DNA from: Amycolatopsis bartoniae
GTDB taxonomy: Bacteria > Actinomycetota > Actinomycetes > Mycobacteriales > Pseudonocardiaceae
Assembly: GCF_014191255.1 (NCBI RefSeq)
Contig: NZ_JACHWH010000009.1
Span: 124,001 to 188,000 of the forward strand
Direction: 5' to 3'
DNA length: 64,000 bases
Each line of letters opens with the position of its first letter. Position 1 is the stretch's first letter. This document shows, piece by piece, positions 1-64,000 of this stretch. Position numbers and translations under genes: made by a program. The notes under the pieces were generated by a model. That model searched no databases and was not told the DNA's origin. It worked only from the letters and a program-made list of their open reading frames with translations.

Positions 1-918
1 GAAGACCGTGTTGGGCAGAATGCCGACCAGCTGCCCGCCCGGGGTGTGCAGCGGCTCCAGGGATCCGTCGGCCCGCAGGACCAGCGCCGGCGGATGGCCG
101 CCGCTGGCGAGCGTGATGTCGCAGCCGTTCTCCCCCGGCACCAGCACGCCGTAGAGCACGGTGCAGAACTGCCCGTACTCCTGCTGCAGCACGGTGTCGA
201 GCGTTTTCAGCACCGCCTCGGGCGCGGAGTCGTGGACCGCGGCGGCCCGCAGCGTGTATCGCGTCAGCGACGTCACGGACGCGGCCTCCGCGCCCTTGCC
301 GCACACGTCGCCGAGGAAGAACCCCCAGCGCCCGGCGGCGAGCGGGAACAGGTCGTAGAAGTCGCCACCGATCTGGTCCGCCGACGCCGGGTGGTAGTAC
401 GCCGCGACCTCCAGTCCGGGCGGCGCGGTCAGGTTCGGCGGCAGCAGGCTGCGCTGCAGGGTGGTGACGAGCTGCTGCACGCGGTCGCGTTCGCGGTCGG
501 CGTCCCGGCGGGCCCGCAGCAGCTCGCGCTCGTAGGCCCGCCGGTCGCGCGCCTCGAACAGCGTGGTGCGGATCTGCCTCGGCTCCCCGTCCGGCCCGGC
601 CTTCACCGCGGACGTCGCCAGCACCGGCAGCCGCGACCCGTCGGCGGCGACCAGTTCGAGCGCGACGCCGCCCAGCTCGCCCTGCATCCGCAGCAGGGGC
701 GCGAAGTGCGTCTCGTGGTACAGCTTGCCGCCGACGGTCAGCAGGTCGGCGAACCGCAGCCGCCCCACCACGTCCTCCCGCCGGTACCCGAGCCAGCCCA
801 GCAACCGGGCGTTGATCCTGGTGATCCGCCCGTCGGGGAGCGTGGACAGGTAGCCGCAGGGCGCGTTCTCGTAGAGGTCCTCGGCGCTGTCGTCGAACTC
901 GGGCCCACCCGCGGTCAT
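1..918 (-). CDS. rsbP: PAS-PP2C protein phosphatase, RsbP-like (3' end outside window)
   Basis: The first 306 codons are visible and the frame is still open at the window edge. An N-terminal PAS-like region (about residues 6-115) is followed by a short charged, probably coiled-coil linker and a SpoIIE/PP2C-type phosphatase domain with the metal-binding motifs GGDFYD (about residue 185) and GDVCGKG (about 203). In Bacillus, RsbP dephosphorylates a STAS antagonist in the energy-stress branch of SigB control. The start is ATG at 918, only 4 nt after the stop of the RsbQ-like gene, so the two are coupled. Two STAS genes lie within 4 kb and are candidate substrates. That it is RsbP rather than another PAS-PP2C rests mainly on the RsbQ partner. 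Confidence 0.85.
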   Translation of the reverse strand, partial: MTAGGPEFDDSAEDLYENAPCGYLSTLPDGRITRINARLLGWLGYRREDVVGRLRFADLLTVGGKLYHETHFAPLLRMQGELGGVALELVAADGSRLPVLATSAVKAGPDGEPRQIRTTLFEARDRRAYERELLRARRDADRERDRVQQLVTTLQRSLLPPNLTAPPGLEVAAYYHPASADQIGGDFYDLFPLAAGRWGFFLGDVCGKGAEAASVTSLTRYTLRAAAVHDSAPEAVLKTLDTVLQQEYGQFCTVLYGVLVPGENGCDITLASGGHPPALVLRADGSLEPLHTPGGQLVGILPNTVF

Positions 919-922
919 CGGC

Positions 923-1726
923 TCACTCGGCGGCGAACGCCGCGATCGCCTCCGTCGTCTGCTCCGGAGCGCTCAGCTGCGGACAGTGGCCGACGGCATC
1001 GAGGGTGACCAGGCGGCAGCCGGGGATGTGGTCGCGCACGTACGCGCCGACCTCGCGGGGCGCGATGGCGTCGTGCGCGCATTCGATGGCGAGCGAGGGC
1101 ACCGGCACCTTCGGCAGGTCCGCGCGGTTGTCGGAGAGGAAGGTGGCGCGGGCGAACACGCTCGCGATGTCGGGATCGGTGCGGCAGAAGGCGTTGGTCA
1201 GCTCGTCGTTCAGCTCCGGCCGGTCCGGGGTGCCCATGATCACCGGGGCCATCGTCGCGGACCAGCCGAGGTAGTTGCTGTCCAGCGAGTCGAGCAGCTC
1301 GTCGATGTCGGCGCGGCTGAACCCGCCCCGGTAGTCGCCGTCGTTCAGGTAGCACGGCGACGGGGTGAGCAGGACCAGCTTCGCGAACCGCTCCGGCGCG
1401 GCGATCGTGGCCAGCACGCCGATCATCGCGGACACCGAGTGCCCGACGAACACGACGTCCCGCAGGTCCAGCTCCTCGCACAGCTCCACGACGTCGGCGG
1501 CGTACCCGTCCAGGCTCGCGTACCGCCGCGGGTCCCAGGCCGACGCATCCGAGCGGCCGGCGCCGACGTGGTCGAACAGCACGACGCGGAACCGCTCGGC
1601 CAGCGCGGGCGCCACCAGCCGCCACAGGTGCTGGTCACACCCGAAACCGTGGGCGAGCAGGAGCACCCGCCCGCCGGGGTTGCCGATCGCCACCACGTTG
1701 TTCCTGCTGTGCACGTCCACCGGCAC
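923..1726 (-). CDS. rsbQ: alpha/beta hydrolase, RsbQ-like
   Basis: A 267-residue alpha/beta hydrolase whose sequence resembles RsbQ closely: LLLAHGFGCDQ near the N terminus, nucleophile elbow GHSVS (Ser97), acid in ECAHDAIAP (about Asp220) and VGHCPQ (about His248). These are nearly the same positions as the Bacillus triad. RsbQ is thought to bind and process a small hydrophobic ligand that activates RsbP. It sits directly upstream of the PAS-PP2C gene with a 4-nt gap, the same partnership as in Bacillus. The start is GTG at 1726; an overlapping ATG two bases upstream is out of frame. Confidence 0.88.
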   Translation of the reverse strand: MPVDVHSRNNVVAIGNPGGRVLLLAHGFGCDQHLWRLVAPALAERFRVVLFDHVGAGRSDASAWDPRRYASLDGYAADVVELCEELDLRDVVFVGHSVSAMIGVLATIAAPERFAKLVLLTPSPCYLNDGDYRGGFSRADIDELLDSLDSNYLGWSATMAPVIMGTPDRPELNDELTNAFCRTDPDIASVFARATFLSDNRADLPKVPVPSLAIECAHDAIAPREVGAYVRDHIPGCRLVTLDAVGHCPQLSAPEQTTEAIAAFAAE

Positions 1727-1771
1727 ATCCTGTCACTGTCGCGCCGCCCTCGCCGCCCCGCGAGACCGGGT

Positions 1772-2416
1772 TCAGCCGGCGCCGTCGCCGACGCGCTGCT
1801 GCTGCGTGTCCCGCCGCACCTGCTGTGCCCGCTCGGTGATCGACCGCACCTGCTCGGCGAGGCCGACGTGCCGGCCTTCGAGGGCGGCGTGCGCTTCCGC
1901 GAGCGGTGAGAGCAGGCTCGCCGCGTCGTCGTCGGCCAGCGCCTCCTGCACGCGGTCCTGCGCCCGCTCGTCGAGCCCTTCCAGCGCGCCGATCTGCCCG
2001 GCGAGCCGCCGCAGCGAGCCGGAGTTCTGCCGTGCCCACGCCGCCACCGCCCGCTCTCCCGCGCGACGGCTGCGCTCGGCCTCCACCCGCTGCTCGCCGG
2101 TGCGGTGCTCAGCGGACGGGCGCAGCCGCAGGTACCGGCGTTCGGCGGCCTGCCTGCTGGTCACGCCCAGCGCCGGCGCGAGCCGCGCCCAGCTCACGCC
2201 CTGTTCGCGCGCCGCGCCGATCAACCGGGGCTCCCACTCGGCGAGCTCGTCCCGCAGCCCGCGCAGCACGGTCAGCGCCGCCAGCAGCTCGGCGGGCTCG
2301 GTGGACGAGCCGACGGCGGTCTGCACGAGCGCCACCGCTTCGGCGGCCACGGGCAGCTGCGGCGGCAGGCCCAGCCCGCGGAGTTGAGCGAGTGCCGTCT
2401 CGTACCCTTCTCCCAT
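1772..2416 (-). CDS. HSP18-type transcriptional regulator (RheA-like)
   Basis: A 214-residue protein with a predicted helix-turn-helix around VSWARLAPALGVTSRQAAERRY, a core I recall from actinobacterial proteins called HSP18 transcriptional regulator, followed by a long charged helical C-terminal half. It is divergent from an Hsp20 gene, and a RheA-like palindrome lies between the two, so repression of the small heat-shock gene (and of itself) is likely. The function is inferred from family resemblance, position and operator. There is no signal peptide or membrane segment, so it should act in the cytoplasm. Confidence 0.75.
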   Translation of the reverse strand: MGEGYETALAQLRGLGLPPQLPVAAEAVALVQTAVGSSTEPAELLAALTVLRGLRDELAEWEPRLIGAAREQGVSWARLAPALGVTSRQAAERRYLRLRPSAEHRTGEQRVEAERSRRAGERAVAAWARQNSGSLRRLAGQIGALEGLDERAQDRVQEALADDDAASLLSPLAEAHAALEGRHVGLAEQVRSITERAQQVRRDTQQQRVGDGAG

Positions 2417-2443
2417 TCGTCATCCTCTCGACGACGTCACACT

Positions 2444-2462
2444 TGTCATCAGATTGACGACA
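2444..2462. promoter_or_regulatory. RheA-like operator
   Basis: The sequence TGTCATC-N5-GACGACA lies between the divergent regulator and Hsp20 genes. As I recall, the hsp18 operator of Streptomyces albus is TGTCATC-N5-GATGACA, so this site differs at one base. It ends 48 nt before the Hsp20 start codon and starts 27 nt from the regulator start, so one bound repressor could control both promoters. Confidence 0.65.
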
Positions 2463-2510
2463 TGCTAAATCATGAGGGCGCGCCGACACCAGAGCTGCGA
2501 GGAGGAAACG

Positions 2511-2906
2511 ATGTTGCTGCGCACCGGCCCGTTCGACCGGCTCAGCTGGCCCGCCGGCACCTGGTCCCAGCCCGCGTCGATCCCGATGGACGCCTACCGC
2601 GCCGACGGCGAGCTGGTCCTCTGCTTCGATCTGCCGGGCCTCACCCGCGACGCGATCGAGCTCGACGTCCAGCACACCGTGCTGACCGTGAAGGCCGAGC
2701 GCCGCCCGCCCGTGACGGACGAGAACGCGCGGACGCTGGTCACCGAACGCGTCCTGGGCGTGTTCTCCCGCCAGGTCGTCCTCGGCGAGGGGTTCGACAC
2801 CGGGCGCACCGCCGCGACCTACGACAACGGGGTGCTGACGGTGCGGATCCCGCTCGCCGGGCAGTCGCCGACCCGCAGGATCCCCATCAGCGGCGGCGAG
2901 TCGTGA
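2511..2906 (+). CDS. Hsp20/alpha-crystallin small heat-shock protein
   Basis: A 131-residue small heat-shock protein. The alpha-crystallin domain runs from about residue 22 (IPMDAYRADGELVLCFDLPG) to the typical beta9 segment DNGVLTVRIPL and a short C-terminal IPI motif (residues RIPIS) that family members use for oligomer contacts. It would hold unfolding proteins in the cytoplasm under heat. ATG 2511 is chosen because it follows GGAGGAAACG; an in-frame ATG at 2472 has no comparable ribosome-binding site. The last 4 nt overlap the STAS gene, so the heat-shock protein and the anti-sigma antagonist are probably made together. Confidence 0.9.
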   Translation: MLLRTGPFDRLSWPAGTWSQPASIPMDAYRADGELVLCFDLPGLTRDAIELDVQHTVLTVKAERRPPVTDENARTLVTERVLGVFSRQVVLGEGFDTGRTAATYDNGVLTVRIPLAGQSPTRRIPISGGES

Positions 2907-3238
2907 ACCTGGACGTGGCGTGGGAGCGGCAGCGGGACCGCGTGCGGGTCACCGTCACCGGGGAGGTCGACGCGGCCACCGCGCCGCGGCTGCGGGACGC
3001 CCTCGTCGCGGCCCGCACCGGGACGGGGCTCAAGTCGCTGGTCGTGGACCTGTCCGGCGTCGGGTTCCTCGACTCGTGCGGGCTCACGGTTCTCGCCGAG
3101 GCCCACGAAGCGTGCGAAGCGGCCGGGCAGCGGCTGGAGGTGGTGTGCGCCACCGACGCCGTGCGCCGGCCGCTGTTCGTCACGGGGCTGGACGACGTGC
3201 TCACGGTCGTCGACCGCACGCCGGTCGCCGCGTCGTGA
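2903..3238 (+). CDS. STAS-domain anti-sigma factor antagonist
   Basis: A 111-residue single-domain STAS protein. The core VVDLSGVGFLDSCGLTVL contains the conserved Asp-Ser pair whose serine (Ser58) is phosphorylated by the anti-sigma kinase in RsbV/SpoIIAA proteins. The unphosphorylated form would bind an anti-sigma factor and release a sigma factor. The start is GTG 2903, overlapping the Hsp20 stop as GTGA. The RsbP-like phosphatase 2 kb away is a candidate for its dephosphorylation. No cognate kinase or SigB-type sigma factor is encoded in the window, so the partner is unknown. Confidence 0.87.
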   Translation: MNLDVAWERQRDRVRVTVTGEVDAATAPRLRDALVAARTGTGLKSLVVDLSGVGFLDSCGLTVLAEAHEACEAAGQRLEVVCATDAVRRPLFVTGLDDVLTVVDRTPVAAS

Positions 3239-3418
3239 TCAGGACGGGGAGAAATGCCCGTCGCGGGCGGGCGGCTCCTCGTCCGGGACGGTCTTCGAGG
3301 CCTGGTTGCTGGGCCGGTATCCGGTCGCCTCGGCCGCCTCGGCCTTGGCTTCCTCGATCTTCTCCCGCACCGCTTCGAGCTTCTCGTCGCCGGCCGGAGA
3401 ACGCTGGTCCTGCGCCAT
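3239..3418 (-). CDS. 59-residue conserved-type small protein
   Basis: A short gene starting MAQDQRSPAGDEKLEAVREK and ending GHFSPS. It is highly charged, with a predicted amphipathic helix over residues 11-31 (EKLEAVREKIEEAKAEAAE) and a disordered, proline-rich tail. An AGGAGGG ribosome-binding site precedes the ATG with normal spacing, which is the main support. Its stop codon abuts the stop of the STAS gene on the other strand with no base between them. The function is unknown, and I recognise no family with confidence. Confidence 0.6.
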   Translation of the reverse strand: MAQDQRSPAGDEKLEAVREKIEEAKAEAAEATGYRPSNQASKTVPDEEPPARDGHFSPS

Positions 3419-3475
3419 GTCGTGCTCCCTCCTGGTCTCCGTCGCGGGCTACCACGCGGTGCCCCCGCCAAACGC

Positions 3476-3964
3476 TCAGGTCCTGCTGCGGTCCAGCGGG
3501 CCCCACTCGCGCGAGCCCTGCTCGTCGACCAGCCGCTGGGCCTCGTGCAGCACGTCGTCGGTGAGCCAGGCCAGTGGCCGGTCGCACTCCACGAGCGGCT
3601 CGTTGTCGGGGCCGCGGGCGATCTCGGTGCCCTGGAACACCCAGGGCCGCACGCCGGGCCCGCGCAGCTCGCGCAGGTGCCGGTAGTCGTAGATGCGGCG
3701 GGCGAGCCACAGCCGCAGCGGCCGGTCGTCCCACCACGGCTCGACCTTGAGCGGGCTGGCGGACAGCCCGGGCAGTGGCATCCCGGTGAGCGCGTCCCGG
3801 CTGGCCTGCGGGCCCGGGCCGCCGGGAGCCAGGTCGGTTTCGGGTCCTTTCGACCAGCGGACGTAGAGGTCGCGCCCGGATTCGGCCTCGAAGAGCTCCA
3901 CCAACTGGTCCAGAGTGCACACGGTCTTCACGACCGGCCGGGTTCCCCGCCACCCGGGTTTCAC
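3476..3964 (-). CDS. uncharacterised protein, DUF6098-like
   Basis: A 162-residue soluble protein with the run YVRWSKGPETD, then PLPGLSASPL, WLARRIYDY and a C-terminal ARGPDNEPLVEC segment. This pattern matches what I remember of the actinobacterial family DUF6098, whose function is unknown. There is no signal peptide or membrane segment. It is divergent from the second STAS gene with a 56-bp gap. The annotated ATG at 3964 may be slightly long; a GTG a few codons inside (before KTVCTLDQ) is an alternative. Confidence 0.65.
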   Translation of the reverse strand: MKPGWRGTRPVVKTVCTLDQLVELFEAESGRDLYVRWSKGPETDLAPGGPGPQASRDALTGMPLPGLSASPLKVEPWWDDRPLRLWLARRIYDYRHLRELRGPGVRPWVFQGTEIARGPDNEPLVECDRPLAWLTDDVLHEAQRLVDEQGSREWGPLDRSRT

Positions 3965-4020
3965 TCGGGCGGCGGTGGATACAGTGACAGGCGGACCAGG
4001 ACTGGGGAACAGGAGAGACA

Positions 4021-4365
4021 GTGACGCTCACCGTCGAGTGGACGCGGGGCAATGACCTGCTGGTCGTCGCGGCCAGCGGCGAGGTGGACGCGAGTGCCAG
4101 CGCCCGGCTGCAGGAGGGCATCGCGGCGGCGCACGCGGCGGACCGGCCGGCCTCGGCGACCCTCGTGCTCGACCTGACCCACGTCGACTTCCTCGACTCC
4201 GCGGGCCTGGCCGTGCTGGTGGAGACCGCGAGCGACTGCCACAAGGCGGGGCAGGAGCTGCGGCTGGTCGCCACCACGCGGGCCGTGCTCAACCCGCTCA
4301 AGCTCACGGGCCTGGACCAGATCTTCACGATCCTGGACGCCGTCCCGGCCGGTTCCCAGGGCTGA
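4021..4365 (+). CDS. STAS-domain anti-sigma factor antagonist
   Basis: A 114-residue STAS protein, the second in 1.1 kb. LVLDLTHVDFLDSAGLAVL carries the phosphorylatable serine (Ser60) after the conserved Asp. The C-terminal half (ELRLVATTRAVLNPLKLTGLDQIFTI) is typical of SpoIIAA/RsbV proteins. The start is GTG 4021 behind AGGAGAGACA. It is similar to but clearly diverged from the STAS protein at 2903, so the two may answer to different anti-sigma factors. It is probably monocistronic; the next gene starts 52 nt downstream. Confidence 0.87.
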   Translation: MTLTVEWTRGNDLLVVAASGEVDASASARLQEGIAAAHAADRPASATLVLDLTHVDFLDSAGLAVLVETASDCHKAGQELRLVATTRAVLNPLKLTGLDQIFTILDAVPAGSQG

Positions 4366-4417
4366 GGCCGCGACCCGCGCCGCCGAGATCATCGGGGCGG
4401 TCTCTAAGCTGGATGCG

Positions 4418-5659
4418 ATGCGCAAATACGTCTGGGTTGTCCCGGTGCTGTGCGCCGTGTGGTTGTTCTTCGCCTTCCGCGGGATGTTCACGGCCATGCC
4501 GACGCGCCCGCAGATCGACCTCGAGGTCTACCGCTACGGCGTGCAGGCGTGGTGGGACGGCCACGACATGTACGGCACGCTGCCGCCCGTCGCGAACGGC
4601 GCCGAGCTGCCGTTCGTGTACCCGCCGTTCGCGGTGCTGGTCCTGAGCCCGCTGGTGCTGCTGCCGTGGGACGCGGCGGTCGTGACGCTGTACGTGCTCA
4701 GCACGCTGTGCCTGGCGGTGACGCTGTACCTGGTCGCGCGCACGGCGTGGCCCCCGCTGGGCCGCTTCGGCGGGCTGGTGGTGGCCTCGCTCGCGCTGCC
4801 GCTGACGGTGTTCCTGGAGCCGGTCAGCCAGACCTACCAGTTCGGCCAGGTCAGTCTCGTGATGATGGCGCTGGTCGCGGTGGACTGCCTCGCCGGGAAG
4901 ACGGGCTGGCCGCGCGGTTTCGGCATCGGTCTCGCGGCGGCGCTCAAGCTCACGCCCGCCGCGTTCGTGTTGTTCTTCCTGGTGCGCAAGGACTACCGCT
5001 CGGCCGCGCGGGCGGGCATCACGTTCGTCGTCGCGGCGGGGATCGGGTTCATCGCGGACTTCCACGCGTCCGTCGAGTACTGGTTCCAGGGCGGGCTGTC
5101 GGGCGGCGGTGTGAGCGGCACGGCGTTCAAGACGAACCAGACCATCGAGGCGGCGCTGGTGCGCACCGGGATGCCGGAGGCCGTCGAGAAGGTCGTGTGG
5201 ATCGTGGTGATCGTCGCGCTGGTCGCGGTCGTGGCGCTGGCGATGCGCCGCGCCGAGCCTGCGCTCGCGCTGATGGCCAACGCGGGCCTGGCGCTGCTCG
5301 TGTCGCCGACGTCGTGGTCGCACTACTACGTGTGGGTGGCGCCCGCGTTGCTCGTGCTGCTCACCTACGGGGTGCGGCGGGCGGTGGACCGGTCGTGGCT
5401 CGCGGTGGCGTGGTTCGGGTGGGCGGTGCTCACGACGGTGTTCTTCTACTGGGCGCCGTTCCACACGTTGCCGGACACGGACTTCCCCGTGGTGCACATC
5501 CACTGGGACTGGCCGCAGCAGCTGTCCGCGGCCACGTATCCGCTGGTCGGAGTGGCGCTGCTGCTGGCTTTCGCGATCCCGCGGCTGCGCAGGCCCGATG
5601 CCGAGCAGCTGTCGCCGGTCAAGCCCGAAGCGCGCCCCGCCGCCGCTGCCAGTCGCTGA
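4418..5659 (+). CDS. GT87-family membrane glycosyltransferase
   Basis: A 413-residue polytopic membrane protein with about nine to eleven hydrophobic segments. The first extracytoplasmic loop has QIDLEVYRYGVQAWWDGHDMYG and then FVYPPFAVLVL, the arrangement of GT-C glycosyltransferases of family GT87 (DUF2029, mycobacterial PimC/PimE-type mannosyltransferases). These use polyprenyl-phosphate sugars on the outer face of the membrane. The substrate cannot be read from sequence. The last 41 nt overlap, tail to tail, the 3' end of the glutamine-synthetase-like gene. A second, diverged GT87 gene lies at 24911. Confidence 0.85.
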   Translation: MRKYVWVVPVLCAVWLFFAFRGMFTAMPTRPQIDLEVYRYGVQAWWDGHDMYGTLPPVANGAELPFVYPPFAVLVLSPLVLLPWDAAVVTLYVLSTLCLAVTLYLVARTAWPPLGRFGGLVVASLALPLTVFLEPVSQTYQFGQVSLVMMALVAVDCLAGKTGWPRGFGIGLAAALKLTPAAFVLFFLVRKDYRSAARAGITFVVAAGIGFIADFHASVEYWFQGGLSGGGVSGTAFKTNQTIEAALVRTGMPEAVEKVVWIVVIVALVAVVALAMRRAEPALALMANAGLALLVSPTSWSHYYVWVAPALLVLLTYGVRRAVDRSWLAVAWFGWAVLTTVFFYWAPFHTLPDTDFPVVHIHWDWPQQLSAATYPLVGVALLLAFAIPRLRRPDAEQLSPVKPEARPAAAASR

Positions 5660-6845
5660 CGGCGTCGCAGCCCGCGTCGATCTCCGCGCGCAGCAAGGCT
5701 CGTTGCTGGTCGAGCAGTTCGGCGCCGAGCACCTTCGTCTCCTCCAGCGCGGCCAGCGCTTCCCACGGCGTGGCGCACAGCTCGCCGACCTGCTCGCCTT
5801 CCGGTGGTGGCGCCAGCCCTTCCTCGATCCCCGCGCGGCCGGCCGCGAGCAGCGCCGCCACCACGAGGTGCGGCTGCGCGTCCGCGCCCGCGAACCGGAA
5901 CTCCAGCCGCCGTCCGGCGCCGGAGCCCGCGACGCGCACCGCCGCTGTCCGGTCGTCCACGCCCCACCGCAGCGCACGTGGCGAGAACGGGCCGGTGCGC
6001 AGCCGGACGTAGCTGTTCCACGTCGGCGCCCAGATCGCCGTCAGTGCCCGCGCCTCACGCAGCACCCCGGCCAGGAACGGCTCCAGCGCGGCCGGGGACA
6101 GCGACAGGTGCACGTGGCACGAGTTGCCCTGGCCCGTCGCGGGCGCGGCCAGGTAGCTCGCGGTCACCCCGTGCTCGGCGGCCGTGTTCCGCACCACCAG
6201 TTGCTGCAGCATCGCGTCGTCACACGCGGCGAGCGCGTCGCGGTGGCGCAGCACGATCTCGTACTGCCCCGGATGGCACTCCCCCCGCGCGGACTCCACC
6301 CGCAGCGGTGCGAGTCGCTCACGCAGGTCCCGCAGCAGCGGCCGCAGCCGCTCGGCGCCGCCGAGCGCGTAGTCGACGCCGTGCGGGGTCAGCGGTTCGC
6401 CATCGGCGGAGAACGTGACCTCGTGCTCGATGCCCACCGACGGCACGAAGCCGAGCTCCTCCAGCGCCCGCAGCTCGTCGGTCAGCACCTGCCGCGGCGC
6501 CACCTCGACCGGCGAGCCGTCGGGCCACTCCACGTCGCAGACGACCGCGAAGACACCGTCCTCCAAGGGAAACACGGTCGCGAGGTCCGGCCGCATGCGC
6601 AGATCGCCGTAGCCGCCGAGGTAACGCGACAACGCCTCCACCGGCTCCCGCTCGGGAGTCCACGCGAAGACGTACGTGCACAACCCGTACCCGCGCTCCA
6701 GCACTTCCTCCGCCACGAAGTCGCCGGACAGTTCCACGGCCGCGAACCGGGCGTGCGGGTCCGGCACGAGCAGCAGGACACGCGCGTTCTCTGGCAGCGG
6801 CAAGGGTTTCCGCTCGGCCAGGCGCCGTGGCCCGAGCGGTCTCAC
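5619..6845 (-). CDS. glutamine-synthetase-like ligase of the siderophore operon
   Basis: A 408-residue glutamine-synthetase fold protein, shorter than GlnA (about 450-470). The active-site signatures are intact: VGIEHEVTF (metal-binding Glu pair), GECHPGQYEI, GNSCHVHLSL, NSYVRLRTG with WGVDDRTAAVRV, and RRLEFRFAGADAQPHL. Sequence drift in these motifs away from true GlnA suggests a gamma-glutamyl-amine type ligase, like GlnA3/PuuA, acting on an amine rather than ammonia; that is inference. GTG 6845 overlaps the IucA/IucC stop (GTGA), so it is the last gene of the siderophore operon. Its substrate may be the (hydroxy)diamine made by the upstream enzymes. Confidence 0.8.
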   Translation of the reverse strand: MRPLGPRRLAERKPLPLPENARVLLLVPDPHARFAAVELSGDFVAEEVLERGYGLCTYVFAWTPEREPVEALSRYLGGYGDLRMRPDLATVFPLEDGVFAVVCDVEWPDGSPVEVAPRQVLTDELRALEELGFVPSVGIEHEVTFSADGEPLTPHGVDYALGGAERLRPLLRDLRERLAPLRVESARGECHPGQYEIVLRHRDALAACDDAMLQQLVVRNTAAEHGVTASYLAAPATGQGNSCHVHLSLSPAALEPFLAGVLREARALTAIWAPTWNSYVRLRTGPFSPRALRWGVDDRTAAVRVAGSGAGRRLEFRFAGADAQPHLVVAALLAAGRAGIEEGLAPPPEGEQVGELCATPWEALAALEETKVLGAELLDQQRALLRAEIDAGCDAVSDWQRRRGALRA

Positions 6846-8590
6846 CACGCACCGGCCGGATCGGGCGCGTGCAACGGGTTCGGCACCCGGCCCCACCGCA
6901 CGTCGAACTCGTCGTCGCGCTCGACCTTGTCGAAGCCCTGGCCCGCCAGGTGCTCGCGGTTGAGCGTCACGCGCTCGACGTCGGGCGCGAACAGGCGGCA
7001 GGCGTCGAACCGGTCGGCGACGTCCGGATTGTCCTTGCGGTAGCGGGCGACGACATCCCGGACCAGTGACCAGAAGCGCGGCCGCGGGAAGCCCAGGTCG
7101 TCGTGCAGGATCTCCGCCCAGAACCGCAGCTGCCCGGAGAACACGGAGCTGAACAGCGACTGCGCGAGCAGGTGCGCCGGCCAGCGCAGCATCTCCGCCG
7201 CGGCCTCCTCGCCGAGCAGCCGGTAGCAGTCCAGCTCTTCGTCGAGCAGGTCCACGCCCTGCGCGAAGTCCTTGATCGCGACCCGCAGCGGGCGGCCGTC
7301 GGCGTCCACGATGAGGATCAGGTTCTGGCCGTGCGGGCAGAACCCGACACCGTAAGGCAGGAGCCATTGCAGCAGCGGCGTGAGCAGCAGGTCGAACAGC
7401 TTCCCGCACCAATCCTCAGCGGACAGTCCACTCCGGCGGATCAGCTCGGTGAGCACGGAGTTCCCGGGCTGGTCGCGGTACGGCAGCGCGGCGAAGGAAA
7501 GCGCTTGCTCGCCGTCGGCCAGCCGCGCCACGAGCGGCTCGCGCCACAGCGCGCCCAGAGTCTCGTGGAACCGGTACGGCAGCTCCTCCAGCGCGCCGAA
7601 CAGCGGGTGCCGCACCGACACGCTCGCGACCTCGCCGAGCAGCTCGAACCGGTATTGCTTCGACAGCAACGGATCTGCCGCGTCGAGCTGCCGGAGCCAG
7701 GTGGTCACGGCCGGTCCGGCGAGCGTCGCCGCGGAGGCGAGGCCGCGGTAGACGAGCGTGTTGCGCACCGAGACGGCGGTCTTCACGTCACGCCGATCGG
7801 GCCGGCTGACGTTCGCCAGTGTTCGCACCGTCTGATGTGGACGGTAGTTGTCCCGGCTCTCACCGAGGTCGATGATGGCGCCGCTCGCCAGCTCGCCCGC
7901 GTAGAGGGTGCCGAGGATTTCGTCGGCCTGCCAGGGGTGGACCGGTACGAGCACGTAGTCCGCGCCTGCCTTTTCGGCGAACTCGCCCCGCTGGTCCTCG
8001 TCGAGTTCCTCGCGCAGCAACGTTTCCTCGTCGAGGCCGGGCACCGCCCGGAACTGCGCGTGGTCCCGGTGCACGGCGAACCAGCGCAGCTTCAGGTCGC
8101 TGCCGGACTCCGGGGAGTACCGCTCGCGGTCGCGCGCCGAGAAACCGACGCGGCCCTTGTTCAGCACCAGCCGCGGATGTCCGGTGAGGTGCCCGTCAGC
8201 CAGGTTGTAGTCCATCGTGGACAGCTCGGCGGCCGTCGGAGCCCGCCGGAGCCGCGCCGCTTCGTTGGCAACGGTGGACGTCAGCTCGGCCAGCACGTCG
8301 GCCAGCCGCAGCCCGGACAGTCCCAGCTGGACACGCGCGTCGACGACGAGCGTGCGTGGATCGTCCGCGGGCTCGGAGTTCCGCGTCGCGCTGCCCGGAG
8401 TGACGGTCCAGGAGTCGAAAGCACCGCGCCGGGCACGGAACTCGTAGCGCACGCCGTCGGGCAGCTCCAGGCACCAGGTGTCCGCGTTTCGCGGTTCGGG
8501 CCGGAACAGCCCCTCGTAGGACAGTTCGCCGAGCATCTTGTGCACGATCAACGCCCCGGCTTGTCGCCAGGCTTCCGCTTCGCTCGTCAT
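6842..8590 (-). CDS. IucA/IucC-family NRPS-independent siderophore synthetase
   Basis: A 582-residue NIS synthetase, close to the usual 580-620. Features of the family are present: HPRLVLNKGRVGFS, the phosphate/ATP-binding VPVHPWQ, DNYRPHQTVRTLANV, SVRNTLVYRG, and the C-terminal catalytic stretch PYGVGFCPHGQNLILIVD followed by VAIKDFAQG. These enzymes adenylate a carboxylate and condense it with an N-hydroxy amine; DesD and IucC are examples. The start is ATG 8590, overlapping the monooxygenase stop as ATGA. With the upstream decarboxylase and N-hydroxylase it should assemble a hydroxamate siderophore in the cytoplasm. Whether it macrocyclises cannot be judged. Confidence 0.93.
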   Translation of the reverse strand: MTSEAEAWRQAGALIVHKMLGELSYEGLFRPEPRNADTWCLELPDGVRYEFRARRGAFDSWTVTPGSATRNSEPADDPRTLVVDARVQLGLSGLRLADVLAELTSTVANEAARLRRAPTAAELSTMDYNLADGHLTGHPRLVLNKGRVGFSARDRERYSPESGSDLKLRWFAVHRDHAQFRAVPGLDEETLLREELDEDQRGEFAEKAGADYVLVPVHPWQADEILGTLYAGELASGAIIDLGESRDNYRPHQTVRTLANVSRPDRRDVKTAVSVRNTLVYRGLASAATLAGPAVTTWLRQLDAADPLLSKQYRFELLGEVASVSVRHPLFGALEELPYRFHETLGALWREPLVARLADGEQALSFAALPYRDQPGNSVLTELIRRSGLSAEDWCGKLFDLLLTPLLQWLLPYGVGFCPHGQNLILIVDADGRPLRVAIKDFAQGVDLLDEELDCYRLLGEEAAAEMLRWPAHLLAQSLFSSVFSGQLRFWAEILHDDLGFPRPRFWSLVRDVVARYRKDNPDVADRFDACRLFAPDVERVTLNREHLAGQGFDKVERDDEFDVRWGRVPNPLHAPDPAGAW

Positions 8591-9867
8591 GACGTCTCCT
8601 CGCCTGCCAGCCCGAACGTGGTGAAAGCGGTCCGCGACGGGAGGCGGTAGACCTCGCGCCCGCAGACCGAGTTGACGATCGACGCCGCGCGGTACGCGGC
8701 GAGCCCGAGGTCCGGCGCGCCGACGCCGTGCGTGTGCCGCTCGGCGTTCTGCACGAAGACCGACCCCGGCACGCCGTCGAGCCGCAACCGGTGGTCCCGC
8801 TCGACGACGGGCCTGCCGCGGCCGTCGGTGACCAGCCTGTCCGCCAGCGGACCCAGCAGGTGGTCGATCGGGGTTTCGGTGTAGCCGGTGGCGCACACGA
8901 CGGCGTCGGTGTGCCACACGGCTTCGGTGCCCTGCTGCTGGTGTCGCAGGCCGAGCGCGATGCGGCCCCCGTCGAGGGCCGCCGAGACCAACTCGACGCC
9001 GGGCGTCAGCACGACGTCCGGCCAGCCGCCGATGCTCAGCCGGTACAGCTCCTCGTGGATCGCCGCGATCGTCTTGGCGTCGATTCCCTTGTACAGCTGC
9101 CATTGCGCAGGTAGCAGACTGTCGCGAATGGACTCCTCCAGGCCGTGGAAGAACGTCGTGTAGTCCGGGGTGAACTGTTCCAGCCCGAGCTTCGAGTACT
9201 CCATCGGCGCGAACGCCCCCGTGCGCGCGATCCAGCGCAGGCCGCCCGGATGGCGCCGGTGGCGCAGCAGGTCGAGGAACACCTCCGCCCCCGACTGCCC
9301 GGAGCCCACCACGGTGACACCCGGCGCGGCGAGCAGCCGCTCACGTTCGGTCAGGTAGTCGGCGGAGTGCAGCACCGGCGCCCGCGAAACCAAGGGCCGC
9401 AACGGTTCCGGCAGAGACGGGGTGGTGCCCACGCCGAGCACCACATTCTGGGCGGCGATGGTTTCACCGTCGCCCGTGGTGAGCTGGAAAACGCTTTCTG
9501 TGGCGTCGATCCCGGTGATCTCCACGCCGAAGTGGCAGGCGTCGAGCTGTCCCGCGGCCCAGCGGCAGTAGTCGTCGTACTCGGTGCGGTCGAGGTGGAA
9601 CTTCTCCGCGAAGTAGAACGGGAAGAGCCGGTCGTGCGCACGCAGGTAGTTCAAAAAGGACAGTGGATGGGTCGGGTCGGCGAGCGTGACGAGGTCGGCC
9701 AGGAACGGCACCTGGATCGTGGCGCCCTCGATCAGCAGGCCGGGATGCCAGCGGAACTCCTTGCGGCGCTCGAACATCCCCGTGCGCAGGCCCGGCACGC
9801 GGTCGGCGAGCGCGGCGAGCGACAGGTTGAACGGGCCGATCCCGACGCCGGCCAGGTCCAGCGTCAC
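8587..9867 (-). CDS. FAD/NADPH-dependent diamine or lysine N-monooxygenase
   Basis: A 426-residue N-hydroxylating monooxygenase of the SidA/IucD/DesB group. The FAD site is VGIGPFNLSLA (from about residue 8), the NADPH site VVGSGQSGAEVF (about 186), and the C-terminal ATGYTET motif is typical of this class. In a cluster with a PLP decarboxylase and a NIS synthetase the likely substrate is the diamine made upstream (cadaverine or putrescine, as for DesB). Both ends overlap their neighbours by 4 nt, giving tight translational coupling. IucD-like activity on lysine itself is the alternative. Confidence 0.92.
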   Translation of the reverse strand: MTLDLAGVGIGPFNLSLAALADRVPGLRTGMFERRKEFRWHPGLLIEGATIQVPFLADLVTLADPTHPLSFLNYLRAHDRLFPFYFAEKFHLDRTEYDDYCRWAAGQLDACHFGVEITGIDATESVFQLTTGDGETIAAQNVVLGVGTTPSLPEPLRPLVSRAPVLHSADYLTERERLLAAPGVTVVGSGQSGAEVFLDLLRHRRHPGGLRWIARTGAFAPMEYSKLGLEQFTPDYTTFFHGLEESIRDSLLPAQWQLYKGIDAKTIAAIHEELYRLSIGGWPDVVLTPGVELVSAALDGGRIALGLRHQQQGTEAVWHTDAVVCATGYTETPIDHLLGPLADRLVTDGRGRPVVERDHRLRLDGVPGSVFVQNAERHTHGVGAPDLGLAAYRAASIVNSVCGREVYRLPSRTAFTTFGLAGEETS

Positions 9868-11246
9868 GAGGCGACCGCCGCGCCACTGCGAGCCGTGGCC
9901 ACGACGGTGTCGAGCAGGCCACGGTAGTCGGCCGCGGTGGTGTGCGGGTGCAGCAGGGTGAGCTTGAGCCAGACCTCGCCGGGCGGCATGGTGGCGCGGC
10001 CGATGATCGCCGTGCCTGCTTCGAGCAGGGTGCGGCGCACCGCGGCGACGTCGCCGGAGACCGGGCGGAACAGGACGGTCGACAGCGTGGGCGGGCCCCA
10101 GAGTTCGAGGCCGGCGTGCTGTTCGATGTCGTTCGCGACCTCGCGGGCGGTGTCGCAGCAGTGCTCGACGAGCGCGCCGATGCCCGCCCAGCCGAGCGCG
10201 CGCAGGGTGACGGCCATGCGGAACGCGTCCGGGCGGCGGGAGGTGCGCAGCGAGCGGCCGAGCAGGTCGGGCAGGCCGGCTTCGGTGTCGTCGTCGGCGT
10301 TGAGGTATTCGGCGGTGATGTCGAGGGCGGCGAGGTCGGCCGCGTCACGGACGGCGAAGAGCCCGGACGCGATGGGCTGCCAGCCGAACTTGTGCAGGTC
10401 GAGGGCGATGGAGTCGGCCTCGGCGAGCCCGTCGAGCAGGTGCGCCAGGCGCGGGCTGCACAGCGCGAGGCCGCCGTAGGACGCGTCGACGTGCAGGCGG
10501 GCTTGGTGGCTTCGGCAGATCTCGGCGAGGTCGCGCAGCGGGTCGATCTCGCCGGTGTTGGTGGTCCCGGCGGTCGCGGCGACGACGGCGGGACCGGTGC
10601 TGTGCAGTACTTCGTCGAGCGCGGCGGGCGAGAGTCGTTCGCCGTCGCACTCGACGACGACCGGCGCGGGCAGGCCGAGCAACCACGCGGCGCGGGCGAC
10701 GCTGTGGTGGGCGTTGCGTCCGCACACGGGTTGCACGCGCGGGTTCTGCTCGCGGGCGAGCAGCAGGCCGAGCAGGTTGGACTCGGTGCCGCCGGTGGTG
10801 ACGAGGGCGTCGGGCGCGGGTTCGCCGGGGTAGCACAGGCGAGCGACGGCGCCGAGGAACGCGCGCTCCAGTTCGCTCGCGACGGGCGCCTGGTCCCACG
10901 AGTCCATCGACGGGTTGAGCGCCCCGGCAACGACGTCCGCGGCGACGCCCACCGCGAGCGGCGGGCAGTGCAGGTGGGCGGCGCACCAGGGATCGGCCGG
11001 GTCGGCGGATCCCGCGGCGAGCAGGGTGGACAGCTCGGAAAGCGCTTTCTCGACACCGACCCCATGCTCCGGCACGAGCGGTTCCAACGCCGCGACACTC
11101 GCCGCGACGGGCGCCGGCCCCCCGGCGGGCCCGGGCGCGGCACGCTCGGCCGTGCCGGCTGCCAGGCCGCGCAGGACCAGCGGAATTAGCTTCGCGAGCC
11201 GCTCGTGCCCCTGCCGCCCGCCTGCGAGCCCGGGGATATCGCCCAC
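9864..11246 (-). CDS. PLP-dependent group II decarboxylase, DesA-like
   Basis: A 460-residue pyridoxal-phosphate decarboxylase. The cofactor lysine is Lys286 in LDLHKFGWQ, with HVDASYGG (Asp254) pairing the pyridine nitrogen and AHHSV (His180/181) stacking on it. In desferrioxamine-type pathways this enzyme turns lysine into cadaverine; diaminobutyrate or ornithine are other possible substrates. It is the first gene of the siderophore operon. The GTG start at 11246 follows AAGGAG, and the iron box lies 11-29 nt upstream, so expression should rise when iron is low. The first 50 residues are Ala/Gly/Pro-rich and may be disordered. Confidence 0.9.
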   Translation of the reverse strand: MGDIPGLAGGRQGHERLAKLIPLVLRGLAAGTAERAAPGPAGGPAPVAASVAALEPLVPEHGVGVEKALSELSTLLAAGSADPADPWCAAHLHCPPLAVGVAADVVAGALNPSMDSWDQAPVASELERAFLGAVARLCYPGEPAPDALVTTGGTESNLLGLLLAREQNPRVQPVCGRNAHHSVARAAWLLGLPAPVVVECDGERLSPAALDEVLHSTGPAVVAATAGTTNTGEIDPLRDLAEICRSHQARLHVDASYGGLALCSPRLAHLLDGLAEADSIALDLHKFGWQPIASGLFAVRDAADLAALDITAEYLNADDDTEAGLPDLLGRSLRTSRRPDAFRMAVTLRALGWAGIGALVEHCCDTAREVANDIEQHAGLELWGPPTLSTVLFRPVSGDVAAVRRTLLEAGTAIIGRATMPPGEVWLKLTLLHPHTTAADYRGLLDTVVATARSGAAVAS

Positions 11247-11256
11247 TGATCACTCC

Positions 11257-11275
11257 TTAGGTATGCCTACGCTAA
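11257..11275 (-). promoter_or_regulatory. DmdR/IdeR-type iron box
   Basis: TTAGGTATGCCTACGCTAA matches the actinobacterial iron-box consensus TTAGGTTAGGCTAACCTAA at 14 of 19 positions by my count, including both outer TTAGG/CTAA arms. It lies immediately upstream of the ribosome-binding site of the decarboxylase gene. A ferrous-iron-loaded DmdR/IdeR repressor bound here would block the promoter or early elongation of the whole siderophore operon. Confidence 0.85.
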
Positions 11276-11855
11276 GCCACTGTACGGATGCGGCCGGTTG
11301 GTGGGCAGTCCCCGAGCCCGATTTCCCACCAAAGTGCCCTGTCTGGAGGAACAGTTTCAAGAGCCAAGCACGACTGGAGTAGGGCGAGGCGGGGTTGGGG
11401 TTCGCGATGGGGAGGGAAGTGACCAGCGGTTGAGCGGCGGCCGCACTCGCGACGGCAGGCAGCAGGCGGACGGTGGCGGTGGCGGTGGCGGCGCGGGGCG
11501 GCGTTGGCCGTGTTAACGGGAGGCAGGGGTTGGACGACTGCGGCGCCCGGTGGCCATGGCAGCGGGCCAGGGCGGTGGCAGTGGGCGGCGGCCGTGGGTG
11601 CCACGTGCACAGCAACCCACCTCTCCGCCGGAGGGAACGGTGCGGTTGACCGCAGGTGCTCCTTCCGATCACCAAGACGGTGCGAGGAAGCACTTTCTAG
11701 GCCGGGAGATGGGGGCGGTGAAGCCAACACCCATCCACCGGGCCACTCCCGAAGGGCACCGCCCGAGAAAGCGCTTTCCCTCACCGCTCCCGAGGCCGAA
11801 GCAGCAGGAGCACAACCACCCCGGACCGCCCCGAACCCCGCCGCCTCACCGCGTC
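11276..11855. other. gene-poor 580-bp stretch upstream of the siderophore operon
   Basis: I find no convincing gene here. Open frames on both strands are Pro/Arg/Ala-rich, lack ribosome-binding sites and match no family I know. Visible structure includes a short GGTGGC tandem run around 11473-11490 and a perfect 12-bp palindrome GAAAGCGCTTTC at 11767-11778, which looks like a LacI-family operator core. The same palindrome recurs at 11038-11049 inside the decarboxylase gene. The segment separates the 3' end of the luciferase-like gene from the iron box. Confidence 0.55.
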
Positions 11856-12806
11856 TCACCGGGGTGCCAGCGCCTCCACCTGCTCCGCCGGGTTCCCGCC
11901 CGTTGGCAACAGCGCGATGACCGGCGTGTCCAGACCGTTGTCCGCATAGGACTGCAACCGCTCGCGGCAGGCTTCCGGGCTGCCGTGCACTATGAGGTCG
12001 TCCACGACCTCGTCCGGGATCGCCGCGTTCGCGCCCTTGCGGTCGCCCGCCGCCCACAGCTCGTGCATCTTGCGCAGCGCCTCGCCGCGGCCGAGCCAGT
12101 CGTGGAAGGCTGCGTACACCGGCACCGTCAGATAGCTGCTGATCAGCATGCGCCCCAGCGCCCGCGCGGCCGAAGCGTCCTCCGTCGGGCAGACGAAGAT
12201 CCGCGCCACCAGCTCGACGTCCGGCCCGATCTCCGCCCGCACCTTCGGCACGTCCGTCGGCGCGAGCCAGTTCGTGATCGCCCCGTCGGCCTCCTTCGCG
12301 GCCAGCCTCAGCATGCCCGGCCGCAGCGCCGCCAGCATGATCCGCGGCGCCACCTCGGGCACGCGCTCCAGCTTGAACTTGCTCACCGAGAACGTCTCGT
12401 ACTCGGCGCTCACCTTCTCCCCCGCCAGCGCCGACCGCAGGAACCGCAACGTGTCGCGCGTCCGCTGGTACGGCTTCGCGAACTCCGCCGCGTTCCAGTT
12501 CGACACGATCACCGGCGACGACGTCCCGATGCCCAGCACGAACCGCTCCGGCGCGGCCTCCGCGAGCGCCGCCGCGCTCATCGCCAGCAGCCCCGGCCCC
12601 CGCGTATACACCGGCACGATCGCCGTCCCCAGCCGCAGCTGCGGCGCCCACTGCGACGCCAGCAACAACGGCGAGAACGCATCCGCGCCGGCCGTTTCCG
12701 CTGACCAGGCGTCCGTGTACCCGAGGTCGGGCAGCCGTTCGATCAGCTCGCGGTGCGCCGTCAGCGGCACCCCCGTCAGCGGGATCGTGATTCCCCAGCG
12801 CGTCAC
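11856..12806 (-). CDS. LLM-class (luciferase-like) F420-dependent oxidoreductase
   Basis: A 316-residue luciferase-like TIM-barrel protein starting MTRWGITIPLTG. Typical elements are YTDAWSAETAGADAF, LRLGTAIVPVYTRGP, ERFVLGIGTSSPVIV and a C-terminal VVDDLIVHGSPEACRERLQ segment. Proteins of this shape in actinomycetes usually bind F420, though FMN cannot be excluded. The start is GTG 12806, overlapping the peptidase stop as GTGA, so it is co-translated with the S9 peptidase. The substrate is unknown. Confidence 0.85.
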   Translation of the reverse strand: MTRWGITIPLTGVPLTAHRELIERLPDLGYTDAWSAETAGADAFSPLLLASQWAPQLRLGTAIVPVYTRGPGLLAMSAAALAEAAPERFVLGIGTSSPVIVSNWNAAEFAKPYQRTRDTLRFLRSALAGEKVSAEYETFSVSKFKLERVPEVAPRIMLAALRPGMLRLAAKEADGAITNWLAPTDVPKVRAEIGPDVELVARIFVCPTEDASAARALGRMLISSYLTVPVYAAFHDWLGRGEALRKMHELWAAGDRKGANAAIPDEVVDDLIVHGSPEACRERLQSYADNGLDTPVIALLPTGGNPAEQVEALAPR

Positions 12807-14869
12807 CGGCTCAGCTCCTTCTTGATCCACTCGACCTGTACTCGCATCAGGTTCTCCGCGACCGCCTCGGCCTGCGGGGTCATGTGCGTCGCGCCGACCA
12901 GCGGCAGGAACGTGTGCGCCCGCCCCGCCGCGAGCAGCGCCGACGACAGCCGCAGCGCGTGCGCGACGAACACGTTGTCGTCGGCCAGCCCGTGCACGAT
13001 CAGCAGCGAGCGCTCCAACCGTGCAGCGTCGGCGATCAGGGAATTCCGTTCGTACACCTCGGGATCGTCCTGCGGCTTGCCGAGGTAGCGCTCCGTGTAG
13101 TGCGTGTCGTACAACGACCAGTCCGTCACCGGCGCCCCCGCCACCGCCGCGTGAAAAACGTCCGGCCGCCGCAACACCGCCAGCGCCGACAGGTAACCGC
13201 CGTAGGACCAGCCCCGGATCGCCACGCGTTCGGTGTCCAGATCGGGATGCTCGGCGGCCACCGCGTGCAGGGCGTCCACCTGGTCGGCGAGGGTGACCTC
13301 GGCGAGCGACCCCGCGACCTCCTTCTCCCACGCCGGACCGCGACCGGGCGTGCCGCGGCCGTCGGTCACCAGTACCGCGAAACCCTGGTCCGCCAGCCAT
13401 TGCGAGGTCAAGAACGCGTTGCGGCTCTGCAGCACTCGTTGCGCGTGGGGCCCGCCGTACGGGTCGAGCAGCACCGGCAGCTTCTCGCCCCGCCGGTGCT
13501 CGCTCGGAAACAGCAGCGCCGCACGCAGCTTCCGCTCGCCGACGGTCAGCCAGAGCGGTTTCGGCTCCAGGCCGGGATCCTCGGGGTACGACCGCACCTG
13601 CGCGACCTGCCGACCGCCGCGCACCACGGAAACCGACGGTCCACTGTGGTCCAGGCTCCACGACGACAACACGGTGACCGCGGCCGTCCCCGCCCCGACG
13701 TGCACACCGTCCGAAGTGGACACCCGCTGGACCGGACCCGTGCGGTAGACGTGGATCTGCGTCGGGTCCTCGTCCGACGCGCTGAACAGCACCTCGTCGC
13801 CGACGTCGAGCACCGATCGCACCTGCAGCTCCGGCCCGGTGACGGGCTGGCCGTCCACGACGAGCCGGTAGCTGCCGTCCGCCGCGCTCACCCGGACCAG
13901 CCGCCCGTCCGGGGTCCACGCCGGCACGCCGGGCACGATCTCGACCCACCGCTCGTCGGTCTCGGTGTGCAGCAGCTTCGTCGCGCCGGTCGCCGGGTCG
14001 ACGGAGTGGATCTCGAACGTGCGCTGGTCGCGGCTCTGCACCGCCAGCAGCGGCGGGCCACCCGCCGACCAGTGCACCGCCACGAGGTATTCCCAGTCGC
14101 CGCGCTCGACGTCCACCCTGGTGCCGTCGAGGTGCACGAAAGCCAGCGACACCGCGACGTTCCGCTCACCCGCGGCCGGATACGCGACGACGTTCGCGGG
14201 GTTCTCCGGGTGCGCCGGGTCGGCGATGGTCCACCGCGGCACCCCGGCCCGGTCGCTGCGCTCGACGAGCAGGCTCTGCCCGTCCGGCGCCCACCAGTAG
14301 CCGCGGGCCCGGCCCAGCTCCTCGCCCGCGATGAACTCCGCGAGCCCCCACGCGATGTCCTCGCCGTCCTCCTCGACCAGCACGCGGTCCTGCCTGCTGC
14401 CGAGGTCGACCACGCGCAGCCGCCGGTCGCGGACGTACGCCACGTGCGTGCCCGCCGGGTTCGGCCGCGGGTCGACGACCGAGCTGCCGACCAGCTCCGT
14501 GACCTGCCGGGTCGCGAGGTCGACCGTGAAGAGCTTGCCGGACAACGAGAACGCGGCGATCCGCAGCTCGGCGTCGGTGGCGTAGCCGACCACGCCGCCC
14601 GCGCTCTCGCGGCTGCGCTCGCGCCGGGCGCGCTCCTCCGGCGGCAGGTTCTCCTCGCCCGGCAGCAGCTCGGCGGCGTCGACGACCTTCGTCTCGGTGC
14701 CGTCGGCGAGATTCAGCTCCCACAGGCTGTTGCGCCGGTCGACGCCGGACTCCGCACGCAGGAACAGCAGCCGCCCGCCGTCGGGCGCGACGCGGAACTC
14801 ACGGGGCGTGCCGAGGGTGAAGCGCTGGGTACGGGCCTGTTTGCGGAGGAAGGAGAGCTCATCGGTCAC
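12803..14869 (-). CDS. S9-family prolyl oligopeptidase (DPP-IV-like)
   Basis: A 688-residue peptidase: an N-terminal beta-propeller (about residues 20-420, with LSGKLFTVDLATRQV-type blades) and a C-terminal alpha/beta hydrolase domain. The catalytic triad is visible as GWSYGGY (Ser555), GLADDNV (Asp630/631) and GATHMT (His662). No signal peptide is seen, so a cytosolic role in peptide turnover is likely. GTG 14869 (VTDELSFLRKQ) is chosen; the frame runs further upstream but would invade the rocD promoter region. It is divergent from rocD and coupled to the downstream luciferase-like gene. Confidence 0.88.
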   Translation of the reverse strand: MTDELSFLRKQARTQRFTLGTPREFRVAPDGGRLLFLRAESGVDRRNSLWELNLADGTETKVVDAAELLPGEENLPPEERARRERSRESAGGVVGYATDAELRIAAFSLSGKLFTVDLATRQVTELVGSSVVDPRPNPAGTHVAYVRDRRLRVVDLGSRQDRVLVEEDGEDIAWGLAEFIAGEELGRARGYWWAPDGQSLLVERSDRAGVPRWTIADPAHPENPANVVAYPAAGERNVAVSLAFVHLDGTRVDVERGDWEYLVAVHWSAGGPPLLAVQSRDQRTFEIHSVDPATGATKLLHTETDERWVEIVPGVPAWTPDGRLVRVSAADGSYRLVVDGQPVTGPELQVRSVLDVGDEVLFSASDEDPTQIHVYRTGPVQRVSTSDGVHVGAGTAAVTVLSSWSLDHSGPSVSVVRGGRQVAQVRSYPEDPGLEPKPLWLTVGERKLRAALLFPSEHRRGEKLPVLLDPYGGPHAQRVLQSRNAFLTSQWLADQGFAVLVTDGRGTPGRGPAWEKEVAGSLAEVTLADQVDALHAVAAEHPDLDTERVAIRGWSYGGYLSALAVLRRPDVFHAAVAGAPVTDWSLYDTHYTERYLGKPQDDPEVYERNSLIADAARLERSLLIVHGLADDNVFVAHALRLSSALLAAGRAHTFLPLVGATHMTPQAEAVAENLMRVQVEWIKKELSR

Positions 14870-14921
14870 GCCCGCACTCTTCCAGACCGGCCGGTATGTT
14901 GGCGAGTCCGGCCCGCGACGG

Positions 14922-14933
14922 CGTTGCGCAACG
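14922..14933. promoter_or_regulatory. palindrome in the rocD/peptidase divergent promoter region
   Basis: CGTTGCGCAACG is a perfect 12-bp palindrome in the 139-bp gap between the divergent peptidase and rocD genes; a partial copy (CGCAACG) follows at about 14957. Lrp/AsnC-type regulators often control ornithine and lysine aminotransferase genes in actinobacteria and bind sites of this sort, but the assignment is a guess from position. Confidence 0.35.
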
Positions 14934-15008
14934 ATCAGCCGCTCCAGGCCGCAAGCACGCAACGAAGTGGTCCTGATCGGTGTGCTTTCCAGCTCTAACC
15001 TGTGAAAC

Positions 15009-16205
15009 ATGGCCACCGACTTCATCGCGCTCGACGAACGCTGGAGCACGCACAACTACCACCCGCTGCCGGTGGTCATCGCCGGCGGCGAGGGCGCCTG
15101 GGTCACCGACACCGAAGGCAGGCGCTACCTGGACTTCCTGTCCGCGTACTCGGCGCTGAACTTCGGGCACCGGCACCCGGCGCTCGTCGCGGCGGCCGTC
15201 GAGCAGCTCGGCCGCGTCACGCTCACCTCGCGCGCCTTCCACCACGACCAGCTGGGCCTGTTCTGCGCGGAGCTGGCCGAGCTGACCGGCACCGAAATGG
15301 TGCTGCCCATGAACTCCGGCGCCGAAGCCGTCGAGTCCGCGCTCAAGGTCGCGCGCAAGTGGGCCTACGAGGTGAAGGGCATTCCGGACGGGACGGCGGA
15401 GATCGTGGTCGCCGGGTCGAACTTCCACGGCCGCACCACGACGATCGTGTCGTTCTCCACCGACGAGACCGCGCGGGCGCACTTCGGCCCGTTCACGCCG
15501 GGGTTCGTGGTGGTGAAGTACGGCGACGCGGCGGCGCTGCGGGACGCGATCACCGAGCGGACGGCGGCGGTGCTGCTGGAGCCGGTGCAGGGCGAGGCGG
15601 GCGTGATCGTGCCGCCGGACGGGTACCTCGCCGAGGCGCGGCGGCTGTGCGACGAGCACGGCGTGCTGCTGATCGCCGACGAGATCCAGTCCGGGCTCGC
15701 CCGCACCGGCACGCTGCTGGCGCTCGATCACGAGCACGTGCGCGCCGACCTCTACACCCTGGGCAAGGCGCTCGGCGGCGGAATCGTGCCGCTGTCGGCG
15801 GTCGTCGGGCGGCGGGACGTGCTGGGCGTGCTCAGGCCCGGCGAGCACGGTTCGACGTTCGGCGGGAACCCGCTGGCGTGCGCCGTCGGCCGGGCGGTGG
15901 TCCGGCTGCTGTCGACGGGCGAGTTCCAGCAGCGCTCGACCCGCCTCGGCGCGCACCTGCACGGGCGGCTGGCGGAGCTGGTCGGGCGCGGCCTGGCGGA
16001 GGTCCGCGGCCGCGGCCTGTGGGCGGGGGTGGACATCACGCCGGGCGGGCCGTCCGGGCGCGAGGCGTCGGAGGTGCTGGCCACGAAAGGCGTGCTGTGC
16101 AAGGAAACGCACGGCAACACCCTGCGGATCGCGCCACCGCTGGTGATCAGCGAGGCCGACCTGGACCGCGGCCTCGACGCCATCGCGGAGGTCATCCGGC
16201 GTTGA
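15009..16205 (+). CDS. rocD: ornithine aminotransferase
   Basis: A 398-residue class III aminotransferase of normal length. Landmarks are YLDFLSAYSALNFGHRHP near the N terminus, MNSGAEAVESALK, the Asp of IADEIQSGLARTG, and the PLP lysine Lys253 in YTLGKALGGG. The SAYSA and RTG patterns favour ornithine-oxo-acid transaminase (ornithine to glutamate semialdehyde, arginine catabolism/proline synthesis) over acetylornithine or GABA transaminase. It is divergent from the S9 peptidase. Its last 14 nt overlap the 3' end of the hydrolase gene on the other strand. Confidence 0.88.
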   Translation: MATDFIALDERWSTHNYHPLPVVIAGGEGAWVTDTEGRRYLDFLSAYSALNFGHRHPALVAAAVEQLGRVTLTSRAFHHDQLGLFCAELAELTGTEMVLPMNSGAEAVESALKVARKWAYEVKGIPDGTAEIVVAGSNFHGRTTTIVSFSTDETARAHFGPFTPGFVVVKYGDAAALRDAITERTAAVLLEPVQGEAGVIVPPDGYLAEARRLCDEHGVLLIADEIQSGLARTGTLLALDHEHVRADLYTLGKALGGGIVPLSAVVGRRDVLGVLRPGEHGSTFGGNPLACAVGRAVVRLLSTGEFQQRSTRLGAHLHGRLAELVGRGLAEVRGRGLWAGVDITPGGPSGREASEVLATKGVLCKETHGNTLRIAPPLVISEADLDRGLDAIAEVIRR

Positions 16206-17091
16206 TCCGCTGGGTGAGGAACAGCGCGGCGCGGTCGAGCGCCTCGCCGGCTTCGTCGAGCACCCCCGCGAACGACTGGAACACGTGCGGCACGCCGGCG
16301 GTGACGTCGAGGATCACGTCCACCCCGGCGGCCCTCGCCCGCGCCGCCATGCGGGTCGCGTCGTCCAGCAGCAGTTCGTTGGTGCCCACCTGGAGCAGCA
16401 TCGGCGGGAACCCGGTCACGTCGGCGTACACCGCGGGGCTCAGCAACTCCTGGGCCGGGTCCGCCCCCGCGAAGTACATCGCGCCCGTGTACTCCAGGCC
16501 CTCGCGCGTGAACAGCGGGTCGATGCCCGCCTTGGTGTCCATGCTCTCGCCCGTCCTGGTGCCGTCGAGCCCCGGCGAGAACGCCACGATCGCGGCGGGC
16601 AGCGGCAGGCCGGCGGCACGGGCCGCGAGACAGGTCGTGACGGTGAGACCGCCGCCGGCGGAGTCCCCGGCGAACGCGATGGCCGCCGGGTCCGCACCGG
16701 TTTCGAGGAGGGCACGGTAGGCGGCGACGGCGTCCTCGATCGCGGCCGGGAACGGGTGCTCGGGAGCGAGCCGGTAGTCCAGCGAGAACGCCCTGAAACC
16801 GGTCCTGGTCACCAGGTTCCCCGTCAGCGACAGCGCGGTCTCCGGCGAGCCGAACACGAAGGAACCGCCGTGGAAGTACAGGATCGTGCCGGGACGCGCC
16901 TCGCCCGCCGGTTCGACCAGTAGCGTCCGGTGCCCGCCGAGCGCCGTCTCGCTCGTCCGGATGCCGTCCGGCACGGTCATCGTCGCCATCAGCTCCGCGA
17001 AGCCCGCCCGGATCGCCTCGACCGAACGCGGGCCCTCGGGCCGCGGCTCGCGCAGCATCGCGTCGATCTTCTCACGTTGTGCCCTGCTCAT
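16192..17091 (-). CDS. alpha/beta hydrolase, HSL-family esterase
   Basis: A 299-residue hormone-sensitive-lipase-type esterase: oxyanion-hole motif HGGSFVFG (residues 74-81), nucleophile in GDSAGG (Ser144), acid near VGTNELLLDD and His in GVPHVF. It probably hydrolyses short-chain esters in the cytoplasm. It is divergent from a MarR gene with only 41 bp between the start codons, so the regulator probably represses it in response to a small ligand. Tail-to-tail overlap of 14 nt with rocD. Confidence 0.87.
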   Translation of the reverse strand: MSRAQREKIDAMLREPRPEGPRSVEAIRAGFAELMATMTVPDGIRTSETALGGHRTLLVEPAGEARPGTILYFHGGSFVFGSPETALSLTGNLVTRTGFRAFSLDYRLAPEHPFPAAIEDAVAAYRALLETGADPAAIAFAGDSAGGGLTVTTCLAARAAGLPLPAAIVAFSPGLDGTRTGESMDTKAGIDPLFTREGLEYTGAMYFAGADPAQELLSPAVYADVTGFPPMLLQVGTNELLLDDATRMAARARAAGVDVILDVTAGVPHVFQSFAGVLDEAGEALDRAALFLTQRINAG

Positions 17092-17112
17092 GATGCTCCC
17101 TGGAAGAAGTAG

Positions 17113-17133
17113 ATTCCGCTACAGTATATTCCG
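17113..17133. promoter_or_regulatory. possible MarR operator between the HSL esterase and its regulator
   Basis: The 41-bp gap between the divergent esterase and MarR genes is AT-rich for this genome and holds the direct repeat ATTCCG at 17113 and 17128 (15 bp apart), plus TATA blocks flanking the GTG start. One bound MarR dimer could cover both promoters. This is based on position and repeat only. Confidence 0.35.
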
Positions 17134-17588
17134 TGGCATATAAGTCAACCTCGTTCTTCGCCGATCTGGTCCGCTGCGAGACGCGCCTGTACAACGCGCT
17201 CAACGACCGGCTGCGGGAGCGGCACGGCATCGTCACGTCGCAGTACGAGTTCCTGCACCACCTGCGTGAACACCCGGGAGCACGGGTCGCCGAACTGGCG
17301 GCCGAGTTCGCCATCGGGATCGGGGCGACCAGCAAGGGCATGGACCGGCTGGAGCGGCGGGGCTGGGTCGCGCGGCAGCCGAACCCGGCCGACCGCCGGT
17401 CGTCGCTGCTGGTGCTAACCGACGAGGGGGCGCGGCTCGCCGACGCCGCCGAGCGGACCTTCACCGAGCGCCTGGCGGAACTGCTCGGCGGCCCGCTCAG
17501 CGATGCCCAGCTGTCGCCCGCCGCCCGAGCCCTCTCGCTGCTGCGTACGGCGCTGGAGCGGGACGGGATCGGGACGCCGACCGGTTGA
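17133..17588 (+). CDS. MarR-family transcriptional regulator
   Basis: A 151-residue MarR protein. The winged helix is visible from VAELAAEFAIGIGATSKGMDRLERRGWVARQPNPADRRSSLLVLTDEG, including the DRR wing motif that contacts DNA. The GTG start at 17133 lies inside the AT-rich divergent promoter region shared with the HSL esterase. Autorepression and control of the esterase are the likely roles. The ligand is unknown. Confidence 0.88.
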   Translation: MAYKSTSFFADLVRCETRLYNALNDRLRERHGIVTSQYEFLHHLREHPGARVAELAAEFAIGIGATSKGMDRLERRGWVARQPNPADRRSSLLVLTDEGARLADAAERTFTERLAELLGGPLSDAQLSPAARALSLLRTALERDGIGTPTG

Positions 17589-17625
17589 CCGGCACGCGTT
17601 TCGTTGCCGTCGAACAGGTCCGCCG

Positions 17626-18681
17626 CTAGCGAACCTGGGGCACCGGTTCCAACAGGGCCGGTGGCACCAGTGGCTTCGCCAGGAGGGCGCCGATCCGGGG
17701 GACCTGGTTCGCCACGGTGGTGCTGTGCTGCCGGAAGGCCTCGATCGAAGTGAACTTCTGGATCACCAGCAACGGTCCGCCGGTCTCGCCGTGGCCGCGA
17801 TGCACGGCGTACTCCAGGCAGCCCGGTTCGGCGCGGATCCGCGGAGCGAGCTCGGCCAGCAACGCGACGAGGTCCTCGTGTCGTCCGTCCTTGGGTTCCA
17901 TTGTGGACACGGCCACGACCGTGCCGGGGCTGACCGGCTGACCGGTCCGCAGCAGTGCCAGTGTCTCCTCGGCTTCGGCCCGGTCGCCCAGCCGGAACTC
18001 CCGGCTGGGCACCTCGGTCGCGGCCGAGGCGGCGACGGCGACCGCGCCGACCTGGCCGGCGCTCACCCAGTCCGGTTCCGCGGCCTCGGCGAGACGGGTA
18101 CCGACCGGGCCGAGGACCAGTGCGTGGATCCGCTGCGGTCCGTCGAGCTCGGCTTCGGCGACCCGCCGCAACATCAGCAGGGCTGCCTGTTCCATGCTGA
18201 CCAGGCCGCTGCCGGGGACCGGCGTGAACGCGGAGGCCCCGACGATCAGCGTGTAGCTGCCGCGGCTGCTCAGCTTGGGAAGGAAGGCCCGCAGGACGGC
18301 CATGTGCGTGGAGGCCAGCCCGGTGAAGGCGCTCTGCCAGTCGCTCTCGTCGATCTCCCAGAGCGGTTTCCCGGCCCACCAGCCGCCGATCGGCGCCACC
18401 ACGTCGTCGACGCCGCCCAGCCTGCGCTGCATCTCGTCGGCGAGCTGCGCGGCTCCGGGGAACGTCGTGTAGTCGTGCACCACCAGGTGCAGCCGGTCGT
18501 CGGCCGCGTCCCCGAGCACCCGCAGGAACTCGTCCGCTCGCTCCTGGGTGCGGGTCGGGACCACGACGTCCGCGCCGGCGGCGAGGTAGGCGCGGACGAC
18601 ACCCTCGCCCACGGCGCCGGTGCCACCCGGCACGACGACCCGGCGACCGGACAGATCGGGATGGACAGTGCTGTCGGTCAT
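17626..18681 (-). CDS. SDR-fold protein fused to an antibiotic-biosynthesis-monooxygenase domain
   Basis: A 351-residue two-domain protein. Residues 12-245 form a short-chain dehydrogenase fold with the nucleotide motif GGTGAVGEG (19-27). Residues 253-345 are an ABM-type dimeric alpha/beta barrel (VVAVSTMEPKDG, then GCLEYAVHRG and FTSIEAFRQHS). The SDR catalytic Tyr-x3-Lys is missing: 13 residues after Ser150 the sequence reads SMEQAAL, with Met163 and Ala167 at those places. It may bind NAD(P) without normal SDR chemistry. The divergent MarR gene and three operators upstream imply ligand- or oxidant-inducible expression. Confidence 0.8.
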   Translation of the reverse strand: MTDSTVHPDLSGRRVVVPGGTGAVGEGVVRAYLAAGADVVVPTRTQERADEFLRVLGDAADDRLHLVVHDYTTFPGAAQLADEMQRRLGGVDDVVAPIGGWWAGKPLWEIDESDWQSAFTGLASTHMAVLRAFLPKLSSRGSYTLIVGASAFTPVPGSGLVSMEQAALLMLRRVAEAELDGPQRIHALVLGPVGTRLAEAAEPDWVSAGQVGAVAVAASAATEVPSREFRLGDRAEAEETLALLRTGQPVSPGTVVAVSTMEPKDGRHEDLVALLAELAPRIRAEPGCLEYAVHRGHGETGGPLLVIQKFTSIEAFRQHSTTVANQVPRIGALLAKPLVPPALLEPVPQVR

Positions 18682-18703
18682 GTGATCGCTCCTTCAAAGA
18701 ATG

Positions 18704-18758
18704 TTGGTAACACCAACGTTGGTAGTACCAACATAGCAGAACATGTTGGGAGGACCAA
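18704..18758. promoter_or_regulatory. three MarR-type operators
   Basis: Three 13-bp inverted repeats of the form TTGGT-N3-ACCAA lie in the 93-bp gap between the SDR-ABM gene and the MarR gene: TTGGTAACACCAA (18704-18716), TTGGTAGTACCAA (18719-18731) and TTGGGAGGACCAA (18746-18758). Centres are 15 and 27 bp apart. The arrangement suggests cooperative binding by the adjacent MarR protein and repression of both genes. Confidence 0.8.
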
Positions 18759-18774
18759 CGGTTAGGATGGGCGC

Positions 18775-19233
18775 ATGGCGGCCACCGATCACCCACTGCA
18801 ACCCCCGGCCCGGCTGCGCGGGCTCGCCAGCTGGCAGGCGAACAAGGTGTCCACGCTGGGCGCCCGGCTGACCGCGCAACGCATGCCGTTGAGCGCCCGC
18901 GCCGATTTCGCCGTGCTGGCGGCGCTGGAGGAGTACGGAGCGCTCAGCCAGGCCGAGATCGGCCGCCGCCTCGGCCTCGACCGCAACGACGTCAGCGGCA
19001 TCCTCACCCGGCTGGAAAGCAGCCACCGGGTCGACCGTCAGGCCGACCCCGCCAACCGGCGCCGCAACCTCGTCACCCTCACCGCCGCCGGACGGCACTA
19101 CCTCGAAGAACTCCAGCAGCACGCCGACACCGTCCAGGCCGAGCTCCTGGCCGGCCTCGACCCGGCCGAACAGCGGCAACTCCAGTCCCTGCTGGCCAAA
19201 CTGCTCGACAGCCACGCACCACAACCGGCTTAG
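18775..19233 (+). CDS. MarR-family transcriptional regulator
   Basis: A 152-residue MarR protein with a clear winged helix (LSQAEIGRRLGLDRNDVSGILTRLESSHRVDRQADPANRRRNLVTLTAAG). It has no cysteine in or near the DNA-binding domain, which argues against an OhrR-type thiol sensor. It is divergent from the SDR-ABM gene and preceded by three matching operators, so it should repress both genes. The start is ATG 18775. The inducing ligand is unknown. Confidence 0.88.
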   Translation: MAATDHPLQPPARLRGLASWQANKVSTLGARLTAQRMPLSARADFAVLAALEEYGALSQAEIGRRLGLDRNDVSGILTRLESSHRVDRQADPANRRRNLVTLTAAGRHYLEELQQHADTVQAELLAGLDPAEQRQLQSLLAKLLDSHAPQPA

Positions 19234-19290
19234 GCATCGCGGTGGCCCGATCGAACAGGTCCGCCGCACCCCGCCAGTACCCTGGCGCCG

Positions 19291-19899
19291 GTGAGGGGAC
19301 GACTCGGAACGGCCGCCGGCGCGGTGGTCGTCATGCTCGTGCTCGGGGTGTGGCCGCCGGAGGTCCTGCAGCGCGGGCGCGGCGACGGCACCGCGCAGCA
19401 CGCGCTACTCACCCTGCTCGTCCAGCCGACCGAGCCGTACGTGCTGATCCCGCTCGTCGCCGTCATGGTGGCCGTGTCCGCGCTGCACCGGGACCGCGCG
19501 GCGGTGCTGCTCTGCCTCGCCGGGCCGACGGTTCCGCTGGCGCTCAACACGTGGCTGCTCAAACCGCTGTTCGGTCACCACATCGACGGCTACCTCGCCT
19601 ATCCCAGCGGGCACACCGTCGGCCTCGTCTCCGTGCTCGCCGTGCTGGTGCTGCTGGCCCGGCCCGGCACGGCCCGCGCCACCACCGCGCTCGTCGCGGC
19701 CGCAGTCACCACAGCCGCCGGGTTCGGGCTCGTCGGCTTCGGCTACCACTACCCCGTCGACGTCGTCGGCGGGACGTGCTTCGCCGTCGCCGCCGTGCTC
19801 ACGTTGTCGCTGGCGACGCATCCCGCGCGAGCGCCGTCAGCCGGCTCACCGCGCGCAGGTACTTCTTCCGGTAGCCCCCCTGCAGCATCTCCTCGGTGA
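19291..19899 (+). CDS. PAP2-superfamily membrane phosphatase
   Basis: A 202-residue protein with about five membrane segments and the three PAP2 motifs in degenerate form: KPLFGHH, YPSGHT (the catalytic PSGH) and GFGYHYPVDVVGG (active-site His and Asp). Such enzymes dephosphorylate lipid or prenyl phosphates at the membrane. The start is GTG 19291. The last 101 nt, coding for a Ser/Pro/Ala tail after the final membrane segment, overlap the conserved 3' end of zapE on the other strand. Confidence 0.78.
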   Translation: MRGRLGTAAGAVVVMLVLGVWPPEVLQRGRGDGTAQHALLTLLVQPTEPYVLIPLVAVMVAVSALHRDRAAVLLCLAGPTVPLALNTWLLKPLFGHHIDGYLAYPSGHTVGLVSVLAVLVLLARPGTARATTALVAAAVTTAAGFGLVGFGYHYPVDVVGGTCFAVAAVLTLSLATHPARAPSAGSPRAGTSSGSPPAASPR

Positions 19900-20821
19900 A
19901 CAGCTGCGACAGCGGCTGCCCCGACGCGAGCACCGGGATCGCGCGGTCGTAGAGCCGGTCGGCGAACGCGACCAGCCGCAGCGCGACGTTCTGGTCCGGC
20001 GCCGGGTGCACGCCCCGCAGGTGCACCAGCGGCACGCCGTCCACGAGCCGCCCGTACTTCGACGGGTGCAGGCTCGCCAGGTGGTCGCACAGCGCGTCGA
20101 AGTCGTCGAGCGACGAGCCCTCGTGCGCGGCGGCGGACTCCGCCAGCGTCGCGTCGTCCACCGGCGGGGGCGGCTCGGGCAGGCCGCGGTGGCGGTAGTC
20201 GGGGCCGTCCACGCGGGTGACCGAGAACCGCGAGGACAGGGACTGGATCTCCCGGAGGAAGTCCTCCGCCGCGAACCGGCCTTCGCCGAGCTTGTCGGGC
20301 AGCGTGTTCGACGTCGCCGCGACGTACACGCCCGCGTCGGTCAGCTCCCGCAGCAGGCGGCTCACCAGCGTGGTGTCGCCCGGGTCGTCCAGCTCGAACT
20401 CGTCGATCGCGAGCAGTTTGTGCTCCGACAGCCGCCGCACCGCCTCGGCGAACCCGACCGCGCCCACCAGGTTGGTCAGCTCGACGAACGTGCCGTACGC
20501 CTTGGGGCCCGGCGCCGCGTGCCACGTCGACGCGAGCAGGTGCGTCTTGCCGACGCCGAACCCGCCGTCGAGGTAGAGCCCCTGCTTGCCCTCCGGCTCG
20601 CCGCCGCCGCCGAACAGCCCGAAGAACCGCGACTTCTTCCCCGACCCGGCGCCGATGCGTTGCGCGAACGCTTCGCACGACGCGACCGCCTCCGCCTGGC
20701 TCGGCTCGTCCGGGTTGGGGATGTAGGTGGAGAACCGGACGGCGTCGAACCGCGGCGGCGGCACGAGCGCCGAGATCAGCTCGTCGGGGCTGATCTCGGG
20801 GCGGCGGTCGGTGAGCTGCAT
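19799..20821 (-). CDS. zapE: cell division protein ZapE (AFG1-like ATPase)
   Basis: A 340-residue AFG1/LACE1-type AAA ATPase: Walker A GGFGVGKTHLLAS (Lys92), Walker B LLAIDEFELDDPGDT, and the ending YRKKYLRAVSRL typical of actinobacterial members. In E. coli ZapE acts at the division ring under stress. The ATG at 20821 (MQLTDRRPEIS) is preferred over a longer in-frame start at 20869, which would run into the divergent reductase gene. The pairing of zapE with a RibD-like reductase is the same as Rv2670c/Rv2671 in Mycobacterium. Confidence 0.88.
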   Translation of the reverse strand: MQLTDRRPEISPDELISALVPPPRFDAVRFSTYIPNPDEPSQAEAVASCEAFAQRIGAGSGKKSRFFGLFGGGGEPEGKQGLYLDGGFGVGKTHLLASTWHAAPGPKAYGTFVELTNLVGAVGFAEAVRRLSEHKLLAIDEFELDDPGDTTLVSRLLRELTDAGVYVAATSNTLPDKLGEGRFAAEDFLREIQSLSSRFSVTRVDGPDYRHRGLPEPPPPVDDATLAESAAAHEGSSLDDFDALCDHLASLHPSKYGRLVDGVPLVHLRGVHPAPDQNVALRLVAFADRLYDRAIPVLASGQPLSQLFTEEMLQGGYRKKYLRAVSRLTALARDASPATT

Positions 20822-20861
20822 GAAAAGAGGGTAGTGGCGGCGCCACACTACGATTCCGGGC

Positions 20862-21608
20862 ATGCGCATGCTGTGGCCGACCCCACTCGACGACGTGACC
20901 GACGACGATCTGGAGCGGCTCTACGGCTTCCCTGGCGACCTCGACCGCCCGTGGGTGCAGGTGAACTTCGTGTCCTCCGCCGACGGCGCCGCCACGCTCG
21001 ACGACCGCTCCGAAGGCCTGTCCTCCCCCGCGGACAAGCGGATCTTCCTGCTCGGCCGCGACCTCGCGGACGTGGTCCTCGTCGGCGCCGGAACCGCCCG
21101 TGCCGAGGGGTATCGAGGCGCGCGGACAACGCCGGAACGGCAGGACCGCCGCCGTCGCCTGGGGCTGACCGAGCTGCCGCCGATCGCCGTGGTGAGCGGC
21201 AGCGCACGCATCGACCCGGAGTCCTCGCTGTTCACCGACACGAAGGTGCCGCCGATCGTCATCACCACCGCGGCGGCGCCCGAGGACCGGCGCGCGGCGC
21301 TCGCCGAGGCGGGGGCGGACGTGATCCTCGCGGGCGACCAGGTGATCGACCTCACCACGGCGCTGAAGGAGCTGAACGCGCGCGGCCTGCGCCGGATCGA
21401 CTGCGAGGGCGGGCCGCTGCTGTTCGGCGAGCTGATCGCCGCGGGCCTGGTCGACCAGCTGTGCCTCACGGTCGCCCCGGTGCTGGCGGGGGCCGGCGCC
21501 CCGCGTATCGCGATGGGCCGCACCGCGGTCGAAGCCGCCCGCCTGGACCTGGCGTCGATCCTCTCCGAGGACGGGTTCCTCATGCTCCGCTACCGGAAGA
21601 CCGCCTAG
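20862..21608 (+). CDS. pyrimidine reductase family protein (RibD C-terminal domain)
   Basis: A 248-residue stand-alone RibD reductase domain (DHFR-like fold): VQVNFVSSADGAATL at the substrate/cofactor site, DVVLVGAGTARAEGY, and IDCEGGPLLFGELIAAGLVDQL near the C terminus. The family reduces the ribose of a pyrimidine riboflavin precursor; the mycobacterial homologue Rv2671 has dihydrofolate reductase activity. It lacks the deaminase domain of bifunctional RibD. Divergent from zapE, followed after 9 nt by a GNAT gene. Confidence 0.87.
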   Translation: MRMLWPTPLDDVTDDDLERLYGFPGDLDRPWVQVNFVSSADGAATLDDRSEGLSSPADKRIFLLGRDLADVVLVGAGTARAEGYRGARTTPERQDRRRRLGLTELPPIAVVSGSARIDPESSLFTDTKVPPIVITTAAAPEDRRAALAEAGADVILAGDQVIDLTTALKELNARGLRRIDCEGGPLLFGELIAAGLVDQLCLTVAPVLAGAGAPRIAMGRTAVEAARLDLASILSEDGFLMLRYRKTA

Positions 21609-21617
21609 GCTGGCGCC

Positions 21618-22142
21618 ATGTCCGCCATCCGGTCCGCGCGCCTGGATCTGGTGGAACTGTCCGAGCGCGCGCTGCGGCTCGTCGTCGAACGGGACGTCGC
21701 CGGGCTCGCCGCGGAGCTGGACGCCGACGTGCCCCCGGAGTGGCTCGACATCCTGCCCGCGCAGGAGAACCTCAAGGCGCTGCTCGACGATCCGGCCGAA
21801 CAACCGTGGCTCTCGCGCGGGATCGTGCTGCGCGAGACCCGCGAGCTGGCCGGTGAGGTCGGCTTCCACCACCGGCCCGACGACCTCGCCGTCGTCGAGA
21901 TCGGCTACGAGGTGCTGCCCGCCCACCGGCGCCGCGGCATCGCCACCGAGGCCATCCGCGCCCTCACCGACTGGGCGTATTCCACGGGCGAGGCGTCCAC
22001 CGTCTACGCCACGATCGAGGCCGCCAACACCGCGTCGATCGGCCTGGTCCGCTCGCTCGGCTTCCGCTTCCAGGAGGAGTACCGCGACCCGGTCGCGGGC
22101 CCGCTCGTCTTCTACGAAAGCACGCTCCCGCTGTCCCGCTGA
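21618..22142 (+). CDS. GNAT-family N-acetyltransferase (RimJ-like)
   Basis: A 174-residue acetyltransferase. The acetyl-CoA site is VEIGYEVLPAHRRRGIATEAIRALTDWAY, with the R/Q-x-x-G-x-A/G pattern, and the C-terminal NTASIGLVRSLGFRFQEEY is typical of RimJ/RimL-type proteins. The acceptor is unknown. It starts 9 nt after the RibD-like gene and ends 6 nt before ligC, suggesting one transcript. Confidence 0.85.
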   Translation: MSAIRSARLDLVELSERALRLVVERDVAGLAAELDADVPPEWLDILPAQENLKALLDDPAEQPWLSRGIVLRETRELAGEVGFHHRPDDLAVVEIGYEVLPAHRRRGIATEAIRALTDWAYSTGEASTVYATIEAANTASIGLVRSLGFRFQEEYRDPVAGPLVFYESTLPLSR

Positions 22143-22148
22143 GGCAGA

Positions 22149-23228
22149 ATGTCCGGCATGCTGCCGCTGAGCCCACCCATCCAGCCGATGCTCGCGCGCC
22201 CGGTCAAGAAGATCCCGGACGAGGCGGGCTGGCTGTTCGAGCCGAAGTGGGACGGCTTCCGCTGCCTCGTCTTCCGCGACGGGGAAGAGGTCACTCTCCA
22301 GTCCCGCGCCGGGAAACCGCTGAACCGGTACTTCCCCGAGGTGCTCGCGCAGCTGTCGCAGGTGCTGCCGCAGCAGGTCGTGCTCGACGGCGAGCTCGTC
22401 GTCGCCCGCGAAGGGCACCTCGACTTCGACGCGCTCACCGAGCGGATCCACCCCGCCGAAAGCCGCATCACGCTGCTCGCCGAGCAGACGCCGGCCACGT
22501 TCGTCGCCTTCGACCTGCTGGCACTCGGCGACGAGTCCTTTGTGGACGAGCCGACGAGCGTGCGCAGGCCCCGGCTGGAGAAACTGACCGCCGAGGGCCT
22601 CAACATCACCCCCGCGACGCAGGACCCCGCGACCGCGCGCGAGTGGTTCACCCTGTTCGAAGGCGCCGGGCTCGACGGCGTGATCGGCAAGCCGCTGGAC
22701 GAGCCGTACACGCCGGGCAAGCGCGTGATGGCGAAGTACAAGCACACCCGCACCGCGGACTGCGTCGTCGCGGGGTTGCGCTGGCACAAGGACTCCGAGC
22801 CCGGGGAGAGCGTCGGTTCCCTGCTGCTGGGCCTGTTCGACGACAACGGCGTGCTGCACCACGTCGGCGTCGTCGGTTCCTTCCCCGTCGCCCGCCGCCG
22901 CGAGCTGGCCGGGGAGCTGGCCGGGCTGATCACCGACGGCGAGCACCCGTGGCTCGGCGATGCCACCGTCGAGGGGCAGCGCCTGCCCGGCGGCATCACG
23001 CGCTGGCGCAGTACCGAGCAGGCGTGGGTGCCGCTGCGCCCGGAACGGGTGGTGGAGGTGGCCTACGAGCACACCGAGGGTGGCCATCCCGCGCGCTTCC
23101 GGCACACCGCGCAGTTCGTCCGCTGGCGCCCGGACCGCGAGCCCGCCTCGTGCGGCTACGCGCAGCTGGACGAGCCGGCCCGCTACGACCTGGACGCGGT
23201 GTTCAAGGGCGAAGTCCGCGTACCCTGA
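22149..23228 (+). CDS. ligC: ATP-dependent DNA ligase LigC
   Basis: A 359-residue ATP-dependent ligase with adenylation domain and C-terminal OB fold. The nucleotidyl lysine is Lys33 in motif I (EPKWDGFR). Motifs III-V follow (DGELVV, DLLAL, GVIGKPLDE, VMAKYKHTR). It lacks the polymerase and phosphoesterase domains of LigD and has the length of mycobacterial LigC. Such ligases act as back-ups in repair, including base-excision and end-joining, alongside a separate primase-polymerase; a candidate partner is encoded at 28156-29175. Confidence 0.9.
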   Translation: MSGMLPLSPPIQPMLARPVKKIPDEAGWLFEPKWDGFRCLVFRDGEEVTLQSRAGKPLNRYFPEVLAQLSQVLPQQVVLDGELVVAREGHLDFDALTERIHPAESRITLLAEQTPATFVAFDLLALGDESFVDEPTSVRRPRLEKLTAEGLNITPATQDPATAREWFTLFEGAGLDGVIGKPLDEPYTPGKRVMAKYKHTRTADCVVAGLRWHKDSEPGESVGSLLLGLFDDNGVLHHVGVVGSFPVARRRELAGELAGLITDGEHPWLGDATVEGQRLPGGITRWRSTEQAWVPLRPERVVEVAYEHTEGGHPARFRHTAQFVRWRPDREPASCGYAQLDEPARYDLDAVFKGEVRVP

Positions 23229-23284
23229 CCCACTTACCCGCTGCTCACCGCGGGCGTGCGAAGGTCGGGGCGCACCGTTGAGAA

Positions 23285-24844
23285 GTGAGGGGACCCGTCT
23301 TGCTCCGCCGGCCTTTCCTGCTGTTGCTCGCCGTGCTCGTGCCGGGCCTGGTCTCGTGCACCGCGGGGCCGTCGCAGCGGCCCGCGGTGGTGGAGAACGA
23401 CGAGCCGGCCGCGTCGAGCCCGGTGAGCACGGCGCAGACCGTGCCGCTGCCGCCGCTGACCGAGCCGCAGTCGCCGTCGATCACGTGGTCCGACTGCGAC
23501 GCCCAGACCCGCGCCCGGCTCGACCCGCCCGCGGTGCCGGACTCGCTCCGGTTCAGCTGCGGCGAGGTGCAGTCCGTGCTCGACGCGCCGGACCTGCCGG
23601 GCCGCGTGCAGACCCGCATCGCGCTGCTCAGGGCCGGGAACGGGCCGGTCCCGCTGGTGGTGCTCAACGACATCGACGGCGAGAGCGGCACGCAGTACGC
23701 CGCGCACCTGGCCGCAGTGCTGCCGCCCGCGCTGCTGCAGCGGTTCTCGCTCGTCGGCGTCGACCGGCGCGGCAGCGGCGACTCCGACCCGGTGGGCTGC
23801 GTGCCGAGCGACGTGCGCGGCACGATCCTCGACCAGGATCCCGGCGGCGGCGACCTCGAAACCGTGCTCGACGCGGCGCGCCGGGCGGGCCAGCAGTGCG
23901 CGATCGAGCTGGGCAGCACGCAGCAGGCGCTGGACAGCTGGCGCACGGCGGGTGACCTCGACCGCATCCGTGAGGGCCTGGGCGTGCCGAAGCTCAACGT
24001 GATCGCCCGCGGCGAGGCTTCCGACGTGCTCGTCGCCTACGCCAACCGCTTCCCCGGCGAGGTCGGGCGCGTCGTGTTCGACGGCATGCCGGACCCGTCG
24101 AGCGACTCCGCGACTGTCCTCGGTGACCTGGCGAGCGCGCAGCAGACCACCCTGGAGGCGTTCGCCGCCGACTGCGCCGCCCGCGGCTGCGCGCTCGGCC
24201 AGGACGCCGTCGGCGCGGTCACCGCGCTGCTGAACCAGCTGCGGTCGGCCCCGCCCCGGCTCGGCAGCGGCGTGGACTTCGGGCCCGGCGTCGCGCTCAA
24301 CGCCGTCGTCGCGGGGCTGGCCGAACGCGCGCGCTGGCCGGAGCTGGCCGACGCGATCCAGTCCGCGCGCACCGGCAACCCGACGCCGCTGGCCGCGTTC
24401 GTCGCACCGCTGCTCAACGGGTCGCCGCTGGCGCCGTCCCGCCTCGACGCGGCGCTCGCGACCGAGTGCAACGACACCGCCGCCCGGCTGCCCGCCAACC
24501 AGATCGCCACGCTCACCGACACCCTGCGGCAGCGTTCGCCGCTGTTCGGCGGGCTGGTCACGCAGCGGCTCGTGTGGTGCCTGCCGTGGCCCGGCCGCAC
24601 CGACGCCCTGCCGTCACTGGGGGTCGCCGGGCTGCCACCCGTTCTGGTGACGAGCACGAAGACCGATCCGGTGACGCCGGAGCCGGGCACCACCCGCGCC
24701 GCGGAGCAGATGCCGACCGCGGTGCGGGTTTCGTGGCAGGGCGCCGGGCACGGCGCGCTGGGTTCGGCCTGCATGGCGGAGGTGGTGCGGGCGTTCCTGG
24801 CCGACGGGAAGGTGCCGGCGGAGGGCACCCTCTGCCCCGCCTAG
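23285..24844 (+). CDS. lipoprotein of the SlpD/CaeA alpha/beta hydrolase family, nucleophile apparently lost
   Basis: A 519-residue protein with a lipobox (LVSC, Cys25) after a hydrophobic signal, so it is predicted to be anchored outside the membrane. The fold and many segments (GVDRRGSGDSDPV, VLVAYANRFPGEVGRVVFDG, the C-terminal VTSTKTDPVTP and GAGHGAL) match tripeptidyl-aminopeptidase-type hydrolases. Where those have a GxSYG nucleophile elbow this protein reads IARGEASDV, with Gly243 at the serine position. The acid and His are retained. It is therefore probably a non-catalytic relative. GTG 23285 is the best start. Confidence 0.8.
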   Translation: MRGPVLLRRPFLLLLAVLVPGLVSCTAGPSQRPAVVENDEPAASSPVSTAQTVPLPPLTEPQSPSITWSDCDAQTRARLDPPAVPDSLRFSCGEVQSVLDAPDLPGRVQTRIALLRAGNGPVPLVVLNDIDGESGTQYAAHLAAVLPPALLQRFSLVGVDRRGSGDSDPVGCVPSDVRGTILDQDPGGGDLETVLDAARRAGQQCAIELGSTQQALDSWRTAGDLDRIREGLGVPKLNVIARGEASDVLVAYANRFPGEVGRVVFDGMPDPSSDSATVLGDLASAQQTTLEAFAADCAARGCALGQDAVGAVTALLNQLRSAPPRLGSGVDFGPGVALNAVVAGLAERARWPELADAIQSARTGNPTPLAAFVAPLLNGSPLAPSRLDAALATECNDTAARLPANQIATLTDTLRQRSPLFGGLVTQRLVWCLPWPGRTDALPSLGVAGLPPVLVTSTKTDPVTPEPGTTRAAEQMPTAVRVSWQGAGHGALGSACMAEVVRAFLADGKVPAEGTLCPA

Positions 24845-24910
24845 GAGCCCACCCCGGGAGCCGTTACGCTTGGCAGTCGCCATTGGTCAAGTCCCACACT
24901 GGGGGTAACC

Positions 24911-26197
24911 GTGTCGTCATCGGCCGTCGAGGCTCCGGCAACCACGCCGCCGCCGTCGGCCCGCGAGAGACGAGCCGTGCCGGCGACGGCTTTCTGGTCC
25001 GTCCTGGTGCTGGGCGTGCTGGCGGGCGCCTGGTACCTCAAGCAGCTGCTCTCGGACATCGGGAACCTCCTGCACCTGCTGGACCTGGGCGTGTACCAGA
25101 TCGCCGGGCAGCGGGTGCTCGACGGCGTCTCCGTCTACGACACCCCGCTGCTCGGGCACACCCGCGGTGAGTGGGAGTTCGTCTACACCCCGTTCTCGGC
25201 GCTGCTGTTCGCGCCGCTGGCGAAGGTCACCGGGGAGGCGTTCAAGTACGTCGGCGGCATCGGCAACTTCCTGGTGCTCGTGGTCGCCGTCTGGTCCGCG
25301 CTCGCGCTGCTGAACTACCGCCGCGACCTGCGGCTCGTGGTGTTCAGCGTGCCGATCGCGGCGCTGCTGATGTGGTGCGAGCCGGTGCGCGAGACCATGG
25401 CGTTCGGCCAGGTCAACATGGTGCTGATGGCGCTCGTGCTGGTCGACGCGCTGCTGCCGGACTCGTTCCGCGGCAAGGGCGTGCTCACCGGGATCGCGGC
25501 CGGGATCAAGCTGACGCCGGCGTTCTTCATCGGGTACTTCCTGTTCACCCGCCGGTGGTGGGCGGCGGCGGTGTCGGCCGTGACGTTCGTGGCCACCGTC
25601 GTGCTCGGCTTCCTGGTGCTGCCGCACGACTCGAAGACGTACTGGGCGGGCGCGTTCGCCGACCCGACGCGCGTCGGTGTGCCGGAGAACCCGTCCAACG
25701 AGTCGCTGCGCGGCATGTTCGCCCGCGACGTCGGGCTCGCCGGCGGGTGGAAGATCGTCTGGTTCCTCGCCGCGGCGCTGCTGGCGCTGGCCTGCCTGTG
25801 GCTCGCGCGGCGGCTGTCGTTCGGCCGCCAGGAGCTGCTCGCGGTGGTGCTGTGCGGCCTGGCGACCACGCTGGTCTCGCCGTACAGCTGGGTCCACCAC
25901 TGGGTGTGGCTGGGCGCGCTGCTGGTGTGGCTGCTCGACGCCTCGCTGCGGCCGCGGGCCTTCGGGGCGTGGCTCGCGCTGCTGGTCACGGCGTTCGTGG
26001 TCTCCGGTGGCGTGCTGGACCTGCTCGGGGCGGACGTGGGCACGGTGCTCGACTTCCCGGACTGGCACGGGCTGGAGATCGTCTACCAGAACGCCTACAT
26101 CTGGCTGACGGTCCTCGCGTTCGCCGTCGTGGCCGTGCGGTTGAAGAAGCTCACGGCGAGCCGCGAGAAGGAGTCGAGCAGCTCCGCGCGGTCGTAG
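24911..26197 (+). CDS. GT87-family membrane glycosyltransferase
   Basis: A 428-residue polytopic protein, the second GT87 (DUF2029) gene in the window. Loop 1 has LLDLGVYQIAGQRVLDGVSVYD, followed by EFVYTPFSALLF and later AFGQVNMVLMALVLVDAL, which parallel the copy at 4418. It would transfer a sugar from a polyprenyl-phosphate donor outside the membrane; the acceptor is unknown. The N-terminal 25 residues are soluble and Pro/Ala-rich. The start is GTG 24911 after GGGGGTAACC. The last 103 nt overlap the 3' end of a luciferase-like gene on the other strand. Confidence 0.85.
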   Translation: MSSSAVEAPATTPPPSARERRAVPATAFWSVLVLGVLAGAWYLKQLLSDIGNLLHLLDLGVYQIAGQRVLDGVSVYDTPLLGHTRGEWEFVYTPFSALLFAPLAKVTGEAFKYVGGIGNFLVLVVAVWSALALLNYRRDLRLVVFSVPIAALLMWCEPVRETMAFGQVNMVLMALVLVDALLPDSFRGKGVLTGIAAGIKLTPAFFIGYFLFTRRWWAAAVSAVTFVATVVLGFLVLPHDSKTYWAGAFADPTRVGVPENPSNESLRGMFARDVGLAGGWKIVWFLAAALLALACLWLARRLSFGRQELLAVVLCGLATTLVSPYSWVHHWVWLGALLVWLLDASLRPRAFGAWLALLVTAFVVSGGVLDLLGADVGTVLDFPDWHGLEIVYQNAYIWLTVLAFAVVAVRLKKLTASREKESSSSARS

Positions 26198-27120
26198 GTA
26201 CTGGTGGTCACGAGCACCTCGTCCGCCCCCGCCCGTCGGGCCAACGCGTCCAGCTCCGCCGCCGCCTGCTCGCCGGTGCCGCGGATCTGACCACGCATCG
26301 CGTCGGTGAACAAGGCACGCTCGCGGTCGGTCATGTCCAGCGCGAGCACCTCCTCGGCGGGCCGCAGCGGCGGGAACACCCCGTGGGTGCGGGAGTACGC
26401 GCTCGCCCAGGCTTCGGGCACCAGCAGCCGTTCGGCCTGCTCGGCGGTCTCGGCCGCGGCGGCGGTCGCCGACAGCACGACGTACGGGTACGGCGACCAG
26501 TGCGAGGGGCGGAAGTGCTCGCGGTAGCGGCCGATCGCGTCGAGCATCCGCTGCTCCCCACGCACGGCGCCGATCACGAGCGGCAGGCCCAGCTCGGCGG
26601 CGAGGTCCGCGCCCGAGCCGGTGGCCAGCAGAAACGGCGGCACGCGCAGGCCCTCGGCGGGGAAGGCGTGCACGCCGGGGTGCTCGCGCTGGCTGCCGTC
26701 GAGGAACCCGAGCAGCTGCCGCACCTGCTCGCCGAACGCCTCGGCGTCCTCCTTGCCGTGCCCCAGCGCGCGCCGCACGCCGCCGGTGAACCCGACCGAG
26801 CGGCCCAGCCCCATGTCGATGCGGCCGGGGAACAGCGACTCCAGCACCCCGAACTGCTCGGCGACCACGAGCGGCTGGTGGTTGGGCAGCATGACGCCGC
26901 CGGTGCCGACGCGGATGTGCTCGGTGGCCGACGCGACCGCGGCGGCCAGGACGGTGGGCGCCGACCCGGCGACACCTGGCACGCTGTGGTGCTCCGACAC
27001 CCAGAAGCGGTGGTAGCCCAGCGCTTCGGCCTGCTTCGCGAACTCGACCGTCTCCCGCAACGCGTCCGCGTGGCTCGCGCCCGCGCGCGTGCGTGACCGG
27101 TCCAGCACCGAAAGCCTCAT
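26095..27120 (-). CDS. LLM-class flavin-dependent oxidoreductase (MsnO8-like)
   Basis: A 341-residue bacterial-luciferase-like protein starting MRLSVLDRSRTRAG, with GYHRFWVSEHHSVPGVAGSAPTVL and HIRVGTGGVMLPNHQPLVVAEQFG, the signature of the MsnO8-type branch, which is usually FMN-dependent. Reaction and substrate are unknown. The true domain probably ends near LLDSFSRLAVS; the remaining 17 or so residues are read from the overlap with the GT87 gene. It follows the second luciferase-like gene by 38 nt, so the two may be co-transcribed. Confidence 0.82.
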   Translation of the reverse strand: MRLSVLDRSRTRAGASHADALRETVEFAKQAEALGYHRFWVSEHHSVPGVAGSAPTVLAAAVASATEHIRVGTGGVMLPNHQPLVVAEQFGVLESLFPGRIDMGLGRSVGFTGGVRRALGHGKEDAEAFGEQVRQLLGFLDGSQREHPGVHAFPAEGLRVPPFLLATGSGADLAAELGLPLVIGAVRGEQRMLDAIGRYREHFRPSHWSPYPYVVLSATAAAAETAEQAERLLVPEAWASAYSRTHGVFPPLRPAEEVLALDMTDRERALFTDAMRGQIRGTGEQAAAELDALARRAGADEVLVTTSTYDRAELLDSFSRLAVSFFNRTATTANARTVSQM

Positions 27121-27158
27121 GCCTTGGTCAACAGCGGACACCGGGGCGCGGATTCCCG

Positions 27159-28049
27159 TCAGGAGATGTGCGGCACGACCTCCGCGGCGAGGCGTTCCAG
27201 CTGCTCGGCCTGCTCGAACACCGTGGTGAACAGGATCAGTTCCGCGCCCGCGTCCGCCACCTCCTGGACCCCGCGCACGCACTCGGCCGGCGTCCCCGCG
27301 ACCGCGACGCTTTCCAGGCCGCGCCTGCCGTAGATCGCCGCAAGGCCAGCTGCGATCTGCTCCCGCGCGCGGTCGCCGTCGTCGTCCACGGCGATGTAGA
27401 TCCGTTTGGCGATCGGGAAATCGGCCCGCTCCTGCCGCACGATCCGCACTTGCTCGGCGAACTTCTCTGTTGTCGTGGAGCCCGCGCCGAAGAAGCCGTC
27501 CCCGTGCCGGACGGCGCGGCGCAACGCGTTCGGGTGGCTGCCGCCGAACCACACCGGCGGCCCGGGCTTCTGGAACGGCTTCGGCTCCATCGGCGCGCCC
27601 TCCAGCTGCCAGAACCGCCCGTCGAACGTCACCTCGGGCTCGGTCCACAGCGCACGCATCACCTGCAGCCCCTCCAGGAACCGCGCGACGATCGCCTCGC
27701 CGGTCACGCCGAACGCGGGAAACGGCCGGGCGCGCCCGCCCGTGCCGATGCCCACCTCGATCCGGCCCAGGCTCAGCTGGTCGAGTGACGACAGGGCCTT
27801 CGCCAGGTGCACCGGGTTGTGCAGCGGCGTGACGAACACCGAGCACCCGAGCCGCAGGGTTTCCGTGCACGCGGCCGCGTAGGTCATCGCCTGGAGCGGG
27901 GCGATGGTCGGGAGCGTGCCGAAGAACTGCTCCTGCGTCCAGCCGCTGTGGAAGCCGAGCTCCTCGGCGCGCCGGAGGTAGGCGCGGAACGCCACGGGGT
28001 CGAACTCCCCGTCGGCGCTGAACTGCGGAATCGAGATCGCGAAGCGCAT
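27159..28049 (-). CDS. LLM-class F420-dependent oxidoreductase
   Basis: A 296-residue luciferase-like TIM barrel beginning MRFAISIPQFSADGEFD. Typical segments are LRLGCSVFVTPLHNPVHLAKALSSLDQLS, RIEVGIGTGGRARPFPAFG and PPVWFGGSHPNALRRAVRHGDGFFGAGS. It is probably F420-dependent; the substrate is unknown. The coding start of this gene was copied in an old tandem duplication (second copy at 28130-28156). Confidence 0.85.
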   Translation of the reverse strand: MRFAISIPQFSADGEFDPVAFRAYLRRAEELGFHSGWTQEQFFGTLPTIAPLQAMTYAAACTETLRLGCSVFVTPLHNPVHLAKALSSLDQLSLGRIEVGIGTGGRARPFPAFGVTGEAIVARFLEGLQVMRALWTEPEVTFDGRFWQLEGAPMEPKPFQKPGPPVWFGGSHPNALRRAVRHGDGFFGAGSTTTEKFAEQVRIVRQERADFPIAKRIYIAVDDDGDRAREQIAAGLAAIYGRRGLESVAVAGTPAECVRGVQEVADAGAELILFTTVFEQAEQLERLAAEVVPHIS

Positions 28050-28200
28050 GATGCCGAACCTAGTCGTTCCGCGCCTTGCCGGGCTGGACGCGCTTGAGCC
28101 TCATCGCTGAACGAAGCAAGCCCAGAAGACTGCGGAATCGAGATCGCGAAGCGCATCAGCTCTCCTGGCGGGCCTTGCTCGGCTGCACCCGCTTGGGCTC
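28023..28200. repeat. decayed tandem duplication of the junction between two genes
   Basis: A 27-nt block containing the start of the luciferase-like gene (28023-28049) recurs without a mismatch at 28130-28156. Behind each copy lies a second similar block: 28069-28100 reads, on the minus strand, as LKRVQPGKARND plus stop, while 28167-28200 encodes the true end of the polymerase gene, KRVQPSKARQES. The offset is 107 bp for the first block and 99 bp for the second, so a duplicated unit of about 100 bp has since gained or lost about 8 bp. Confidence 0.8.
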
Positions 28201-29175
28201 ACCCGGCATCTTCGGGTAGTCCGGCGGATACGGCATCTCACCCAGGCCGTGGTCCCGTTCGTCGCGCTCGTACCACTCCAGCGCGGTCTCCAGGCCGAAC
28301 GCCGCCGACTCCAGCGCGGTGTGCGGGTCGCCGTGCTCGGCGTACCACTCGGGGACGGTGAGCACGTCGAAGTCGTCCGGGTGGACCTCCGCCAGCTGCT
28401 CCCACGTCACCGGCGTCGAGACCGTCGCGCGGGGCGTGCCGCGGACCGACCACGCCGACGCGATCGTGCGGTCGCGCGCGGCCTGGTTGTAGTCCAGGAA
28501 CACGCGGCCCTGGCGTTCTTCCTTCCACCACGCGATGGTGGCGAGCTTCGGCAGCCGCCGCTCGACCTCGCGGCCCAGCGCGATCACCGCGTGCCGCACG
28601 GCGATGAAGTCCCACTCCGGCCGGATCCGGACCCGCACGTGCACCCCGCGCCCGCCGGACGTCTTGGGGTAGCCCGTCATCCCGGCGTCGGCGAGCACCT
28701 CGCGCACGGTCTGCGCGACACGCACGGCGTCGTCGAAGCCCGTCTCGTCGGACGGGTCGACGTCGATGCGCAGCTCGTCCGGGTGGTCGACGTCGGAGCG
28801 ACGGACGGGCCACGGGTGGAAGTCGAAGGTGCCGAGGTTCGCCGCCCACAACGCCACCGCGGGCTCGGTCGGGCACACCTCGTCGGCGGTCCGGCCGGAC
28901 GGGAAGGTGATCCGCGCGGTCTCCACCCACGGCGGCGCGCCCTTCGGCAGGCGCTTGGCGTAGAAGTACTCGCCGGTGACACCGTCGGGGTAGCGCTTGA
29001 GCGTCGTGGGCCGCTCCCCGATCGCCGCGAGCAACGGATCCGCGACGGCGAGGTAGTACTCGGCCACCTGCCGCTTGGTGATCCCGCGCTCGGGGAAGTA
29101 GACCTTGTCGGGGCTGGAGACCCGCACGGTCCGCTCCCCCACCTGGTACTCGACCGGTTCGCCGTTCTTGGGCAC
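28156..29175 (-). CDS. LigD-type primase-polymerase domain protein (PolD/PrimC-like)
   Basis: A 339-residue stand-alone polymerase domain of the non-homologous end-joining archaeo-eukaryotic primase family. The metal ligands are Asp138 and Asp140 in DELRIDVDP. Other landmarks are GYPKTSGGRGVHV and VFLDYNQAARDRTI. It resembles Rv3730c of Mycobacterium, which fills gaps in repair with LigC. Here LigC is encoded 5 kb away rather than next door. Start ATG 29175; the 3' end lies at the duplicated junction with the luciferase-like gene. Confidence 0.88.
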   Translation of the reverse strand: MPKNGEPVEYQVGERTVRVSSPDKVYFPERGITKRQVAEYYLAVADPLLAAIGERPTTLKRYPDGVTGEYFYAKRLPKGAPPWVETARITFPSGRTADEVCPTEPAVALWAANLGTFDFHPWPVRRSDVDHPDELRIDVDPSDETGFDDAVRVAQTVREVLADAGMTGYPKTSGGRGVHVRVRIRPEWDFIAVRHAVIALGREVERRLPKLATIAWWKEERQGRVFLDYNQAARDRTIASAWSVRGTPRATVSTPVTWEQLAEVHPDDFDVLTVPEWYAEHGDPHTALESAAFGLETALEWYERDERDHGLGEMPYPPDYPKMPGEPKRVQPSKARQES

Positions 29176-29214
29176 GGCCTCACCGTAGCCGTGATCGCCC
29201 CGAGAGGGCGGACA

Positions 29215-29470
29215 TCAGGACCGCGTCGTGGCGCTTTCGAGCACCTCCAGCGACACGCGGTGCAACCCCGCCGCAGGGGCGGCTCGCCAGCCACCGGCCG
29301 AGCGCGATCCGGAACGAGGCCGACTCGTTGTCCGGGTCGACGTCGCTCAGCACGACCTCGCCGAGGTACGTCCCGCTCGCCCGCTGCACCACTGCCCAGT
29401 CCGCGCGGTCTTCCTGCAGGGGGCGGCTCGGCAGCCACCAGCCGAGCACGAGCGAGGTGGGGTGCGCCAT
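29215..29470 (-). pseudogene. degraded RimJ-like GNAT acetyltransferase
   Basis: From 29470 the minus strand reads MAHPTSLVLGWW and then WAVVQRASGTYLGEVVLSD followed by DPDNESASFRIALG, the middle of a RimJ-type acetyltransferase. The acetyl-CoA-binding loop that should come next is absent. After a frameshift the conserved GLHRVSLEVLE segment appears in another frame and ends at 29215. The N-terminal strand is also missing. The gene therefore has a 5' truncation, an internal deletion and a frame change. Confidence 0.72.
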
Positions 29471-29501
29471 CCGTTTTCCCGCGTGCAATACCGTGGAGGC
29501 C

Positions 29502-30230
29502 ATGTCCCGCCGGACCAAGCTGATCGTCGCGGGTGTCGTGCTCGCCGGGCTCGTCGCCGCGGCCTTCGTGCTGCCCGTGCCCAGCCCGGCGCAGCTGCGC
29601 GACTGGGCGGCGGGCGCCGGCTGGGCCACCGCGCTGCTCTTCCTCGCCGCGTACTCGCTGCTCACCGTCGCCCCGATCCCGCGCACCGTCTTCAACCTCG
29701 CCGCCGGGCTGCTGCTCGGCCCGGTCGCCGGGATCGCCGTCGCGCTCACCGCCACCGCGATCTCCGGCCTGCTCGGCTTCGGGCTGGCCCGCGTGCTGGG
29801 CCGGGACCTCGTTTCCCGGCACCTGCAGCGGAAAGCGGTGCGCACGGTCGACGAACGGCTGGCCGACGGCGGGGTCCTCGCGATCACGTCGCTGCGCCTG
29901 ATCCCCGTCGTGCCGTTCGCCCCGCTGGGCTACTGCTGCGGCATCCTCTCGGTGCGCCCGCTGCCGTACCTCGTGGGCACGGTGCTCGGCAGCCTGCCGG
30001 GCACGGTCGCGGTCGTCGTGCTCGGCGACGCGCTCACCGGCGGCACCCCGCCGGCGCTGCTCGCGTGCTACCTCGGATTCGCGCTGGTGGGAGCCCTCGG
30101 AATGATCAAGGTCGTTCGCGGGGCAGCTTACGGAAGCCGCACAAAACAGCCCGCTACACTCGACGCGGTGCGCGGGGAGGGTGTGCGCGCTCGATCTCAC
30201 CATGAAATGCAGGCAGTTTCCGAGGAGTAG
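29502..30230 (+). CDS. TVP38/TMEM64 (VTT-domain) membrane protein
   Basis: A 242-residue polytopic protein with about five hydrophobic segments and the VTT/SNARE-associated signature region (VAPIPRTVFNLAAGLLLGPVAGI, then LRLIPVVPFAPLGYCCGI). Family members are thought to be lipid scramblases or transporters in the inner membrane; the role here is unknown. ATG 29502 follows GTGGAGGCC. The C-terminal 30 residues are hydrophilic and end 5 nt before the kinase gene, so the two are coupled. Confidence 0.83.
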   Translation: MSRRTKLIVAGVVLAGLVAAAFVLPVPSPAQLRDWAAGAGWATALLFLAAYSLLTVAPIPRTVFNLAAGLLLGPVAGIAVALTATAISGLLGFGLARVLGRDLVSRHLQRKAVRTVDERLADGGVLAITSLRLIPVVPFAPLGYCCGILSVRPLPYLVGTVLGSLPGTVAVVVLGDALTGGTPPALLACYLGFALVGALGMIKVVRGAAYGSRTKQPATLDAVRGEGVRARSHHEMQAVSEE

Positions 30231-30235
30231 CCGCC

Positions 30236-31810
30236 ATCGAGACCGGTCAGCTGATCGCAGGGCACTATCGCCTCGTCGAGCACGTCGGCAGCGGCGCCAT
30301 GGGCGTCGTGTGGCGCGCGGTGGACGAGCGCCTCGAACGCGCGGTGGCGGTGAAGCAGATCCTCGCGCAGCCGGGGATGTCCGAAGCCGAGCGCAGCAGC
30401 ATGCGCCAGCGCGCCATGCGCGAGGCCAAGAACGCCGCGCGGTTCCAGCACCCCAACGCCATCGTCGTGTTCGACGTCGCCGAGCAGGACGGCGATCCGT
30501 GCCTCGTCATGGAGTACCTGCCGTCCAAGAGCCTGTCCGCCGTGATCGCCGAGCAGGGCACCCTGCCGCTCGCGCAGGTCGCGAAGGTCGGCCAGCAGGT
30601 CGCGTCGGCGATCGTGGCGGCCCACCGCGCGGGCATCGTGCACCGGGACATCAAGCCCGCCAACATCCTCATCGACGAGCACGGCACCGCGAAGATCACC
30701 GACTTCGGGATCTCCCGCGCGGCCGGCGACCTCACGCTGACGCAGACGGGCCTCATCGGCGGCACCCCGGCGTACCTCGCGCCGGAGCTGGCGCGTGGTT
30801 CCGACCCGTCGCCCGCGTCCGACGTCTTCTCCCTCGGCGCCACCCTGTACCACGCGCTGGAGGGCCAGCCGCCGTACGGCAACAGCACCAACCAGCTCGC
30901 GCTGCTGTACACGGCGGCGAACGGGCAGGTGATCCCGCCGCGCCAGTCCGGCAAGGCGACCGCGCTGCTGATGAGCCTCCTGCGTGTCGAGCCGGAGGAG
31001 CGGCCGAGCATGGCCGAGGCGCGTGACAGGCTGGCCGCGCTCGCGGCGGGCGAGCCGGACGCCAAGGCGGGCACCAGGGTGTCGCCGCCGCTGTACTCGG
31101 CGGGCAGACAGCCGGCCGCGGTGCCCGCGGCCGAAGTCCCGCCCCCGCCCGCGCCCGTCGAGCGGCCGCCGTGGCAGCGCATCAACGCCGCCGTCGCGGC
31201 CCCGCCGCAGCAGCGTTCCCCGCGCAACCCGACGGCCGCGTTCATCCCGCCCGAGCGCCCCGCCGGGCAGAGCGGCTCCGCGCAGCAGGGGGCCACGAAG
31301 CGCCGCAACGTCATCATCGGCTCCGTCGCCGCGGCCATGGTGGTGCTCGGGGTGGTGCTGTTCTTCGTGCTCAACTCGGGCGACTCCGGCGGCGGCGCGT
31401 CCAACGCGCAGGGCGTCGGCGCCGGCACGGGCACGGCCTCGTCGGCGCCGTCGGCGAGCCGGTCCAGCTCGGTCGAGGCCGCGCCGGTGGGCCAGAGCTC
31501 CAACAGCGGCTCGGTGAACTACAGCCAGGCCGGTGACCTGGTGGACCGCTACCTCGACCAGATCGGCTCCGAGGGCGCGTGGGACCTGCTCACGCCGGGC
31601 GCGCAGGCGGTGTTCGGTTCGCTGCAGGGCTTCCAGTCCTACTGGGCCGAGCACAAGATCCAGTCGTACAGCGCGATCCGCGCCGAGGGCGGCACCAACG
31701 CCGACGGCTCGGTGGAGATGTACGTGACGGTCAACGGCAGCCGCATCCACTGGCGGGTGGTGAACACCTCCGCCGGGCTGCGCATCGACGCGAACACCCA
31801 GCTGGGGTGA
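30236..31810 (+). CDS. receptor-type Ser/Thr protein kinase (apparent ATC start)
   Basis: A 524-residue PknB-type kinase: glycine loop VGSGAMGVV (17-25), Lys40, HRDIKPAN (136-143), DFG (156-158) and a Thr-rich activation loop, then a Pro-rich linker, one membrane helix (about 358-380) and a small extracytoplasmic NTF2-like domain (430-524). It would phosphorylate cytoplasmic targets in response to an outside signal. The natural N terminus is xETGQLIAGHYRL, where homologues have Met or Val; the codon here is ATC, 8 nt after GAGGAG. No ATG, GTG or TTG lies between the upstream in-frame stop and this point; the first ATG (30299) would remove the glycine loop. Confidence 0.85.
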   Translation: METGQLIAGHYRLVEHVGSGAMGVVWRAVDERLERAVAVKQILAQPGMSEAERSSMRQRAMREAKNAARFQHPNAIVVFDVAEQDGDPCLVMEYLPSKSLSAVIAEQGTLPLAQVAKVGQQVASAIVAAHRAGIVHRDIKPANILIDEHGTAKITDFGISRAAGDLTLTQTGLIGGTPAYLAPELARGSDPSPASDVFSLGATLYHALEGQPPYGNSTNQLALLYTAANGQVIPPRQSGKATALLMSLLRVEPEERPSMAEARDRLAALAAGEPDAKAGTRVSPPLYSAGRQPAAVPAAEVPPPPAPVERPPWQRINAAVAAPPQQRSPRNPTAAFIPPERPAGQSGSAQQGATKRRNVIIGSVAAAMVVLGVVLFFVLNSGDSGGGASNAQGVGAGTGTASSAPSASRSSSVEAAPVGQSSNSGSVNYSQAGDLVDRYLDQIGSEGAWDLLTPGAQAVFGSLQGFQSYWAEHKIQSYSAIRAEGGTNADGSVEMYVTVNGSRIHWRVVNTSAGLRIDANTQLG

Positions 31811-31828
31811 TGGCCTACCGTTGACGGT

Positions 31829-32122
31829 ATGGCCGAGAGCGAGCGGAACAGGCGTTTCGAGGACGACCTGGTCGGGCTGGACCCGGAGGACCCCGAAGCG
31901 CAGGCGTTCGCCGCGCACCTGGACCGGATGCAGCGCTGCGAGCCGGGGTTCACGATCGAAGCCTCGCTGAGCCGGGTGGAGGACTTCGCCGAGTCGTCGA
32001 GCCGGGCCGGTGGCCTGCGCTGGTGGGTCGCCGCGACGATCGTGGTGCTGATCGTGCTGGGTGTGATCGTGGCCTCGTGGGACATCATCGTGCGGGCGAT
32101 CCAGTGGCTCTCGGCCGGGTAA
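31829..32122 (+). CDS. small single-pass membrane protein
   Basis: A 97-residue protein: an acidic cytoplasmic N-terminal 60 residues (RRFEDDLVGLDPEDPEAQAF) and one or two hydrophobic segments (WWVAATIVVLIVLGVIVASW and a short amphipathic tail). I do not recognise a family with confidence; small DUF3040-like proteins look similar. It starts 18 nt after the kinase stop and may be co-transcribed with it. Confidence 0.65.
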   Translation: MAESERNRRFEDDLVGLDPEDPEAQAFAAHLDRMQRCEPGFTIEASLSRVEDFAESSSRAGGLRWWVAATIVVLIVLGVIVASWDIIVRAIQWLSAG

Positions 32123-32132
32123 CCTGGGAATC

Positions 32133-32555
32133 ATGAAGCCTGTCACCGGAACCACCCCTCGCGTGGTCAAGTCGGAGCAGGAGTGGCGGGAGGAGCTGAG
32201 CCCGGAGGAGTTCGCCGTGCTCCGCCAGGCCGCCACCGAGCGCCCGTTCACCGGGGAGTACACCGACACCAAGACCGAGGGTGTCTACGAGTGCCGTGCC
32301 TGCGGGGCGGAGCTGTTCCGCAGCGACACGAAGTTCGAGAGCCACTGCGGCTGGCCGTCGTTCTTCGACCCGGCCGACTCCGACGCCGTTCTGATCCGCG
32401 AGGACCGTTCGCTGGGCATGGTCCGCCTGGAGGTGCTGTGCGCGTCCTGCCACAGCCACCTGGGCCATGTGTTCGAGGGCGAGGGCTACCCCACCCCGAC
32501 CGACCAGCGGTACTGCATCAACTCCATCGCACTGCGCCTCACCCCGGCACAGTGA
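32133..32555 (+). CDS. msrB: peptide-methionine (R)-S-oxide reductase
   Basis: A 140-residue MsrB. Zinc is held by two Cys pairs (Cys54/Cys57 and Cys103/Cys106), and the catalytic cysteine is Cys128 in RYCINS. HCGWPSFFDP and SHLGHVFEGEGYPTPTDQRYC are classic signatures. It repairs oxidised methionine in the cytoplasm using thioredoxin. It starts 10 nt after the small membrane protein gene. A strong hairpin follows. Confidence 0.93.
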   Translation: MKPVTGTTPRVVKSEQEWREELSPEEFAVLRQAATERPFTGEYTDTKTEGVYECRACGAELFRSDTKFESHCGWPSFFDPADSDAVLIREDRSLGMVRLEVLCASCHSHLGHVFEGEGYPTPTDQRYCINSIALRLTPAQ

Positions 32556-32561
32556 GTACCG

Positions 32562-32591
32562 GCCGGGCCGCCGTGCGCGCGGCGGCCCGGC
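32562..32591. terminator. hairpin between convergent msrB and CoA-transferase genes
   Basis: A perfect 12-bp stem (arms 32562-32573 and 32580-32591) with a 6-nt loop sits 6 nt after msrB and 4 nt from the end of the convergent CoA-transferase gene. There is no T-run, as is common in high-GC actinobacteria, so it may work in both directions. Confidence 0.7.
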
Positions 32592-32595
32592 ACCC

Positions 32596-33891
32596 TCAGT
32601 TCCAGTCCGGCCGGTCCATCCCCGGCAGCCGCGACCCCGCCATTCCCAGCGGGGCGCCCGGCATCAGGACGTGCGTGATCCGCCCCCACGGGCTGTCCGT
32701 CTCCACCAGCAGGTCCGACGGGTCCAGCTCGTCCACGGCACCCTCCTCACGGCCCAGCGAGTCGAGCCAGTGGCCGGTGCGCGCCAGCGACAACCGCACC
32801 CGCCGGCTCCCGCCCTCAGTGGCCCCGCGGCGCAGCGCCGTCATGATCGCCGCCGCGGTGAGCCAGCCCGTGCCGTGGTCCAGCGCCTGCGCGGGCAGCG
32901 GTCGTGGCTCCTCACCGGCCGCGATACCCGACGCCATCTGCACCAGGCTGTCGAAACCGCGCCGCCCCGCCCACGGGCCCCGCCAGCCGTACGCGTCCAG
33001 CTCCGCGACCACGATCCCCGGCCGCGCCCGCGCCAGCCGCTCCGCCGAGAAACCCAGCCGCGCCAACGCGTCCGGCCGGTAGGACTGCAGGAACACGTCC
33101 GCCTCGGACACCAGCCGCCACAGCGTGTCGCGGCCCTCGGCCGTGCGCAGATCGACGTGCGCCGACCGCTTTCCCATCCCGAGGTCGACCACGAGCGGCC
33201 GCAGCACCGGCTGGTGCGCCGCGCTGATGTGCAGCACCTCCGCGCCGTGCGCGGCCAGCACCCGGCCCGCCGCGGGCCCGGCGATCACGTGCGTCAGCTC
33301 CAGCACGCGCACCCCGCCGAGCGGACGGTCCGATGTGGACAGTTCACGAACCGGTGCGGCGCCGAGAAAATCCCACTCCACCAACGGAGCGGCCGCCACC
33401 GCCTGCCCCTGCGGCGACGCGAGCCACTCGTCCGGCCGGCGCATCGCCGCCGCCGCACCGCCTGCCGCGACCACCGCTTCCTGCACGTCCCAAGCAGTCC
33501 GCGTCGCCACCGCTGCGGCCAGGTCCCGCGTGCCGAGCGCACGGCACGCCGCCTCCGCGTGATGCGGGTAGTTGCAGTGCAGCCGAACCCAGCCGTCCGC
33601 GGCCCGGTAGTCGCCGGAAAGCGGTTCCCACAGCGCCGCCGGCGGCTCCCCGTCGACGCGGACGTACCGCTCGCTGCGGAACACCGCCGCCGCGTGCCGG
33701 CGGTCGACCGACACCTCACCGGGATCGATCCCCTTGAGCCGCACCAGCTCCGCCGCCGCGAGCGTCGCCGCGGCGACGCTCTGCGCGGCCGCCTCGGTCA
33801 CCCGGAACGGCCCCGGCAGGACGGACTCCGGGCCGGTCATCGCGACCGGCCGCGGCTCCTCGCCCGTGAGGGCCCGCCAGAGCCCGTCCAC
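32596..33891 (-). CDS. family III CoA-transferase with permuted-looking order
   Basis: A 431-residue CaiB/BaiF-type protein. The fold-starting motif normally near residue 5 (GVRVLELTHVIAGPAAGRVL) is found at about residue 193, and the segment before it resembles the C-terminal half of the family (ADGWVRLHCNYPHHAEA). The probable catalytic Asp is in RRGFDSLVQMASG. It would move CoA between acyl groups; substrates are unknown. GTG 33891 directly follows the hemQ stop, so it is probably translated with the heme genes, though a role in heme synthesis is not evident. Confidence 0.78.
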   Translation of the reverse strand: MDGLWRALTGEEPRPVAMTGPESVLPGPFRVTEAAAQSVAAATLAAAELVRLKGIDPGEVSVDRRHAAAVFRSERYVRVDGEPPAALWEPLSGDYRAADGWVRLHCNYPHHAEAACRALGTRDLAAAVATRTAWDVQEAVVAAGGAAAAMRRPDEWLASPQGQAVAAAPLVEWDFLGAAPVRELSTSDRPLGGVRVLELTHVIAGPAAGRVLAAHGAEVLHISAAHQPVLRPLVVDLGMGKRSAHVDLRTAEGRDTLWRLVSEADVFLQSYRPDALARLGFSAERLARARPGIVVAELDAYGWRGPWAGRRGFDSLVQMASGIAAGEEPRPLPAQALDHGTGWLTAAAIMTALRRGATEGGSRRVRLSLARTGHWLDSLGREEGAVDELDPSDLLVETDSPWGRITHVLMPGAPLGMAGSRLPGMDRPDWN

Positions 33892-34584
33892 CTACGGCAG
33901 GGCGGCGATCAGCTCGGCCGGGGGCACGCGGGTGCCGGTGTAGAACGGGACCTCTTCACGCACGTGCCGCCGCGCCTCGCTGCCCCGCAGGTGGCGCATC
34001 AGGTCCACGATCCGGTGCAGCTCGTCGGCCTCGAAGGCGAGGATCCACTCGTAGTCACCGAGCGCGAACGACGCCACGGTGTTCGCTCGCACGTCCGGGT
34101 AGTCACGCGCCATCTTGCCGTGGTCGGCGAGCATCTTGCGCCGATCCTCGTCGGGCAGCAGGTACCACTCGTAGGAGCGCACGAACGGGTACACGCAGAC
34201 GTACTTGCGAGCCTCCTCACCGGCCAGGAACGCCGGGACGTGGCTCTTGTTGAACTCCGCGGGCCGGTGCAGCGCGAACTGGCTCCACACCGGCGTCGAC
34301 ACCCGCCCGAGCGGCGTGCGGCGGAAGCCGGTGTAGGCGGCCTGCACCTGTTCGGCCTCCTCGGCGTGCCACCAGATCAGGAAGTCCGCGTCCGCGCGCA
34401 GCGCCGACACGTCGTACACGCCGCGCACGACCACGCCCTTGCCCTCCAGGGCGTCCAGGTACTCCGTGGTCTCCCGGGCCGCCTCGCCCCGGTCTTCGGG
34501 GAGCCTGCCCGGCTCGACCCGGAACACGGACCAAGCGGTGTAGCGGATGGTGTCGTTGAGCTCGTTGTAGTTCAGGCGCGCCAT
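33892..34584 (-). CDS. hemQ: coproheme decarboxylase HemQ
   Basis: A 230-residue chlorite-dismutase-fold protein. It catalyses the last step of the coproporphyrin-dependent heme route of Gram-positives, turning coproheme to heme b with peroxide. Landmarks are [18 protein letters not shown] (with the reactive Tyr region), [11 protein letters not shown] and [17 protein letters not shown] (heme-pocket His area). ATG 34584 ([10 protein letters not shown]) is chosen; the frame extends further upstream into hemY. The gap after hemY is 4 nt. Confidence 0.92.
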
Positions 34585-34588
34585 CTCT

Positions 34589-35962
34589 TCATGATGGCAC
34601 TGACCCGCCGGGAAGCGGCCCCGAGGTGATGCGGCTCGCGGCCGCCGTGGCCGTGGCGATGCAGGCGGGCACGCCCACGCCGTGCAGGGCGGCACCCGCG
34701 ACGGCGAGCCCCGGCACCCGCGCCACCTCCCGTTCGACGCGCGCCACGACGTCGAGGTGCCCGACGCCGTACTGCGGCAGGCCGCCGCCCCAGCGCATGA
34801 CGTACGTGTCGAGCGGCTCGGCCGTCACGCCGGTCAGCTCCGCGAGATCGGCCCGCACGAGCCGGACCAGCTCCTCGTCGTCCGCCCGCAGCGCGCCCGG
34901 TTCGCCGAACCGGCCCACGGAACCACGCACGAACAACGCGCTGTCGCCGAAGTGCGGCCACTTGCGGCTGGAGAACGTGAACGCCTTCGACGCGAGCGGT
35001 TCCCCGGCGCTGATGAGCACCCCGGAGGCGTCCGGCACGGCCGCGTCCGGCGGCAGCGCCAGCGCGACCACGGCCATCGACGCGACCTCGACCGAGCCGA
35101 GCGCCGACGACGCCGCGGGCGCGACGTCTTCGAGCAGCCGCCGGGCGGCGGGCGCGGGCACGGCGAGCAGCACCGCGTCGACGTCCACGGCCTCGTCGAC
35201 CAGCTCCAGCCGGAAACCGGCGGGCGTGCGCCGCAGCCCGCGGACGAGCGTGTTGAGCCGGACGTCCGGCTTCGCCAGCTCGACGAGCCGCTCCACCAGG
35301 GTGCCCAGCCCTCCGGCGAGCGTGCCGAACACCGGCGCGGCGCTCGGCGAGGCAGGCACCAGCGAGGCGGCGGCCTCGGTGAGCGACCGGGCGCCCTTCT
35401 CGATCGCGGAAGCCAGCGCCGGGACTGTCGCCCGCAGGCCGAGCCCGTCCGCCCCACCCGCGTACACGCCGCCGAGCAGCGGATCCACCAGCCGGTCCAC
35501 GAGCTCGTCACCGAAGCGTTCGCGCAGCAGGGCGCCCAGCGCCACGTCACCGTCGAGCCGGACCGGCGGCAGCCCGGCCTCCGCCTCGACCCGGCGGCGC
35601 CCGTCCTCGGAGAGAACTCCGGCCACCGCTTCGGGCGAACCCGGAACACCCATCACGGTGCCGCCCGGCATGCCGACCTGCTGCCCGCCCGCGCGGATCG
35701 TGGAGCGGGCCCCGGTCGGATGGGTCAGCCGATCCCCCAGCCCGGTCTCCTTGGCGAGCGCGAGCGCCTCCGGGCGGCGCGCGAGGAACGCCTCCGCGCC
35801 CACGTCGTACGGCTGCCCGGCCAGCTCGATCGTCCGCAGCTTGCCGCCGAGGCGGTCGCCGGACTCGAACAGCGTGATCGTCGCCGCGGCACCGAGTTGC
35901 CCGCGCAGCCGGTACGCCGCCGTGGCGCCGGAGATCCCGCCGCCGATCACCGCGACGTGCAT
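34589..35962 (-). CDS. hemY: coproporphyrinogen III oxidase HemY/CgoX
   Basis: A 457-residue FAD protein with the dinucleotide motif [19 protein letters not shown] at the N terminus, [13 protein letters not shown], and the C-terminal FAD closure [18 protein letters not shown]. In organisms with HemQ this enzyme oxidises coproporphyrinogen III to coproporphyrin III rather than acting on protoporphyrinogen. ATG 35962 overlaps the hemE stop by one base (TGATG), giving coupled translation in the hemE-hemY-hemQ operon. Confidence 0.9.
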
Positions 35963-37047
35963 CACGGCTCCAGCGCGTGCACCAGCTCGACCACCCTGGT
36001 CAGCACCTCGGGGTCGGTCCCGGGCAGCACGCCGTGCCCCAGGTTGAAGATGTGCCCCGCCGCGGCGCGGCCCTCGGCGACGACGCGCCGCACCTCGGCC
36101 TCGATCACCGGCCACGAAGCGCCCAGCAGCGCCGGGTCGAGGTTGCCCTGCACGGCGGGCGCGGGCGAGCCGTCCGCCGTCAGCCGCCGCACGGCCTCGT
36201 CGAGCGGGATCCGCCAGTCGACGCCCACCACGTCGGCGCCCGCCTCGCGCATCGCGGTCAGCAACTCGCCGGTGCCGACGCCGAAGTGGATCCGCGGCAC
36301 GTCGTACTCCGCCAGCCCGCCGAGCACCTTCGCCGAGTGCGGCAGCACGAACTCGCGGTACTCACGCAGCGACAGCGCACCGGCCCAGGAGTCGAACAGC
36401 TGCACCGCGTCCGCCCCGGCGTCCAGCTGGACGCGCAGGAACGTCAGCGCCATGGTCGCGAGCCGGTCGGCCAGCTCGTGCCACAGCCGCGGGTGCGAGC
36501 GCATGAGCGCCTTGGTGTGCTCGTAGTTGCGGCTCGGCCCGCCCTCGATGAGGTAGGACGCGAGCGTGAACGGCGCACCGGCGAACCCGATCAGCGGCGT
36601 GCCCCCGAGCCGCTCGACCAGCAGCCCCACGCCCTCGGCGACGGCCGCGACCTGCTCCGGTTCGAGCTCCGGCAGCGCCTTGACGTCGTCCGCCGTCCGC
36701 ACCGGCGAGGCGAGGACAGGGCCGGTGCCGGGCACGATGTCGATCCCGACGCCCGCCGCGAACAGCGGGACGACGATGTCGCTGTACAGGATCGCCGCGT
36801 CGACCCCGTGGCGGCGCACGGGCTGCAGCGTGATCTCCGCGAGCATCTCGGGGTCGAAGCACGACTTGAGCATCGGCACGCCCTCGCGCAGCGCGCGGTA
36901 CTCGGGCAGCGACCGGCCGGCCTGGCGCATGAACCACACCGGCACCCGCGAGGGACGGCCGCCGCGGGCAGCGACCAGCAGGGGCGCTCCGGACAGATCG
37001 CGCTGGGCCCGCCGGCGTGAGGGGGCAGAAGTAGACATCGTGTTCAT
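35962..37047 (-). CDS. hemE: uroporphyrinogen decarboxylase
   Basis: An approximately 361-residue HemE. Signatures are [17 protein letters not shown], with the substrate-binding Arg and Asp regions, and [17 protein letters not shown] and [14 protein letters not shown]. It converts uroporphyrinogen III to coproporphyrinogen III. Two in-frame starts are possible, ATG 37047 and ATG 37038; neither has a good ribosome-binding site. It leads the hemE-hemY-hemQ-CoA-transferase run and is divergent from the DUF3000 gene, as in Streptomyces. Confidence 0.9.
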
Positions 37048-37125
37048 GGTGCCACGCGGGCGGGCGGGGCCCTCCTTCGGCGCGTCTACGCCCCAGGCTC
37101 CTTGATCGGTCCTAGAGTCGGCTGA

Positions 37126-37689
37126 GTGACCGCGATGACGCATGCGCCCGAGCTCTTCCGTGAAGCCGTCGCGGCGCTGCAGGCCGTCCGGCCCCGGCCG
37201 GAGATGACCCTCGAGCCCGTGCGCGCTCCGCAGCGGCTGGCTCCGTGGGCGTACGCGCTCAGCTGCGAGACCACCGGACCCGCCGACGTGCCCGCCTCGG
37301 GCAGGCTGGTGCTGCTGCACGACCCCGACGGCCAGGAGAACTGGCACGGCGTGCTGCGGCTCGTCGTGTACGTGCGGGCGGAGCTGGATCGCGAGCTGGC
37401 CACCGATCCCTTCCTGCCCGCCGTGGGCTGGTCGTGGCTGACCGACGCGCTGGAGCACTCGGGTGCCGAGTGGACCGCGCTGGGCGGTACGGTCACCGAG
37501 ACGTCGTCGGCCCGCTTCGGCGACATCTCCGGCCCCGCACGCACCGACGACCTCGAACTGCGGGCGTCGTGGACACCCACCGACGGCAACCTCGAACCGC
37601 ACGGTGAGGCGTTCCTGCAGCTGATGTCCAGCGTCGCCGGCCTTCCCCCGGTCGGGGTCACCCTCTTCGGCCACCGCCAGAGCTCCTAG
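37126..37689 (+). CDS. DUF3000 family protein
   Basis: A 187-residue soluble protein of the actinobacterial family DUF3000 (function unknown): [41 protein letters not shown] and a [13 protein letters not shown] helix. It is regularly found between hemE and the RNase D/regulator genes in actinobacteria, as here. Start GTG 37126, with ATG 37135 as an alternative. The 78-bp gap to hemE must hold both promoters. Confidence 0.88.
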
Positions 37690-38113
37690 CCGGAGGCGAC
37701 TTCCGCCGGTTGTCGCTCTACCGGGTGGTCGCACGCCCTCGCCGTCGGTGAGGGGACCCTTTACTGCGTTCTGATGAACCCTCTCCCCGGACGGGTCGAA
37801 GCCGGGTAACTTGGTGCCCGAGCAGATGCACGGTCCGTATGCACGCGCATCCGACGGCCTCCAACTGTGCTCTATCGTGTTCGCTCCGCAAGTCGTTAGC
37901 AACCGGCGGTGTATTAACCCGTTTGTGTTACAAGGACACCACTTAGTAACTACTCGATCGGGATAGATACCCGTTCGATCCCCCCGCTCAGCCCTTGAGA
38001 CGGCTAGAGTGCTCCTTCGACGACACCACTTTCGGTCTAAGGCTGGCGCGGCTGATTGGCCGAAAGTCCCGGTGCCGGTCGGGGGGCACGACCGACTCCA
38101 GGGAGGTAGTGAC
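37690..38113. other. 424-bp regulatory region upstream of the WhiI-like regulator
   Basis: No gene is supported here. The stretch 37880-37985 is markedly less GC-rich than its surroundings and holds the inverted repeat GTTAC-N14-GTAAC (37927-37950) and a CGGG-N7-CCCG element (37959-37973) flanked by CGATC direct repeats. The length and composition suggest a long, multi-input promoter for the response regulator that follows. The 12-mer GTGAGGGGACCC at 37748 also occurs at 23285. Confidence 0.5.
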
Positions 38114-38830
38114 GTGGCTGCCGTCGGCTTATCTCAGGCCGTCAGATCCACGCCAGCCGGTGCTTTGCCGGCGAGCATGGTTCCGCACCCGCGGGAAGAG
38201 CTGTTTTCCGTGCTGGTGGTCGATGACCACCCGTTGCTGAGGGAGGCTATTGCCGCACGACTCGCTCAGATGGGAGCGGGCACCGTACACGAGGCTGCCA
38301 CGGTAGCCGAGGCCAGAGCGCGTGCGAGCGCGACAGGTCCCTGTGACCTGGCGATTCTCGACCTCGGGCTGCCCGATGGTTCGGGCATCGAGCTGGTCAC
38401 GGAGCTCCGCAACCACGGCTGGCCGCGCATCGTCGTACTGGCGTCCTCGGACGACCCGTACGCCGTGCGGTCGGCGTTCCAGGCGGGCGCCCAGGCGTAC
38501 CTGCTGAAGTCGGCGTCACCCATGGTGGTGACGGACGGCGTCCGGCGGGTGCTCGAGGGCGGCGTGTACGCGGACCCGAGTGTTGCTCCGGTGCTGGCCA
38601 CCGGCACGCGGGTTCCCGGCACGGACAACACACCGCGGGAACTGTCCGCGCGCGAGGTGGAGGTTCTCCAGCTCGTGGCGGACGGTCAGTCCAACAAGGA
38701 GATCGGCGAGGAGCTCAGCCTCTCCGCGCTCACCGTCAAGTCGCACCTGTCGCGGATCGGGCGCAAGCTCGGCACCGGTGACCGGGCGCAGATGGTGGCG
38801 CTGGCGATGCGCGCGGGCGTCATCCGCTGA
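38114..38830 (+). CDS. LuxR/NarL-type response regulator, WhiI-like by position
   Basis: A 238-residue regulator: a disordered 30-residue N terminus, a receiver domain (acidic pair Asp37/Asp38, phosphorylation site Asp83 in ILDLGLPDG, Ser111, Lys132) and a C-terminal LuxR helix-turn-helix ([22 protein letters not shown]). All pocket residues are present. No histidine kinase is adjacent, so it is an orphan. Streptomyces whiI occupies the same place, between DUF3000 and RNase D, as I recall. GTG 38114 follows GGGAGGTAGTGAC. Confidence 0.85.
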
Positions 38831-38898
38831 CCTCAGATGAACGCTCTGCGGGACGGGTCCACCAGGCGCGGTCGGCCCGTCCCGTAGGGTGGAAAGCT

Positions 38899-40137
38899 GT
38901 GGAAACCGCAGATCACGACCCGGAGACCGCTGAACCGATCCTGTTGCAGGAGCCGGCGGACGGAACTCCACCCGTGATCTCCGACCCGGTCGAGCTGGCC
39001 AGGGCGTGCGAAAAGCTCGCCGCGGGCACCGGCGCGATCGCGGTCGACACCGAACGAGCTTCGGGCTACCGGTACTGGCCCAAGGCCTACCTGGTGCAGC
39101 TGCGCCGGGAAGGCGCGGGCACGCTGCTGGTGGACCCGATCGCGCTGGACGGCGAGCTCGAACCGCTGCGGCAGGCGATCAACGGCGAGGAATGGGTGCT
39201 GCACGCCGCCTCGCAGGACCTGCCGTGCCTGGCCGAGCTGGGCCTGGCTCCGGCGAGCCTGTTCGACACCGAGCTGGCCGGGCGCCTGGCGGGCCACGAG
39301 CGGGTCGCGCTCGGCACGCTTGTCGAGAAGCTGCTGGGCTACCGGCTGGAGAAGGGGCACAGCGCCGCGGACTGGTCGAAGCGGCCGCTGCCCGTGGACT
39401 GGCTGAACTACGCCGCCCTCGACGTCGAGCTGCTCGTCCCACTGCGGGAGAAGCTCGAAGCCGAGCTGGCCGCGCAGGGGAAGCTGGAGTGGGCGCGGCA
39501 GGAGTTCGAGGCTGTCCGGACGGCGGCCCCGCCCGCGCCGCGCCACGAACCGTGGCGGCGCACGTCCGGCATCCACAAGGTCCGCACCGCACGAGGGCTC
39601 GCGGCGGTCCGCGCCCTGTGGGAGGCGCGCGACGAGCTGGCCCGCAAGCGCGACCGCGCGCCCAGCCGGGTGCTGCCGGACAGCGCGATCATCAACGCGG
39701 TGCTGTCGGAGCCCAAGAACGTCGCCGAGCTGCAGGCGCTGCCCGTGTTCGGCGGCCGCGTGCAGCGGCGGTACACGGGGAACTGGTTCCGGCACCTGCA
39801 GACCGCGCGGGGCCTGCCGCGCGAGCAGCTGCCGAACCCGTCCCAGCCGAACGACGGGCCGCCCCCGGCCAACCGCTGGGCCGACAAGGACCCGGACGCG
39901 GCGGCCCGCCTCGCCGCGGCGCGCGCCGCGCTCAACGCGATCGCGGAGCACCACGGGCTGCCGGTGGAGAACCTCCTGCTGCCCGACCTGCTGCGCCGCA
40001 CCTGCTGGCGCCCGCCCGCGGACCGCTCGCCGGAGGGCGTCGCCGAGGCGTTGCGCGCCGGTGGGGCGCGGCCCTGGCAGATCGAGCTGACCGCCGGGAA
40101 GCTGTCGGAGGCGTTGCAGAAGACGGCGGGGAAGTAG
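38899..40137 (+). CDS. rnd: ribonuclease D
   Basis: A 412-residue DEDDy exonuclease with an HRDC domain. Exonuclease motifs are VDTERASGYRY (Asp50, Glu52), HAASQDLPCL and LNYAALDVELLV (catalytic Tyr and Asp). The HRDC domain spans about residues 225-300 (ARGLAAVRALWEARDELARKRDRAPSRVL). It trims the 3' ends of tRNA and other stable RNA. Start GTG 38899. The order DUF3000-regulator-rnd-fadA-fadB is conserved in Streptomyces. Confidence 0.9.
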   Translation: METADHDPETAEPILLQEPADGTPPVISDPVELARACEKLAAGTGAIAVDTERASGYRYWPKAYLVQLRREGAGTLLVDPIALDGELEPLRQAINGEEWVLHAASQDLPCLAELGLAPASLFDTELAGRLAGHERVALGTLVEKLLGYRLEKGHSAADWSKRPLPVDWLNYAALDVELLVPLREKLEAELAAQGKLEWARQEFEAVRTAAPPAPRHEPWRRTSGIHKVRTARGLAAVRALWEARDELARKRDRAPSRVLPDSAIINAVLSEPKNVAELQALPVFGGRVQRRYTGNWFRHLQTARGLPREQLPNPSQPNDGPPPANRWADKDPDAAARLAAARAALNAIAEHHGLPVENLLLPDLLRRTCWRPPADRSPEGVAEALRAGGARPWQIELTAGKLSEALQKTAGK

Positions 40138-40199
40138 CCGCTGCCGGGGGCGGCTTCCGCTCCGGAAACAGTCGCTTCGAGCGTGCGCGGCGGCGTGGA

Positions 40200-40233
40200 A
40201 GTGGCGTGACCCACTCGACCGGGCCACGCCACT
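40200..40233 (+). terminator. hairpin after rnd
   Basis: A perfect 9-bp stem (AGTGGCGTG at 40200-40208 with CACGCCACT at 40225-40233) and a 16-nt loop lies 62 nt after rnd and ends just before the palindrome upstream of fadA. It has no T-run, so termination is plausible but not certain. Confidence 0.45.
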
Positions 40234-40234
40234 G

Positions 40235-40250
40235 GTTACCCACGGGTAAC
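40235..40250. promoter_or_regulatory. perfect palindrome upstream of fadAB
   Basis: GTTACCCACGGGTAAC is a perfect 7-bp inverted repeat with a 2-nt centre, 50 nt before the fadA start. The size and TTAC/GTAA arms are typical of TetR-family operators, several of which control fatty-acid breakdown in actinobacteria. No TetR gene lies in the window, so the regulator would be encoded elsewhere. Confidence 0.6.
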
Positions 40251-40299
40251 AAGGGCTATGGTGCGGGAGTACATCTTCCTTTTTCCGTGAGGAGCAACC

Positions 40300-41529
40300 G
40301 TGGCCGCAACACCCCTGGCGCCGTCTGCGCGGGCGGTGCGCACCGTGGCCTTCGTCGACGGGGTCCGCACCCCGTTCGGCAAGGCGGGCGACAAGGGCAT
40401 CTACGCCAACACCCGGGCCGACGACCTCGTGGTCAAGGTCATCCGCGAGCTGCTGCGCCGGCACCCCGAGCTGCCGCCCGAGCGCGTCGACGACGTCGCC
40501 ATCGCCGCCACCACCCAGACCGGTGACCAGGGCCTGACCATCGGCCGCACCGCGGCGCTGCTGGCCGGCCTGCCCAAGTCCGTCCCCGGCTTCGCGATCG
40601 ACCGCATGTGCGCCGGCGCGATGACCGCGGTGACCTCCGTCGCGGGTGGCATCGGCTTCGGCGCCTACGACATCGCGATCGCGGGTGGCGTCGAGCACAT
40701 GGGCCGCCACCCGATGGGCGAGGGCGTCGACCCGAACCCGCGCATCGTCGCCGACAAGCTGGTCGACCCGACCGCGCTGGTCATGGGCCAGACGGCCGAG
40801 AACGTGCACGACCGCTTCCCGGCGATCACCAAGCAGCGCACCGACGAGTATGCCGCGCAGAGCCAGGAGCGCTACGCCGACGCGGTCAAGGCGGGCAAGA
40901 TCGGCCCCGAGCTGGTGCCCGTCGCGATCCGCAACCCGGAGCTGGGCTGGGGCCTGGCCACCGAGGACGAGCCGCCGCGCCCCGGCACCACCGTCGAGCA
41001 GCTGGCGAAGCTCAAGACCCCGTTCCGCCCGCACGGCCGCGTCACCGCGGGCAACGCCGCGGGCCTCAACGACGGCGCGACCGGCGCGATTCTCGCCGAC
41101 GAGGACACCGCCCGCGAGCTGGGCCTGCCCGTCGGCATGCGGCTGGTCGGCTACTCCTTCGCGGGCGTCGAGCCCGAGGTGATGGGCATCGGCCCGGTGC
41201 CCGCCACCGAGAAGCTGCTCGCGCGCACCGGACTGTCCATCGAGGACATCGGGCTGTTCGAGATCAACGAGGCGTTCGCCGTGCAGGTGCTCGCCTTCCT
41301 CGACCACTTCGGCCTCGACGCCACGAGCGAGCGCGTGAACCCGTGGGGCGGCGCGATCGCCTGCGGGCACCCGCTGGCGTCCTCCGGCGTGCGGCTGATG
41401 ACGCAGCTGTCGCGCCAGTTCGCCGAACACCCCGAGGTCCGCTACGGCCTCACCACGATGTGCATCGGCATCGGCATGGGTGGTTCCGTGCTGTGGGAGA
41501 ACCCGAACTACGACGGGAGCGACAAGTGA
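40300..41529 (+). CDS. fadA: acetyl-CoA C-acyltransferase (thiolase)
   Basis: A 409-residue thiolase. The nucleophilic cysteine is Cys104 in DRMCAGAM, followed by NEAFAVQ, GGAIACGHPLASSG and the second catalytic cysteine in CIGIGMGGS. It cleaves 3-ketoacyl-CoA in beta-oxidation. GTG 40300 follows GAGGAGCAACC. The stop overlaps the fadB start (GTGA), and the two products should form the beta-oxidation complex. Confidence 0.93.
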   Translation: MAATPLAPSARAVRTVAFVDGVRTPFGKAGDKGIYANTRADDLVVKVIRELLRRHPELPPERVDDVAIAATTQTGDQGLTIGRTAALLAGLPKSVPGFAIDRMCAGAMTAVTSVAGGIGFGAYDIAIAGGVEHMGRHPMGEGVDPNPRIVADKLVDPTALVMGQTAENVHDRFPAITKQRTDEYAAQSQERYADAVKAGKIGPELVPVAIRNPELGWGLATEDEPPRPGTTVEQLAKLKTPFRPHGRVTAGNAAGLNDGATGAILADEDTARELGLPVGMRLVGYSFAGVEPEVMGIGPVPATEKLLARTGLSIEDIGLFEINEAFAVQVLAFLDHFGLDATSERVNPWGGAIACGHPLASSGVRLMTQLSRQFAEHPEVRYGLTTMCIGIGMGGSVLWENPNYDGSDK

Positions 41530-43634
41530 CCTTCACGGTTGAGCAGGCACAGGCCGCCTTCCCGGACGAGGTGGTGACGAAGGCCGTCACGCGCCTGGTG
41601 CGCGTACCTGGGCTGGACAAGCCGGTCGCGCTGGTCACCCTCGACAACGGCCACGACCACACCCGGCCGTCGACGTTCGGGCCGCAGGGCCTGGTGAGCC
41701 TCAACGCGGCGCTGGACGAGGCGTTCGCCGCCGAGCCCGCCGCGATCGCCGTCACCGGCAAGCCGTTCATCTTCGCCGTCGGCGCGGACCTGTCCGGCGT
41801 CGAGGCGATCTCCGACCCGTCGCTGGCGCGTGAGATCGCCGAGACCGGGCACACCGTGTTCCGCCGCCTGACCGACTCGAAGATCCCGACCTTCGCGTTC
41901 GTCAACGGCGCGGTGATGGGCGGCGGGCTGGAGCTGGCCCTGTCGTGCCACTACCGCACGCTGTCGGAGAACACCGCCGCCATCGCGTTCCCCGAGGTGT
42001 TCCTCGGCCTGTTCCCGGGCTGGGGCGGCACGCAGCTGCTGCCGAACCTCATCGGCGCGGACGCCGCGGTCACGGTGATCATCGAGAACGCCTTGAACCA
42101 GAACAAGATGCTGAACGTCGCGAAGGCGGCGGAGCTGGGCATCGTGGACGAGGTCCTGGGTTCGGCGGACTACCTGGAGCAGTCGCTGCTGTGGCTGGCG
42201 AAGGTCGTCAACGGCGAGATCACCGTGCAGCGGCGCGAGATCGACCGCGGCGAGGCGTGGGACAACGCGATCGCGCGTGCTCGGTCCATTGTGGACGGAA
42301 AGACGCACGGCGCGTCCCCTGGTGCGACGAAGGCCGTGGAACTGCTGGCACTGGCGAAGAACAACGACCTCGGCGCGGGTTACGCGGCCGAGACCGACGG
42401 GCTCGCCGAGCTGCTGATGAGCGACACGCTCCGCGCGGGGCTGTACTCGTTCAACCTCGTCAACAAGCGCGCGAAGCGGCCGGCCGGTGCGCCGGACAAG
42501 TCGCTGGCGCGCAAGGTGGGCAAGGTCGGCGTGGTCGGCGCGGGCCTGATGGCGTCGCAGCTGGCGCTGCTGTTCGTGCGGCGGCTCAAGGTGCCGGTGG
42601 TGCTCACCGACGTGGACCAGGCGCGCATCGACAAGGGTGTGTCCTATGTGCACGGTGAGATCGACAAACTCCTCGGCAAGAAGCGGGTTTCTCCGGACGA
42701 GGCGAACCGACTGAAGGCGCTGGTGTCCGGCTCGCTGGACAAGGCGGCGTTCGCGGACGCGGACTTCGTGATCGAGGCCGTGTTCGAGGAGATGGGCGTC
42801 AAGCAGCAGGTGTTCGGCGAGCTGGAGCAGTACGTCTCGCCCGAAGCCATCCTGGCCACCAACACGTCCTCGCTGTCGGTCAGCGAGATGGCGTCGAAGC
42901 TGGCGCACCCGGAACGGGTCGTCGGTTTCCACTTCTTCAACCCGGTGGCCGTGCTGCCGCTGCTGGAGATCGTGCGCGGCAAGCGGACGGACGACGCGTC
43001 GCTGGCGACGGCGTTCGCGCTGGGCAAGCAGCTGAAGAAGTCCAGTGTGCTGGTGAAGGACGCGCCGGCGTTCGTCGTGAACCGGCTGCTGCTGCGCTTC
43101 CTCGGCGAGGTGCTGACGGCGATCGACGAGGGCACGCCGTTCGACGTGGCCGACCACGCGCTCGACCCGCTGGGCCTGCCGATGTCGCCGCTGGTGCTGA
43201 CGCAGCTCGTGGGCCCGGCGATCGCGCTGCACGTGGGCGAGACGCTGCACGCGGCGTTCCCCGACCGGTTCGGCGTGAGCGAGAACCTCAAGCGGTTCGT
43301 CGACTCCGGCAAGACCGCGGTGTGGCAGTGGGATTCGACGGGGCAGCAGACCGTGGACCCGGAGGTTTCGGCGCTCTGGCAGCAGGGTGACAAGCCGTCC
43401 ACCGAGGAGGAGGTGCGCGAGCGCGCGCTGTCGGCGATCGCCGAGGAGATCCGCATCATGCTCGACGAGGGCGTGGTCGCGGAGGCGCAGGACATCGACC
43501 TGTGCCTGATCCTCGGCGCGGGCTGGCCGTTCTGGCTCGGCGGCATCACGCCGTACCTGGACCGCACGGGCATCTCGACGAAGGTGAACGGCAAGCCGTT
43601 CCTGGCGCCGGGCGTGGCGTCGGTCCCGGCGTAG
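41526..43634 (+). CDS. fadB: multifunctional beta-oxidation enzyme, alpha subunit
   Basis: A 702-residue fusion of enoyl-CoA hydratase/isomerase (residues 1-280; FAVGADLSGVE oxyanion loop and AFPEVFLGLFPGWGG with the catalytic Glu) and 3-hydroxyacyl-CoA dehydrogenase (from about 330; VGVVGAGLMASQLA NAD site, then HFFNPVAVLPLLEIV with the catalytic His, and a second helical domain). It performs steps two and three of fatty-acid breakdown and partners FadA. Start GTG 41526 by overlap with fadA. A terminator follows. Confidence 0.93.
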   Translation: MTFTVEQAQAAFPDEVVTKAVTRLVRVPGLDKPVALVTLDNGHDHTRPSTFGPQGLVSLNAALDEAFAAEPAAIAVTGKPFIFAVGADLSGVEAISDPSLAREIAETGHTVFRRLTDSKIPTFAFVNGAVMGGGLELALSCHYRTLSENTAAIAFPEVFLGLFPGWGGTQLLPNLIGADAAVTVIIENALNQNKMLNVAKAAELGIVDEVLGSADYLEQSLLWLAKVVNGEITVQRREIDRGEAWDNAIARARSIVDGKTHGASPGATKAVELLALAKNNDLGAGYAAETDGLAELLMSDTLRAGLYSFNLVNKRAKRPAGAPDKSLARKVGKVGVVGAGLMASQLALLFVRRLKVPVVLTDVDQARIDKGVSYVHGEIDKLLGKKRVSPDEANRLKALVSGSLDKAAFADADFVIEAVFEEMGVKQQVFGELEQYVSPEAILATNTSSLSVSEMASKLAHPERVVGFHFFNPVAVLPLLEIVRGKRTDDASLATAFALGKQLKKSSVLVKDAPAFVVNRLLLRFLGEVLTAIDEGTPFDVADHALDPLGLPMSPLVLTQLVGPAIALHVGETLHAAFPDRFGVSENLKRFVDSGKTAVWQWDSTGQQTVDPEVSALWQQGDKPSTEEEVRERALSAIAEEIRIMLDEGVVAEAQDIDLCLILGAGWPFWLGGITPYLDRTGISTKVNGKPFLAPGVASVPA

Positions 43635-43654
43635 TCCCCGGGCGACAGCGGAAG

Positions 43655-43689
43655 GCCACCCCCACGGTTGGTTGCGGGGGTGGCCTTTT
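43655..43689 (+). terminator. rho-independent terminator of fadAB
   Basis: A 9-bp perfect stem (GGCCACCCC at 43655-43663 with GGGGTGGCC at 43677-43685), a 13-nt loop and a TTTT run directly after it, 21 nt downstream of the fadB stop. The convergent genes on the other strand begin just beyond. Confidence 0.85.
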
Positions 43690-43778
43690 CGCTGCTCAGC
43701 GGCGGCGCTCCCACGGGTCTTCCGGGTAGTCGGGGCCGAAGATCTCGTCGTCCTCCTCACGCTCGCGGCGCCAGCGCG

Positions 43779-44594
43779 CTATCCCTCGTCCGGGTGGGGG
43801 CCCTGGCGGTCGCCGGACTCCAGGGTGGCCAGTGCGGCCACGTCCTGGGCGTCCAGCTCGAAGTCGAAGATGTCGATGTTCTCCCGGATGCGCTCCGGTG
43901 TCGCGGACTTCGGGATCGCCACCAGGTCCATCTCGATGTGCCACCGCAGCACGACCTGCGCCGGGGTCTTGCCGTGCTTCCGGGCGATCGTGGTGATCAC
44001 CTGGTGCGACAGCAGCCCGCCCCGGGCGAGCGGGCTCCACGCCTCCGTCACGATCCCGTGGTCGGCGTCGAACTTGCGCAGCTCCGGCTGCTGCAGCGCC
44101 GGGTGCAGCTCGACCTGGTCGACCGCCGGCACCACGTCCGTCTCGTCGAGCAGCCGTTGCAGGTGCGGGACCTGGAAGTTCGACACGCCGATCGCGCGGG
44201 CGCGGCCGTCCGCCAGGATCTTCTCCAGCGCGCGCCACGTCTCGACGTACAGGTCCCGGCTCGGCTGCGGCCAGTGGATGAGGTACAGGTCCACGTAGTC
44301 CAGGCCCAGCTGCGCCAGGCTTCCCTCGAACGCCTTCAGCGCCCGGTCGTAGCCGTGCTCGGTGTTCCACAGCTTGGTGGTGACGAACAGCTCCTCGCGC
44401 GGCAGCCCGCACGACCGCACGGCGGCCCCGACACCCCGCTCGTTGCGGTACAGGGTCGCGGTGTCGATGCTGCGGTATCCGGCCTCGATCGCGGTGCGCA
44501 CCACCTGTTCGACCTCGTCGTCCGGGATCTTGTACACCCCGAAACCGAGGCTGGGCATCTCGACGCCGTTGTTCAACCGCTTGGCAGGAACCAT
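43779..44594 (-). CDS. aldo/keto reductase (2,5-diketo-D-gluconate reductase type)
   Basis: A 271-residue AKR of normal length with the full tetrad: Asp44 and Tyr49 in SIDTATLYRNE, Lys74 in VTTKLWN and His107 in LIHWPQP. IGVSNFQVPHL and IPKSATPERIREN (NADPH phosphate site) are typical of the AKR5/DkgA group. The natural substrate is unknown. It begins 26 nt after the histidine kinase gene on the same strand, which may make it part of that transcript. Confidence 0.87.
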   Translation of the reverse strand: MVPAKRLNNGVEMPSLGFGVYKIPDDEVEQVVRTAIEAGYRSIDTATLYRNERGVGAAVRSCGLPREELFVTTKLWNTEHGYDRALKAFEGSLAQLGLDYVDLYLIHWPQPSRDLYVETWRALEKILADGRARAIGVSNFQVPHLQRLLDETDVVPAVDQVELHPALQQPELRKFDADHGIVTEAWSPLARGGLLSHQVITTIARKHGKTPAQVVLRWHIEMDLVAIPKSATPERIRENIDIFDFELDAQDVAALATLESGDRQGPHPDEG

Positions 44595-44620
44595 GCCTGC
44601 ACGATAACTCCGCGCGGCGG

Positions 44621-45769
44621 TCAGGGCCGGGCGTCGCCCGAGGGCAGCCGCACCGTGACCGACAGACCGCCGCCCACCACGGGTTCCGCCGAGACGCGGC
44701 CGCCGTGTGCTTCGACCGCCGCCCGCACGATCGACAACCCGAGCCCCGCGCCCGTGCGCGCCGTGCGCGCGACCCCCGCCCGGCGGAAGGGTTCGAACAG
44801 CTCGGCCACCGTGGCCCGGTCCACCAGGCCGCCCGAGGACCGCACGCGCAGCGTGGACCAGCGCTCCCCCGCCTCGGTGGTGACCTCCAGCCAGCCGTGT
44901 TCGACGTTGTGCCGCACCGCGTTCTCCAGCAGGTTGCCCGCGATCCGTTCCAGCAGCGCCGGATCGCCGTGCACCGGCGCGGGCGCGGTCGCGAACTTCG
45001 CCTGGATGCCCCGCTGGTCGGCCTCGCCGCGCACCGCGCGCCACGCGCTGGACACCAGCGTCACCAGGTCCGTCGGCTCGTCGACCGCGAGCCCCGCGCC
45101 GTCGGTCCTCGCCAGCAGCAGCAGGGAGTTGACCAGCTGCCCGGCCCGCTCGGTGGCGTCGCGCACGACGTTGGCCATGCGGCGCAGCTCGGCGGTGTCC
45201 GCGTCCGGGTCGGACAACGTGACGTCCAGCTCGGTGCGGATGACCGACAGCGGGGTGCGCAGCTCGTGGCTGGCGTTGGCGACGAAGTGCCGCTGCGCCT
45301 CGAACGCCGCCTGCAGCCGGTCGAGCATCGCGTCGAACGTGTGCGCCAGCTCGGCCAGCTCGCCCTTCGAGTCGACCTCGCCGATGCGCTCGCCGAGGGA
45401 CTCGATGGACAGCCGCTGCGCGGTGCCGGTGATCTCCCGCAGCGGCCGCAGCACGCGCGAGGTGAAGGTCCAGGCGAGGATCGCGGTGGCCGCGACGACG
45501 CACAGGAACGCGATGGAACCGAACAACAGCACCTTGTCGCGCGCGTGGTCACGCATGTGCGCGGCCAGCGCCGACGCGTCCACGTCCACGCCGTCGACCC
45601 GCACCGCGGTGCCCGGCGGCAGCTCGGGCACGGCCGCGACGGCGTCGCCGACCAGCGTCCACGCGAGCCAGAGCAGCACAAGGCTCACGCCGGCGGCCAG
45701 CCCCGTCGCGAGCAGCGTGATGCGCGCCCGCAGGCTGTTCACCGGCGGCAGGGCGCCGCGCGGGCTCAC
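44621..45769 (-). CDS. two-component sensor histidine kinase
   Basis: A 382-residue membrane kinase: membrane helices at about 18-41 and 80-102 enclosing a small 40-residue outside loop, a HAMP segment, HisKA with His168 in NASHELRTPLS, and an ATPase domain with NLLENAVRHN (N box) and GAGLGLSIV (G box). The very small sensor loop suggests sensing in or at the membrane. GTG 45769 overlaps the response-regulator stop (GTGA). It partners the OmpR-type regulator upstream. Confidence 0.88.
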   Translation of the reverse strand: MSPRGALPPVNSLRARITLLATGLAAGVSLVLLWLAWTLVGDAVAAVPELPPGTAVRVDGVDVDASALAAHMRDHARDKVLLFGSIAFLCVVAATAILAWTFTSRVLRPLREITGTAQRLSIESLGERIGEVDSKGELAELAHTFDAMLDRLQAAFEAQRHFVANASHELRTPLSVIRTELDVTLSDPDADTAELRRMANVVRDATERAGQLVNSLLLLARTDGAGLAVDEPTDLVTLVSSAWRAVRGEADQRGIQAKFATAPAPVHGDPALLERIAGNLLENAVRHNVEHGWLEVTTEAGERWSTLRVRSSGGLVDRATVAELFEPFRRAGVARTARTGAGLGLSIVRAAVEAHGGRVSAEPVVGGGLSVTVRLPSGDARP

Positions 45770-46452
45770 CCCTTCGTCGAACCGGCGTCCGGCACCCGGT
45801 ATCCCGATCCCACCACGGTCTCGATGATGCCAGGCTCCCCCAGCTTCTTGCGCAGGGTCATCACCGTCACGCGCACGGTGGTGGTGAACGGGTCGGCGTT
45901 CTCGTCCCACACCCGCTCCAGCAGCTCCTCGCTGCTGACCACGGCACCCTTGGCCGCCATCAGCACCTCGAGCACGCCGAACTCCTTGCGGGTCAGCTCG
46001 ACCGGGCCGCCCGAGCGGCGCACGGTGCGGCGCGCCGGGTCGAGCTCCACGTCACCCGCCGTGAGCAGCGGGGGCGCGGCGGGCGTGGCCCGGCGGCCCA
46101 GCGCGCGCACGCGCGCGACCAGCTCGGGGAAGGCGAACGGCTTGGCCAGGTAGTCGTCGGCGCCGAGGGACAGGCCCTCGACCCGGTCGGACACCGTGCC
46201 GCTGGCGGTGAGCATGAGGACCCTGGTCAGCTCGCCGGAGGCGACGATCTCCTTGCACAGCTCGTCGCCGGACATGCCGGGCAGGTCGCGGTCGAGCAGC
46301 ACCACGTCGTAGCGGGTGATGCTTGCCTTCTCGTGCCCGTCGTCGCCGTTGAGCGCGACGTCGACGGCCATGCCCTCGCGGCGCAGCCCGCGGGCGATCG
46401 CGTCCGCGAGCGGCTCTTCGTCCTCGACTACCAGAACTCGCACGTCAACCAC
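45766..46452 (-). CDS. OmpR-family response regulator
   Basis: A 228-residue regulator: receiver domain with acidic pair in VVEDEE, phosphorylation site Asp54 in LLDRDLPG, Thr82 and Lys104; winged-helix domain from about residue 128 (RTVRRSGGPVELTRKEFGVLEVL ... TTTVRVTVMTLRKKLG). It is encoded with its histidine kinase, with a 4-nt overlap. GTG 46452 or GTG 46443 could be the start. It lies 36 nt after the anti-sigma gene, so it might be read through from the sigma operon. Confidence 0.9.
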   Translation of the reverse strand: MVDVRVLVVEDEEPLADAIARGLRREGMAVDVALNGDDGHEKASITRYDVVLLDRDLPGMSGDELCKEIVASGELTRVLMLTASGTVSDRVEGLSLGADDYLAKPFAFPELVARVRALGRRATPAAPPLLTAGDVELDPARRTVRRSGGPVELTRKEFGVLEVLMAAKGAVVSSEELLERVWDENADPFTTTVRVTVMTLRKKLGEPGIIETVVGSGYRVPDAGSTKG

Positions 46453-46488
46453 CGTGCCACAGATACCTGAGAGATGTCTGTGCGGTCC

Positions 46489-47166
46489 TCACAGGCCGAC
46501 CGTGACGTAGCGCTGCCCCGCGAAGTTCTCCACCTCGACGCTCGCCACGTCGGCGGGGGCGACGAGCGCGGCGCCGGACAGCTTCGTGCCGTCGTGCTCC
46601 CCTGACTCCGACACCAGCCAGCTGCCCGCCTCTTCGCGGGTGCCGTCGCGGCCGACCACGAACAGGCGGCACTTCTGCCCCCGCGGGATTCCGGCGACGG
46701 AGGCGTCGAGCCGGACCCACCCCGCGGCGGGCTGCACGGAGACCGTCATCGTCGCACCCGTCCCGGTGTCGGTGGCCGACGCCGTCTTCGTGCCCGCGGG
46801 CGCGGCCTGCGCGGAACCCGCGGTGACGCGGCCGACGGCGACCCCGCCGCCCGCGAGCGCCACGGCGACCGCGACCGCGGCGACTCCCGCGACCGTCCGC
46901 CGCCGGCGCACCTGCGCCCCGCTCTCCCGCCGGATCCGGTGCAGCGCGCGCTGCAGCAGCAGGTCCCCGCCGTCGGGCGGGCCGTCCAGCACCGCCTCGG
47001 GCGGCAGTCCGTCCAGCGCGGCCCGGGTCATCCGCAGTTCCGCCAGTTCCGCCTGGCAGCGCCGGCACGAAGCCAGGTGCTGCTCCATCGCACGCCTCTC
47101 CTGCCCGTCCAGTGCGCCGAGCACGTAGGCGCCCAGTGCACGGGACTCGTGCTCCGGACTCGTCAT
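46489..47166 (-). CDS. zinc anti-sigma factor, RslA-like (pair 1)
   Basis: A 225-residue membrane anti-sigma factor: N-terminal zinc-finger ZAS motif (His30, Cys34, Cys37 in QHLASCRRCQ), one membrane helix (about 90-112) and an extracytoplasmic beta-rich domain of about 100 residues (CRLFVVGRDG, AGSWLVSE). It would hold the sigma factor encoded just upstream until a signal frees it; zinc-ligand cysteines often make this redox-sensitive. ATG 47166 overlaps the sigma stop by 4 nt. Confidence 0.88.
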   Translation of the reverse strand: MTSPEHESRALGAYVLGALDGQERRAMEQHLASCRRCQAELAELRMTRAALDGLPPEAVLDGPPDGGDLLLQRALHRIRRESGAQVRRRRTVAGVAAVAVAVALAGGGVAVGRVTAGSAQAAPAGTKTASATDTGTGATMTVSVQPAAGWVRLDASVAGIPRGQKCRLFVVGRDGTREEAGSWLVSESGEHDGTKLSGAALVAPADVASVEVENFAGQRYVTVGL

Positions 47167-47717
47167 CCGGTGACCTCCGGTATCGCGACCTGACGGCTAC
47201 CGCCGAAAGTCTGCCGCATCGCCCTGAGCGCGTAGTAAGACCTGGATTTGACCGTTCCCGGCGGCACCCCGAGGGTCTCCGCCGCTTCGGCGACGCTGCG
47301 GCCGCGGAAGTAGATCTCGGTCAGCACGTCCCGGTGCTCCGGCGACAACCGCTCCAGAGCGTCGAGCACGACCATGGAGTTCACGACCGAGTCGGCGTGG
47401 TCGGCCTGTACGGCCGTGGTGACCGGGGTTTCGGCCACCTCGGCGGGCCGGGCGGACTTGGCGCGGTAGCGGTCGGTGATGATGTTGCGGGTCACCGTCA
47501 GCAGCCAGCCGCGCACCGAACCCTTGCCGTTGACGAGCGAGTCGGGGTGCCGCCACGCGCGCACCAGGGTCTCCTGGACGACGTCCTCGGCGGCGGCCCG
47601 GTCGTTCGTCAGCCGGGTCGCGTAGGCGAGCAGCGCCCGCCCGTGCTCCTCGTAGAGCGATCGGATCAGTGCCTCGTCGGCGACCGCCGCTCGTTTGCGG
47701 GCCCACAGAGCCGGCAT
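47163..47717 (-). CDS. ECF sigma factor, SigL-like (pair 1)
   Basis: A 184-residue ECF sigma factor. Region 2 spans about residues 18-88 (LYEEHGRALLAYATRLTNDRAAAEDVVQETLVRAWRH), and region 4 about 118-170 (LSPEHRDVLTEIYFRGRSVAEAAETLGVPPGTVKSRSYYALRAM). It directs RNA polymerase to ECF promoters. It starts 19 nt after the lipoprotein gene behind GAGGAG, so it is probably transcribed with it from the TGAACC-N16-CGTGTG promoter, which would make it self-activating. The next gene encodes its anti-sigma factor. Confidence 0.9.
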   Translation of the reverse strand: MPALWARKRAAVADEALIRSLYEEHGRALLAYATRLTNDRAAAEDVVQETLVRAWRHPDSLVNGKGSVRGWLLTVTRNIITDRYRAKSARPAEVAETPVTTAVQADHADSVVNSMVVLDALERLSPEHRDVLTEIYFRGRSVAEAAETLGVPPGTVKSRSYYALRAMRQTFGGSRQVAIPEVTG

Positions 47718-47736
47718 CCGGTCACTCCTCGTTGTC

Positions 47737-48672
47737 TCAGTAGCTCGAGCCGCCCGGGTCCGCGGCGGGCGCGGTACTCGAGGGCGAGCCGGTGGTGGTC
47801 AGTGGTTTCTTGCCGTCGGCGACCTTGCAGCCGTTCTGCTCGAGCTCGAACCAGACGCCGTTCACGGCGTGCCCGTTCGCCTGCCCCGCCGCGGTGTCCT
47901 TGGCGTAGCGGTAGACCGGCCAGCCGCCGATGGTCACCTGCACGGTGCCGTCGCCGCGGGTGACCTTGCCGACGAGCTTCGGGTCGACGCCGTTGACCTG
48001 CACGTCACCTTGTGCGAGCAGTGGCGGCCACGCGGTCGCGCACGCACCGTCGCAGGTGGACTTCGACGGTTTCTTGCTGTCCTTGGTGTAGAGGTAGAGC
48101 GTTCTGCCGTTCTGGTCGGTGAGCACCGTGTCCAGCCCGGGGATGTTCGTGGTGTTGATCGCGGTCTGCTGTTCCTGCGTGGTGGCCTTGCCGCCGGTCG
48201 GGGTGACCGCGTGCCAGGTGTCGCCGACGTCCTGGCCGTTCGCCTGGCCCGCCGCGGTGTCCTTGGCGTAGCGGTAGACCGGCCAGCCGTTGACCGTGAC
48301 CTGGGTGCTGCCGTCGCCGCGGGTCAGCGTGCCGACGAGCTTCGGGTCGACGCCTTCGACGTCGACCGTGCCGGTGGCCAGCACCGGCGGCCACGCGGTG
48401 GCGCAGGTCCCTTCGCAGGTGGACGCCGGCGGGTTCGCCGTGTCCTTTTCGAACCGGTAGAGCGTGTGCCCGTCCTGGTCGGTGAGCACCTGCCCGAGTC
48501 CGGCCACGTCGGCGGCGACCAGCTTGGCCTGCACCGCCACCGCCTGGCGCTGCACGGCGACCGGGGTCGGGGCGGGCGTGGGGGCCGGGCTCGCGCCGGT
48601 GGTGGCGCTGCAGGCACCGAGGAGGCCGAGGCCGGCGACGGCCGTGACCGAGAGGACGAGGCGCGCGGACAT
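47737..48672 (-). CDS. COG4315-type lipoprotein with two Yx(F/W/Y)xxD repeats (SCO0930-like)
   Basis: A 311-residue secreted lipoprotein (lipobox LLGAC, Cys21). Two about 105-residue repeats follow (about 55-165 and 175-285), each with VLTDQ(D/N)G(H/R)TLY, a first YxxxKD motif, a CxxxC pair followed by TAWPP, then KLVG(T/K)(L/V)TRGDG, GWPVYRYAKDTAAGQANG and a closing W. The family is described only as secreted repeat of unknown function. The paired cysteines and conserved aromatics suggest a redox or metal/heme surface role; that is inference. ATG follows AAGGAG. Confidence 0.88.
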   Translation of the reverse strand: MSARLVLSVTAVAGLGLLGACSATTGASPAPTPAPTPVAVQRQAVAVQAKLVAADVAGLGQVLTDQDGHTLYRFEKDTANPPASTCEGTCATAWPPVLATGTVDVEGVDPKLVGTLTRGDGSTQVTVNGWPVYRYAKDTAAGQANGQDVGDTWHAVTPTGGKATTQEQQTAINTTNIPGLDTVLTDQNGRTLYLYTKDSKKPSKSTCDGACATAWPPLLAQGDVQVNGVDPKLVGKVTRGDGTVQVTIGGWPVYRYAKDTAAGQANGHAVNGVWFELEQNGCKVADGKKPLTTTGSPSSTAPAADPGGSSY

Positions 48673-48709
48673 GGGTGATTCTCCTTAGCTGGGCGGGTTT
48701 TCCACTCAG

Positions 48710-48737
48710 CACACGGTTCCCGGCGCGGTCCGGTTCA
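48710..48737 (-). promoter_or_regulatory. SigL-type ECF promoter of the lipoprotein-sigma operon
   Basis: On the minus strand TGAACC (48737-48732), a 16-nt spacer and CGTGTG (48715-48710). This matches TGAACC-N16-CGTgtr, which I recall as the mycobacterial SigL consensus. The -10 element lies 38 nt before the lipoprotein start codon. The spacer contains one arm of a large inverted repeat. Confidence 0.72.
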
Positions 48738-48770
48738 GCCGTTTTCCGGCTGTTTCCCGGACCGCGCCGG
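48720..48770. repeat. nested 14-bp inverted repeat overlapping the promoter
   Basis: CCGGCGCGGTCCGG (48720-48733) is perfectly complementary to 48757-48770. Inside, CAGCCG (48736-48741) pairs with CGGCTG (48747-48752) around a TTTTC loop. The structure starts 12 nt after the DUF1996 gene and could terminate its transcript; the left arm also lies within the spacer of the next gene's ECF promoter, so it could be an operator instead. Confidence 0.75.
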
Positions 48771-48781
48771 ACTTCCCCGTG

Positions 48782-50383
48782 TCACTCGTTGCAGGTGCGC
48801 CCGGTGTTGATGCAGTTCACGACGCGCCACATGATCCGCTGCGACATCACGTTGGCGAAGTCGTCGTGGTCGGACAGCGGGTTGTGGTGCTCCTCGGGGA
48901 AGGAGTCCACTTTGTACTGTCCGGCGACCTGGACGTCGTGCGGGATGTCGTAGGTCAGCGTGACCCGCAGCTGCGGCACCGCCACGAACCCCTTCTGGCA
49001 GCGCCCGTTCGCGTCGGGGAACACGATGTGCGTGCGATGGTTGGCGCTGTCGATGTTCTTGCCGTCCCAGCAGCTCGGGAAGTCGTGGATCCGCTCGACC
49101 TTGCTGCCCTCGGGGCAGACCGGGTACTTGTCGAGGATCCGGTCCTCCATGCCGGTGCACGTCCACGCTGCCCGCGCGTTGGTCGGGCCGTTGGCGTCCT
49201 CCTTGGCGTCACCGGTGAGCACGCGCAGGAACCTCGGCATCGCCCTGACCCTGGTCACCGGGCTGCCGCGGAAGGTGAGCGAAACCGTGGCGGGGCGCTG
49301 GATCACGCCGTCGTTGCCGGCGACCTCGTTGTTGTCGCCCTCGGGGCCGGGCAGCTCGCTCGCGCTGCTGCTGGCCGCCGCGCTACTGCTGCTGGTGGCC
49401 GCCGCACTGCTGCTGGCCGCCGCGCTCGACGAGGTCGGCGCGGTCGTCGTCGTGGTGGTGGGCTTGCCGCCGCCACCGTGCTTGCCGCCCCAGCCGCGCT
49501 TGCGCTGGTTGTCCGCCGCGGCGAGGGTGGCGGCGTTGTCGCTGTTCTGGTCGCCGTTGTCGATGCCGGCGCTGGTGGCGTCCTTCACGCCGCAGGTGGC
49601 GAGGTCCTGGCCCTGGCCGAGCTGCTGCCCGGTGGCCTGCTTGATCTTGTCGATGCTGGCCTGGCGCTGTGCCTTGAGCGGCTGGAGCACCTGCTGCTCG
49701 GCGGCCTCGTCCGGCGCAGTCGCGAGCTGCTGGTCGGCCGCGGCCGCCTGCTGGTCGAGGTTGCCCAGCTCGGTGTCGACGGTGGCCATCGCCTGGTCGG
49801 GCACGGTGTCGAGCTGGCTGGCCACGTCCGGGCAGTCGGTGCGCGGGGTCGCCGCGTCCTCCGCGTCCTGGTCGCTCTGGGCCTCCGCGCTCGTGTCGGC
49901 GGCCGCGGCCTGGGACTCGGTGGTCTCCTCCTCGTCCCCGGTGTCGATGCGCACGACCGGCCAGAAGTACGCGGACTGGTCGCCGTTCTTGCAGGTGGTG
50001 CCACCGGCCAGCAGGCTCTTGTTGTTCGAGTCGGCGTTGGTGGTGAGGTTGCCGACGTAGTCGTGCAGGTGCTGGGCTCCGTTGTGGATGCCGGGCTGCG
50101 CGATGAAGTTGTCGGGGTTGAAGTGCCCGTTCTCGTTCTTTCCGCAGTTCACCGTGAACGTGCCGGTGGACGCGCCTCGCTGGGGTTTGGGGGTCTTGAC
50201 GTTCGCCGCCACGGTGTTGATGTCGACGAAGAACGCCTTGTCGACCGCGTCGGCACTGGCGGTGCCGGGTTCGCCTGCCGTGGTCGCGACGACGACGCCG
50301 CTCGCCGCGAGGGCGAGACCGACGACTCCGGTCGCGATCTTCGTCCGGCGGCTGACGCGATGTCGGCCTTCGGTGCGGGCCAT
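48782..50383 (-). CDS. secreted DUF1996 protein with large low-complexity insertion
   Basis: A 533-residue exported protein (signal/anchor helix at 15-36). The DUF1996 domain is split: the first part (about 68-150) has NENGHFNPDNFIAQPGIHNG and HLHDYVGN, and the second part (about 360-533) has PSCWDGKNIDSANHRTHIVFPD and PQLRVTLTYDIP. Between them lie a Gln/Ala/Asp-rich probable coiled coil (about 190-262) and a Thr/Ser/Ala tract (308-342). DUF1996 has no established function. ATG 50383 is preferred over TTG 50389. An ECF promoter of the SigL type precedes it. Confidence 0.85.
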   Translation of the reverse strand: MARTEGRHRVSRRTKIATGVVGLALAASGVVVATTAGEPGTASADAVDKAFFVDINTVAANVKTPKPQRGASTGTFTVNCGKNENGHFNPDNFIAQPGIHNGAQHLHDYVGNLTTNADSNNKSLLAGGTTCKNGDQSAYFWPVVRIDTGDEEETTESQAAAADTSAEAQSDQDAEDAATPRTDCPDVASQLDTVPDQAMATVDTELGNLDQQAAAADQQLATAPDEAAEQQVLQPLKAQRQASIDKIKQATGQQLGQGQDLATCGVKDATSAGIDNGDQNSDNAATLAAADNQRKRGWGGKHGGGGKPTTTTTTAPTSSSAAASSSAAATSSSSAAASSSASELPGPEGDNNEVAGNDGVIQRPATVSLTFRGSPVTRVRAMPRFLRVLTGDAKEDANGPTNARAAWTCTGMEDRILDKYPVCPEGSKVERIHDFPSCWDGKNIDSANHRTHIVFPDANGRCQKGFVAVPQLRVTLTYDIPHDVQVAGQYKVDSFPEEHHNPLSDHDDFANVMSQRIMWRVVNCINTGRTCNE

Positions 50384-50495
50384 GAACAACTCACCTCGTT
50401 CGGGTCTTCACCCCGGGGCGCGCGCAGGGGCAGCTCCCAGGGCAACAGTGGAAATGGTTGGTGACGGAGAAGGCCCCCGAGGCCCGTCACAGAGG

Positions 50496-50523
50496 TATAC
50501 GGACGCGAGGCTCAGGTAGTTCA
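50496..50523 (-). promoter_or_regulatory. SigL-type ECF promoter of the DUF1996 gene
   Basis: On the minus strand TTTTGAACT (TGAACT at 50523-50518), a 16-nt spacer and CGTATA (50501-50496). It has the same spacing as the promoters at 48710 and 51881 and shares the upstream T-run with the latter. It gives a leader of about 105 nt before the DUF1996 start. Confidence 0.7.
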
Positions 50524-50563
50524 AAACGCGACCTGGCCGTTATTCCGGCGTGATAATCCCTGG

Positions 50564-51262
50564 TCAGCGAGGGATGGTGGCGAGCAGCTCGCCGTCCGGA
50601 GTGCGGATCTCGAAGCGGGCGATCTCCGCCGGGGCGAGTCCGGTGCCGCCCGAGATGCGCAGCGGGTCGGGTGCGCCCGCGCCCGGCACGGTCCAGCTGG
50701 AGACGATCTGCTCGGCCCCGGCCCACGGCACGGCGACCAGGAGACAGGTCTTCGGCCCGGTGGCGCCACCGAGCACGAGGTCGACGTTGGAACCCCACGC
50801 GGTCGGCTGCACGATCACCTGCGCCTGCAACGACTTCCCGGTCTCCCCGCCCGCGAACATGCTGGCGGTGCCCGGCGCGCTCGACACCGGCGTGCTCGCC
50901 GCGACGGGCGCCGGGGCCGCCGTGGGAGCGGAGCCGGAGGGCAGCAGCGCGATGGTGATGAGCGGGCCGGCGAGAATCAGCAGCACCGCGGCCACCGTGG
51001 CGATCCGGGTCAGGAGGCGGCGGCGCCGGCGCTGCCGGGCGAGCTCGTCGAACATCCCGCCCAGCGGGCGCGGCTGCGGGATCGGCGGATCAGGCCAGTA
51101 CTTGGCGACCTCGGCGAGGATTTCCGGCAGGTCGGAGAACTCCAGCAGGTCGAGCTGGCAGTGCGGGCAGTCGAGCAGGTGGGCCTCGAAGACCGCGCTC
51201 TCGGTTTCGTCGAGGACCCCGAGGACGTAGGCGGCGATGTCGGTGTGCGCTACCCCTCCCAC
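50564..51262 (-). CDS. zinc anti-sigma factor, RslA-like (pair 2)
   Basis: A 232-residue membrane anti-sigma factor built like the copy at 46489: ZAS motif His28, Cys32, Cys35 (AHLLDCPHCQ), an Arg-rich stop-transfer and a membrane helix (about 84-107), then an outside domain with CLLVAVPWAG, SSWTVPG and ARFEIRTPDG that parallels the other copy. It should sequester the sigma factor encoded 6 nt upstream. Start GTG 51262, or possibly the internal GTG before AHTDIAAYV. Confidence 0.87.
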   Translation of the reverse strand: MGGVAHTDIAAYVLGVLDETESAVFEAHLLDCPHCQLDLLEFSDLPEILAEVAKYWPDPPIPQPRPLGGMFDELARQRRRRRLLTRIATVAAVLLILAGPLITIALLPSGSAPTAAPAPVAASTPVSSAPGTASMFAGGETGKSLQAQVIVQPTAWGSNVDLVLGGATGPKTCLLVAVPWAGAEQIVSSWTVPGAGAPDPLRISGGTGLAPAEIARFEIRTPDGELLATIPR

Positions 51263-51268
51263 CGCGCG

Positions 51269-51826
51269 TCACCCCCGATCTCGTAAGGCCCGCCGCAGCG
51301 CGCGTACCGCGTGGTAGATCCGGGACTTGACCGTACCGGGGGGAATGCCGAGGGCGGCCGCGACCTCGTTCACGGTTCGGTCACGGATGTACGTCTGCAG
51401 CACGGCTTCCCGCTGTTCCGGGGTGAGGCTGCGCAGTGCGTCGTAGACGACCATCGCCGCGAGCGTCCGGTCCGACTCGTCGGGCACGCCGATGGTGTCG
51501 GCGTCCGCCTCCTCGACCTCCTGCGGGCGCGCCTGCCTGCTGCGCCAGCCGTCGATGACGATGCGGCGCGCGACGGTGTACAGCCACGCGCGCAGCATCT
51601 CCGGCTCGCGGTCGAGCTTGTCGGCGTTGCGCCAGGCGCGGATCAGCGTCTCCTGCACGACGTCCTCGGCCCACTGGCGGTCGCCCGCGGTCAGGGTCAG
51701 GACGAACGCCAGCAGCGGCCGTCCGAACTCCTGGTACAGAGCGGCGGCAAGGTCGTCGGGGCCGTGGTCGGGCTCCGGCTCGACGACGGCTCTCAAAGAT
51801 CGGCTGTGGCGTCCCACGGGCGACAT
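51269..51826 (-). CDS. ECF sigma factor, SigL-like (pair 2)
   Basis: A 185-residue ECF sigma factor: region 2 has LYQEFGRPLLAFVLTLTAGDRQWAEDVVQETLIRAWRN, and region 4 has LTPEQREAVLQTYIRDRTVNEVAAALGIPPGTVKSRIYHAVRAL. It resembles the factor at 47163 in layout and recognition helices. It is divergent from the lipoprotein/electron-transfer operon. The ATG at 51826 lacks a clear ribosome-binding site; a start slightly downstream is possible. I see no TGAAC-type promoter in front of it, so its own control may differ. Confidence 0.88.
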   Translation of the reverse strand: MSPVGRHSRSLRAVVEPEPDHGPDDLAAALYQEFGRPLLAFVLTLTAGDRQWAEDVVQETLIRAWRNADKLDREPEMLRAWLYTVARRIVIDGWRSRQARPQEVEEADADTIGVPDESDRTLAAMVVYDALRSLTPEQREAVLQTYIRDRTVNEVAAALGIPPGTVKSRIYHAVRALRRALRDRG

Positions 51827-51880
51827 CTTTACGGTGAACCGGGCAGTAGTCCAGTACCAAAAAATTCGTTCATGTTCTTT

Positions 51881-51908
51881 TGAACCGCTTCCGCCCACCC
51901 GCCGTATC
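51881..51908 (+). promoter_or_regulatory. SigL-type ECF promoter of the electron-transfer operon
   Basis: TTTTGAACC (TGAACC at 51881-51886), a 16-nt spacer and CGTATC (51903-51908). It shares the element sequences and exact spacing with the promoters at 48710 and 50496. It lies in the 238-bp gap that separates the divergent sigma gene from the lipoprotein gene and implies a leader of about 150 nt. Confidence 0.72.
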
Positions 51909-51997
51909 CCCCGGCGAAGGCCCCGCAGCGCTGACCCCCGACAGCGCTTTCACTCCACTGTGGACTCATTCGTCCATAGTGGATCCAACGCGCCCGT

Positions 51998-52018
51998 ACG
52001 CAGGTGTTTCACCTGCGT
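51998..52018 (+). promoter_or_regulatory. hairpin in the leader of the electron-transfer operon
   Basis: ACGCAGGTG pairs perfectly with CACCTGCGT around a TTT loop, 47 nt before the lipoprotein ATG. A smaller hairpin (TGGAC/GTCCA, 51961-51976) lies upstream. These could stabilise the mRNA or modulate elongation; no known riboswitch class is recognisable. Confidence 0.5.
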
Positions 52019-52064
52019 CGGCGCACGCCCTGGCCCCCGACAGGGAAGGAAGTTCCGCTCAGTG

Positions 52065-52601
52065 ATGCACAGAAAACCCCGATCGGCGATACCGCTCGCC
52101 GCGGCCGGACTGGCCGTGTTCGCGGTCACCACGGGCTGTGACGTGCCCAGCTCGTACTCCTCCGCCGCAGGTCAGAACGGCATGGCGACCATGGGCACCA
52201 CCGACACCGGTCCCGCCCTCACCGCCGTGCGCGCGTTCGACCTCGGTCCCGTCGTCGTCGACGGCGGTGGCTACGTCGTCTACCGCTACGACCGCGACAC
52301 CACCAACCCCTCGAAGTCCACGTGCACCGGCACGTGCGCGCAGCAGTGGAAGCCGGTCCCCGCCAGCGCCACGCAGCACATCACAGGTCTGGACCAGTCT
52401 CTGGTCGGCACCTTGACCAGGGACGACGGCACCGACCAGGCGACGTTGAACGGGTGGCCGCTCTACCGCTACACCAAGGACCAGATGCCCGGCGAGACCG
52501 CGGGCCAGGGCATGGGTGGCGTGTGGTTCCCCGTCACGCCGCAGGGCGGAAAAGTCCAGACTGCGGCCGATCCCGGGCGGTCCGATGCGTTCGGACTCTG
52601 A
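52065..52601 (+). CDS. COG4315-type lipoprotein, single repeat (SCO0930-like)
   Basis: A 178-residue lipoprotein (lipobox TTGC, Cys25) with one copy of the repeat that occurs twice in the protein at 47737: YVVYRYDRD, STCTGTC with the CxxxC pair, QQWKPV, SLVGTLTRDDGTDQ, GWPLYRYTKDQMPGETAG and VWFPVTPQGGK. Function is unknown. It heads an operon with DUF4142, cytochrome-like, ferredoxin and reductase genes and overlaps DUF4142 by 17 nt. ATG 52065 or GTG 52062 is the start; an in-frame extension upstream is not credible. Confidence 0.87.
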   Translation: MHRKPRSAIPLAAAGLAVFAVTTGCDVPSSYSSAAGQNGMATMGTTDTGPALTAVRAFDLGPVVVDGGGYVVYRYDRDTTNPSKSTCTGTCAQQWKPVPASATQHITGLDQSLVGTLTRDDGTDQATLNGWPLYRYTKDQMPGETAGQGMGGVWFPVTPQGGKVQTAADPGRSDAFGL

Positions 52602-53358
52602 CCGGAAACTCCGCCGCCTGCTGGTATTGCTGGTCGTACTGGTGCTGAGCCAGATGGCGGCACCCGCGATCGCCTCGGCACAGACCGTGACGCTCACCGA
52701 TCCGGAGAAGGACCTCCTGAACCGGGTGCGCCAGGCGGGTCTGTGGGAGATGCCCGCGGGCGACATGGCCCGCGTGCGCGCGGAAACGCCGCACGTGCGC
52801 CAAGTCGGCGAGACGCTCATGGTCGACCACGGCAGGCTCGACGTCGCGGTGCGCGACCTCGCCGCGAAGTACCGGCTGACCCTGCCCGACCAGCCGACCG
52901 CCGACCAGCAGAGCTGGCTCGCCGAAATGCGCGGCGCCACGTCGTCGTCGCAGTTCGAGCGGGTGTTCGCCAACCGGCTGCGTGCCGCGCACGGCGTCAT
53001 CTTCTCGGTGATCGCCGGCGTCCGTGCGGGCACCCGAAACGACGAGATCCGCGCGTTCGCCGCGACCGCGAACCAGGTGGTGCTGCGGCACATCACGCTC
53101 CTGGAGAGCACCGGGCTCGTCGACTACGACGCGCTGCCGCAACCGGCACTCGGCTCCACGGCTTCGACGTCCGCGGCGACGGCGCTGAACCTCGGGTCCA
53201 TGGACGTCCTCACCAGCGTGGTGCTCGGCCTGCTGGTGTGCGGAGCGACGCTGCTCCTGCTGTGGTTCATCCGCAGCTCCGCGAGAAGAAGACATCGATC
53301 AGGAGACGACCATGCAGCCAACCGCTCTGCTGAGCGTGCGAAACAGCCGGCGGCCTGA
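52585..53358 (+). CDS. DUF4142 protein, secreted with C-terminal membrane anchor
   Basis: A 257-residue protein with a cleavable signal (ends near SAQT, residue 34), a DUF4142 domain of mostly helices (about 36-175; TDPEKDLLNRVRQAGLWEMPAGD, VRQVGETLMVDHGRLD) and a C-terminal membrane helix (about 208-230) followed by a basic tail. DUF4142 is a helical domain I recall as being related to ferritin-like folds. It would face the outside of the membrane. The gene starts inside the lipoprotein gene, so their translation is linked. Confidence 0.82.
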   Translation: MRSDSDRKLRRLLVLLVVLVLSQMAAPAIASAQTVTLTDPEKDLLNRVRQAGLWEMPAGDMARVRAETPHVRQVGETLMVDHGRLDVAVRDLAAKYRLTLPDQPTADQQSWLAEMRGATSSSQFERVFANRLRAAHGVIFSVIAGVRAGTRNDEIRAFAATANQVVLRHITLLESTGLVDYDALPQPALGSTASTSAATALNLGSMDVLTSVVLGLLVCGATLLLLWFIRSSARRRHRSGDDHAANRSAERAKQPAA

Positions 53359-53370
53359 GGAGCGGACGAG

Positions 53371-53958
53371 ATGACGACAGCCGTTCTGGCCCAGGCGACC
53401 ACCGACGCCGGGCTGCGCAGCGTCGCGCAGCTGTCGGCGCGGATCGCGTACGTGTTCATGTGCCTCACGCTGTGCTGGGGCGTGCTCACCGCCACCGGGT
53501 GGGTCCGCAACATCACCGGCCGCAAAGCGTTGCGCGGCAGCCACATGGTGCTGGCGACGCTCACGCTCGCGTTCGGCGTCGTGCATGCCGCGGCGTTCTA
53601 CTTCCTGTCCGTCGGCGCGTTCTCGGTGGTGCAGCTGACCGTCCCGTTCCTGCCCGGCGGCCTCGCCCGGCACGCGCTCGGGATCATCGGGCTGGAGCTG
53701 ATGATCGCCATCGCGATCACCGCGAGCACGCACCGGTTCATCGCCTACCGCCGCTGGCTGTGGCTGCACCGCCTGGCGTACCTGGCGATCCCGCTGCTGG
53801 CGATCCACTCGTTCTTCGGGGCGATCGCCAACGGCCACCTGGCGGTGCTGTGGCTCGCCGGCATCACGCTGCTGGTCCCGACGCTCACGCTGTCGGTCCT
53901 GCGGTTCCTGCCCTCGCGCGCGCTCGAGCGCGTCGGACTCGTCGAGGAGCTCATTTGA
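53371..53958 (+). CDS. ferric-reductase/YedZ-like cytochrome b membrane protein
   Basis: A 195-residue protein with about five membrane helices. Several histidines are placed as in b-type heme proteins of the ferric-reductase-like transmembrane group: GSHMVLA, VVHAAAF, LARHALG, LHRLAYLA and AIHSFFG. It could carry electrons across the membrane between the ferredoxin made next in the operon and the secreted lipoproteins. Heme binding and direction of flow are inferred. The stop overlaps the ferredoxin TTG start (TTGA). Confidence 0.82.
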   Translation: MTTAVLAQATTDAGLRSVAQLSARIAYVFMCLTLCWGVLTATGWVRNITGRKALRGSHMVLATLTLAFGVVHAAAFYFLSVGAFSVVQLTVPFLPGGLARHALGIIGLELMIAIAITASTHRFIAYRRWLWLHRLAYLAIPLLAIHSFFGAIANGHLAVLWLAGITLLVPTLTLSVLRFLPSRALERVGLVEELI

Positions 53959-54182
53959 AGACGCTCGACCGCTTCCGCGGACCGCGGATCAGCGTGGACA
54001 ACGACCGGTGCGAGGTCTTCGGGATCTGCGTGTGGGAGGCGCCCGCCCTGTTCCAGCTCGACCGGGACGGCAGGCTGCGCTACCGGCGCCAGCTCCAGGA
54101 GGAGGACTTCGAGCAGGCCGCCGCGGCGGCCCGCTGTTGCCCGATGCAGGCCATCGTCCTGAGAGGGATGCAAGATGAGTGA
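53955..54182 (+). CDS. 3Fe-4S ferredoxin
   Basis: A 75-residue ferredoxin of the single-cluster type: Cys19-x5-Cys25 and CCPMQAI (Cys62-Pro63), so one of the usual four cluster cysteines is replaced, which fits a 3Fe-4S centre as in cytochrome P450 partner ferredoxins. TTG 53955 is the start, overlapping the upstream stop. It overlaps the reductase gene by 8 nt. No P450 gene is nearby; the likely partners are the reductase and the cytochrome-like protein. Confidence 0.87.
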   Translation: MKTLDRFRGPRISVDNDRCEVFGICVWEAPALFQLDRDGRLRYRRQLQEEDFEQAAAAARCCPMQAIVLRGMQDE

Positions 54183-55431
54183 TGGAGACAGAATCGTCAT
54201 CGTCGGCGGCGGGGTCGCCGGCCTGCGCGCGGCCGAACGGCTGCGCGAGCTGGGGTTCGACGGCGAGGTCATCATCGTCGGCGACGAGCGGCGGCGGCCG
54301 TACCACCGGCCGATGGTGTCCAAGCAGCTGGTGACCGGGCAGATCCGGCCGATCGACGCGGATCTCAAGCCCTACATCGAGCTGGACGCGCACTGGCGGC
54401 TCGGCACCCGCGCGACGCACCTGGACACCAGCCAGCGCGTCGTGCACCTGCCCGGCAAGGAGGAGCTCTGGTACGACGGGCTGATCATCGCGACCGGCGT
54501 GGTGCCCCGGCACCTGCCCGGCGCGCCGCGGCACGACCCGCGGGTGCGGGTGCTGCGCACGGTCGAGGACGCGATCTCGCTGCGCCGCGCGCTGACCGCC
54601 AGCAGCAAGCCCGCCGTGGTGATCGGCAGCGGGCTGATCGGCTGCGAGTTCGCGGCCAGCATGCGCACGCTCGGCCGGGACGTCACGCTCGTCGGGCACG
54701 CGAAGGCGCCGCTGTACCGGTTCGGCCCGCGCGTCGCGCAGGCCGTGGCCGAGACGCACGAGAAGCACCGCGCGGGACTGGCGATGAACTCCGAGGTGCG
54801 GCACTGGATCAGCACCAAGGACGCGTTCGGGCTGCACCTGACCAACAACCAGCTCGTCGTGGCCAGCTGCGTGGTGCTGTCGATCGGCAGTGTGCCCGCG
54901 GTGGACTGGCTGCGTGGTTCGGGGCTCGACATCTCCGACGGCGTGCTGTGCGACGCGACGCTGTTCGCCGAGGGCGCCGAGGACGTCGTGGTGGCCGGGG
55001 ACGTCGCGCGCTGGCCGAACCTGCGGTTCGACGAGACGCCCCGGCGCGTCGAGCACTGGATCAACGCGGTGGAGTCCGCGCGGGCCGCGGCGGAGAACCT
55101 GATGGCGGGACGGCGGTTGGCCAAGCCGTTCACCCCGCTGCCGCGCGCCTGGTCGAGCATCTACGAGCACCGGCTGCAGATGGCCGGGATGCCCGCGCTC
55201 GGCGAGGACACGGTGCAGCTCGACGACGGTGTGACCGGGTTCGTGCGCGGCGGCCAGCTGGTCGGCGCGGCGAGCTGGGACAAGCCGCGCGCGATGCTGC
55301 ACTGGACCGCGGAGCTCGAACGGCGCCTGCCGGTGCCGGAGTACACGCCGGTCGCCGAGCCGGAGGGCATGGAGCTGAGCGAGGCCGTGTTCTCCGAGGA
55401 GGAGTGGCTGACCGTGGGCCAGGGAGTCTGA
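54175..55431 (+). CDS. FAD-dependent ferredoxin reductase
   Basis: A 418-residue reductase with two dinucleotide motifs, [16 protein letters not shown] (FAD, residues 8-23) and VVIGSGLIGCEFA (NAD(P)H, 148-160), the ATG motif LIIATGVVPR, and VVVAGDVARWPN closing the FAD site. It follows the layout of putidaredoxin-reductase-type enzymes, which pass electrons from NAD(P)H to small ferredoxins. The 8-nt overlap with the ferredoxin gene makes them a natural pair. The C-terminal 90 residues are the usual dimerisation domain. Confidence 0.9.
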   Translation: MSDGDRIVIVGGGVAGLRAAERLRELGFDGEVIIVGDERRRPYHRPMVSKQLVTGQIRPIDADLKPYIELDAHWRLGTRATHLDTSQRVVHLPGKEELWYDGLIIATGVVPRHLPGAPRHDPRVRVLRTVEDAISLRRALTASSKPAVVIGSGLIGCEFAASMRTLGRDVTLVGHAKAPLYRFGPRVAQAVAETHEKHRAGLAMNSEVRHWISTKDAFGLHLTNNQLVVASCVVLSIGSVPAVDWLRGSGLDISDGVLCDATLFAEGAEDVVVAGDVARWPNLRFDETPRRVEHWINAVESARAAAENLMAGRRLAKPFTPLPRAWSSIYEHRLQMAGMPALGEDTVQLDDGVTGFVRGGQLVGAASWDKPRAMLHWTAELERRLPVPEYTPVAEPEGMELSEAVFSEEEWLTVGQGV

Positions 55432-55432
55432 G

Positions 55433-55702
55433 GTGGCCGACACCGACACCGGGCCACTGCCCGCGCCCGAGGACGTTCTCGATGCCGTGCGCGGCCACCG
55501 GCTCGCGGAGATCCGCCGCGGCCGCGGCCTGACCCAGCACCACCTCGCCGAGAAGATGGGAGTTTCGCAGAGCCACGTCTACGAGATCGAACGCGGGTCG
55601 ATCGCCGAGCGGGAAGCGCTTTCGCGGTACGCGCTGGCCCTCGGCGGCAGGCTGCGGCAGACGATCCACTTCGACGACGGGGACATCGCCGTGGTCGAGT
55701 AA
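55433..55702 (+). CDS. XRE-family helix-turn-helix regulator
   Basis: An 89-residue protein with a Cro/C1-type helix-turn-helix (LAEIRRGRGLTQHHLAEKMGVSQSHVYEIERG, residues 24-55) and a short acidic tail. GTG 55433 is two bases after the reductase stop. Single-domain proteins like this are often antitoxins, but no toxin gene is adjacent, so a regulator of its own operon is more likely. A strong terminator follows. Confidence 0.82.
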   Translation: MADTDTGPLPAPEDVLDAVRGHRLAEIRRGRGLTQHHLAEKMGVSQSHVYEIERGSIAEREALSRYALALGGRLRQTIHFDDGDIAVVE

Positions 55703-55717
55703 GCGCTTTCTCAGTTG

Positions 55718-55754
55718 GAGCGGGCAGGTCCTTTCCGGGCCTGCCCGCTCTTTT
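55718..55754. terminator. terminator between convergent XRE and HxlR genes
   Basis: A perfect 11-bp stem (GAGCGGGCAGG at 55718-55728 with CCTGCCCGCTC at 55740-55750) followed by TTTT on the plus strand, 16 nt after the XRE stop. It ends 5 nt before the 3' end of the convergent HxlR gene and may serve both. Confidence 0.88.
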
Positions 55755-55758
55755 CGCG

Positions 55759-56193
55759 TCAGGGGGTCCGGGCGTCGTGCTGCTCGCGGTTGGCGAGCAC
55801 CTGCCCCATGTTCGCCTGTGCCCAGTGCCGGAGACCGCGTGTCACCTGGTGCAGGGACAGGCCGAGATCGGTCAGCTCGTAGGAGACGGTGACGGGCACG
55901 GTGGGAGTGACCGTGCGGGTGAGCAGGCCGTCGCGTTCGAGCGATCGCAGGGTCTGGGTCAGCATCTTCTGGCTCACGCCGGCCAGCCGGCGGGACAGTT
56001 CGGAGTACCGCATCGCCTTCGGGCCGTCCCCCGCGCCGGGCTCCGCGGCCGTGTCACCGGCCAGTGCGCACAGGATCAGCACGACCCACTTGTCCGAGAT
56101 CCGGTCGAGCAGCTGACGGCTGGGGCACACCGCCAGGAACGCGTCGTACTCCACCTTCGCCTGCGCCCGCTGGACCGCCTTCGTCGTCGCCAT
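55759..56193 (-). CDS. HxlR-family transcriptional regulator
   Basis: A 144-residue winged-helix regulator: a Cys at residue 23 just before helix 1 (VCPSRQLLDRISDKWVVLILCAL), YSELSRRLAGVSQKMLTQTLRSLERDGLLTR and the wing PVTVSYELTDLG. Several HxlR members sense aldehydes, quinones or thiol stress through that cysteine. It is divergent from an aldo/keto reductase gene, with a perfect palindrome between them, so it probably represses the reductase and itself. Confidence 0.88.
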   Translation of the reverse strand: MATTKAVQRAQAKVEYDAFLAVCPSRQLLDRISDKWVVLILCALAGDTAAEPGAGDGPKAMRYSELSRRLAGVSQKMLTQTLRSLERDGLLTRTVTPTVPVTVSYELTDLGLSLHQVTRGLRHWAQANMGQVLANREQHDARTP

Positions 56194-56234
56194 TCCTGCT
56201 CTCCTATAGGTGGGTTACGCACTTCAAGGTGCCT

Positions 56235-56251
56235 ACTTCCCAGCGGGAAGT
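56235..56251. promoter_or_regulatory. palindrome between HxlR and aldo/keto reductase genes
   Basis: ACTTCCCAGCGGGAAGT is a perfect 7-bp inverted repeat with a 3-nt centre, placed 42 nt from the HxlR start and 67 nt from the reductase start. It is the best candidate HxlR operator in the divergent region. Confidence 0.6.
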
Positions 56252-56317
56252 TCCGCTCCAATACTGGTCCCCGAAGGCCGGCGGCGCCAGCCCCGGCGAA
56301 GAACGAAAGGCACCACA

Positions 56318-57181
56318 TTGTCCGCGACACTTCCCGGCGGCACCTGGCTGCTGGGCGACTCGACCGTCACCCGGTTCGGCTACGGCGCCATGCAACTGGC
56401 CGGTCCCGGGGTCATGGGACCGCCCGCCAACCACGACGGCGCCCTGGCCGTGCTGCGCGAGGCGGTCGAGGCCGGCATCACCCACATCGACACCAGCGGC
56501 GCCTACGGGCCGCGGGTGACGAACGAACTGATCCGCGAGGCGCTGCACCCCTATCCGGAGTCGTTGTTCATCGCCACCAAGGTCGGGGCGAACCGGGACG
56601 CGCGAGGCGGCTGGCCCACCGCGCGGCGGCCCGGAGATCTGCGCAAGCAGGTCGAGGAGAACCTGCGGACACTCGGCGTGGAGACGCTCGACCTCGTCAA
56701 CCTGCGGATGGGTGATGCCACCGGTCCCCAGCCCGGTTCGCTCGCCGAGGCCCTCGGGACGCTCATCGAACTCCAGCAGGAGGGCCTGATCCGGCACCTC
56801 GGGGTCAGCAACGTGACGGCCGAGCAGGTCACCGAGGCGCAGGGCATGACGTCGATCGTGTGCGTGCAGAACGGGTACAACCTCGCGTACCGCCACGACG
56901 ACGACCTCATCGACCGGCTCGCCGCCGAGGACATCGCCTTCGTGCCGTTCTTCCCGCTGGGCGGCTTCTCGCCGCTGCAGTCCGAGACGCTCTCGGCGGT
57001 CGCCACCCGGCTGGAGGCGGCGCCGATGTCCGTCGCGCTGGCCTGGCTGTTGCGGCGCTCGCCGAACATCCTGCTCATCCCCGGCACGTCGTCGAGAGCG
57101 CACCTGCGCGAGAACATCGCCGGCGCGGGACTTTCCCTTTCCGAGGAGGATTTGAAGGAACTGGACGGCATCGGAAGCTGA
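56318..57181 (+). CDS. aldo/keto reductase (YdbC-like)
   Basis: A 287-residue AKR: Asp58 and Tyr63 in HIDTSGAYG, Lys88 in FIATKVG. At the place of the usual active-site His the sequence is LDLVNLRMGD, a variant known from YdbC/pyridoxal-reductase-like members. IPGTSSRAHLREN is the NADP site. The start is TTG 56318, 7 nt after GAAAGG; the longer in-frame ATG has no support. It is probably induced through the divergent HxlR regulator. Confidence 0.85.
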   Translation: MSATLPGGTWLLGDSTVTRFGYGAMQLAGPGVMGPPANHDGALAVLREAVEAGITHIDTSGAYGPRVTNELIREALHPYPESLFIATKVGANRDARGGWPTARRPGDLRKQVEENLRTLGVETLDLVNLRMGDATGPQPGSLAEALGTLIELQQEGLIRHLGVSNVTAEQVTEAQGMTSIVCVQNGYNLAYRHDDDLIDRLAAEDIAFVPFFPLGGFSPLQSETLSAVATRLEAAPMSVALAWLLRRSPNILLIPGTSSRAHLRENIAGAGLSLSEEDLKELDGIGS

Positions 57182-57186
57182 GCATG

Positions 57187-57220
57187 AAAACGGGGCGCCC
57201 TCGTCGCGAGGGCGCCCCGT
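57187..57220 (-). terminator. terminator of dxs, shared with the convergent reductase gene
   Basis: A perfect 13-bp stem (57190-57202 with 57208-57220) and a 5-nt loop. Read on the minus strand it is followed by TTTT, 6 nt beyond the dxs stop. On the plus strand it follows the aldo/keto reductase by 8 nt without a T-run. Confidence 0.88.
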
Positions 57221-57225
57221 CGGCT

Positions 57226-59124
57226 CTACTCCGCCGGTTCCGGCTGCGGGTCCGGCACCAGGTTCGCCGCCCACTCGGTCACCCGGCGCGCCACGTCCTG
57301 CGCCGTCAGGCCCACCCGCGCGAGCACCTCCTCGCGCGAACCGTGCTCGTGGAACTGCTGCGGCACCGCCAGGTCCCGCAACGGCACGTCGCACTCCGCG
57401 TCACGCAGGACGGCCGCCAGCGCGGAGCCGAAACCACCGTGCCGGCCGCTGTCCTCGACCGTCACCACGAGCCGGTGCGCCTTCGCCAGCCCCACCAGCT
57501 CCTGCGGCACCGGCACGACCCACCGCGGGTCCACGACCGTCACGCCGATGCCCTGGTCGGCCAGCCGCTCCGCCGCCCGCAGCCCCAGCGGCGCGAACGC
57601 CCCGACGGCCACCAGCAGCACGTCGGCGCCGTCCTCGGGCTTGCGCAGCACGTCGACCGTGCCCCGCCGCTCGACGGCGGGCACCGACTCCACGACGCTG
57701 CCCTTCGAGAACCGCAGCGCGGTCGGCCCGTCGGACACCGCGACCGCCTCGCGCAGCTCCTCGCGCAGCGTCTGCGCGTCCCGCGGCGCGGCGACCCGGA
57801 TGCCGGGCACCATGCCCAGCAGCGACAGGTCCCACATGCCGTGGTGGCTCGGCCCGTCCGGACCGGTGATCCCGGCGCGGTCGAGCACCAGCGTGACCGG
57901 CTGCCGGTGCAGCGCCACGTCCATCAGCAGCTGGTCGAACGCGCGGTTGAGGAACGTCGAGTACACCGCCACCACGGGGTGCAGCCCGCCCATCGCGAGC
58001 CCCGCCGCGGACGTGACCGCGTGCTGCTCGGCGATCCCGACGTCGTACCAGCGGTCGGGATAGCTCTCGGCGAACTTGTCCAGCCCGGTGGAACGCAGCA
58101 TCGCCGCGGTGATCGCCACCACGTCCTCGCGCTCGCCGCCGATCTTCAGCAGCTCGTCGGCGAACACCGACGTCCAGCTGCGCCCCTTCGGCTTCGGCAG
58201 TCCGGTCTCCGGGTCGATCGGGTCGGTCTGGTGCATCTGGTCGGCCTCGTGGTTCACCGCGGGCGGGTAGCCGTGCCCCTTCTCGGTGACCGCGTGCACG
58301 ACGACCGGGCCGCCGAACGCCTTCGCCGCCTGCAACGCCTTCTCCAGCGCCACGAGGTCGTGCCCGTCCACCGGCCCCAGGTACTTCAGGCCCAGGTCGG
58401 AGAACATCATCTGCGGGCTGAGCGCGTCCTTGATGCCGGCCTTCGCGGCGTGCAGCGCGGCGTAGATCGGGCGGCCCACCACCGGCGTGTGCAGCAGCAG
58501 CTCCTTGCCGCCGTCGAGCATCCGCTCATAGCCCGGCTGCAGGCGCAGCGACGCCAGGTGCTCGGCGAAACCGCCGATCGTCGGCGAGTAGGAGCGGCCG
58601 TTGTCGTTGACCACGATGACGACGGGCCTGCCGGGCTCGGCGGCGATGTTGTTCAGCGCCTCCCAGCACATGCCGCCGGTCAGCGCACCGTCACCGACCA
58701 CGGCGACGGTGTGCCGTCCGCCACCGGCCAGTTCGAACGCCTTGGACAAACCGTCCACATAGGACAATGCGGTGGAGGCGTGGCTGTTCTCGACGAAGTC
58801 GTGCTCGCTCTCGGAGCGGATCGGGTAGCCCGCGACGCCGCCGGTCTGCCGGAGCAGGTCGAACCCGGCCTGCCTGCCGGTGACGATCTTGTGCACGTAG
58901 CTCTGGTGGCCGACGTCGAACACGATCGCGTCCCGGGGCGAGTCGAACACCCGGTGCAGCGCCATCGTCAGCTCGACCACGCCCAGGTTCGGCCCCAGAT
59001 GACCGCCTGAGCGCCGCACCCGGTCGATGAGGAAGTCGCGGATCTCGCCCGCCAGCTGCTCCAACTGGCCCTGCCCCATGCGCTTGAGGTCGGCCGGTCC
59101 GTGCACAGACTCCAGCAACGTCAC
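57226..59124 (-). CDS. dxs: 1-deoxy-D-xylulose-5-phosphate synthase
   Basis: A 632-residue thiamine-diphosphate enzyme of the usual length, first step of the MEP isoprenoid pathway. Landmarks are [29 protein letters not shown], the ThDP/Mg site [19 protein letters not shown], and [16 protein letters not shown] with the ThDP-activating Glu. GTG 59124 ([13 protein letters not shown]) fits homologues best; GTG 59136 is in frame four codons upstream. In Streptomyces and Mycobacterium dxs lies close to rnd; here about 13.6 kb of other genes separate it from fadB. Confidence 0.93.
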
Positions 59125-59373
59125 TTTCCACCTCACCTGATCGATCCTGCGACCGTCCGCCCAGTCTACGGAGGAAGGAAACCCCTGCCGCGCGCCGCGC
59201 CCCGCCTGACGTCCTCACCTGCGACGAGGCTGGTCCGTCCGTGAGTCAACTCTCACTTGGTCGTGCACCCTACTCGCCCCGGGTGCTCACGGTCGGTGAG
59301 CGGACGGCGGGAACCGCCAGCCGTCCGGCACACGTAGGCTTCCGAACCGGTCAAGACGCGAACGGGAGGGCCG

Positions 59374-60840
59374 ATGCCGGACTTCTTCATCGACGGCGAG
59401 TGGGTCGCGGCTCACGCCGGCGGGTCGCGCGAGATCCGTTGTCCCGCCGACGGCTCGCTGACCGGGACCGTCGACGAAGGCACCCGGGAGGACACCGAGG
59501 CCGCCATCGCCGCCGCGCGCCGGGCCTTCGACGCGGGAGGGTGGCCGTCCACACCGGCCGCCACGCGTGGGGACCTGTTGCTGCGCGTGGCGGATCTCGT
59601 CGAGCGGGACCGGGACGCCTACGCCCGCGCGGAGTCGCTCGACACCGGGAAACGCCTGGTGGAGAGCGAGTACGACCTGGCGGACGTCGCCGCGTGCTTC
59701 CGGTACTTCGGCAAGCTGGCCGGGCAGCGGGCGGGGCGCGTGGTGGACGCCGGGAGCGACGTCCTGAGCCGGATCGTGTACGAGCCGGTCGGGGTGTGCG
59801 GGCTGATCACGCCGTGGAACTACCCGCTGCTGCAGACGGCCTGGAAGGTGGCGCCCGCGCTGGCGGCGGGCAACACCTTCGTGCTCAAGCCCAGCGAGCT
59901 GACCCCGCACACGGCGATCCTGCTGATGCGCACGCTGACCGAAGCGGGATTGCCCGCGGGGGTGGCGAACCTGGTGCTGGGGGCCGGACCCGCGGTGGGG
60001 GCGCCGCTGGCCGAGCACGTGGACGTGGACCTGGTGTCGTTCACCGGCGGGCCGGCGACGGGCCGCCGGATCGCGGCGAGCGCGGCGGCGACGGTCAAGA
60101 AGGTGGCGCTGGAGCTGGGCGGCAAGAACCCGAACGTGGTTTTCGCGGACGCGGACTTCGAGACGGCGGTGGACTACGCGCTGACGGCGGTGTTCCTGCA
60201 CTCGGGCCAGGTGTGCTCGGCGGGCGCGCGGCTGATCGTGCAGGAGGAGCTGCACGACCGGCTGGTGGACGAGGTGGTGCGGCGGGCGGAGCGGATCCGC
60301 CTGGGCGGGCCGTTCGACCCGGACGCGGAGACGGGCCCGTTGATCTCGGCGGCGCACCTGGCGAAGGTGGAGCAGTACGTGGAGCGCGCGGTCGCGGAGG
60401 GCGCGGTGCTGCGGACCGGCGGCCGCCGCGCCGAGGACCCGAGGCTCGCGGGCGGGTTCTACTACCTGCCGACCGTCCTCGACGACGTCCGGCAGGGCGG
60501 TTTCGCCGTCACGGAGGAGTCGTTCGGGCCGGTCCTGACGGTCGAGACCTTCACCGACGAGAACGACGCGGTCCGCATCGCCAACGACACGCACTACGGC
60601 CTGGCAGGTGCGGTGTTCACTTCGGACGCCTCGCGCGCGCAACGGGTCGCGAACCGCCTGCGGCACGGCACGGTGTGGATCAACGACTACCACCCGTACC
60701 TCCCGCAGGCCGAGTGGGGCGGCTTCAAGCAGTCGGGCTTCGGCCGGGAGCTGGGCCAGACCGGCCTGGGCGAGTACCAGGAGGCGAAGCACATCTACCA
60801 GAACCTGCGCCCACGCCCGTCGGGCTGGTTCCGGGGATGA
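59374..60840 (+). CDS. NAD(P)-dependent aldehyde dehydrogenase
   Basis: A 488-residue ALDH of betaine-aldehyde/aminobutyraldehyde dehydrogenase type. Catalytic residues are Cys281 (HSGQVCSAG), Glu247 (LELGGK), Asn149 (TPWNYPLL) and Lys172 (VLKPSE). The C-terminal motif WINDYHPYLPQAEWGGFKQSG is typical of GbsA-like enzymes. The substrate could be an aminoaldehyde or betaine aldehyde; no choline genes are adjacent. It is convergent with the flavin monooxygenase across the repeat array. Confidence 0.88.
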   Translation: MPDFFIDGEWVAAHAGGSREIRCPADGSLTGTVDEGTREDTEAAIAAARRAFDAGGWPSTPAATRGDLLLRVADLVERDRDAYARAESLDTGKRLVESEYDLADVAACFRYFGKLAGQRAGRVVDAGSDVLSRIVYEPVGVCGLITPWNYPLLQTAWKVAPALAAGNTFVLKPSELTPHTAILLMRTLTEAGLPAGVANLVLGAGPAVGAPLAEHVDVDLVSFTGGPATGRRIAASAAATVKKVALELGGKNPNVVFADADFETAVDYALTAVFLHSGQVCSAGARLIVQEELHDRLVDEVVRRAERIRLGGPFDPDAETGPLISAAHLAKVEQYVERAVAEGAVLRTGGRRAEDPRLAGGFYYLPTVLDDVRQGGFAVTEESFGPVLTVETFTDENDAVRIANDTHYGLAGAVFTSDASRAQRVANRLRHGTVWINDYHPYLPQAEWGGFKQSGFGRELGQTGLGEYQEAKHIYQNLRPRPSGWFRG

Positions 60841-60863
60841 GCGGTGAGCGGCGGTCTGTCTGT

Positions 60864-61425
60864 GGCTGATCCGAGCAGTCGCGAGGACCGGAGCGGGGGC
60901 ACGTGGCGCCGAGTCCCTGGCTGATCCAAGCGGTCGCCGAGAACCGATCGGCGGCTCGCGGCACCGGTCCATGGCGGCTGAGCCGAGCAGCCGCGAGGAC
61001 CGGAGCCGGGGCACGTGGCGCCCGATCCCCGGCTGATCCGAGTCAGCCGCCGAGGACCGATCGGCGGCTCGCGGCGCCGGTCCATCGCGGCTGAGCCGAG
61101 CAGCCGCCACGGATCGCCGGGGGCACGTAGTGGCCGGTCCCCGGCTGATCCGAGACAGCCGCCGAGGACCGGTCGGCGGAACGTGGTGTCCAGTCCGGAG
61201 CCACTGATCCGAGACAGTCCCCGAGGGCCGGTGGGCGGCCCGCAGCGGTCTGTCTGCGGCTGATCCGAGCGGTCGCCACGCCGGTCCGGGGCCACGTAGC
61301 GCCTGGTCCTTGGGCTGATCGGAACTTGTCGCCGTGGACCGGTTGCGGCACGTGGCGCCAGACCGGGCCGCTGATCCGAGACAGCCGCCGAGACGCGGAG
61401 CGGGGGCACCGCTGGGCGGCGCCCC
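60864..61425. repeat. array of ten degenerate 56-bp tandem repeats
   Basis: Ten units, each opening with GGCTGATCCGAG or a close variant, begin at 60864, 60919, 60976, 61031, 61089, 61143, 61202, 61258, 61313 and 61369, a spacing of 54-59 bp. Most units contain an internal inverted repeat of the type CCGCCGA-N7-TCGGCGG and a CACGTGGCGCC-like end. A larger repeat is also seen: GCGGTCTGTCTG precedes units 1 and 8. The unit length is not a multiple of three and no gene runs through. It fills the gap between two convergent genes. Confidence 0.85.
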
Positions 61426-61434
61426 CGCCCGGGC

Positions 61435-62568
61435 TCAGGCGGTTCGTTCGTTCCTGGTGGCGAGCAGGTCGAGCACGCCCTCCGGCACGTTGTCGCCGAA
61501 CAGGCTTTCCAGGAGGAAGTCCTCGTCGACGGGGGTTTCCTTGCGGGTGAACATCGACTGCTCGTGCTCGGCGAGGGCGGCCTCGACGTCGCCGGGATGC
61601 GCGGCGAGGGCCTTGCCGAGGTCGGCGCCGTCCAGCATGGCCAGGTTGGCGCCTTCACCGTCCGGCGGCGACAGGTGTGCGGCGTCGCCGATCAGCGTCA
61701 CCCCCGGCACCCGGTCCCAGCGCAGCTGGGTCGGCAGCGCGTAGTGCGGGCGCAGGACCGGCCCGGTGTCGCCGTCGGTGATCAACGCGGTGAGCTCCGG
61801 CGCCCAGCCCTCGAACTCCCCCGCGATCCGCTCGGCCGCCGCGGCGGGATCGGCGAAGTCGATGCTCTCGTACCACTCCAGCGGCTTGGTGAGCTCCACA
61901 TAGGTGTGCAAAGTGCCGCCGCTTTCCCGGTGCGCGCCGATGTGCTTGCCCGACGCGAGAACCATCAGCGTTCCCCCGCCGACCACCTTCGCCTGGACCG
62001 GGTGCCGGGTGTCGGCGTCGAACAGGTAGACCTCGATCGACGCGGTCCCGGCGTACTCGGGGACGGCGTCGGTGACCACCGGCCGGACCCGTGACCACGC
62101 GCCGTCCGCGCCCACCAGCAGGTCCGTGACCACGGTACCGCCGTCGGCGAAGCTCACCTCGTGGCGCCCCTCGCCGAGCGCGCGGACGCCGCTGACCTTG
62201 TGGCCCCACCGGACGGTGCCGGCGGGCAGCGCGTCCAGCAGCATCCGCCGCAGGTCACCGCGCTGCACCTCGGGGCGGCCGCCCGTGCCGTCGTCGGCCT
62301 TGTCGAGCACGACCGTCCCGTCCGGCTGCAGGACCCGCATCGCCTGGCGGCCCTCCAGGACGAGGGAACGGAACTCGTCCATCAGCCCCGCCGCCTCGAC
62401 GGCCAGTTGCCCGTTGTAGTCGTGGATGTCGAGCATCCCGCCCTGCGACCGCGCGCCCGGCGACGGCTCCGCCTCGTGGACCGTGACCGGGAACCCGTGC
62501 AGGGACAACACGCGGGCCAGGGTGAGACCACCGAGCCCGGCGCCGATGATCGTGACGGGAGTGCGCAT
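61435..62568 (-). CDS. FAD-dependent monooxygenase, TetX-like
   Basis: A 377-residue group A flavin monooxygenase: FAD motif IIGAGLGGLTLARVL (residues 7-21), HEAEPSPGARSQGG, DG motif LLVGADGAWSRVR, and GDAAHLSPPDGEGANLAMLDG closing the FAD site. The layout is that of TetX-type tetracycline-inactivating enzymes and of many tailoring hydroxylases, so the substrate is uncertain. ATG 62568 follows AAGGAGCATTC. No regulator is adjacent. Confidence 0.85.
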   Translation of the reverse strand: MRTPVTIIGAGLGGLTLARVLSLHGFPVTVHEAEPSPGARSQGGMLDIHDYNGQLAVEAAGLMDEFRSLVLEGRQAMRVLQPDGTVVLDKADDGTGGRPEVQRGDLRRMLLDALPAGTVRWGHKVSGVRALGEGRHEVSFADGGTVVTDLLVGADGAWSRVRPVVTDAVPEYAGTASIEVYLFDADTRHPVQAKVVGGGTLMVLASGKHIGAHRESGGTLHTYVELTKPLEWYESIDFADPAAAAERIAGEFEGWAPELTALITDGDTGPVLRPHYALPTQLRWDRVPGVTLIGDAAHLSPPDGEGANLAMLDGADLGKALAAHPGDVEAALAEHEQSMFTRKETPVDEDFLLESLFGDNVPEGVLDLLATRNERTA

Positions 62569-62716
62569 GAATGCTCCTTGGGAGTTCGTTTCGTCCAGCA
62601 AGCCCAGGTTGACCCCGCCCACTGGCACGACGCGCACACGACACTGGCACCGGACTGTCAGCCCCTGTCAGGACCGGCGAGTCACCGTCCACAAGAGACA
62701 GTCCGTTATGGAGTTC

Positions 62717-63874
62717 TCACACCGAGAGGCGCCTCCGTTCCAGGGTCAGCTTCGCCTGGTCCGCGGCGGCTCGGCCGGCGTGCCAGCCCTCTCCGTTGCT
62801 GACCGTGTGCGTCCTGCGCGCCACCGTGGGAAAGAGCGAGACGAACAGCGCCTCCACCTCCTCGCCGCGCCGCGCCAGGACCGGGAGCAGCCGGGAGTCG
62901 GCCACCTCCGCCGTGGCCGTGGTGTCCGCCTCCCGCAGGCGTTCGCCGATGCGCGTGGCGTACGACAGGAGGAACGCGTGCCGGAACGAGCGGGTGCGCG
63001 AGCGGCCGCCGCTGCCGACCCGGCTGCCCGCCGCGAGCATCGCCTCGGTGGCCTGGACCAGCAGCGACGTCGCCAGCAGCTCGACGATGTCCAGGTCCAC
63101 CTCGTGCCCCACCACCGCGAGGAAACCCAGCTTCTCGTACGACACCGCGCGACACCGGTTGGCCGTCGCCACCGCCGTCACCAGTGACGCCTTCGCCGCG
63201 AGGTACGGCTCGTCCAGCCAGAACCGCCGCGCCGCGCCGGTGGCCCGCGGCTGAACGAGCGCCTGCTCGAACGAGTACCGGCTCATCAGCTCCTGCGCCT
63301 TCGCCGACAGCGCCTCGGCCTCCTCCGGGTACGGCGTCGACTCCGCCTTCGCCAGCAACGCCCGCACCCGCGCCAGCATCTTCTCGTCCACGCCCTCCCG
63401 GGACCCCGCGGGCAGAGGCAACTCCGGCAGCGCGGGCAACGTCGCGAGCACCGCCAGCGCCCCGACCGCGTCCGACAGCGCCTGCGTGAAGGTCCGGCCG
63501 TGCCGCTCGGCCCACTGCGTCAACCGCGGCCGGTCGCCCTGCCACCACGGCTCGGCACCGACGCGCGCGAGCTGCTCACGCCAGCGCGGATCGAGCGTCG
63601 CGGCCGGACGGCGGGAGACCTCCTCCGCCACCGCCTCCCCCGCCAGCGCCGCCGCACGGGCGTCCGCGCGCCGGAGCGTGATGCGGTGCACGTCGTACGG
63701 CTGCCACCCGCGCCGCAGCAGCCGGGCAACCACCTCCACCAGCACGAGGTCGGCCGCCGTGGCGACGAGACGCTCCTCGCCGGAGGTCGTCAGCAGCCGC
63801 ACCACGGACTTCCGGGCCGGGGGCACCGTCGCCGCGTGCAGCAGCAGCGTGGTGACCTCCTCCAGCTCACGCAT
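62717..63874 (-). CDS. DUF2786 domain protein
   Basis: A 385-residue soluble protein. The DUF2786 motif is central (about residue 166 on: MLARVRALLAKAESTPYPEEAEALSAKAQELMSRYSF). A helical N-terminal region and a basic C-terminal part with a conserved-looking SYEKLGFLAVVGHEVDLDIVELLATSLLVQ segment flank it. The function of the family is unknown. Start ATG 63874. The remaining 126 bp to the window edge show no supported gene. Confidence 0.8.
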   Translation of the reverse strand: MRELEEVTTLLLHAATVPPARKSVVRLLTTSGEERLVATAADLVLVEVVARLLRRGWQPYDVHRITLRRADARAAALAGEAVAEEVSRRPAATLDPRWREQLARVGAEPWWQGDRPRLTQWAERHGRTFTQALSDAVGALAVLATLPALPELPLPAGSREGVDEKMLARVRALLAKAESTPYPEEAEALSAKAQELMSRYSFEQALVQPRATGAARRFWLDEPYLAAKASLVTAVATANRCRAVSYEKLGFLAVVGHEVDLDIVELLATSLLVQATEAMLAAGSRVGSGGRSRTRSFRHAFLLSYATRIGERLREADTTATAEVADSRLLPVLARRGEEVEALFVSLFPTVARRTHTVSNGEGWHAGRAAADQAKLTLERRRLSV

Positions 63875-64000
63875 CCACTACCGCCTTCCGCCGACGCGAA
63901 CGACCACAGGGTGAGGCTCGCGCACCGGCACGCACCCGGCCGCGACGACCCATGGAGTCCGGTGGCGAACCTCGCCCGGCCACCCACCTCCGCCGCGAAC

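Follow-up and report, generated by a model that had tools for sequence, protein, structure and literature searches.

MsrPQ (YedYZ) is a periplasmic methionine sulfoxide reductase in which MsrQ passes electrons outward to a partner encoded in the same operon. The conservons (cvn operons) of Streptomyces contain genes for kinase-like, roadblock, DUF742 and GTPase proteins, and the Pseudonocardiaceae are known for antibiotic producers. MsrQ-like clusters associated with flavinylation, as described for Actinobacteria in the available parts of two reports, combine a PF01794 two-heme protein with ApbE or FMN-binding proteins (PMC8238504, PMC11334425), and partial accounts of Mycobacterium tuberculosis SigL name pks7-pks10, Rv1138c-Rv1139c and recN among its targets (PMC2877774, PMC10449499, PMC13002591). 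Here we describe a conserved gene set in Amycolatopsis and its relatives that looks like a wire by which electrons from the cell's NAD(P)H, handed on by a small iron-sulfur protein and a membrane protein with two hemes, reach proteins outside the cell. It appears to be a variant of MsrQ/NOX-type transmembrane electron transfer.

The locus lies in a 64,000-nucleotide stretch of the Amycolatopsis bartoniae genome ('the window'; contig NZ_JACHWH010000009.1, positions 124,001 to 188,000; Table 1). An earlier sequence-only reading had listed six genes between 51881 and 55702; all six are present and match a Pfam family, and their coordinates bear out the overlaps it described: 17 nt between the COG4315 and DUF4142 genes (52585-52601), 4 nt between the membrane protein and ferredoxin genes (53955-53958) and 8 nt between the ferredoxin and reductase genes (54175-54182). 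Gaps of 12 nt and 1 nt precede the membrane protein and XRE genes, respectively. The COG4315 gene, placed at the end of the operon in that reading, is in fact its first gene, and the inventory had omitted the DUF1996 gene and a second COG4315 gene, which share the operon's promoter motif.

Table 1. Features of the locus, with positions numbered from the first nucleotide of the window.
Feature	Position	Strand	Evidence
Second COG4315 protein, four PF03640 repeats, SCO0930-family lipoprotein; downstream of DUF1996 on the same strand	47737..48672	-	NF040526 335.7 bits (cut-off 275)
DUF1996 protein, secreted	48782..50389	-	Five His and eight Cys kept in 36/36 aligned relatives
Promoter-like site preceding DUF1996, TTTTGAAC-N17-CGTA	50498..50526	-	Motif search
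Anti-sigma factor, zf-HC2, HxxxCxxC motif, RslA-like	50564..51262	-	Pfam; best PDB match 3hug_B, E 8.6e-5
ECF sigma factor, SigL-like; frame open out to 51898 as farthest start	51269..51826	-	Best PDB match SigL 6dv9_F, E 2.1e-28
ECF-type promoter-like site of the operon, TTTTGAACCG-N15-CGTA	51878..51906	+	Motif search
COG4315 (PF03640) probable lipoprotein; Yx(F/W/Y)xxD; invariant Cys pair C87/C91; candidate starts 52062, 52065, 52116	52065..52601	+	PF03640 94 bits
DUF4142 protein with a signal region, a helical bundle and a transmembrane helix at the C-terminus; H82, H136, H169 invariant	52585..53358	+	DUF4142 62.4 bits
Ferric-reductase-like membrane protein, about five helices; H58, H72, H133, H146 invariant; two b hemes expected	53371..53958	+	PF01794 30.2 bits
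[3Fe-4S]-type ferredoxin, C-x2-[YF]-x2-C...CP; TTG start	53955..54182	+	Fer4_15 45.1 bits
FAD-dependent NAD(P)H:ferredoxin reductase	54175..55431	+	Pyr_redox_2 165 bits
XRE-type regulator, accessory	55433..55702	+	HTH_3 38.3 bits

The membrane protein lies close to the PF01794 (Ferric_reduct) cut-off of 28 bits. Its four histidines, whose conservation had been named as one of the points on which the proposal could fail, are invariant in 37/37 aligned membrane proteins, with spacings of 14 and 13 residues that suit two b hemes. Judged by the basic loops, H58/H133 lie close to the inner side of the membrane, with H72/H146 farther outward. Two such pairs able to ligate two b hemes, with a score above the curated cut-off, point to membership of the PF01794 family and to a presumptive heme protein. 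A PDB search with the single sequence gave no match, and the membrane part of the family profile gave a weak one (E 0.02) to 8qta/8qt6, which we take to be the bacterial NOX SpNOX. Within the Pseudonocardiaceae, the protein was found in 114/297 sampled genomes and in 17/46 genera. Phylum-wide, it was found in 4/396 genomes at E 1e-12 with the window's own as the sole strong match (8 candidates scored per genome), and the distant L016 version in 4/396 genomes as weak matches. In this version (30% identity, another family), the order DUF1996, fused membrane protein/ferredoxin, reductase is kept.

Like MsrQ, the membrane protein would be a ferric-reductase-fold heme protein handing electrons outward to partners from its own operon; unlike MsrPQ, the operon has a dedicated [3Fe-4S] ferredoxin and FAD reductase, its partners would be DUF4142, COG4315 and DUF1996 proteins, and Pfam detects no MsrP molybdopterin subunit among the ten operon and divergent genes. 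The flavinylation-associated clusters, as far as the available parts of the reports go, share a PF01794 two-heme protein, electrons from NAD(P)H (in a subset at least), extracytoplasmic redox partners and frequent occurrence in Actinobacteria, but are defined by ApbE/FMN-binding proteins (PMC8238504, PMC11334425). Neither ApbE nor FMN_bind was seen among the ten scanned window genes, for which reason a flavinylation system was set aside, and neither figures in the 25 most frequent of the 93 families that a scan of 135 neighbors of 18 loci (genes of ≤700 residues) detected; the genome's single FMN_bind match is on another contig (C16). The likeness to SpNOX is a two-heme transmembrane domain, by weak profile match only, whereas the 195-residue protein here carries no C-terminal FAD/NADPH dehydrogenase domain on its chain and is accompanied instead by the ferredoxin and a separate flavoprotein.

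Co-occurrence across genomes, which the sequence-only reading had proposed as a check, was examined in the window and 44 loci of named genomes (45 in all) and in 40 more hand-picked from the places where the survey of the Pseudonocardiaceae had found the membrane protein, with some species in both sets (e.g., L049/L150, L051/L166, L066/L155); genes were called with a simple codon-score script. With profiles built from the first set, so that first-set counts arise partly by construction, the membrane protein was found to have a ferredoxin as its neighbor or on the same chain in 45/45 loci (27 separate, 18 fused) and in 38/40 of the second set; the corresponding counts were 43/45 and 37/40 for the reductase, 39/45 and 29/40 for DUF4142, 26/45 and 19/40 for the COG4315 protein, 31/45 (29 divergent) and 28/40 for the sigma factor, 29/45 and 24/40 for the anti-sigma factor, and 1/45 and 5/40 for DUF1996 inside the operon. 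Since DUF4142, COG4315 and in-operon DUF1996 were all unseen in 6/45 and 9/40 loci, the core can stand alone. As controls, flanks of ~1.5 kb around weak ferric-reductase homologues were searched: tblastn with the window's proteins detected ferredoxin and reductase at 1/11 such loci (L016), and a profile search at 0/7. Together with a ferredoxin-side search and a promoter control (both below), these results place the association of the genes beyond chance. In one branch (8/45 loci), genes for kinase-like, roadblock, DUF742 and GTPase proteins come after the module; this is the content of Streptomyces conservons, but with the membrane protein/ferredoxin module next door. An annotated example of this branch also holds a thioredoxin and an AhpC/TSA peroxiredoxin.

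All ferredoxins caught by a sequence pattern carry C-x2-[YF]-x2-C (72/72), as expected of putative single-cluster [3Fe-4S] proteins, whose motif (C-x2-X-x2-C...CP) has another residue in place of the second cysteine. The ferredoxin forms a single chain with the membrane protein in 23/40 loci of the second set as well as in the 18 of the first, and a tree (85 rows, 75 distinct; L161 badly trimmed) explains the fusion by only two changes. Four fused proteins (L054, L055, L154, L157) have no reductase gene nearby. Transfer from NAD(P)H through ferredoxin to heme, as proposed from the sequence alone, gains support from these fusions in part of the family and from the four invariant histidines.

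Of the control genes, the sequence-only reading had recognized the XRE regulator and overlooked the ECF sigma/zf-HC2 anti-sigma pair divergent from the operon. The XRE cluster has four members, from 3/44 named loci and the window, and is kept only in a few close relatives; XRE was accordingly dropped as the core regulator. Unlike XRE, the sigma and anti-sigma factors and DUF1996 belong to the conserved system. The best PDB match of the anti-sigma factor is presumably RslA, and HxxxCxxC occurs in 26/26 members of its cluster; the sigma factor scores 201.1 bits against NCBIfam PRK09645, just under the cut-off of 202. A SigL/RslA-type pair is indicated by best match rather than phylogeny, so that orthology is left unclaimed. 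The likeness to M. tuberculosis SigL-RslA extends to the redox zinc motif as given in the available parts of the reports (PMC2877774, PMC10449499, PMC13002591), but the targets here, judging by the shared promoter motif, would be an operon for transmembrane electron transfer and the paired DUF1996 and COG4315 genes. This motif occurs before the operon and that pair and nowhere else in the genome, the pattern having been drawn to fit both window sites. Across 41 genomes it gave 15 matches, 13 of them inside this locus, versus 0 for a reversed-pattern control; it lies 5' of the operon's first gene in 29/45 loci and was not found in 16. A stricter TGAACCG pattern matched, in the organism's own genome, this operon and one other place (contig C8, L079); given that its reversed control also had one match, the second site is a lead only.

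The predicted structure of DUF4142 (mean pLDDT 86.9) has the copper protein CopM as its top fold match and also resembles DUF305 proteins, but weakly (best E 3.5e-3, none <0.001; TM 0.78 by target and 0.47 by query), and bundles of helices readily give matches in such searches. A profile search against PDB sequences gave no useful match, and the DUF305 score of one relative (L058) was 23.7, under the cut-off of 27. Unlike CopM, as described in the available part of its report (PMC4335983), DUF4142 has a transmembrane anchor, and its metal binding is putative. The COG4315 model has 108/178 residues at pLDDT ≥90 and no fold match in the PDB (best E 1.4), and no PDB match was found for the second COG4315 protein; of the three PF03640 proteins that the genome search detected, two are encoded at this locus.

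The most likely course of electrons, judged from these sequences, is from NAD(P)H through a flavoprotein, a [3Fe-4S] ferredoxin and two hemes to the outer face, where they would serve His-containing proteins under oxidative stress; we consider a stress-inducible transmembrane electron-export module the probable reading, with moderate confidence. A SigL-like ECF sigma factor would be held by an RslA-like zinc anti-sigma factor until oxidation of HxxxCxxC, as we infer, releases it. The freed factor would then transcribe two units from GAAC/CGTA promoters: the operon that runs from COG4315 through DUF4142, the membrane protein and the ferredoxin to the reductase, and the DUF1996-COG4315 pair. The FAD reductase would pass electrons from NAD(P)H to the ferredoxin, which may bind the membrane protein from the cytoplasmic side, and electrons would cross via inner heme b (H58/H133) and then outer heme b (H72/H146), the outward direction being presumed. 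Genomics supports these putative steps up to the outer heme, and composition, co-occurrence, fusions, conserved heme ligands and shared promoter motif each appear supported. Beyond it, DUF4142, whose helical bundle bears histidines and would be anchored next to the wire, is the likely first user, with the DUF1996 and COG4315 proteins as further or alternative partners; we infer DUF4142 and the COG4315 protein to be electron recipients. The module's likeliest task would be to hold copper or iron in an extracytoplasmic metal centre, or else an oxidized envelope component, in the reduced state.

A ferredoxin and reductase of this kind might instead serve a P450 or an oxygenase, with the membrane genes as mere neighbors. 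The reductase does resemble oxygenase reductases in a family search, the ferredoxin finds its best PDB match in the ferredoxin portion of a CYP51 fusion, and one species, Saccharothrix obliqua (L066, with L155 covering the same stretch), carries a P450 gene immediately upstream of DUF4142, 265 nt away and in the same orientation; even there, however, the ferredoxin is fused to the membrane protein, as in the many other fused loci. Scored by a heme-motif pattern in called genes rather than by profile, no P450 gene was found in the window, and P450 motifs occurred in just 4/915 and 1/414 of the genes neighboring the membrane protein. When 41 genomes were searched from the ferredoxin side, all 18 best matches (E up to 1.9e-13) adjoined a strong membrane-protein match and none of the 15 of these loci that were opened had a P450 motif within ~1.5 kb, compared with 2/14 of the more distant ferredoxins, none of which (0/14) adjoined the membrane protein. 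We regard P450 service as very improbable; for the fused forms it is largely refuted.

Three other outlets for the electrons have to be weighed against an export module that protects by reduction. The two-heme protein could reduce O2 outside, generating superoxide or peroxide in NOX fashion, with the ferredoxin and reductase replacing the NOX dehydrogenase domain and the outer proteins binding metals or protecting the wall; the match to 8qta/8qt6 fits this but is marginal, and the branch with signaling genes and its annotated peroxiredoxin and thioredoxin would also agree with it, yet linkage to His- and Cys-containing outer proteins and to an anti-sigma factor of the redox type would suit reductive protection better, and we consider this reading unlikely. 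Reduction of ferric or cupric ions at the surface for uptake, with DUF4142 and DUF1996 holding the metal, accords with the Ferric_reduct match, the weak CopM/DUF305 likeness and the five invariant histidines of DUF1996. A metal role would also fit the poor growth of an M. tuberculosis sigL deletant under iron limitation, in the available part of that report (PMC10449499). We nevertheless give such uptake only a small chance, as metal transporters were absent from the 25 commonest of the 93 neighbor families. The third outlet, for which the sequence-only reading had brought electrons as far as DUF4142 and the lipoprotein, is transfer out of the cell via the COG4315 lipoprotein to minerals, other cells or the like at a distance; a surface-directed probable lipoprotein is indeed encoded, and it is fused to DUF4142 in two loci (L049, L051), but it has no invariant His or Met, only its Cys pair, and was not found in 19/45 loci. 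The host's relatives, moreover, are aerobic soil bacteria, and we think this outlet hardly probable.

No description of such a system was found in the literature searched, a weak negative because subscription journals were thinly covered. It is possible, though we hold this tentatively, that the locus represents an undescribed class of export system, in which a dedicated ferredoxin, in many loci on one chain with a minimal two-heme wire, would reduce new extracytoplasmic metalloproteins (DUF4142, DUF1996, COG4315) under a SigL/RslA-like switch responding to envelope or thiol oxidation, conservon-wired in one branch. If so, reducing power would be sent outward from an operon that shows no cytochrome c or flavinylated protein. 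DUF4142, DUF1996 and COG4315/PF03640 are named in Pfam as families of unknown function; from their repeated linkage to an NAD(P)H-ferredoxin-heme wire, one fusion and a promoter motif in common, we propose for all three a redox role outside the membrane.

The operon's six genes, encoding a COG4315 lipoprotein, a DUF4142 protein, a ferric-reductase-like membrane protein (PF01794), a ferredoxin, its reductase and an XRE regulator, were all present in the window. An open-reading-frame check and a family profile scan upheld the coordinates, overlaps and families that had been proposed from the sequence alone. Genes on the opposite strand, divergent from the operon, are listed in the table. Just past the second COG4315 gene, also on the minus strand, lies a second ECF sigma/zf-HC2 pair (46489-47717), which several close relatives have as well, e.g., at loci L031-L034, L038, L049, and L051. 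The window locus holds two of the three PF03640 proteins and one of the three DUF4142 matches of this genome.

Genes on the divergent side of the operon
Gene	Position in window	Strand and arrangement
ECF sigma factor	51269-51826	minus, directly divergent from operon
zf-HC2 anti-sigma factor	50564-51262	minus, divergent from operon
Secreted DUF1996 protein	48782-50389	minus, divergent side
Second COG4315 lipoprotein, four-repeat, SCO0930 family	47737-48672	minus, divergent side

Across 41 genomes, the own one and those of 40 relatives, strong matches to the membrane protein (E < 1e-40) occurred at 19 places, and ferredoxin and reductase genes adjoined it at all 19. Scanning named genomes for the membrane protein gave 44 loci, one from Kribbella and 43 from genera that we take to belong to Pseudonocardiaceae; among these named loci the Amycolatopsis sacchari copy is nearest to that of the window (92%). 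In the resulting first set of 45 loci (window included), six-frame profile searches found the ferredoxin at 45, the reductase at 43, DUF4142 at 39, COG4315 at 26, the sigma factor at 31 (29 divergent), the anti-sigma factor at 29, DUF1996 at 23 on the divergent side and one inside the operon, and conservon genes at eight, these counts being partly given by construction because the profiles derive from this set. A second set of 40, hand-picked across genera from the places found in a 297-genome sample of the family and sharing species with the first set, gave ferredoxin 38, reductase 37, DUF4142 29, COG4315 19, sigma factor 28, anti-sigma factor 24, conservon genes four, and DUF1996 five inside the operon and seven on the divergent side. 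Pfam families assigned independently to 135 neighbours at 18 diverse loci showed the same picture (Pyr_redox_2 16, DUF4142 13, sigma-70 region 2 12, Fer4_15 9, PF03640 8, zf-HC2 7). Control loci around weak ferric-reductase homologues, searched over short flanks, had such neighbours in 1/11 and 0/7 cases. The exception, L016, comes from another family of the order and is informative in its own right, its arrangement at 30% identity still being DUF1996 - fused membrane protein/ferredoxin (426 residues, with a Pro-rich tail) - reductase.

None of the outer partners (DUF4142, COG4315 or an in-operon DUF1996) was seen at 6/45 and 9/40 loci. Four loci with membrane protein, ferredoxin and reductase genes and neither DUF4142 nor COG4315 (L052, L145, L146, L148) have a gene upstream that by eye resembles a metallo-beta-lactamase-like hydrolase; from such loci, the core may serve other uses. 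Elsewhere the fused membrane protein/ferredoxin adjoins the sigma factor and no reductase gene lies nearby (L054, L055, L154, L157), or the reductase carries a very long C-terminal extension, reaching 768 to 1143 residues in total (L074/L162, L158, L159, L161), that of L074 being Pro-rich.

The membrane protein scores near its Pfam cut-off. The conservation of putative heme-ligating histidines implied by the sequence-only reading was borne out: H58, H72, H133, and H146 are invariant in 19/19 sequences and in 37/37 of a wider alignment of chosen sequences. The spacings within the two pairs, 14 and 13 residues, resemble those of two-heme proteins with the ferric-reductase fold. Hydropathy suggests about five helices, and the loops 46-55 and 122-134 and the C-terminus, the end that bears the ferredoxin in fusions, are basic and would point inside; H58/H133 would then lie close to the cytoplasm, with H72/H146 more to the outside. 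A weak hint at structure is that the membrane part of the profile matches PDB 8qta/8qt6 (E 0.02), which we take to be SpNOX. The ferredoxin motif C-x2-[YF]-x2-C, kept in 72/72 sequences caught by that pattern, fits a [3Fe-4S] cluster. In 18/45 and 23/40 loci the ferredoxin is fused to the C-terminus of the membrane protein, which would put it directly on the predicted heme protein; a tree built from 85 membrane-protein sequences, 75 of them distinct, needs two changes, so that this fusion reflects one or two events, not dozens.

Fusion also links the outer partners: COG4315 and DUF4142 form a single open frame in L049 (399 residues) and L051 (420 residues), both Pfam domains being demonstrated for L051, and this fusion was probably one event because the two loci are close on the tree. 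In DUF4142, H82, H136, and H169 are invariant (30/30 aligned). The COG4315 protein, the weakest link in the proposed passage of electrons to these proteins, has an invariant Cys pair and no invariant His or Met in the alignment. Its lipobox-position Cys is present in members with a full N-terminus, except at L057 and L071. The model of the window protein (52065-52601) has a confident core for which no match was found among solved structures, and the COG4315/PF03640 domain may possibly be a new fold. The model of DUF4142 (mean pLDDT 86.9) shows bundled helices and a membrane helix at the C-terminus; a fold search placed the copper protein CopM on top (E 3.5e-3, no match < 0.001), with Rv2844, DUF305 and Dps-like proteins next, and since helical bundles match readily, the copper link would be only a lead. 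DUF1996 keeps five His and eight Cys in 36/36 sequences from both locus sets, some species being represented twice.

The best solved relative of the sigma factor is SigL (E 2.1e-28), and that of the anti-sigma factor is 3hug_B (E 8.6e-5), deposited as a conserved membrane protein and presumably RslA in complex with SigL. In RslA, oxidation of the HxxxCxxC cysteines is described as releasing zinc and greatly weakening the grip on SigL (PMC2877774). The same motif occurs in 26/26 related anti-sigma factors. A candidate promoter site, GAACC-N15/16-CGTA, precedes the first operon gene (COG4315, DUF4142 or membrane protein) in 29/45 loci and DUF1996 in nine loci of the first set; it was not found in 16/45, conservon branch included. 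The pattern TTTGAAC-N17-CGTATC had 15 matches in 41 genomes (reversed-pattern control, none), 13 of them within this locus type: eight ahead of COG4315-DUF4142, three ahead of DUF1996, one ahead of a second sigma gene, and one ahead of the membrane protein in L095, a locus with neither COG4315 nor DUF4142. Two matches to TTTTGAAC-N17-CGTA were present in the own genome, ahead of the operon and ahead of DUF1996 (reversed control 0); as the pattern was drawn after both sites were known, this shows only that 7.76 Mb holds no further match. From these sites, DUF1996 and the second COG4315 protein are most likely part of the system, though they lie outside the interval first proposed. A tighter pattern based only on the operon, TGAACCG-N15-CGTA, matched the operon and one site on another contig (L079, G000:C8:63335-63360, minus strand), ~72 nt ahead of a small open frame that is followed by a His-rich lipoprotein gene matching the DUF4142 profile; the reversed pattern also matched once, so this site may be chance.

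Were the ferredoxin and reductase to serve a P450, P450 genes should accompany them. In the 41 genomes, the top 18 hits for the ferredoxin, with E values up to 1.9e-13, each adjoin one of the 19 membrane-protein places. The 15 of them inspected over flanks of about 1.5 kb all had membrane protein and reductase genes and lacked a P450 motif; 14 more distant ferredoxins had the membrane protein at 0/14 and a P450 motif at 2/14. Of the genes called near each set of loci, 4/915 (first set) and 1/414 (second set) carried the P450 heme motif, three of these five being 4 to 13 genes distant. The exception is Saccharothrix obliqua, where a P450 gene (L066, 7724-8941) sits immediately upstream of DUF4142 in the same orientation (gap 265 nt). 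This sole case fitting a P450 role was counted in both sets, L155 in the second covering identical DNA, and we read it as a neighbour of the fused, conservon-linked branch, to which L066 belongs. That branch (8/45 loci: L062-L067, L069, L073) has the order DUF4142 - fused membrane protein/ferredoxin - reductase, then DUF742, HATPase, Robl/LC7, and GTPase genes.

There are three rival readings. A NOX-like oxygen reductase would be compatible with L067 (Saccharothrix carnea), the annotated conservon example, whose thioredoxin and AhpC/TSA peroxiredoxin genes are in keeping with an oxidative theme. A metal reductase for uptake would fit the impaired growth of M. tuberculosis under iron limitation upon SigL loss, as reported in PMC10449499. 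True extracellular electron transfer is a further reading. In mode of action the system would resemble MsrQ-type and NOX-type transmembrane transfer, but the genes scanned included neither MsrP, the defining partner in MsrPQ, nor FMN_bind or ApbE, which mark the flavinylation-associated MsrQ-like clusters described in PMC8238504, and the membrane protein lacks the dehydrogenase domain that defines NOX; the system thus falls outside the definition of all three. No paper on this gene composition was found in the open-licence literature searched.

The composition of the chain, its pairing and its control site are supported by these observations; the hemes, the way the electrons run, the redox-triggered release and the acceptor we infer. 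The FAD reductase would draw electrons from NAD(P)H and hand them to the ferredoxin, from which they would pass to the inner and then the outer heme of the membrane protein, and on to the outer partners. The conservon architecture possibly links redox state to G-protein signalling. Together, these results describe a real, conserved system with a well-supported inner half and a more tentative outer half, probably under redox control, that would be made upon oxidation of cell thiols or the envelope.
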